A stretch of 21,202 nt of DNA, from IMG/VR virus record IMGVR_UViG_3300033151_000339, positions 1-21,202 of that record; one strand, given 5' to 3'. This document shows, piece after piece, positions 1-21,202 of the stretch (position 1 is the first letter of the stretch; each line of letters starts with the position of its first letter). The notes under the pieces are model-generated. The model did no database searches, was not told the origin of the DNA, and saw nothing but the letters and a program-made list of their open reading frames with translations. This DNA is from a virus. The translations under genes and the position numbers were made by a program.

Positions 1-393
1 CGCACACAAGAGGAAGATCTGGTCACCTCCGTTTCTGGCAAATAGCTGGTAGGCATTAGATCCGGAATTGAAAACATCGTCAAGCGTGGCTCCCTTCCCC
101 GCAAATAGCCCGGTCCCTCCCTGTTGATCCCAACTCAATCCAGACGAATACGCGGCAGTTGATCCGTTGATTCCGAGGCCGCTGAAACTCCCCCCTCCAG
201 AGCCAGAAAACAGGGTCGTATCTACTCCACTTCGGATATTGATATGCACCCCACTCCTGACGGCATGGTATTGATGGCCTCCCGAAACTGTTCCGAAATG
301 TTCTTCCGTCCAATTATTTCCGTTTACGAACGCCCTTACCTTGGACATTAAATCCTCTACACTCGTATAGTTTCCGCTTTCGTGAATCGACAT
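1..393 (-). CDS. Phage tail structural protein, N-terminal part (cut by window edge)
   Basis: The reading frame starts at ATG 393 and stays open to the left edge, giving 131 residues; the C-terminus lies outside. It begins MSIHESGNYTSVEDL and then has KVRAFVNGNNWTEE. This 'short N-terminus, helix, x-x-F-x-x-x-N-x-W' layout resembles the start of a virion structural family found beside tape measure genes in many siphoviruses, and loosely resembles the gene just upstream, so the two may be paralogues. A good ribosome binding site (AGGAGA) sits 6-7 bases before the ATG and begins at the stop codon of the upstream gene. Thirteen of 23 glycine codons are GGA, unlike the GGC-rich capsid gene. A role in the distal tail or baseplate is inferred from position after the tape measure. 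Confidence 0.7.
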   Translation of the reverse strand, partial: MSIHESGNYTSVEDLMSKVRAFVNGNNWTEEHFGTVSGGHQYHAVRSGVHINIRSGVDTTLFSGSGGGSFSGLGINGSTAAYSSGLSWDQQGGTGLFAGKGATLDDVFNSGSNAYQLFARNGGDQIFLLCA

Positions 394-403
394 TGCTGTT
401 CTC

Positions 404-1573
404 CTATTCCATTGTCATCGCGCAAATAAATTCTGCCTGGTGGGCATCCTGATAGCAGGTAAACGCCGCGCCAGATTGGATGATTACGTCGTCTGCAGAA
501 ACATACCCTTCCTCGCTGGCGACATGATACGTTCCAACGAAATGACCGAACACTATTCCCAGATCATGGAGGATGAGCGTCGCGGGGAACAAAGGTACGT
601 TCCCGTTTGCATCGCGGTAGATTTCCGCCATCACATACCTCTTGTTCGGGTTGTTGCTGTACCCACCATCCGCGCCGCTTGGGGAGGTGTAGATTTGATC
701 ATTCGTGTCTCCGGTCGGAATCCAAGTCTCCCCGTTGAGTCCGGATACATAATTGTAGGTTACGGACTGAGCGTAGCACCGCCAATAAGCGTGATGCTGC
801 GGTTCCGTCGTGTTGGCGTAGTTCCCGTCCCTGCAACATCCCCCAACAACCATCGGATTATTCCATTGCGACGGCGAAGCCAGTCGGACAGGCCAACCTA
901 AATACCCATGCTCGTATACTGTTGATCCGCAGATTGCAACAAACCTGATGCCATCCTTGAAATCCCATATCGTATATTCAATGAGACTGGTGATTAGCGG
1001 GACAAAACGGTCTTCTAGAATCGCACCTTGTTGCTCGTCGAACGCCGCGCCGGAATCGAATCCGTTGAAGCCTTGCAGCTTCAGATACGGAACATTCGTT
1101 CCTTTCGATTGAATTCCGATCAGGAGTTCTTCTGATCCGCTAGAACCTTCGCCTTGCAGAATTAGTTCATGGTCGTCTGATGCCGTGTCGTCGCGCTTGA
1201 TGATCCACAATGCGGTATCTGTGGAAACGGCAAATGTGAACGAATCGCCTACGATAAAGTCAGTCGCTCCAGCAATGAGTGTGAAACTGACGTAATCATT
1301 TCCGTAGGGCGTGTTGACGATAGCGTCGGCAAGTCCGCTCGTGGCAGGACTGGAAACGCTAAACGTGGCGATACCGCCTGATCCTACATCGGTACAGGTC
1401 AGCGTGAATGTTTCCGCGCTGGCATTCTCTGTTGCAGAAACACCGAATACGATTCCATCGCCTGTATTACTTCCGGCAACTGCCGCCGCCGCAAACTTTG
1501 TCCGAGTAGCGAAATCCTTTATCCGTGCTAAAAAAGCGTCGGCTCCGGTGCATGTTCCTTTTGTCCAAGCCAT
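404..1573 (-). CDS. Virion structural protein, probable distal tail protein
   Basis: A 389-residue protein directly after the tape measure gene. The start ATG 1573 follows GAGGT, which overlaps the tape measure stop. The N-terminus (MAWTKGTCTGADAFLARIKDF) and the middle segment with IWDFKDGIRFVAICGSTVYEHGYLGW followed by a VVGGC stretch match my memory of an uncharacterised phage structural family with a pattern like 'NGRRxxVVAKVxTVYxxxYLGF'. The C-terminus ends in a conserved-looking HQAEFICAMTME tail. No signal peptide, membrane segment or enzymatic motif is visible. By position it is likely part of the tail tip, where siphoviruses place distal tail and baseplate hub proteins, but no Dit or Tal fold can be asserted from sequence alone. 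GGA is common among glycine codons, as in the next gene. Confidence 0.72.
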   Translation of the reverse strand: MAWTKGTCTGADAFLARIKDFATRTKFAAAAVAGSNTGDGIVFGVSATENASAETFTLTCTDVGSGGIATFSVSSPATSGLADAIVNTPYGNDYVSFTLIAGATDFIVGDSFTFAVSTDTALWIIKRDDTASDDHELILQGEGSSGSEELLIGIQSKGTNVPYLKLQGFNGFDSGAAFDEQQGAILEDRFVPLITSLIEYTIWDFKDGIRFVAICGSTVYEHGYLGWPVRLASPSQWNNPMVVGGCCRDGNYANTTEPQHHAYWRCYAQSVTYNYVSGLNGETWIPTGDTNDQIYTSPSGADGGYSNNPNKRYVMAEIYRDANGNVPLFPATLILHDLGIVFGHFVGTYHVASEEGYVSADDVIIQSGAAFTCYQDAHQAEFICAMTME

Positions 1574-1576
1574 TTT

Positions 1577-4084
1577 TTACCTCATTGAGTTTTTGTTACG
1601 GTGATAAATCTTCATCGCGGCTTTTTCGCCCTCGGGGCTCCGCATGTATCGCTCCATAGCCGACGTATCGGTAGTCACGATCATCCGCACGGTTCCGCCG
1701 TCGTAGTTGCCGCCGTTTGCGCCCTCGTTGACCGAGGCGTTCGGGACAATCCGAGAGGCGAGCGGAGGGATGACCATTTCGGCGCGTTGCTCCCCGACGA
1801 TGTACGGGGTGTTCCCCGTCGAGGTTGCCCCGAACTGTGCGAAGCTCATCGCACTACTTGCCGCTCCTGCAGCCACGATTGCAGAACCCATTTGAGCCGC
1901 CGCCGCCGCTCCTGATGCTGTTATCGCCGTCGCCATTTGAGCCGCCGCCCCGCCACCGGCCCCGGTTATACCTAACCCGATTTCTGCCGCCGCCGTGGTT
2001 CCGCCAATAGTCATGCCACCCTGCATGGCGGTTGCCGCAAGGACACCGCCCTCGGCAATCGCGGCAGTCGTGGCCGCATTCTTGGCGACTTCCGTTCCAG
2101 CATCCACAGTCATATCCGTTCCGGTTTCGACTCCCTTGTCGAGCAGCGATTTTCCGGCGTTTTTCAGGAGTTCGATGCCCTGAACGACAAGCATCTCTGT
2201 AGCGATCCGCTGGAGTTGCCCGACTACCATTTCGCCGTATTCCTCCCAGCTTGCCTGTCCTTTCCAAAGCTGATCCGTGGTTGCGTCTACAAACCCGTCC
2301 ATACTGCTTTCAACGAGGGTGGCAACCTCTTCGGTCATATTAGCGGCATCGTCCATCCAGTCGCTAAATGATTCGGCCATTTTCCCGCCGTCGAAGTTTC
2401 CGGCCTTGTCCAGCGAGTAGAACGCCTTCGTTAGATTCTTCTCGAATGCTTCCCATTGCCCGTTTAGCCTTTCGGCCAGCGTGATCTGTTTCTGCGTCAC
2501 GATTTCGATCTTTTTCGGGTCTGCCTGCTTCTTGAACGTTTCGCCGGTTCTCTCCCCGAGGGTTTTCGCATAGGTCTTGGCAGGGTCGCCTTTCATCCCC
2601 ATCGTTTCACCGAATTCGCCCATGGCCTTCGTCGTCGTATCCAAGATGGTTTTCGTCGCAGAACTGAACACCTCTTTCGTGTTGGTGAACTGTTCGGTCA
2701 ACAGATCAGCGGCTTTGCGCTGTCCAGACATGGCAATGACATCGGCCTGAAACTCGCGACGCAATTCCTTGTCTCGAATATTGTACTGGAATCCGGCCAG
2801 CTTTTCCTGACTTGAACCGCCGCCGCCAACTCCGTATTTCTTGATCAGTTGCGCCATGCTCGCCTGATCCAGCCCGCCGCCTGTAATGATGTCCCCAGCA
2901 GCTACGGTCTGCGCTCCCTTCGCGAACGGCAGGTCGGTCGTCAGCAGAAAATTATACATGGCGGTTCCGATAACCGTGCCGATGGTTTGCCAGATGGAAA
3001 GCGATGCTTTCAGGGCTTCAAGGAAGACGCTACCCAGGATCGTTGCCCCGGCCTTGAGGCTTTCGAGAATGACATACCCAATGCCTTTCGTGCTGGCGAT
3101 TTCCTTCATCGCGCTAAAGACCTCTTTCAGCACAGAGGCGGTTGCCATTACGTGCGCCCGTGCGGTGTCGAGTGCGGCGGCAATGCCCTTGCCGAAATCT
3201 TCACCGAACGACTCTTTTATGTTTGCGGACAGAGCGATCAGGTCGCGAAGGATCGTCTTGATCTGAGGTGCGAACTTTGCGCCGATGGTGGCTTGGAGGT
3301 CGGTAAACTCACCTTTGAGCGTAGACCACAGGCCGACGACGGTTTTCGACAGGCGTTCAAGTCCGCCCTTGTACTTCTCGCCAAAGATTCGGAGAACTTC
3401 TTCCTGAGCGTTCTTGAATCCGGCGGTCGTGATCTTGGTCGTTTTTCCGAGTGCGTTTTCATACTCGAACGTGAACTGCCCCATGTTCTGCTTTACTTGA
3501 ACACCGAGCTTCCGCATGACTTCGGTTTCCATGCTGATGACACCGAGGGCGACATCTTCGATCCGGCGGTTCATTGCCGCCGCCACTTCGCCAGCCGCCT
3601 TCACAGCGTCGTTTCCTCTGATCCCGACCGACTCGAAACGGGTACGGGTCTGGACGATCTCGGAAGGCGTGTACGGGGTCGCAACAGAGAACGCCCTGGA
3701 TTCGTCAAACGCTTCCTTGGCTTTTTTCGCATTGAGCGTGACGGCAAGCAGGGTCGTTTTCATGGCCTCGTAGCTCGCCGCCGCCTTGGTCGTTGACAGC
3801 CCGACGGCCAAAGTTGCCACCTTGAGGCCAAGCATTGTCTTGAGCATGAGCTTGAGCGGCGCAAGGGCTATATCGATGCCCTTCTTCATAAGATGGAACG
3901 AGGAACGGGCTACGGTTCCGATCTTTTTGACGGCGGCAGTTGCCGAGCCAAATGACGACCGCATTTTCCCGACTGCGGTTTGTGCAGATCGCGCATCCTT
4001 GGCGATATCCTTGAGCGATCCCTTGACGACGCGAGCACCCTTTTGGTCGAACTCGATTACGACTCTCTTTTTTTCGGTAGACAT
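1577..4084 (-). CDS. Tail tape measure protein
   Basis: An 835-residue protein, the longest in the window, placed after the tail tube and tail chaperone genes as expected for a tape measure. It sets tail length by spanning the tail lumen during assembly. The N-terminus (residues 1-60) is basic, followed by a hydrophobic stretch around 70-105 and long helical segments. The tail contains an Ala/Gly-rich near-repeat region (about 690-760, with AAAQMATAI and AAAQMGSAI units) and then the C-terminal motif PYIVGEQRAEMVIPP, a signature of many tape measure proteins (PYLVGExGPE). At the usual 0.15 nm per residue the tail would be roughly 125 nm. The start ATG overlaps the upstream stop as TAATG. No embedded peptidase or muramidase motif was recognised. 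Confidence 0.93.
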   Translation of the reverse strand: MSTEKKRVVIEFDQKGARVVKGSLKDIAKDARSAQTAVGKMRSSFGSATAAVKKIGTVARSSFHLMKKGIDIALAPLKLMLKTMLGLKVATLAVGLSTTKAAASYEAMKTTLLAVTLNAKKAKEAFDESRAFSVATPYTPSEIVQTRTRFESVGIRGNDAVKAAGEVAAAMNRRIEDVALGVISMETEVMRKLGVQVKQNMGQFTFEYENALGKTTKITTAGFKNAQEEVLRIFGEKYKGGLERLSKTVVGLWSTLKGEFTDLQATIGAKFAPQIKTILRDLIALSANIKESFGEDFGKGIAAALDTARAHVMATASVLKEVFSAMKEIASTKGIGYVILESLKAGATILGSVFLEALKASLSIWQTIGTVIGTAMYNFLLTTDLPFAKGAQTVAAGDIITGGGLDQASMAQLIKKYGVGGGGSSQEKLAGFQYNIRDKELRREFQADVIAMSGQRKAADLLTEQFTNTKEVFSSATKTILDTTTKAMGEFGETMGMKGDPAKTYAKTLGERTGETFKKQADPKKIEIVTQKQITLAERLNGQWEAFEKNLTKAFYSLDKAGNFDGGKMAESFSDWMDDAANMTEEVATLVESSMDGFVDATTDQLWKGQASWEEYGEMVVGQLQRIATEMLVVQGIELLKNAGKSLLDKGVETGTDMTVDAGTEVAKNAATTAAIAEGGVLAATAMQGGMTIGGTTAAAEIGLGITGAGGGAAAQMATAITASGAAAAAQMGSAIVAAGAASSAMSFAQFGATSTGNTPYIVGEQRAEMVIPPLASRIVPNASVNEGANGGNYDGGTVRMIVTTDTSAMERYMRSPEGEKAAMKIYHRNKNSMR

Positions 4085-4488
4085 TAGATCAATCCCCCGT
4101 CCCTGATTGCTTTTTCCGCCGATTTTATCGCGTTCTCAACAAACCCAGCCGGGGCCTGCTTTGAATTGCCGTCATTCAGTCCGGCCACATACGGCAGGTT
4201 GTTGTACAAAAACACCGACTCGCCTTTGCCGACGTTCTCGGCAGCTTCCTTGATGCGGCTGATCGACAACATGGCCGACGGGTCGGTTTGCTCCGTCAAC
4301 GCACTTGGATCGTCGGCAGCCCCGGCAAACCAGTTCGCCCGTGCCCGTCCCGTGTCAACAGGCGTGCCGATCGCAACCATTGTCCCGGCCTGCAAAGCCA
4401 TCTGCCCAACCATCTCGGAAGCCCGGATCTCGAACTGATCGCCCGTTTTCTCCATCCAGTCGGCCAAATCGTTTAGATCGCTACTCAT
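4084..4488 (-). CDS. HK97 gp10-like tail completion/neck protein
   Basis: A 134-residue protein with the hallmarks of the HK97 gp10-like family: an N-terminal helix (LADWMEKTG), the motif TPVDTGRARANW near residues 41-52, a Tyr-containing segment LYNNLPYVAGLNDG, and the C-terminal QAPAGFVENAI. Members join or complete the head-tail interface or tail end. The start ATG 4488 lies inside the end of the upstream frameshift frame (ATGAGTAG), and its stop overlaps the tape measure start (TAATG), so translation is probably coupled on both sides. In most siphovirus gene maps this family sits among the connector genes before the tail tube; here it lies between the tail chaperone extension and the tape measure. 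The family call is strong; the precise assembly step is not known. Confidence 0.85.
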   Translation of the reverse strand: MSSDLNDLADWMEKTGDQFEIRASEMVGQMALQAGTMVAIGTPVDTGRARANWFAGAADDPSALTEQTDPSAMLSISRIKEAAENVGKGESVFLYNNLPYVAGLNDGNSKQAPAGFVENAIKSAEKAIRDGGLI

Positions 4489-4801
4489 TTGCTACATGCT
4501 CCAGAAATACGGCATCCATCTTGCGGACAAAAAAGAACAGGTCTTCCCTGCTCGCAGGGTCAAGCCCGTTGTCGTTGGCGTAGAAAGCAAGAGCCTCGTA
4601 TGGAATAGCTCCATACCCCATACCAATAGCGCGAGAATGGGTAAGCTCGAAAAAAGCCTTGTAGACCCATTGCAACCGATCTTTGACTTGCGGTACATCA
4701 CGCCACTTTTCAGGGAGAGGTTTCTCGTTGGCTATATAGACCTTCGCCGCCTTCCGGTAGTGGAACCCTTCTTTCAGTTCCCACCGTAGGGCGGCTATCA
4801 G
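4481..4801 (-). CDS. Tail assembly chaperone, frameshift extension (GT-type C-terminal part)
   Basis: A 106-codon frame, -1 relative to the preceding chaperone gene, running from the CTG that overlaps the slippery site to TAG at 4481-4483. It has no ATG or GTG with a ribosome binding site near its beginning; the first ATG is more than 55 codons in. The product begins LIAALRWELKEGFHYRKAAK and contains IPYEALAFYANDNGL and ends FLEHVANE. Read through the slip, the fusion protein is 135 + 106 = 241 residues, made from 5205 to 4481. In lambda and many siphoviruses the equivalent G-T fusion coats the tape measure and recruits tail tube subunits. The frame is open, is preceded by the correct heptamer and sits just ahead of the tape measure region, so I take it as real. 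Confidence 0.88.
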   Translation of the reverse strand: MIAALRWELKEGFHYRKAAKVYIANEKPLPEKWRDVPQVKDRLQWVYKAFFELTHSRAIGMGYGAIPYEALAFYANDNGLDPASREDLFFFVRKMDAVFLEHVANE

Positions 4802-5205
4802 TTTCCCGCATCGTCTTCCAACTGCTTGAGACGGAAAGAATCTACGTTGGTCGCCTGTTCACGAATTTCAGCAAAAAGCTCAGGCAGTTCGGTCAGCAGG
4901 AAAACCACGTTATCCCTGTTGCATTCGAGTTCGTTACCGTCTCGGTCGGTGACACCTTCCCAGCCGATAATAATCGAATCTGCGTAGATTTCTGCAAGCA
5001 TCTTTGCGCTATCCTCTTCGCCCATCAGTCCGGCGTCGATTGCGTGTTGATGCTTCCGGTATTCCCGTCTGCTCACATTGGCAAACTTCCGGTTTGCTCC
5101 TCCTGCGCGGAGGATATTGATTTGAACATCGCCGATGTCGAGCGTCACGCCCTCCACCTTTTCGCGGTTCCCATCCATTTCGTAAACGTCAAACAGAGAA
5201 GCCAT
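4798..5205 (-). CDS. Tail assembly chaperone (lambda gpG-like, unshifted product)
   Basis: A 135-residue protein between the tail tube and tape measure genes. It opens MASLFDVYEMDGNREKVEGV and contains the segment NRKFANVSRREYRKHQ, a feature I associate with phage tail assembly chaperones, then an acidic C-terminal helix ending LKQLEDDAGN. The stop TGA is immediately preceded by GGGAAAC, so most ribosomes end here and a minority shift into the extension. Ribosome binding site AAAGGAG lies about nine bases before the ATG, itself preceded by a run of A. The ratio of short and long products is critical for tail assembly in lambda; that this holds here is inferred from the same architecture. Sequence similarity alone would give only moderate confidence; the gene order and frameshift signal raise it. 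Confidence 0.87.
   Translation of the reverse strand: MASLFDVYEMDGNREKVEGVTLDIGDVQINILRAGGANRKFANVSRREYRKHQHAIDAGLMGEEDSAKMLAEIYADSIIIGWEGVTDRDGNELECNRDNVVFLLTELPELFAEIREQATNVDSFRLKQLEDDAGN
4801..4807 (-). promoter_or_regulatory. Programmed -1 ribosomal frameshift site GGGAAAC
   Basis: On the minus strand the last codons of the chaperone read GCG GGA AAC TGA. This places G GGA AAC in the X XXY YYZ phase needed for simultaneous -1 slippage of two tRNAs, to GGG AAA, with the next codon CTG. The heptamer lies directly before the zero-frame stop. Lambda G-T uses GGGAAAG at the same place. The 106-codon extension follows immediately. I did not identify a clear downstream stem-loop or pseudoknot; a GC-rich stretch follows within about 20 bases. 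Confidence 0.9.
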
Positions 5206-5226
5206 GCTTCCACTCCTTTTTTTTGG

Positions 5227-6447
5227 TTACGCGTCGGCTACGGTAGGAACTTCTGTCCCATATCCGGCTTCCGCGACATAAACTCCGTCAACATCTGGGT
5301 CGTTGCGGGTGTAGTACACATCCCCGCCAGTTTGCTTGAACTCCCAGGTATCAACCGCATCCCATTGCAGAACGAACATGCCGTCGATTCGAACGTAGAC
5401 TGCATCTGCGGTGTCAACCGTGCCGCTGGCAAGTACATAGTCGCCAGCTACAGCAACGTCGAGCGTATCGCTTTCGGTAATCGTTTTGACGACGGTATTC
5501 AGCGGGTGCTTGAACATGATCATATCGGTTTCGGTGATCGCGTCCTTGATCGCCTGCCATTGGAGGGCTTGCATAACGTCGGAATTGTTTCCCTGCACCT
5601 GAACATTGCCCTGTGAGAACTTCACTTTCGGGAAGGTGACGCAGTACCCGTTTCCATCGCCATCGGACAGCACGAAAGAAAAGCTGATCGCGTCGCCGTT
5701 GATGAACTTATTATATAGCGTGAGACCGTCGAAGTAAGCGTTCATGTTTCCGGTGACTTCCCGCCGCCCGAAACCAATGCCCTTCGCGTCTACGTCGGGG
5801 TAGTTCGTCGTTGCAGTCGAGAACCCCTTCTGTGAACGAAGGTTGTTGTTCAACGTGAACGACAAATCAGAGAACACCAATTCCTCGGCAACGCCGATAA
5901 CGGCCAATGCCCGAAGTTCTGGAACGCTCATCACATCATTCGTATTCGGATCAACGTAGGTCGCCCCGGAAAGCGGTGCGGTTGCAGGGGCTTCCCCGGC
6001 TCCAAGGAAGTTAAACACGGCCTTGATGACGGAATCGGTCGTGATGTCTACCGCCATCGAATTTGAGCGGCTTCCTTTATACCGGAACAAGTAGTCTGTC
6101 GTTCCGTCCGTGATTCCTTTCTCGAACGTCATCGACTTGATTGCGTTTCCGGCTTTGAGGATTCCGGTGTCCGCGTCGAATGTCCCGCGTAGCGTGGCTT
6201 CGAAGAGTTCATCGAACTCGCTACCGAACGAAAGCTCGGTGTTGATGTCGCCCTGCGCCCCGCCGCCTACGCGAATCAGGTCTTTTACGGACGCGGTGGG
6301 GTCGAGTTCTTCGGATTGGATGGACTCAAGCGAACTGCCCAAGCCTTCGCCGGTAATGCGTACGCGCCGGAAAGCGGGTGTCGCGGGGGTGACTCCCCAA
6401 TTCACTTCGGGGATGAATGCAATTACTGAACTACTAGCATCTATCAT
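5227..6447 (-). CDS. Major tail (tail tube) protein
   Basis: A 406-residue protein whose N-terminal two thirds look like the siphovirus tail tube family: an opening strand with AFIPEVNWGVTPATPAFRRV, the segment ESIQSEELDPTASVKDLIRVGG, then FGSEFDELFEATLRGTF. These are typical tube protein landmarks. It is about 100 residues longer than a minimal tube protein; from about residue 318 onward (VVKTITESDTLDVAV) it carries a beta-rich C-terminal extension with DGMFVLQWDAVDTWEF that could be a surface decoration domain on the tube. Ribosome binding site CAGGAG is seven bases before the ATG. It lies between the tail terminator-like gene and the tail chaperone gene, the standard position. The tube role is confident; the extension's function is unknown. 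Confidence 0.9.
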   Translation of the reverse strand: MIDASSSVIAFIPEVNWGVTPATPAFRRVRITGEGLGSSLESIQSEELDPTASVKDLIRVGGGAQGDINTELSFGSEFDELFEATLRGTFDADTGILKAGNAIKSMTFEKGITDGTTDYLFRYKGSRSNSMAVDITTDSVIKAVFNFLGAGEAPATAPLSGATYVDPNTNDVMSVPELRALAVIGVAEELVFSDLSFTLNNNLRSQKGFSTATTNYPDVDAKGIGFGRREVTGNMNAYFDGLTLYNKFINGDAISFSFVLSDGDGNGYCVTFPKVKFSQGNVQVQGNNSDVMQALQWQAIKDAITETDMIMFKHPLNTVVKTITESDTLDVAVAGDYVLASGTVDTADAVYVRIDGMFVLQWDAVDTWEFKQTGGDVYYTRNDPDVDGVYVAEAGYGTEVPTVADA

Positions 6448-6459
6448 GGTTTTCTCCTG

Positions 6460-6867
6460 TTAGGTTTTTTCCTCGTATCGATACGGAACCACTACTCTCG
6501 ACTGCCACCACGCTTCGTCGCTGGTGGCTCCATCGTTAAAAACAGTTCCACGACTAAAAGTTATGAACTGCCCTGTCTTCTTGTTTTCCATGATGTCCAG
6601 CAGGACATCGCAAATCGCGGCATACGAGTTTCCGGTGTTCAAAGGCACGCAAACCTGCGCAATCACAAGCCCGTCGGTTCGCTTCCATTCGCCTCCGACC
6701 GCCGGGTTCCCGGTGTTGGACTCCGTGATAGTCAGCCGAATGAACGCCGATCCCTTTGGCGGATCAAACGGCATGTTCGGATAGCCAATGGCTTCCGTAC
6801 GGCCTGCCGCTTTCAGCCCGACCCGGATAAATTCGTAAATAGCGTTCTCTTTTGCTTCCACACTCAT
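6460..6867 (-). CDS. DUF4128-like protein, probable tail terminator
   Basis: A 135-residue protein starting MSVEAKENAIYEFIRVG, with NMPFDPPKGSAFIRLTI near residues 30-50, a beta-rich core containing GLVIAQVCVPLNTGN, and a C-terminal WWQSRVVVPYRYEE. The order 'helix, P-N-x-x-F-x-P-P-x-G, L-x-V/I-x-V-P, x-V-P-x-x-Y-R' matches the DUF4128 / tail terminator group, which caps the tail tube and joins it to the head. I chose ATG 6867 because it forms an ATGA overlap with the preceding gene's stop; an upstream in-frame start would run well inside that gene. GGGAGG lies about 12 bases before, which is long, so coupling through the overlap is likely. The call rests on pattern memory plus position just before the tail tube. 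Confidence 0.75.
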   Translation of the reverse strand: MSVEAKENAIYEFIRVGLKAAGRTEAIGYPNMPFDPPKGSAFIRLTITESNTGNPAVGGEWKRTDGLVIAQVCVPLNTGNSYAAICDVLLDIMENKKTGQFITFSRGTVFNDGATSDEAWWQSRVVVPYRYEEKT

Positions 6868-7226
6868 CGGTACAGGATTGCCTCCCACAAAAGTTCGAGA
6901 CCCGCCGGTGCCAGCCTGCTTGAACTCGCCACCGTCCACTTGTCATTTCCGGCATCGGTAATCACGTCGCCGCGAACAGGATCGTTCCTGAGACCGTACG
7001 CCGCGATGTAGGCATGCACCGCTTCCCGAATGGTAGCGGTAGGGAAGAGGTGCGAAATGTCCTTGGCGGGCGAAATAGGCAGCATGACGAAGGTGATTTC
7101 CTCGGTGTCAGAGGAGACCTGAGCCCTTTGCGGGGCTGCGGCATCTGCGGCGGACACCACATGCAACAGCGTTCCGGATTGACCCTTCTTCGCCAGCTTG
7201 TCTTTGATTTTCGCCGCCTTGTTCAT
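6864..7226 (-). CDS. Probable head-tail connector (head closure/joining) protein
   Basis: A 120-residue protein, MNKAAKIKDKLAKKGQ at the N-terminus, with a central beta-rich segment EEITFVMLPISPAKDISHLFP and ending GLELLWEAILYR. The opening basic amphipathic helix followed by strands, and the place between a DnaT_2-like connector and a tail terminator-like gene, fit a head closure or stopper protein of the siphovirus neck. No diagnostic motif was recognised, so the function is inferred mainly from gene order. Its ATG overlaps the upstream stop by one base (TGATG), and its own stop overlaps the next start (ATGA), so it belongs to a tightly coupled neck cluster. Confidence 0.65.
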   Translation of the reverse strand: MNKAAKIKDKLAKKGQSGTLLHVVSAADAAAPQRAQVSSDTEEITFVMLPISPAKDISHLFPTATIREAVHAYIAAYGLRNDPVRGDVITDAGNDKWTVASSSRLAPAGLELLWEAILYR

Positions 7227-7708
7227 CAGATCCTAGTCACCATATTCATGACTCCCACGTAGCCCGACTTCTCAATCAGGGCGTCGGCCTGCTCGAACGA
7301 CTTCTTGCGACCGGACGGGCTGAACCATTCCTTCTTGTCGATAATCGGCCCAATGGACTCGTCGAGGCTTTTCAGGTTGCCGCTTGCGATCTCCTCGGTG
7401 GTCTGCCACAGGTCGGCAACTAACGCCTGCGCTGCGTAAATGATGCAGGCCGTCACAATCTCAACCGGGATGTCGTCATCGCCATAGCGCGGGAACTCCG
7501 TTGTCTGGTTGGTGGCCTTCTTCGCGCCGGAAAAGGCGAAACGGGTGTCGATGTAGTCGGTCGCCCTGACAATTGCGGCCTCGATCAAGGCATTGACTTG
7601 CGTGAATGCAACCCCACGGGCTGCGTGCCAGAGCGTGAAGTCGGCCACGCTCACGTATCCGTTTGCGCCCGCAACCTCTCCTGTTGAATCCTGTACGTTC
7701 AATGCCAT
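7226..7708 (-). CDS. DnaT-like (DnaT_2) head-tail connector protein
   Basis: A 160-residue protein beginning MALNVQDSTGEVAGANGYVS, with an ADFTLWHAARGVAF segment, then AAIVRATDYIDTRFAFSG and PRYGDDDIPVEIVTACIIYAA. This series (valine-rich start, N-x-Y-V-S/x-D, RATDY-I/L-D, P-R, IP-x-E-V/I) is characteristic of the phage family called 'DnaT-like ssDNA-binding' in databases, which in phages sits at the first connector position after the capsid genes and is structurally an adaptor. Despite the database name there is no reason here to infer replication. The ATG is preceded by AGGA with a spacing of eight. It follows the cysteine peptidase gene by 13 bases. Confidence 0.82.
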   Translation of the reverse strand: MALNVQDSTGEVAGANGYVSVADFTLWHAARGVAFTQVNALIEAAIVRATDYIDTRFAFSGAKKATNQTTEFPRYGDDDIPVEIVTACIIYAAQALVADLWQTTEEIASGNLKSLDESIGPIIDKKEWFSPSGRKKSFEQADALIEKSGYVGVMNMVTRI

Positions 7709-7721
7709 GGTTTCATTCCTG

Positions 7722-8246
7722 TTATGCGGCCATTGCCTGCTTTATCTTTTCCCAGTCCCGATCAATGGTTAGAACCGTACTCGCGCACTCCACCGTCGGG
7801 CTTTGCTTGTGGCAGGCCATCCAGAGCAGACGGATACCCGCTTTCAACAGACACCACGCCACCAGTTCCGAGCAAAACCACTTCAATGGATTCTGCTTGT
7901 CGCGACGGGTTAGGAACCCGCCAATGCCGCGCCAGTCATACCCGCACCCCAGCAACTCGATCGCCGTGGTAATGATAGCTCGCCCCTGCCCTGGGGTGTG
8001 CTCAAAATTGAACCAAGTCTGGTTCGGGGAAGGAACAAACGGCTGATGATGCACTCCTTTGAACTGAATGGACTCAATTTCGTGGTCGTTCGTGAACTCC
8101 AAGCCAAAGATCGTCTTGATCCAGTCCAGCTCGTGATCCGTCAGCAGGAACCGAAGCGACAAATGCGAGAACTTGCCGCGTGTAAGGAATATAATTACCC
8201 GCGAGCCGCGCCCCTTGCCGTTATGTGCTATGACTTGGACTTTCAT
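7722..8246 (-). CDS. Permuted NlpC/P60-like (papain-fold) cysteine peptidase
   Basis: A 174-residue protein starting MKVQVIAHNGKGRG at ATG 8246, which overlaps the preceding small gene's stop as ATGA; AAGGGA lies a few bases upstream. Visible signature of the YiiX/YaeF-like permuted papain group: a catalytic-type His in KFSHLSLRF (His28), the aromatic segment GYDWRGIGGFLTRR (102-115), and the nucleophile-type Cys in WFCSELVAW (Cys125, Glu127). In this group His precedes Cys, the reverse of classical NlpC/P60 order. Such enzymes cleave amide bonds in peptidoglycan peptides or lipids. No signal peptide is seen, so if it is the lysis enzyme it needs the neighbouring membrane protein for release. 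Alternatives are a virion-associated hydrolase or a non-lytic amidase. Family confident, substrate unknown. Confidence 0.78.
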   Translation of the reverse strand: MKVQVIAHNGKGRGSRVIIFLTRGKFSHLSLRFLLTDHELDWIKTIFGLEFTNDHEIESIQFKGVHHQPFVPSPNQTWFNFEHTPGQGRAIITTAIELLGCGYDWRGIGGFLTRRDKQNPLKWFCSELVAWCLLKAGIRLLWMACHKQSPTVECASTVLTIDRDWEKIKQAMAA

Positions 8247-8410
8247 TGGTTCTTCCCTTGCATATAGTCCAGCCATGCCTGCACCACGATGGCAACGGTG
8301 GCCGCTGTCGTAACGGCGATCTGTGTTTTAAAATCGCTACTCGCTGCAATGGATGTGATCGCCATCCCCGCAATAGCCGCTTTCTTGCTCATTCCGGTTT
8401 TCTCGGTCAT
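8243..8410 (-). CDS. Small membrane protein, holin candidate
   Basis: A 55-residue frame beginning MTEKTGMSKKAAIAG and ending AWLDYMQGKNQ. It is real by context: ATG 8410 overlaps the preceding gene's stop as ATGA, and its own stop overlaps the peptidase ATG as ATGA, so no other frame fills this 160-base slot on the minus strand. The protein has a basic N-terminus, a moderately hydrophobic Ala-rich stretch at 11-24, and a clearly hydrophobic stretch at 31-46 (IAVTTAATVAIVV) ending in a short polar tail. One or two membrane passes fit a small holin, and placement immediately before a hydrolase supports that. There are two Met near the N-terminus (1 and 7), six residues apart, so a dual start is conceivable but unproven. 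Confidence 0.72.
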   Translation of the reverse strand: MTEKTGMSKKAAIAGMAITSIAASSDFKTQIAVTTAATVAIVVQAWLDYMQGKNQ

Positions 8411-8655
8411 TTTTGCACCTCAACCGCTTCATATGTTGTCCCGTCATCAAGCGTAACGGTCGCCGTGCGAGGCTCATCGTCATCGAATATATCCATGATG
8501 TCCATGACCGTTGAGCACCCCGAAAACAGCAACACCCCCGCAACGGCCAGCGCCCAGAAGAGTTGGTACACCGCCGCAACCTTCTTGCGCTTGCGGATGG
8601 CGTTCAGTGCGCCAAGCACATACAGCGTTCCCAAAATGCACAGCAACGGCTTCAT
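8407..8655 (-). CDS. Small membrane protein with internal lipobox-like motif
   Basis: An 82-residue protein. The ATG at 8655 directly abuts the upstream TAG. Two hydrophobic segments (about 3-19 and 28-46) are separated by a very basic RKRKK, giving a hairpin topology. The second segment ends LLFSGCS with Cys47, which looks like a lipoprotein processing site; RKRKK plus this segment would be a perfect lipoprotein signal, but there is no good ATG just before it (only a GTG after the basic stretch). The C-terminal 30 residues are acidic (IFDDDEP) then beta-like (TATVTLDDGTTYEAVEVQK). It may be an inner membrane protein, a lipoprotein with a long leader, or a spanin-like element. No family was recognised. 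Its stop overlaps the next start as ATGA. Confidence 0.68.
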   Translation of the reverse strand: MKPLLCILGTLYVLGALNAIRKRKKVAAVYQLFWALAVAGVLLFSGCSTVMDIMDIFDDDEPRTATVTLDDGTTYEAVEVQK

Positions 8656-8961
8656 CTATTCCTTGCGCTTGATCTGGATCTGGAACCCGTTCGGGTCGGT
8701 GATGGCAAAGCCACCGTCTTCCGTCATGGCGTACTTGATTCCACGATGGTCAACGAACTCCCCCTCGATGCGAATTCCGTCCTCTCCCATGGCGATGCGA
8801 AAGGGCGTACCCGCTTCGTTCACCCATCCGATACTCACATCGGCGGTGGACAAATAGGCCAGCGGGTCGATGCGGCCATTGCCGTCGAAGTCGAACAGCG
8901 CGCAACCCTGTATCAATCCAACACAAACTGATATGAGGCCGATATGTAGTAGTTTCTTCAT
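8656..8961 (-). CDS. Small lipoprotein with EF-hand-like loop
   Basis: A 101-residue protein with a textbook lipoprotein signal: MKK, a hydrophobic core, then LIQGC with Cys20 as the probable lipidation site. Just after it lies FDFDGNGRIDP (residues 23-33), which matches the first nine positions of an EF-hand calcium loop (D-x-D-G-N-G-x-I-D); the usual acidic residue at loop position 12 is absent, so calcium binding is uncertain. The remainder is beta-like, ending FQIQIKRKE. AAAGGAG precedes the ATG by about eight bases. It likely sits in the periplasmic face of the outer or inner membrane. Roles could be an o-spanin-like lysis factor, a superinfection exclusion lipoprotein, or a virion-independent cell-surface factor; sequence does not decide. 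Confidence 0.75.
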   Translation of the reverse strand: MKKLLHIGLISVCVGLIQGCALFDFDGNGRIDPLAYLSTADVSIGWVNEAGTPFRIAMGEDGIRIEGEFVDHRGIKYAMTEDGGFAITDPNGFQIQIKRKE

Positions 8962-8974
8962 TTCATTTCTCCTT

Positions 8975-9292
8975 TTATTTGAACCAGTTCAAAACGGGTT
9001 TTCCCGCAAACAGCGAGACCAGTACGGCAATCGCCACAATGACCGACCACATGACAAAGCGGGTCAGTTTCTTGGTCACGTCCTGCCACGCCTTCCCGGC
9101 GCTAAGGATCAAGATATGCGTTCCGCGTGTCGCCTCCGTCTCCCCAACCGCATCAACGAAATCATGGATGAGCTTTCGGGAGTCTGAGGAAAAAAAACAT
9201 TCGTGTTTCAGGGATTCCTGAACGCCTTTGACAACCGCCGCGACAATTATTTTTTGCTCCTGTGTAAGCTCCACCGCTGGTCCATCTGCCAT
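8975..9292 (-). CDS. C-terminally membrane-anchored small phage protein
   Basis: A 105-residue protein, MADGPAVELTQEQKIIVAAVV at the N-terminus, a charged soluble middle (HECFFSSDSRKLIHDFVDAVGETE), and a single strong membrane segment at about 82-97 (FVMWSVIVAIAVLVSLF) close to the C-terminus (GKPVLNWFK). ATG 9292 overlaps the upstream stop by one base (TGATG); a GTG three bases earlier is an alternative start. The layout, soluble N-terminus and C-terminal anchor, differs from ordinary holins. Its neighbours are lipoproteins and small membrane proteins of the same operon, so a role at the cell envelope during lysis or exclusion is plausible. Family not recognised. Confidence 0.7.
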   Translation of the reverse strand: MADGPAVELTQEQKIIVAAVVKGVQESLKHECFFSSDSRKLIHDFVDAVGETEATRGTHILILSAGKAWQDVTKKLTRFVMWSVIVAIAVLVSLFAGKPVLNWFK

Positions 9293-9552
9293 CACGCCAC
9301 CATCCTTTTGTTGCCATGCCCCTTGCCAAAAGCATAGCGGCGTTCCCTTCGATTGGGGTGGAGTCGCCGGGGCAGCTCCTCATTATCCAAATACTCAATC
9401 ATGTTTCGACAGCTCTGGCGGTGCGCCCAATCCTGCATTTCTTCCGTTGGCTCGTGGTGTAGAACCAAGGCCAGCCCCTTGCAGGTCGGGCAGTTCCCGA
9501 ACAAGAACGCCTCGCCGTTAATTACGATCATGCTGTTGGAACAATCATTCAT
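9292..9552 (-). CDS. Hypothetical protein with CxxC motif
   Basis: An 86-residue protein whose ATG overlaps the preceding stop as ATGA and whose stop overlaps the next start (TGATG), so it is embedded in a translationally coupled chain. It contains NCPTCKG (Cys21, Cys24), then LVLHHEP, a third pair of possible ligands further on (HRQSC, His45/Cys48), and a strongly basic C-terminus (PRRLHPNRRERR, GKGHGNKR). The Cys/His spacing suggests a small zinc-binding fold, and the basic tail suggests nucleic-acid or membrane-surface binding. Unlike its neighbours it has no signal peptide or membrane segment. Family not recognised; function unknown. Confidence 0.65.
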   Translation of the reverse strand: MNDCSNSMIVINGEAFLFGNCPTCKGLALVLHHEPTEEMQDWAHRQSCRNMIEYLDNEELPRRLHPNRRERRYAFGKGHGNKRMVA

Positions 9553-10013
9553 TTCTCGATCCCCTTCTCAATCCCCTTCTCAATGAGGATCCGGTAGAAC
9601 CCCGTGTCCTTGGTTGTGTAGATGACGGTGGAATCAAACCAGTCGTCCTGGTCCAGCCGCTCGCGCTCCTGGAACCTGATGACCACCACGACCGGCGGTG
9701 CGTTTGTGGCGGACGGAACGATGGTGGTCGGATCCGGAGGAGGACCGTCCTCCAAGGAGCCATCGGCGATATATGCACAGGAGGTCAGATCCACGGTCCC
9801 GGTTGAGCCGTTCGGAAGAGCGACGTAAACAACCTGCCCCGTGGTTATGTTGAAACTGGCAAGCTCTTCCTCGATGGCCTGCGTGTCGGCCACGATGCCA
9901 AGCTCGATCTCCTGCAAAGGCGTTGGGCTATGCGGCGGGGGCGGCGGCTCCTCGCCATAGACCGATGCAAAGATCGCGGTGAGAATGATTAGGATGGCGT
10001 AGAGGTATTTCAT
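9549..10013 (-). CDS. Predicted exported protein, proline-rich
   Basis: A 154-residue protein with a Sec signal peptide: MKYLYAILIILTAIFASVYG, probable cleavage before EEPPPPPHSPTP. After a proline-rich stretch come a helix (EIELGIVADTQAIEEELASF) and a beta-rich region. The segment APPVVVVIRFQERERLDQDDWF and the TKDTGFYRILIEKG near the C-terminus have no family I recognise. The last codons encode a short tandem repeat, IEKGIEKGIEK, from a 12-base DNA repeat at 9559-9582. The ATG lies two bases after the upstream stop, so reinitiation is likely. Together with the next two upstream genes it forms a run of exported proteins, unusual for the interior of a phage head-tail operon. Confidence 0.72.
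   Translation of the reverse strand: MKYLYAILIILTAIFASVYGEEPPPPPHSPTPLQEIELGIVADTQAIEEELASFNITTGQVVYVALPNGSTGTVDLTSCAYIADGSLEDGPPPDPTTIVPSATNAPPVVVVIRFQERERLDQDDWFDSTVIYTTKDTGFYRILIEKGIEKGIEK
9559..9582 (-). repeat. 12-bp tandem repeat at the C-terminus of the exported protein
   Basis: Two perfect copies of a 12-base unit (plus strand ATCCCCTTCTCA), with a partial extra copy at 9553-9558, encode the repeated tetrapeptide GIEK. The length is a multiple of three, so copy number changes would keep the frame. It is probably a slippage product. Confidence 0.7.
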
Positions 10014-10015
10014 TG

Positions 10016-10543
10016 CTACTCGCTTCCGCTCGCCAGCTTCTGGGCGGTGAGTCCAAGGAAGGCATCCCTGACCTGTCCGGTCGGCTGGTACTTGCCATGC
10101 GTCGCCGCGAACTCCAGTCCGGCGGCGGCGGGGCCGAATACGGACTGCACAGCCAGCGGGTCAACCTCCACCCGAATCCGGGTCTTGAACCGTTCGATCT
10201 CCACGGCAAAGCCGTTCAGCTCCCACTCGTGGCCACGCGGCAAACTGAACTCCACGTCAGCCACCCAATGCGCCTGATTGGTCGTGACGACCTCGAACTC
10301 GATCTGGCTCTGGACGGAATTGGTAACAAAGCCACCCCCGGCAAACAGCCCGTTGGTGGTGATCTGCACGTCGTCTACCCACTCCTGCACGGTGTTGGTG
10401 ACGACGGCAAAGGGGTGGTACTCCACGGCCTCAAGCGACAGGTTTTCCGCCGCCACGGTGATGGTCTGGTTGCTGAACACCAGCGACTGGGAAGCAGCAA
10501 TCAGAGGGCAGAGGGCAAGCAGGGCGATAATTGTTTTCTTCAT
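10016..10543 (-). CDS. Predicted exported protein of unknown function
   Basis: A 175-residue protein with a clear Sec signal peptide (MKKTIIALLALCPLIAASQS, cleavage likely after the Ala-Ser-Gln-Ser region). The mature part is beta-rich with repeated TN/TTN motifs (TNTVQEWVDDVQITTNG, FVTNSVQ, VVTTNQAHWVADVEF), then a C-terminal segment YQPTGQVRDAFLGLTAQKL. Ribosome binding site GGAG lies eight bases before the ATG. It follows the exported fibre-like gene, with which it shares the TN-rich style, so both may act in the same extracytoplasmic complex. The style resembles secreted proteins of Kiritimatiellota and Lentisphaerota, a weak hint to the host. No family was recognised. Confidence 0.72.
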   Translation of the reverse strand: MKKTIIALLALCPLIAASQSLVFSNQTITVAAENLSLEAVEYHPFAVVTNTVQEWVDDVQITTNGLFAGGGFVTNSVQSQIEFEVVTTNQAHWVADVEFSLPRGHEWELNGFAVEIERFKTRIRVEVDPLAVQSVFGPAAAGLEFAATHGKYQPTGQVRDAFLGLTAQKLASGSE

Positions 10544-10558
10544 GGCATTTCTCCGGGG

Positions 10559-12598
10559 TTATGGATCAAGATCGGTGGTGGTCAGCACGCCGCTCGTGCT
10601 TACCGTCACCTTCCAGCGGTTGGCGTTCGAGTCGCGCAAAATGAAATACGCGTCGCCAAAATCCCAGACATCGGCTTGGAAGGTTGCAACGGCAGCGCCC
10701 TCGGCCTGCATGGCGCGGATGAAGAAGGTGTCATTGGTGGTGGCAACGGTAAATCCCAGCGTGTAGGTGCCGCCGCTCTGTGTCGGATAGGTTTCGGTGG
10801 TGTAGGTCGCAACGCGCTCCCACTCGCCAATAATCAGATCCTCCGTCCACTCGGCGAACGGGGACGAAGTCACGCCGTTGGTAGCGATTCCGAGGTTGAC
10901 CGTTACATTGGAGCTGGTGGACGAAAGCGTGAAATTGGTGACGTACAGCCCGGAAGCATCGGAAGTGAACTCCAGCAACGGATAGCCGTTCTTGGCGAAG
11001 ATGAGCGCATTGGTGGTGCCGACCAGTTGGCCATCGCCCGAAATCTCGCCGCCGCTCATAATGAAGCGGTCGCCAGTGCTATCCGCCGGACTCACCACCC
11101 ACATGTTGCCAAGGCGAAGCTGGGAGCCGCGCACGGTCTTGTCTGGATCGGCGGCGTAGTCCGTTAGCTCTGAATCGGTGTAGGCCGTGGCGTAGTCGCG
11201 CTGGGCGGCCACAAAGCGCAGGTTCGCCACATCGTTCGGAGAAACCGGATCGTCCATCACACCGAGATTAGAAACATCCTTATGGTTCGCTGCCTCGGAA
11301 AGATCGGCATAGCCCGTAATCACCACGCTATCCACATGCACACTCGGTGTGCCCCCCGGCAAGGAAGTGCCCGCCTCTACGCGCCACTTTGCCCCCGCTG
11401 ATCGCCAAGGAGCCACATAAACCGCCAAAACACCATTGGTGTAGATCCCGGAAGAAGATGAAGTTGCGTTCAAATCGCTCCATACATCGGCATCTACATA
11501 GGAAATTCCGTCCGATTGCGCAGGGCTCTCCAGATATTGGCCAATCGTCAGGAAGATCGTATCGTCTCCTTGCAACGTGCCATCCGTCGTCCAACCCGTC
11601 CACGAGCTGTCGTTGGTGATCGTTACTGGCGAGTTGAGAATCACGGCGTTGCTGAACGTGATGCCGATGTCCTCCCAGCTCTCAATCTCGCGGTCAAGCG
11701 TCAGGTAGTCGGCGGCTACTTGCGGTTGGACATAGCGGCTGTCGTTGACGCTGATAGGATACACGTAGTAATCATCAAAAAACGACCCGGTCTTGACCGA
11801 ATCAACGATGCTCACGATATTGCTGGTGGCTGTGATTTGCCCTTTGACCGTGAGCCCGGTTAAATCGCCAGTGCCGGTAAATCCGTACCCGCCACCTAAA
11901 GTATTGGTGAAAATAATGTCATTCCCGTCGACCATCACATTCAAGACGGTTGACTGCACCGCGCCGTCGGCAAGAACGCCCTGCGCCGCCGTGGCAAAGG
12001 CGTTGGTGTTGGCTGTGTCGAATTTCAGGGCTGTGGCGGCGGCCAGCGTGTTGGAGGCGGTTATCAGCTCGGAATCCGTCGCCGCCGTAGCCGCATCCTG
12101 TTTCAAGGCGATCGCCGTATAAACCGCACCCGAAGCCGCGCCCCACAAAGGATCGGTCTCCGCGTAGGATGTCAGGTAGCCGCCCGCCGCGTGATCGCCC
12201 CAACCAAAAGCCGTGTTCCAGTCGTTCGTGTTGGACTCCAGCGCACCGATGGCGGCATAAATCACACCTGTGCCGCTGTTCCATGCCGGATCGGTTTCCG
12301 TATAGCTCGTCAAGTATCCACCGCTTGCATGGTCGCCCCAGCCGTAGGCCGTATTCCAGTTGTTGGTGCCGGACTCCACGGCCACCACGCGCACGGCAAG
12401 ATTGGTGTCCGATCCCGAACCCAGAAGCGAAACGCCATTCGTGCCGACAACATCCACAACGTTGGTGATGGAAAAGCCGCTGGCGTTGAGGTCGCCACCC
12501 AGCCGCGTACCGGCCCTGAGTTTAGGCGGTCTTGCGGCATCTGCGAAAACAGCGGCAAGCACAAAGCACGCTGTGAAACATGTCTTTTTATTCATCAT
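10559..12598 (-). CDS. Exported fibre-like protein with WGDH repeats
   Basis: A 679-residue protein. I chose ATG 12598, inside the end of the upstream gene (11-base overlap); ATG 12595 is equivalent. Upstream in-frame positions would extend about 28 unconvincing residues. It starts MMNKKTCFTACFVLAAVF, a signal peptide with likely cleavage after ADA. Residues 28-60 (GTRLGGDLNASGFSITNV) are typical of phage fibre starts. Two near-identical repeats follow (about 74-106 and 120-152), each WNTAYGWGDH-A-GGYLTSY-ETDPxW, 46 residues apart; this motif recurs in phage tail fibres. Later parts contain GYADLSEAANH and DVANLRFVAAQRDYA, fibre shaft-like. The C-terminus (about 580-679) is beta-rich. A Sec signal on a virion fibre is unexpected. 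Position right after the capsid genes suggests a head fibre or a surface protein of the infected cell. Confidence 0.78.
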   Translation of the reverse strand: MMNKKTCFTACFVLAAVFADAARPPKLRAGTRLGGDLNASGFSITNVVDVVGTNGVSLLGSGSDTNLAVRVVAVESGTNNWNTAYGWGDHASGGYLTSYTETDPAWNSGTGVIYAAIGALESNTNDWNTAFGWGDHAAGGYLTSYAETDPLWGAASGAVYTAIALKQDAATAATDSELITASNTLAAATALKFDTANTNAFATAAQGVLADGAVQSTVLNVMVDGNDIIFTNTLGGGYGFTGTGDLTGLTVKGQITATSNIVSIVDSVKTGSFFDDYYVYPISVNDSRYVQPQVAADYLTLDREIESWEDIGITFSNAVILNSPVTITNDSSWTGWTTDGTLQGDDTIFLTIGQYLESPAQSDGISYVDADVWSDLNATSSSSGIYTNGVLAVYVAPWRSAGAKWRVEAGTSLPGGTPSVHVDSVVITGYADLSEAANHKDVSNLGVMDDPVSPNDVANLRFVAAQRDYATAYTDSELTDYAADPDKTVRGSQLRLGNMWVVSPADSTGDRFIMSGGEISGDGQLVGTTNALIFAKNGYPLLEFTSDASGLYVTNFTLSSTSSNVTVNLGIATNGVTSSPFAEWTEDLIIGEWERVATYTTETYPTQSGGTYTLGFTVATTNDTFFIRAMQAEGAAVATFQADVWDFGDAYFILRDSNANRWKVTVSTSGVLTTTDLDP
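12143..12379 (-). repeat. Two 46-residue WGDH repeats within the fibre-like gene
   Basis: The units cover about 12281-12379 and 12143-12241, offset by 138 bases. Each encodes ES-TN-WNTA-GWGDHA-GGYLTSY-ETDP-W. The protein copies are nearly identical but the DNA differs at third positions, so the duplication is old or selected at protein level rather than recent. Confidence 0.85.
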
Positions 12599-13229
12599 CT
12601 GCGGTAACCTCTTCTCCCATTGAGTTGAGCCAGGTTTCCCGCGTTCCACTCCAGTAGACGGGATAATCCAGACTCTCGACAAAGTAGGTGTCGCCCGCTT
12701 CGGGATCGGCTGGCAGATCGGCGAACGCAGGAACGGAGTTGCCCGGGATCTCCGGTGTGGACACAGGCACGAAGTCGGCGGTCACGTTGCGGAGCCGCAG
12801 CGTTTCGTGCAGCAGAATCGAATAGTTTCCGCCCGGCTCGCGGAACCACGCTTCAAGATGCACGTCCATGCCGGAGTTTTCCGCCATGGCATCAATGATG
12901 GCCTGCGCGGCGGTCGTCAGCCGGAAGCAGAATTTCCCAGCTGCAAGGTCGATATCCGCCCAGTCTTCGGCAATGTTGAACTTGTCGTCTGCAACTGCCA
13001 CCAAGTCATTGCTGCCGGGGCCGTAGACGCTGTCCAGCGATGCGTAGAACTCGGTATCTGAAGGCAGAGCCACCGGCTGTCCGGCACCGTCGATCAGGTG
13101 GCAGGCGAATATGGATTCATTGCCGACAAACAAAACCGGCTTGACGTCGATGCTGGCAGGATTCCCGGCGTTAACGAACGCCGATCTTGCCACACTGATA
13201 TAAACCGGAATTGTCTGAAGGTTGGCCAT
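12588..13229 (-). CDS. Fibre/receptor-type structural protein, putative
   Basis: A 213-residue protein starting MANLQTIPVYISVARSAFVN. The N-terminal half has a beta-sandwich feel (SIDVKPVLFVGNESIFACHLIDG, AGKFCFRLTTAAQAIID), somewhat like the N-terminal domain of phage baseplate upper or head-surface proteins. The C-terminus holds the pattern FADLPADPEAGDTYFVES, then YPVYWSGTRETWLN, which resembles the short 'LPxxxxxGDTYFxxxxxxPxxWxGTxW' module at the ends of many phage fibres and tail proteins. No signal peptide is seen, in contrast to the next gene. The ATG is five bases after the upstream stop and the ribosome binding site is weak (TAGGCG), so coupling is likely. Probably a virion appendage or its adaptor; evidence is pattern-level. 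Confidence 0.6.
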   Translation of the reverse strand: MANLQTIPVYISVARSAFVNAGNPASIDVKPVLFVGNESIFACHLIDGAGQPVALPSDTEFYASLDSVYGPGSNDLVAVADDKFNIAEDWADIDLAAGKFCFRLTTAAQAIIDAMAENSGMDVHLEAWFREPGGNYSILLHETLRLRNVTADFVPVSTPEIPGNSVPAFADLPADPEAGDTYFVESLDYPVYWSGTRETWLNSMGEEVTADDE

Positions 13230-13234
13230 CGCGC

Positions 13235-13756
13235 CTACTCGTAGTCGTAGTCGTCGGCTTCAGCGTCGCGCTTGGCTTGGCTTTCCTTGACCATGGTCAG
13301 AAGCTCATGCTGGGATGGCGTATGTTCGGACGCGGCCCGCTCCTTGATCATGGCGTTGAGCTTTGCGGTCTCGCGCTTCAATGATTTGCGCAGAGCCAAT
13401 ACCACATCGTTCTGCTCGGCGACTGGATCGTCGTCATCAACAGGCGGCTGTTCCGGCGGCGCGGGTGGTTCAGGCGTCGCGGGCGGTTGCGCTACGCTGG
13501 GACCACCAGCAGGCGGCTGTTCCGGCGGCGCGGGCGGCGCGGCGGCGGTCACGTCATCAACGACGGACTGCTCAACGGCTTTGATCGCAAGTGCCAAGTC
13601 AAACTTACTGGCTTGGTCGACCGGCTTATCGTTTGCCGCCTTTTCAATGCCGAGAGCCTTGGCCGCAGCCTTGACTTCCTCCGCGCTGACGTTGAGGACG
13701 AGCGTCTTCAGTTCGTCTTCCGGTGTTCCGTAGATTTTCAAGATCAGGTCATTCAT
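13235..13756 (-). CDS. Hypothetical protein with Pro/Ala-rich linker, possible head accessory protein
   Basis: A 173-residue protein. I place the start at ATG 13756 (MNDLILKIYGTPEDELKTL), preceded by GGAG with spacing of five; an earlier in-frame start at 13939 would run through the capsid gene end. Residues 1-70 form a compact domain (SAEEVKAAAKALGIEKAA) vaguely like a HeH/LEM-type helical module. Residues about 72-110 are a Pro/Ala-rich linker with two PEQPP-type units. Residues about 111-173 are charged helices (LRKSLKRETAKLNAMIKERA, LLTMVKESQAKRDAEADDYDYE). The layout, two small helical ends joined by a flexible linker, fits a decoration, head-fibre adaptor or internal head protein. Its position directly after the major capsid gene supports a head role. 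No family was assigned. Confidence 0.65.
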   Translation of the reverse strand: MNDLILKIYGTPEDELKTLVLNVSAEEVKAAAKALGIEKAANDKPVDQASKFDLALAIKAVEQSVVDDVTAAAPPAPPEQPPAGGPSVAQPPATPEPPAPPEQPPVDDDDPVAEQNDVVLALRKSLKRETAKLNAMIKERAASEHTPSQHELLTMVKESQAKRDAEADDYDYE

Positions 13757-13788
13757 GTTTTCTCCAAAGGTTTGTTTCCGGGGTATGA

Positions 13789-13827
13789 CCCCGCCCGTCG
13801 CAAGGGAAAGCTCAACGACGGGCGGGG
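13789..13827 (-). terminator. 12-bp perfect inverted repeat after the capsid gene
   Basis: Arms at 13789-13800 and 13816-13827 pair perfectly (CCCCGCCCGTCG with CGACGGGCGGGG) around a 15-base loop, 25 bases after the capsid stop on the minus strand. No T-run follows, so it is a poor intrinsic terminator by itself and more likely a transcript-stabilising or partially terminating hairpin. The GGGG of its 3' arm could instead pair with a downstream CCCC across TCATA. Confidence 0.55.
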
Positions 13828-13851
13828 AGGGAGACGCCATTGCTGGCGAAA

Positions 13852-14856
13852 TTACGCCTTGGTCTTGATGACGGCCATCGGGATCCGCTTGCGGGCGTGT
13901 ACTCGATCCCAGCTTGCGGCGGCAGCGAGCTGCGCCCACGTCGGGGATTCGCCATTCGTGCCGTGCGTGGTTCCGGTATAGGTGAACCCTACCGGATGAC
14001 AGGCCAGCTCAACGCGGCTGAAGATGGTTTCCTGTCCACCGCCGTCACCGGCGGCAGGATCGCGCTTGACCTCGACCGGAACTTTCGGCGCGCCATTGCC
14101 GATAGCAACGGAGTTCATGCCGAACAGCACGGAGGTAAAGATCGGGTCACCGCCATTGGCATCGACCGGCATGGCGTCGTCCATGATCACGCGCTTGCCC
14201 ATGTACGTCGGGACAGTGGCCTTGCCTTCGCTGTCCAGCACATAATCGATCAACTCGCTTTTCAGCAAACGAGCCATTACGATGGAATGCACTGCAACGG
14301 CACCAATGATTCCCATGCGGTCGCCAAGCGTGACAAGCGCGTCGACAAATCCGGTGCCGGTGAAGCTTCCGTCACCAACCGCCGTGATGTCGTTGATCAT
14401 GTCGCCGCTGTCGTTCGCGACGTTGTCGGCAATCAAGCCAACAAGCGAGTTCATGAGGATCTTCTGACGCTGGGTCATCCAGTACTTGGACAACTGAGAC
14501 TGAACCGCGCCGAGGGGATCGGGGCCGTACAGGGCTGCCGTCAAATCCATGGAGCTAAAGGACTCGTTGCGGCTGTGGCGCAACAGCGTTTCCTTGCCGC
14601 CAGAGAGTTTCTGCGGAGCGCTGTCACTCGCGGGGTCGTCGCTGGACTGGTTGGATTCGTCTTCGCCCAGAGCGTTGATGAATCGCTTGGAGTACGTTTT
14701 GCCGCCTTGCGGGCCGTTCAGGAATTCATTGACTTCGGGGTCGACGAACGCGATGCCCGACTGGATAAGGGCGTCGAGCGTGATGGACTGCTGGATCATT
14801 CCGGTGTTGAACAATTCGCCGACAATGATTAGGTCTGTGAGTTGGGTAACTGCCAT
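13852..14856 (-). CDS. Major capsid protein (gp13-like coat family)
   Basis: A 334-residue protein starting MAVTQLTDLIIVGELFNTGM. The early segment with SITLDALIQSGIAFVDPEVNEFL, followed by GGKTYSKRF, a variable charged loop, then DLTAALYGPDPLGAVQSQLSKYWMTQRQKILMNSLVGLI, fits the 'major capsid protein 13-like' coat family (HK97 fold): 'ALIQSGI-x-x-DPELN', 'x-DLA-x-ALxGxDPMxAIxxxxAxYWxRxxQ'. The C-terminal half contains HSIVMARLLKSELIDYV and GKRVIMDDAMPV, another recurring piece of this family. The ribosome binding site AGGAGG (14863-14868), six bases before the ATG, is the strongest in the window, consistent with high expression. It lies between the scaffold-like gene and putative head accessory genes. 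Glycine codons are mostly GGC near the start. Confidence 0.88.
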   Translation of the reverse strand: MAVTQLTDLIIVGELFNTGMIQQSITLDALIQSGIAFVDPEVNEFLNGPQGGKTYSKRFINALGEDESNQSSDDPASDSAPQKLSGGKETLLRHSRNESFSSMDLTAALYGPDPLGAVQSQLSKYWMTQRQKILMNSLVGLIADNVANDSGDMINDITAVGDGSFTGTGFVDALVTLGDRMGIIGAVAVHSIVMARLLKSELIDYVLDSEGKATVPTYMGKRVIMDDAMPVDANGGDPIFTSVLFGMNSVAIGNGAPKVPVEVKRDPAAGDGGGQETIFSRVELACHPVGFTYTGTTHGTNGESPTWAQLAAAASWDRVHARKRIPMAVIKTKA

Positions 14857-14944
14857 GGTAAACCTCCTGTGTTAACTTTTTGCTGAGGTCTGCGACGTCA
14901 GCGGTTTTTAAACAGCCTCGTCGCCCATGGCACCCGAGAGAACT

Positions 14945-15020
14945 TGGAGCGAGAGGATGGATTTGCACCATCGGCCTACACTCTGGACGAGTATCGCTCT
15001 ACTAACTGAGCTACTCTCGC
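14945..15020 (-). tRNA. tRNA-Gly(UCC)-like gene with atypical conserved positions
   Basis: A 76-base cloverleaf of exactly standard numbering on the minus strand. Acceptor 1-7 GCGAGAG pairs perfectly with 66-72, discriminator U73, CCA encoded. D-stem GCUC/GAGC; anticodon stem AUACU/AGUGU with one U-G; T-stem GAUGG/CCAUC. Anticodon UCC at 34-36 and A37. The G1-C72, C2-G71, U73, C35 and C36 set matches bacterial glycine identity elements. But three conserved sites differ: G33 instead of the universal U33, A18 instead of G18, G55 instead of U55; C32 and G38 could also pair, tightening the loop. U8-A14, G15-C48, G19-C56 and U54-A58 are kept. Either a functional specialised tRNA, a decayed one, or a tRNA-like processing signal between scaffold and capsid. 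Confidence 0.82.
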
Positions 15021-15059
15021 GCTCCATCTGCACCGACACATTGCCCCGTGCATGGACAA

Positions 15060-15087
15060 ACAGGTCGCACATTTCTGCACGACCTGT
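15060..15087 (-). other. 8-bp hairpin between scaffold gene and tRNA-like gene
   Basis: Arms at 15060-15067 and 15080-15087 (ACAGGTCG with CGACCTGT) enclose a 12-base loop, 33 bases after the scaffold stop. The minus-strand sequence after it is TTGTCC, so a weak terminator or a processing hairpin is possible, upstream of the tRNA 5' end. Confidence 0.45.
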
Positions 15088-15119
15088 CAACACCTTTTGC
15101 AACACTATGTGTTACTGCG

Positions 15120-15881
15120 CTACGCGGCAACGCCAGCGGCCTTCTTCAAAGCCTCGGCTTTCGAGGGATCTGACTGCATAACGACGTGCTGCTGTGTTAC
15201 GTTGAACGTCTCTTTTGCCCACGGGTTATCGACTGGCGGATTCCCGCCCTTGCCGCCCTTCGACTTGCCCGGAGTGCTTTCCGGTTCCCAATGCACAGAC
15301 GTTTCAAGCTTCTTGGCCAGCCAGTCCTTGACCGAAAGTGCGGCCCCGGCCTTGCAGGTTTCCTTCGTGACAACGTTCCCGGACTCGTCAAGCTCAAGGT
15401 CTAGGCCAGCATGTAGAAGCACGTCCTCGACTGCGGTATCGCGAACCATGCCGTTTGCCACATTCATTACGGCAACATCGATCTTGCTCTTGCTGAAGTC
15501 GCCACGCAGACCAGTGAGGTCGCCTTCGGATTTTTCAGCACGCTGCGTCATAGCCGTCAGGTCGCGGGTCAGATTCTTGGTGCGAACCTCGACCATGGCC
15601 GCTACTTGGGCCTCGATGTCTTTGTCGCCAACCTTCAGCCCGGCAACCTCTTCTTCGAGCGTGGCAATGGTTTCGGGCGTGTGCTCGCCGAACTTCGCAA
15701 CGACGGCCTTGAATCTCGTGACATCGGTACGGGCGGCGGTTAGCGAGGTCTGCATGGTATCGAACTCCGCCTGCGGCTTTGCGCCAGAGCATTGCAGATG
15801 CCACTTGCCGTCAACCTCCTTGTAGTGATTCTTCAGGCCTTCCGGGATGTCGGCGGCGTTGTCATATACGAACTTCAGCAT
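15120..15881 (-). CDS. Head scaffold-like protein (phage minor structural gp20-type)
   Basis: A 253-residue protein, MLKFVYDNAADIPEGLKNHY at the start, then YKEVDGKWHLQCSGAK, a combination typical of phage scaffold-type proteins ('M-x-x-x-x-x-x-x-x-IPExLkxxYxexdGkyxL'). Residues about 38-125 are a long charged helical/coiled-coil segment (SLTAARTDVTRFKAVVAKFG, TIATLEEEVAGLKVGDK). The tail (200-253) is Gly/Lys-rich (GKSKGGKGGNPPVDNPW), then QQHVVMQSDPSKAEALKKAAGV, which may contact the capsid. AAGGAG precedes the ATG by nine bases, and the start overlaps the upstream gene end by 20 bases. Directly upstream of the tRNA-like gene and capsid, the usual scaffold position. No protease domain is visible, so cleavage, if any, would need another enzyme. 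Confidence 0.82.
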   Translation of the reverse strand: MLKFVYDNAADIPEGLKNHYKEVDGKWHLQCSGAKPQAEFDTMQTSLTAARTDVTRFKAVVAKFGEHTPETIATLEEEVAGLKVGDKDIEAQVAAMVEVRTKNLTRDLTAMTQRAEKSEGDLTGLRGDFSKSKIDVAVMNVANGMVRDTAVEDVLLHAGLDLELDESGNVVTKETCKAGAALSVKDWLAKKLETSVHWEPESTPGKSKGGKGGNPPVDNPWAKETFNVTQQHVVMQSDPSKAEALKKAAGVAA

Positions 15882-16134
15882 GTTTCTTGTCTCCTTGGTT
15901 GGTTTGTTTTTCCGAACTAAATACGATGTCTTTCAGGCGGTCGCCGAACTTCGCCAGATACTTCCTGTGTGCCATCAGCTTGCCGTCCTTGGTGATTTTT
16001 CCGACCTTGCGCACGGTTCCGTCACCACCACCGTCGTCATAAACGGTTCCGGCGTGATCTACGCGGAAGCGGCTTGGTTTGCCCTCGGTGTTCTTAAGGC
16101 GACCGCCTCGGTATATTAATCGTCTCTTTGGCAT
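15862..16134 (-). CDS. Small basic hypothetical protein
   Basis: A 90-residue protein. I chose ATG 16134 (MPKRRLIYRGGRLKNTEG) because AAGGGA sits seven bases before it; a start 57 bases further up would lie inside a stable hairpin. The sequence is basic (RVDHAG, DGTVRKVGKITKDGKLMAHRKYLAKFGDRLKD), with a glycine/aspartate turn (YDDGGGDGTV) and a polar C-terminus (KQTNQGDKKHAEVRI). No membrane segment or signal is present. It lies between the exported protein and the scaffold gene; the overlap with the scaffold start suggests coupling. Possibly a small head-internal or DNA-binding protein; no family recognised. Function unknown. Confidence 0.62.
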   Translation of the reverse strand: MPKRRLIYRGGRLKNTEGKPSRFRVDHAGTVYDDGGGDGTVRKVGKITKDGKLMAHRKYLAKFGDRLKDIVFSSEKQTNQGDKKHAEVRI

Positions 16135-16158
16135 TTTATTCCCTTTGCTGTTGTGCAA

Positions 16159-16189
16159 GCCGCCCCGCCCCACGAGGGAACGAGGCGGC
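16159..16189 (-). other. 13-bp GC-rich hairpin in the leader of the small basic gene
   Basis: Arms 16159-16171 and 16177-16189 pair over 13 positions, three as G-U on the minus strand, around a five-base loop (CTCGT). This is very stable. It lies between the exported-protein stop (16202) and the next start (16134); the 3' flank begins TTGCAC, with no T-run. A transcript-processing, stabilising or attenuating hairpin is likely; it is not a standard terminator. Confidence 0.5.
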
Positions 16190-16201
16190 ATAAACCAAGA
16201 C

Positions 16202-16522
16202 CTATCCAGACGGATCTTGGTTGACCTTCACCCAGTCGTTGGTGGTCGCCCCGTAGGCAACCCACAGCGCATTTGTGCCTGTGTCGATCTTTCCGACCAG
16301 ATACTGACCGACTCCGGCAGGCGTATATGCCGTCGCAACGGTCGTGGTGTTGGTATCGACCTGCACTACATAGCGCAATGCAATATCGGTGTTCGCCTGA
16401 CCGATTGACACATTGATCGACCTTGTGCCGTTCTTGCCTTTCTTCAGGCTGTCAATCGTCGCATAAGACACGGTCGCAACGGCCAACAACGCCAATGCCA
16501 TCAATAATCCTGACTTCCTCAT
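16202..16522 (-). CDS. Small exported protein of unknown function
   Basis: A 106-residue protein with a Sec signal peptide (MRKSGLLMALALLAVATVSYA, cleavage after SYA). The mature 85 residues are Thr/Asn/Val-rich and beta-like (NGTRSINVSIGQANTDIALR, TNTTTVATAYTPAGVGQYL, TGTNALWVAYGATTNDW). AAGGAG lies seven bases before the ATG, after a small GC hairpin at 16544-16559. It sits between a head morphogenesis gene and the scaffold region, an unexpected place for an exported protein. No family was recognised. It could be a decoration or exclusion protein, or a cell-surface factor like the other exported genes further on. Confidence 0.72.
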   Translation of the reverse strand: MRKSGLLMALALLAVATVSYATIDSLKKGKNGTRSINVSIGQANTDIALRYVVQVDTNTTTVATAYTPAGVGQYLVGKIDTGTNALWVAYGATTNDWVKVNQDPSG

Positions 16523-16543
16523 GCACCTACTCCTTTGTTTATC

Positions 16544-16559
16544 GCCGCCTCATTGCGGC
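16544..16559 (-). other. Small GC hairpin upstream of the exported-protein gene
   Basis: GCCGC and GCGGC (16544-16548 and 16555-16559) pair across six bases in the 44-base gap before the exported-protein gene. It is short and may be chance; noted because the same kind of GC hairpin recurs in the next gaps. Confidence 0.3.
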
Positions 16560-16566
16560 AAAGTGA

Positions 16567-17784
16567 TTAAACCCCCGACCGCTTGAACGCCGCGGCCTCG
16601 ATCTTCTTCAGTTGATCTAGCGTGTACCGCTGGTTGTTGTGATCCACAAAACTCGACAGGCTAAGATTGCCCTTGCTGAACAGCTTGTAGCGCGACAGCC
16701 CCAGCACTTCTTTCTGGAACCACGCGGGCTGACGTTTCAGCCACGTCTCGTAACTTGTCTTGGCTTTTGTCCTGCCGATGTTCTTGGTCTGCCAGTCGTT
16801 GCGCTTTCGGGCTAGGGCGGCACGACGTTCTTTTTCAGACCACTTTGACCACTGCTTGTCACCGGCTTCTTCGTGAGCCTCGCGCCGGAAGCGCTTTTCG
16901 CGTTCGCGCCGGGTGTCGGCATCGCGGACATAGGGGCGGTCGCCCTGTAGCCCTTCTGCGGCCATGGCATTTGTCACCGGGACGCGCAGTGATCGGCAAT
17001 TGGGATGCAGAGGCGGAACGGGGCCGTCGCCGACATCGAACCTTTCGCCATCCAGCGACGCGCATACCGTGGACGTGCGGCCATCCAGCGTGGCCGTGAA
17101 AACCTCATACGCAATCAGCTTCGAGTTGGCTTTGTAGAACTCCTGCTGCGTGGCGTTGCTGACTCCGTTCGTTACCGTCCGGGCGATGGTTTCGGCTTGC
17201 CGCGTGGTGTAGCCCTGCATGATTCCATCCGTATATCCGGATTCACGGGTTCCTCTGATTGCGCGAGTCAAATCAGACATTGATTCGCCATTGGCAATAC
17301 CGACGCGAACCCTTGCCATGATGCGGTTGACCTGCGCCGACTCCGTTCCCTTGAACCACTTTTCAATCGGGTAGCCGCTATACGGCATTGCGGCTTTCAG
17401 GCGATTCAGGGAAGCAACAGAGGGTTGGGATAGGCTTGCCGCCTGTTTCGCCGGTAGCGCGGCAGATACGACCTTTTGGGACACCTGTAGCTCGTGTTTG
17501 ATGAGGTCGTCCAACTCCTTGACGTACCAGTCCTGCGCGGCGTCGTAGTTGCCGCCCAGCGCCTTGGTCAGATCGGCCTGAAGGCGGGACAACGCCGCTA
17601 CCTGCTGGCGGCTGAACTTGCTCATCTGCATGATGTCGTCGAGACCGTCACGAATCAACGCCACTTTGTCGCGGCTGCCTTTGTTCAGCAGCTTCGCGAT
17701 CTCGGCGGCTTGCGATACCGAAAGCCGTTGCAGGTAGATGCGGTGCCGTATCAGCAGGTCAAGGATGTCTTGGAAGTCGTTCAT
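16567..17784 (-). CDS. Head morphogenesis protein, Mu gpF / SPP1 gp7-like
   Basis: A 405-residue protein. The diagnostic Mu F-type segment is at about 190-270: GYTTRQAETIARTVTNG, FYKANSKLIAYEVFTATLDG, RTSTVCASLDGERF, then PPLHPNCRSLRVPV, including the Cys/His cluster (Cys241, His260, Cys263). A C-terminal region (about 290-405) rich in Arg/Lys ends YETWLKRQPAWFQKEVLGLSRYKLF and LSLSSFVD, seen in SPP1 gp7-related minor head proteins. It acts in procapsid assembly or genome ejection, often bound to the portal. The ATG is two bases after the portal stop, tightly coupled. I see no fused toxin or enzyme domain, unlike MuF-polymorphic toxin versions. Family call strong. Confidence 0.9.
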   Translation of the reverse strand: MNDFQDILDLLIRHRIYLQRLSVSQAAEIAKLLNKGSRDKVALIRDGLDDIMQMSKFSRQQVAALSRLQADLTKALGGNYDAAQDWYVKELDDLIKHELQVSQKVVSAALPAKQAASLSQPSVASLNRLKAAMPYSGYPIEKWFKGTESAQVNRIMARVRVGIANGESMSDLTRAIRGTRESGYTDGIMQGYTTRQAETIARTVTNGVSNATQQEFYKANSKLIAYEVFTATLDGRTSTVCASLDGERFDVGDGPVPPLHPNCRSLRVPVTNAMAAEGLQGDRPYVRDADTRREREKRFRREAHEEAGDKQWSKWSEKERRAALARKRNDWQTKNIGRTKAKTSYETWLKRQPAWFQKEVLGLSRYKLFSKGNLSLSSFVDHNNQRYTLDQLKKIEAAAFKRSGV

Positions 17785-17786
17785 TC

Positions 17787-19202
17787 CTAGTCTTCATCTT
17801 CCAGTGTCGGACTCGTCGGATCAGGCGGCGCGAAGTCGAGCAGCTCGTCGGCAATCAAATCCTTTTCGTCCTCGAAGTCGCGATCCGTATATTTGCGGTC
17901 GCGCATCCAGGCATGGATCGACTCGTAGCTGATCGGCGCACCCAAGCCCTTGGCCGTCATCAGGCTGACCAAATCCGCCGCCGTCAGGTTGTCTTCAACG
18001 AAGTCGGTGTTGGGCTCAACAACCACTTCCTCGAAGCTGGCACCCTTCCATTCGCAGATGATTTCAAGCAGCTTCTCCATCGCCGCCTTGCCGGTCGAAA
18101 CAATGGTCTTGACGCTGGCCGTCTTGCTGGCCATGCGGTTTTCCAGCGCCTTGCCGGACTCCGCGCCCTGCTCGACAAAAGCAACGCCCCGGCGCGTGGC
18201 GTCGTTCTTGAGATCGGCCACGGCGTCCTTTGATGCGGACAGCGCGTTGCCTGCGGTTTCGGCATAGCTGAACTTCGCGTCCTTGCTGGAGCTGAACAGG
18301 ACTGCATGCGATCCGACGGCCATCTTCTTTACCTCGTCCTCGCTCACTCCGGTTGCCGTCAAAGTCGGCTGGCCGGCAAAGAACAGGCCGGAACGGTAGT
18401 CGGCGTCCTGACGGTAGGCCGACAGCGACAGGTTCGAGATCGACAGCAGCGGCGGCCTTGACACCGCCGTCGTGTTGTCGCGGCAGTTGGCGAAGATAAA
18501 CGGGATGCGGTCAAGCGTCTTGCCCGCGATGGAGGGCGTTACCAGCTCCGTGCCTTCGCCCGGATTGTCGCTGATCTGTCCTTCGTCTTCCACGGTGTAC
18601 TGGCTATAAACGCCGTCATTCAGCAGCAGGACGAGATACTTCTTCTTTTTCTCCCAAGAGCCGCTGACCAGCTCCATGCCCGATTCGTCCAGCACAACGA
18701 AGGTCAGCACTTCTTCACCGGCGATGAATTCGGACGACCAGTTGATAATCGACTCGGCGCAATACACGCTGACGTAGGGCAGATCCTGCGAGGTCGAGCT
18801 TTCCTTGATGTCGGCCAGCATGCCGACACGGCCCTTGATTACCTGCTGGCGGTTGACGTACTTCAACAGCGTGTGGATGTTGTAGCCGTCGGGCGTCATC
18901 TGGTCTTCGTAGCCAGCCAAGGCCGTCGGTAACACGATGTGTGCGGGCTTCTTGTCCATCAGGCCAAGGATGGCCTCGGCGGTTTCCTCGACAAAGTTGC
19001 TGAACACCGCGCGTTGCTTGTATGCGTCGTAGATCTTGCCTTGCAGGGTGGTTTCGAGCTTCAGCATGCCGTCCGTCATCGGCAAATACTTTATGCCCTG
19101 ATCCTTGACGACCTTCTCGCCTGCAAGCGTGTGTGTGAGTTGCTCCCAATAACCGATGTTTCCAGTGTATTCGGGGTGAACGTTTTGTTTCTGCGTAGCC
19201 AT
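17787..19202 (-). CDS. Portal protein (DUF4055 type)
   Basis: A 471-residue protein between terminase and Mu F-like genes, the standard portal position. It starts MATQKQNVHPEYTGNIGYWE, with the DUF4055-like features YLPMTDGMLKLETTLQGKIY, AVFSNFVEETAEAILGLMDKK, RQQVIKGRVGMLADI, and YRQDADYRSGLFFAGQPTL. The C-terminus is acidic (DPTSPTLEDED). Portals form the dodecameric ring at the vertex through which DNA enters and leaves; terminase docks here. AGGAGG lies about nine bases before the ATG, and the start overlaps the terminase stop (TAATG). Length is typical of this portal group. I recognise the family by pattern; the exact Pfam assignment should be confirmed. Confidence 0.88.
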   Translation of the reverse strand: MATQKQNVHPEYTGNIGYWEQLTHTLAGEKVVKDQGIKYLPMTDGMLKLETTLQGKIYDAYKQRAVFSNFVEETAEAILGLMDKKPAHIVLPTALAGYEDQMTPDGYNIHTLLKYVNRQQVIKGRVGMLADIKESSTSQDLPYVSVYCAESIINWSSEFIAGEEVLTFVVLDESGMELVSGSWEKKKKYLVLLLNDGVYSQYTVEDEGQISDNPGEGTELVTPSIAGKTLDRIPFIFANCRDNTTAVSRPPLLSISNLSLSAYRQDADYRSGLFFAGQPTLTATGVSEDEVKKMAVGSHAVLFSSSKDAKFSYAETAGNALSASKDAVADLKNDATRRGVAFVEQGAESGKALENRMASKTASVKTIVSTGKAAMEKLLEIICEWKGASFEEVVVEPNTDFVEDNLTAADLVSLMTAKGLGAPISYESIHAWMRDRKYTDRDFEDEKDLIADELLDFAPPDPTSPTLEDED

Positions 19203-20713
19203 TAGTATGTTCCTCCTAGAGTTGTTGTTCCTGCTACTTCTGGGCTGATAAAGAATATCTCCACTGCATCCATCATTGGGTCAACCTGATCGTCGTGGGC
19301 ATGGCTGTCCGTTGCCGTGAACGACAAAACTTCCTTCTCGAAATCGGCGGCAAACCCAATGTGTTTCGGCGGAAACATCACCATGCCGGACTGGATGTAC
19401 GGAGCGGCCGAGAATGCCCGGCTCACTTTGTCGCGGTGCCTGACAACCGGAAAGATCGGCACGGAAACCTGTCGCTTGAGCGTTTGGATAAACCCGATTG
19501 CAATGGCGGCCTTCTCGATGTAGCACCCGGTCATGTACGGATACTCGGTCTTCCAGCGGTCGAGCGTTATCGTGGCTATCGCCACCATTTCCGGCGATTC
19601 CCACTTGCCGCGAATCTGGTCGATTAAATACGCCTTTCCCTCGAACCTGCCCCAGAGCTGGAATACCGAATAATCGCTGTGGGTCTTCGTTTCGCCCGCC
19701 GTATCCGCAGTGGCAACAACCTTCTCGAAGCGCTGCGGCAAATGATCCCAGTACCGAAGCCACATCTTCTTGAAAATGCCGCCGCCCAAAGGTGTCGGAG
19801 CCTGCTGCATCTGGGAGCTGAACGTGTAGGTGTCTTCGTCCTGCATGGCTTGGAGCGCGGCGATTCCATGCTTTTCCGGCCATAGCGCAACGGATTTCCC
19901 GGACTCCGTGTAGGTCAGAGCGGGCATGCAAAGCACGGCGAACGCATACTCCTTGGATGCCATCAGCTTTGCGGCAAAGTCGTCTTCGTGCAGGCGCTGC
20001 ATGATGCAGATCACCGGCGTGGTGTCGGGGTTGTTGCGCCTCGACTTGATGGTACTGTCCCACCTGCGGTTGACCGACTTGCGTATCGTGTCCGAGTAGC
20101 CGTCGTCCGGTTTCAGCGGGTCGTCGATAAGAACCGCGCCACTGAACTTGTAGTCTCCCAAATTCATCCAAGGATATTTCTTCACATCCTCTTCGGTCAC
20201 AAACTCGTCCATCGTACCGGCACCGAAGCCCGTCACTGATCCACCGGCTGGCCGTGCCAGAAACTCGCCACCCGAAACCGTTGACCAGTGCGCCTTTGCC
20301 GCGCTGTCCGAGCTGACGACCGCCCCCGGAAACAACAGTGCATACTCGGAGAGCTGCATCGTGTCCTTGATGCTGTCCGAATTGTCGCACACCAATTGAT
20401 CCGAGTACGACAGGTGCAGGAACTTGCACTCCGGATTTTTGGCGAATGCCCACGCCGAGAACAGCTTCACCACCAGCTCGGTCTTGGAGTAGCGCGGCGG
20501 GATGTTGATGATCTGGTACGTCACCTCGCCCTTGTGGATCGCCATGAGCGTATTCACGATGTCGAAGTGGTGCCGGTTCCAGCGAAATACCTTGCGTTCG
20601 TGCCACCAGAAGAACGCATCCACAAACGCACAGAAGTTGCCACGGAACACACCACGGAGAGACTTTAGGCCTGCGTCCGTTTCTAAATATTTCGAGAATT
20701 CTCTGGGGTGCAT
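19202..20713 (-). CDS. terL: Terminase large subunit
   Basis: A 503-residue packaging motor. The ATPase domain (1-245) has an adenine/arginine-type start (FRWNRHHFDIVNTLMAIH), the P-loop PPRYSKTE at 72-79, Walker B VLIDDP (194-199) and coupling motif TPVICIMQRLHEDD (232-245). The nuclease domain (about 330-490) carries Asp337 (ATADTAGE), Glu400 (CYIEK) and Asp474/Asp475/Asp478 (HAHDDQVDPMMDA), the RNase H-like metal-binding set. It cuts and pumps DNA into the prohead through the portal. ATG 20713 is the only start (an in-frame stop lies just upstream), and its ribosome binding site is poor (AATTTAAG), so translation may depend on the preceding gene. Length and motifs are complete. Packaging type is not readable. 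Confidence 0.95.
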   Translation of the reverse strand: MHPREFSKYLETDAGLKSLRGVFRGNFCAFVDAFFWWHERKVFRWNRHHFDIVNTLMAIHKGEVTYQIINIPPRYSKTELVVKLFSAWAFAKNPECKFLHLSYSDQLVCDNSDSIKDTMQLSEYALLFPGAVVSSDSAAKAHWSTVSGGEFLARPAGGSVTGFGAGTMDEFVTEEDVKKYPWMNLGDYKFSGAVLIDDPLKPDDGYSDTIRKSVNRRWDSTIKSRRNNPDTTPVICIMQRLHEDDFAAKLMASKEYAFAVLCMPALTYTESGKSVALWPEKHGIAALQAMQDEDTYTFSSQMQQAPTPLGGGIFKKMWLRYWDHLPQRFEKVVATADTAGETKTHSDYSVFQLWGRFEGKAYLIDQIRGKWESPEMVAIATITLDRWKTEYPYMTGCYIEKAAIAIGFIQTLKRQVSVPIFPVVRHRDKVSRAFSAAPYIQSGMVMFPPKHIGFAADFEKEVLSFTATDSHAHDDQVDPMMDAVEIFFISPEVAGTTTLGGTY

Positions 20714-20726
20714 ACATACTTAAATT

Positions 20727-21202
20727 TTATTGCTTTTTGATTCTATCAAACGTTTCTGAAATTATGTCCGCAAAACCACTCACGGTCGCCAATATGTCCG
20801 CATTATCGCACCCCCTCATTTTTAATTCCGCCTCGACTAGGGCGGCGCGGGTGGTAACGCAAACGAGAAGTAGAGCAATTCGCCGCAGATCATGATCGGG
20901 GAGGTCGCCAAGGCGCTCTTCTATCATCTCAAGTGTAAAAATTCGTCCCTGACATACATTTGCTATTTTATCGTGTTTTTCGGTCTTGAATCGAACGCTG
21001 GTAACGTCCACCAGTTCACACACGCCTGACTCCTCTATCTCGACGATTGCGACAGGCGAAGTGATCGGCGCGTCATTCCTGTCGTACTCGCGAACCGCTT
21101 CCGAGAATCCGTGAAAGGTTGCGGCTTTCTCCACGGGGATATCGGAAAGAAGCGATGCGCCGGTATCGGGGTGTATTTTTCTTGTCTGCTCTAAAACTTT
21201 TA
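20727..21202 (-). CDS. Hypothetical protein, 5' end beyond the window
   Basis: The frame ends TAA at 20727-20729 and remains open through the right edge, so at least 158 codons; it does not necessarily start at the GTG at 21134. Upstream in-frame residues (KVLEQTRKIHPDTGASLLSD) look coding. Recognisable stretches are TSPVAIVEIEESGVCELVDV, RIFTLEMIEERLGDLPDHDL and a C-terminal helix ISETFDRIKKQ. Its place just before the large terminase would suit a small terminase, but I see no helix-turn-helix or other small-terminase hallmark, so that name is not justified. The codon usage seems more AT-rich than the terminase. It may belong to an early-late boundary gene. Family not recognised. Confidence 0.6.
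   Translation of the reverse strand, partial: KVLEQTRKIHPDTGASLLSDIPVEKAATFHGFSEAVREYDRNDAPITSPVAIVEIEESGVCELVDVTSVRFKTEKHDKIANVCQGRIFTLEMIEERLGDLPDHDLRRIALLLVCVTTRAALVEAELKMRGCDNADILATVSGFADIISETFDRIKKQ

Follow-up and report, generated by a model that had tools for sequence, protein, structure and literature searches.

Does a gene that folds like a tRNA, and in which G18, U33 and U55 are replaced by A18, G33 and G55, give rise to a working tRNA, to a signal for cutting the mRNA in which it lies, or to the remains of a captured tRNA? This question is raised by a 76-nt element in the head operon of a phage, found in virus record IMGVR_UViG_3300033151_000339 (the window, i.e. the whole stretch of 21,202 nt analysed here). 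A sequence-only reading of the window had proposed either a specialised tRNA or a tRNA-shaped cleavage signal, and we evaluated both, together with decay, by folding, covariance models and comparison with viral and cellular genomes.

A tRNA-Gly gene between the scaffold and capsid genes

The element (14945..15020, minus strand; CCA encoded) was found inside the capsid operon, where the sequence-only reading had placed it: the head scaffolding protein gene (15120..15881, minus strand; phrog_206, E = 1.5e-21) lies upstream, and the major head (capsid) protein gene (13852..14856, minus strand; phrog_247, E = 1.5e-95), preceded in the sequence by an AGGAGG ribosome-binding site (14863..14868, minus strand), lies downstream. 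Neither a promoter-like site nor a minus-strand terminator-like site was detected in 14500-16300, and the 21.2-kb record contained no second tRNA. The minus-strand sequence, GCGAGAG-UA-GCUC-AGUUAGUA-GAGC-G-AUACU-CGUCCAG-AGUGU-AGGCC-GAUGG-UGCAAAU-CCAUC-CUCUCGC-U-CCA, was assigned as tRNA-Gly(UCC) from the Rfam match, an ARAGORN hit at this location, its fold and an orthologue in phage L401. Its elbow pair is A18-G55, and its anticodon loop contains G33 and C32/G38. Read as Gly(UCC), the tRNA forms every one of its 21 stem pairs (acceptor 7/7, D 4/4, anticodon 5/5 including one U-G, T 5/5), and the 3' end consists of U73 and the encoded CCA. The Rfam tRNA model (RF00005) scored 52.9 bits on 14945-15020 (E = 5e-9; gathering cut-off 29), and by this score and the four canonical stems the element belongs to the family, with A18-G55 in place of the G18-U55 elbow pair and G33 in place of the U33 of the U-turn. 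The cloverleaf is also the minimum-energy fold (-28.5 kcal/mol, z = -3.7), in which C32 pairs with G38, a further unusual base, and by inspection the tertiary core is otherwise intact (U8-A14, G15-C48, G19-C56, U54-A58). The element is a genuine tRNA; its perfect stems of standard length and its three replaced bases, all read directly in the sequence, had been described correctly.

ARAGORN located a tRNA at the same coordinates and called it tRNA-Trp(CCA). This register restores U33, but it slides the anticodon stem by one base and requires a U.U mismatch and odd spacing. In bacteria the tRNA-Gly determinants are G1-C72, C2-G71, U73, C35 and C36 (PMC9976931), and all of them are present in the window tRNA, in agreement with the glycine identity elements and CCA noted earlier. 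The Gly register is favoured because of the glycine-type acceptor stem, U73 and the aligned L401 orthologue, which ARAGORN itself reads as Gly(UCC), and a tRNA-Trp at this locus is very unlikely. The earlier comparison with staphylococcal glycine tRNAs turned out to be weak. The non-proteinogenic staphylococcal tRNA-Gly is likewise a glycine tRNA with altered conserved bases, but its lesion differs, since the pairs 49-65 and 51-63 that contact EF-Tu are described as lost and it serves cell-wall synthesis (PMC9976931), whereas in the window tRNA both positions are paired (G-C and U-A, respectively) and the gene resides in a phage head operon.

A18 and G55 as a covarying elbow pair

Joint loss of G18 and U55 had been taken as a sign of selection away from ordinary translation. 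In viral loci fetched irrespective of the T-loop, with identical tRNAs counted once, 698 distinct tRNAs had G18/U55 and 6 had A18/G55, while G55 without A18 occurred in 0/712 (p = 4.7e-12), some A18/U55 cases in this count looking like D-loop parsing errors; G55 was thus always paired with A18 (6/6) in tRNAs not selected on the T-loop. An IMG/VR pattern search for G55 with any base at position 18 gave 42 loci (36 A18, 5 T18 and 1 G18), where the five T18 loci were one family and the single G18 locus was not well formed. Applied to bacterial and archaeal genomes, this pattern yielded at least 110 well-formed tRNAs, with 101 A18, 8 G18 and 1 T18 among the matches listed. The cellular A18-G55 tRNAs listed came from Elusimicrobia, Omnitrophota, Patescibacteria, archaea, Mycoplasmataceae and others, and had U33 in nearly all cases and ordinary anticodons. 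Near-complete suites of A18-G55 tRNAs, including Leu and Tyr tRNAs, were present in phages L246, L260, L270/L279 and L271. These comparisons indicate that A18 and G55 make up a single compensatory swap and not two losses, and that A18-G55 is a recurring alternative elbow pair in other phages and several microbial lineages; the argument for a departure from translation is not supported, since the covarying pair occurs in many ordinary-looking tRNAs with U33.

The window T-loop, UGCRA, fits the UGNRA class of loops, in which the G often forms a pair with an A from outside the loop, giving a composite GNRA tetraloop (PMC2258182), and residue 18 of tRNA intercalates in the T-loop (PMC4810234); these two properties would explain the coupling of positions 18 and 55. 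The UGNRA lonepair triloop, or T-loop motif, of rRNA and riboswitches (PMC2258182) is matched in the window tRNA by its UGCRA T-loop, with G55 paired to an A from outside and a predicted composite GNRA tetraloop; in the window tRNA, however, the motif sits in the tRNA elbow and replaces G18-Psi55. Judging from this class, A18 would enter the T-loop and pair with G55, and G55-C56-A57 plus A18 would form the composite GNRA tetraloop, preserving the L-shape. The swap eliminates both U55, the target of TruB, and G18, the target of TrmH methylation, and it predicts tRNAs that are independent of TruB or TrmH; with near-complete sets in phages, one may ask which host factor is being avoided. The G18-Psi55 elbow is regarded as universal, and the swap suggests that it can be rebuilt with another known RNA motif. 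We found no prior report of it in the literature searched, where most subscription journals are not covered, and this class is the part of our results likeliest to surprise tRNA specialists.

The G33 anticodon loop in phage tRNAs

U33 is regarded as nearly universal, and the window tRNA has the anticodon loop CGUCCAG, with G33 and with C32 facing G38. Searching IMG/VR for Gly(UCC) with G33 gave two real, unrelated phage tRNAs (L396 and L400), both having the identical CGUCCAG loop and canonical G18/U55; the L396 locus also has a second Gly(UCC) tRNA, with U33. The IMG/VR pattern for Gly tRNAs with A18 and G33 together gave no match. With a pattern covering one D-arm type only, no G33 was found in cellular Gly(UCC): the loop was CUUCCAA in all 43/43 matches from one phylum (289 genomes), and a second phylum (399 genomes) yielded no G33 match. 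G33 occurred in 6 of 1,374 distinct tRNAs, namely the Gly tRNAs of L396 and L400, an Asn pair (L263 and L371) and single tRNAs in L256 and L094. Since most A18-G55 tRNAs have U33, G33 is independent of the elbow, and on these comparisons the G33 loop appears to be a second variant, separate from the swap. Both members of the Asn pair, tRNA-Asn(GUU), have G33 and A18-G55 (L263 400-475, viral contig; L371 1360-1435, genome contig). The L094 tRNA (2229-2306) has the anticodon UUA, which would read the UAA stop, in the loop CGUUAAG, and is suggestive of G33 accompanying C32-G38, although the search that found L396 and L400 already required C32 and R38.

A tRNA-Leu with G33 decodes with medium efficiency (PMC1991585), and the Candida tRNA-Ser(CAG), which shares a natural G33, decodes with reduced efficiency (PMC1991585, PMC4695839); the Candida tRNA, however, is eukaryotic and tied to codon reassignment, whereas G33 here occurs in a phage glycine UCC tRNA with C32/G38. 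In the parts of van den Berg et al. 2023 considered here (PMC10264068), phage tRNAs likewise depart from the cellular norm in the anticodon loop, and such mutations are proposed to evade nucleases; the window tRNA adds a purine at 33 and the elbow swap, neither of which is mentioned in those parts. The recurrence of G33 in phage tRNA-Gly(UCC) offers a handle on whether phage tRNAs give up decoding for protection.

Conservation of the tRNA and its surroundings

L401 is the closest phage found (capsid 67% identical) and has its orthologous tRNA-Gly(UCC) in the same scaffold-capsid gap. Between the two tRNAs, pairs 6-67, 29-41 and 50-64 differ at both bases and yet remain paired, and the anticodon, U73, CCA, G1-C72, C2-G71 and G3-C70 are unchanged. 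The L401 tRNA is canonical at G18, U33 and U55, and shows anomalies of its own, U19 facing C56 and an unpaired A30.C40. The homologue alignment advised by the sequence-only reading thus gave stem covariation, as in a tRNA gene held under structural constraint, and the three odd bases were not shared. Canonical bases in a relative had been named there as a mark of sequencing error or decay; they were found in L401, but with U19 and A30.C40 in that very copy, error or simple decay is not the better reading. The tRNA seems to be maintained at this gap in the lineage of the window phage and L401, and the proposal of a specialised tRNA held up, with stems that covary between the two and a G33 that recurs in other phage tRNA-Gly(UCC).

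In the fetched stretches of about 150 capsid relatives, tRNAs were present only in L401, L410 and L436, the latter two elsewhere than at the junction. The first 80 relatives had no tRNA close to the capsid gene, nor was one present in the 153 nt upstream of the capsid gene of the close relative L158 (61% identical); therefore, the tRNA is not a general requirement of the wider group. Searching IMG/VR by capsid sequence alone gave no relatives, and a terminase search returned 29 loci, of which only L004 and L027 had tRNAs, neither matched to the scaffold-capsid junction. Annotated phages with 38-42% capsid identity had no annotated tRNA at the junction; DNA matches to the window tRNA in annotated phages were short pieces only, and the L400 tRNA had no close DNA match among them.

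The junction is highly structured (z = -5.4). Folds and the junction alignment revealed a 13-bp hairpin, capped by a GAAA tetraloop, that lies after the scaffold stop and before the tRNA 5' end (15059..15088, minus strand), and the leader comparison revealed a CUCGGGUGCCAUGGGCGACGAG element, with a CUCG/CGAG stem around CCAUGGG, in the capsid leader downstream of the tRNA (14917..14938, minus strand). Both are conserved in L401, the hairpin with a C-G to U-A change, and the two junctions also share GGGCAAUGUG and CUCGGGYGCCAUGGGC. Many relatives have a strong hairpin at the equivalent place, soon after the scaffold stop, and a CCAUGG(G) motif in their leaders, often 50-90 nt upstream of the capsid start. 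Symmetric pairing around AUGG in the leaders was modest, RNAalifold on the aligned leaders gave no consensus structure, and no Rfam family was found for the capsid leader among 17 relatives. Since few relatives have a junction tRNA, it looks as if the scaffold-capsid leader was already structured when the tRNA came to be inserted there. The structured leader itself recurs (L158-L237, L150, L151, L157; 14917-15088 in the window) and is possibly an undescribed regulatory RNA.

Function of the tRNA

Most likely, the gene encodes a genuine, maintained phage tRNA-Gly(UCC) that is released from the late mRNA and glycylated, with an A18-G55 elbow and an independent G33 variant. It would be transcribed within the polycistronic head-gene mRNA and presumably excised by the RNase P of the host together with a 3' nuclease, separating scaffold mRNA from capsid mRNA as a side effect; the conserved identity elements suggest charging with glycine. 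By the precedents above, the CGUCCAG loop would make decoding of GGA/GGG less efficient without abolishing it, and it may shield the tRNA from host anticodon nucleases. Against a working tRNA, G33 together with C32-G38 might reduce the anticodon loop to a triloop and thereby harm decoding, and the defects of the L401 copy suggest that the locus may tolerate decoding faults. GGC dominates the Gly codons of the capsid gene (23 GGC, 6 GGA and 1 GGG), so that codon use gives no sign of a need for tRNA-Gly(UCC).

Next in rank, as a possible though not a probable explanation, comes a tRNA-shaped signal at which RNase P and RNase Z (or E) cut between scaffold and capsid to define a structured 5' end of the capsid mRNA, decoding being irrelevant. 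Splitting by RNase P/Z fits the tRNA position, which is common to L401, and such a signal would agree with stems that covary while positions 18, 33 and 55 (window) and 19 (L401) differ, with the strong flanking structures, with the hairpin and CCAUGGG elements recurring in relatives, and with another phage, L249, in which an A18-G55 tRNA separates a P22-like portal gene from the head gene that follows. Mere cleavage, however, needs no UCC anticodon, glycine determinants, U73 or CGUCCAG loop shared with other phage tRNAs; moreover, the elbow is compensated rather than lost, and the junction is without a tRNA in most relatives. With the tRNA in the capsid leader, its proposed role in splitting scaffold from capsid mRNA can be tested directly. 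The last of the three, a captured tRNA that is decaying or freshly mutated, with G33 and perhaps A18/G55 accidental, is improbable: A18 and G55 changed jointly and match a class in unrelated genomes, the stem pairs are all intact and evolve by compensation, and the G33 loop is identical in L396 and L400, even though L401 is canonical at all three positions and itself has U19 and the A30.C40 mismatch.

Beyond a working tRNA-Gly at this locus, we tentatively suggest that A18-G55 might be a second functional elbow (composite GNRA, no Psi55/Gm18) adopted wholesale by some phages, and that the CG-NNN-AG loop (C32-G38, G33.A37) might be a parallel rebuild, the two together allowing phage tRNAs to function, or to split mRNA, and yet to evade host enzymes that read the standard elbow and loop.

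The L249 tRNA (6240-6315) has a CAU anticodon and lies directly 3' of the portal gene in the head operon. In phage contigs or MAGs (L241, L251, L255, L278, L291, L331, L242, L253, L256, L265, L274 and L276) we also observed tRNA-like elements that have T1-A72 ends and combine G55 with A18 or T18; their anticodon loops are often 6 nt long, and some of the elements lie close to small repressor-like genes.
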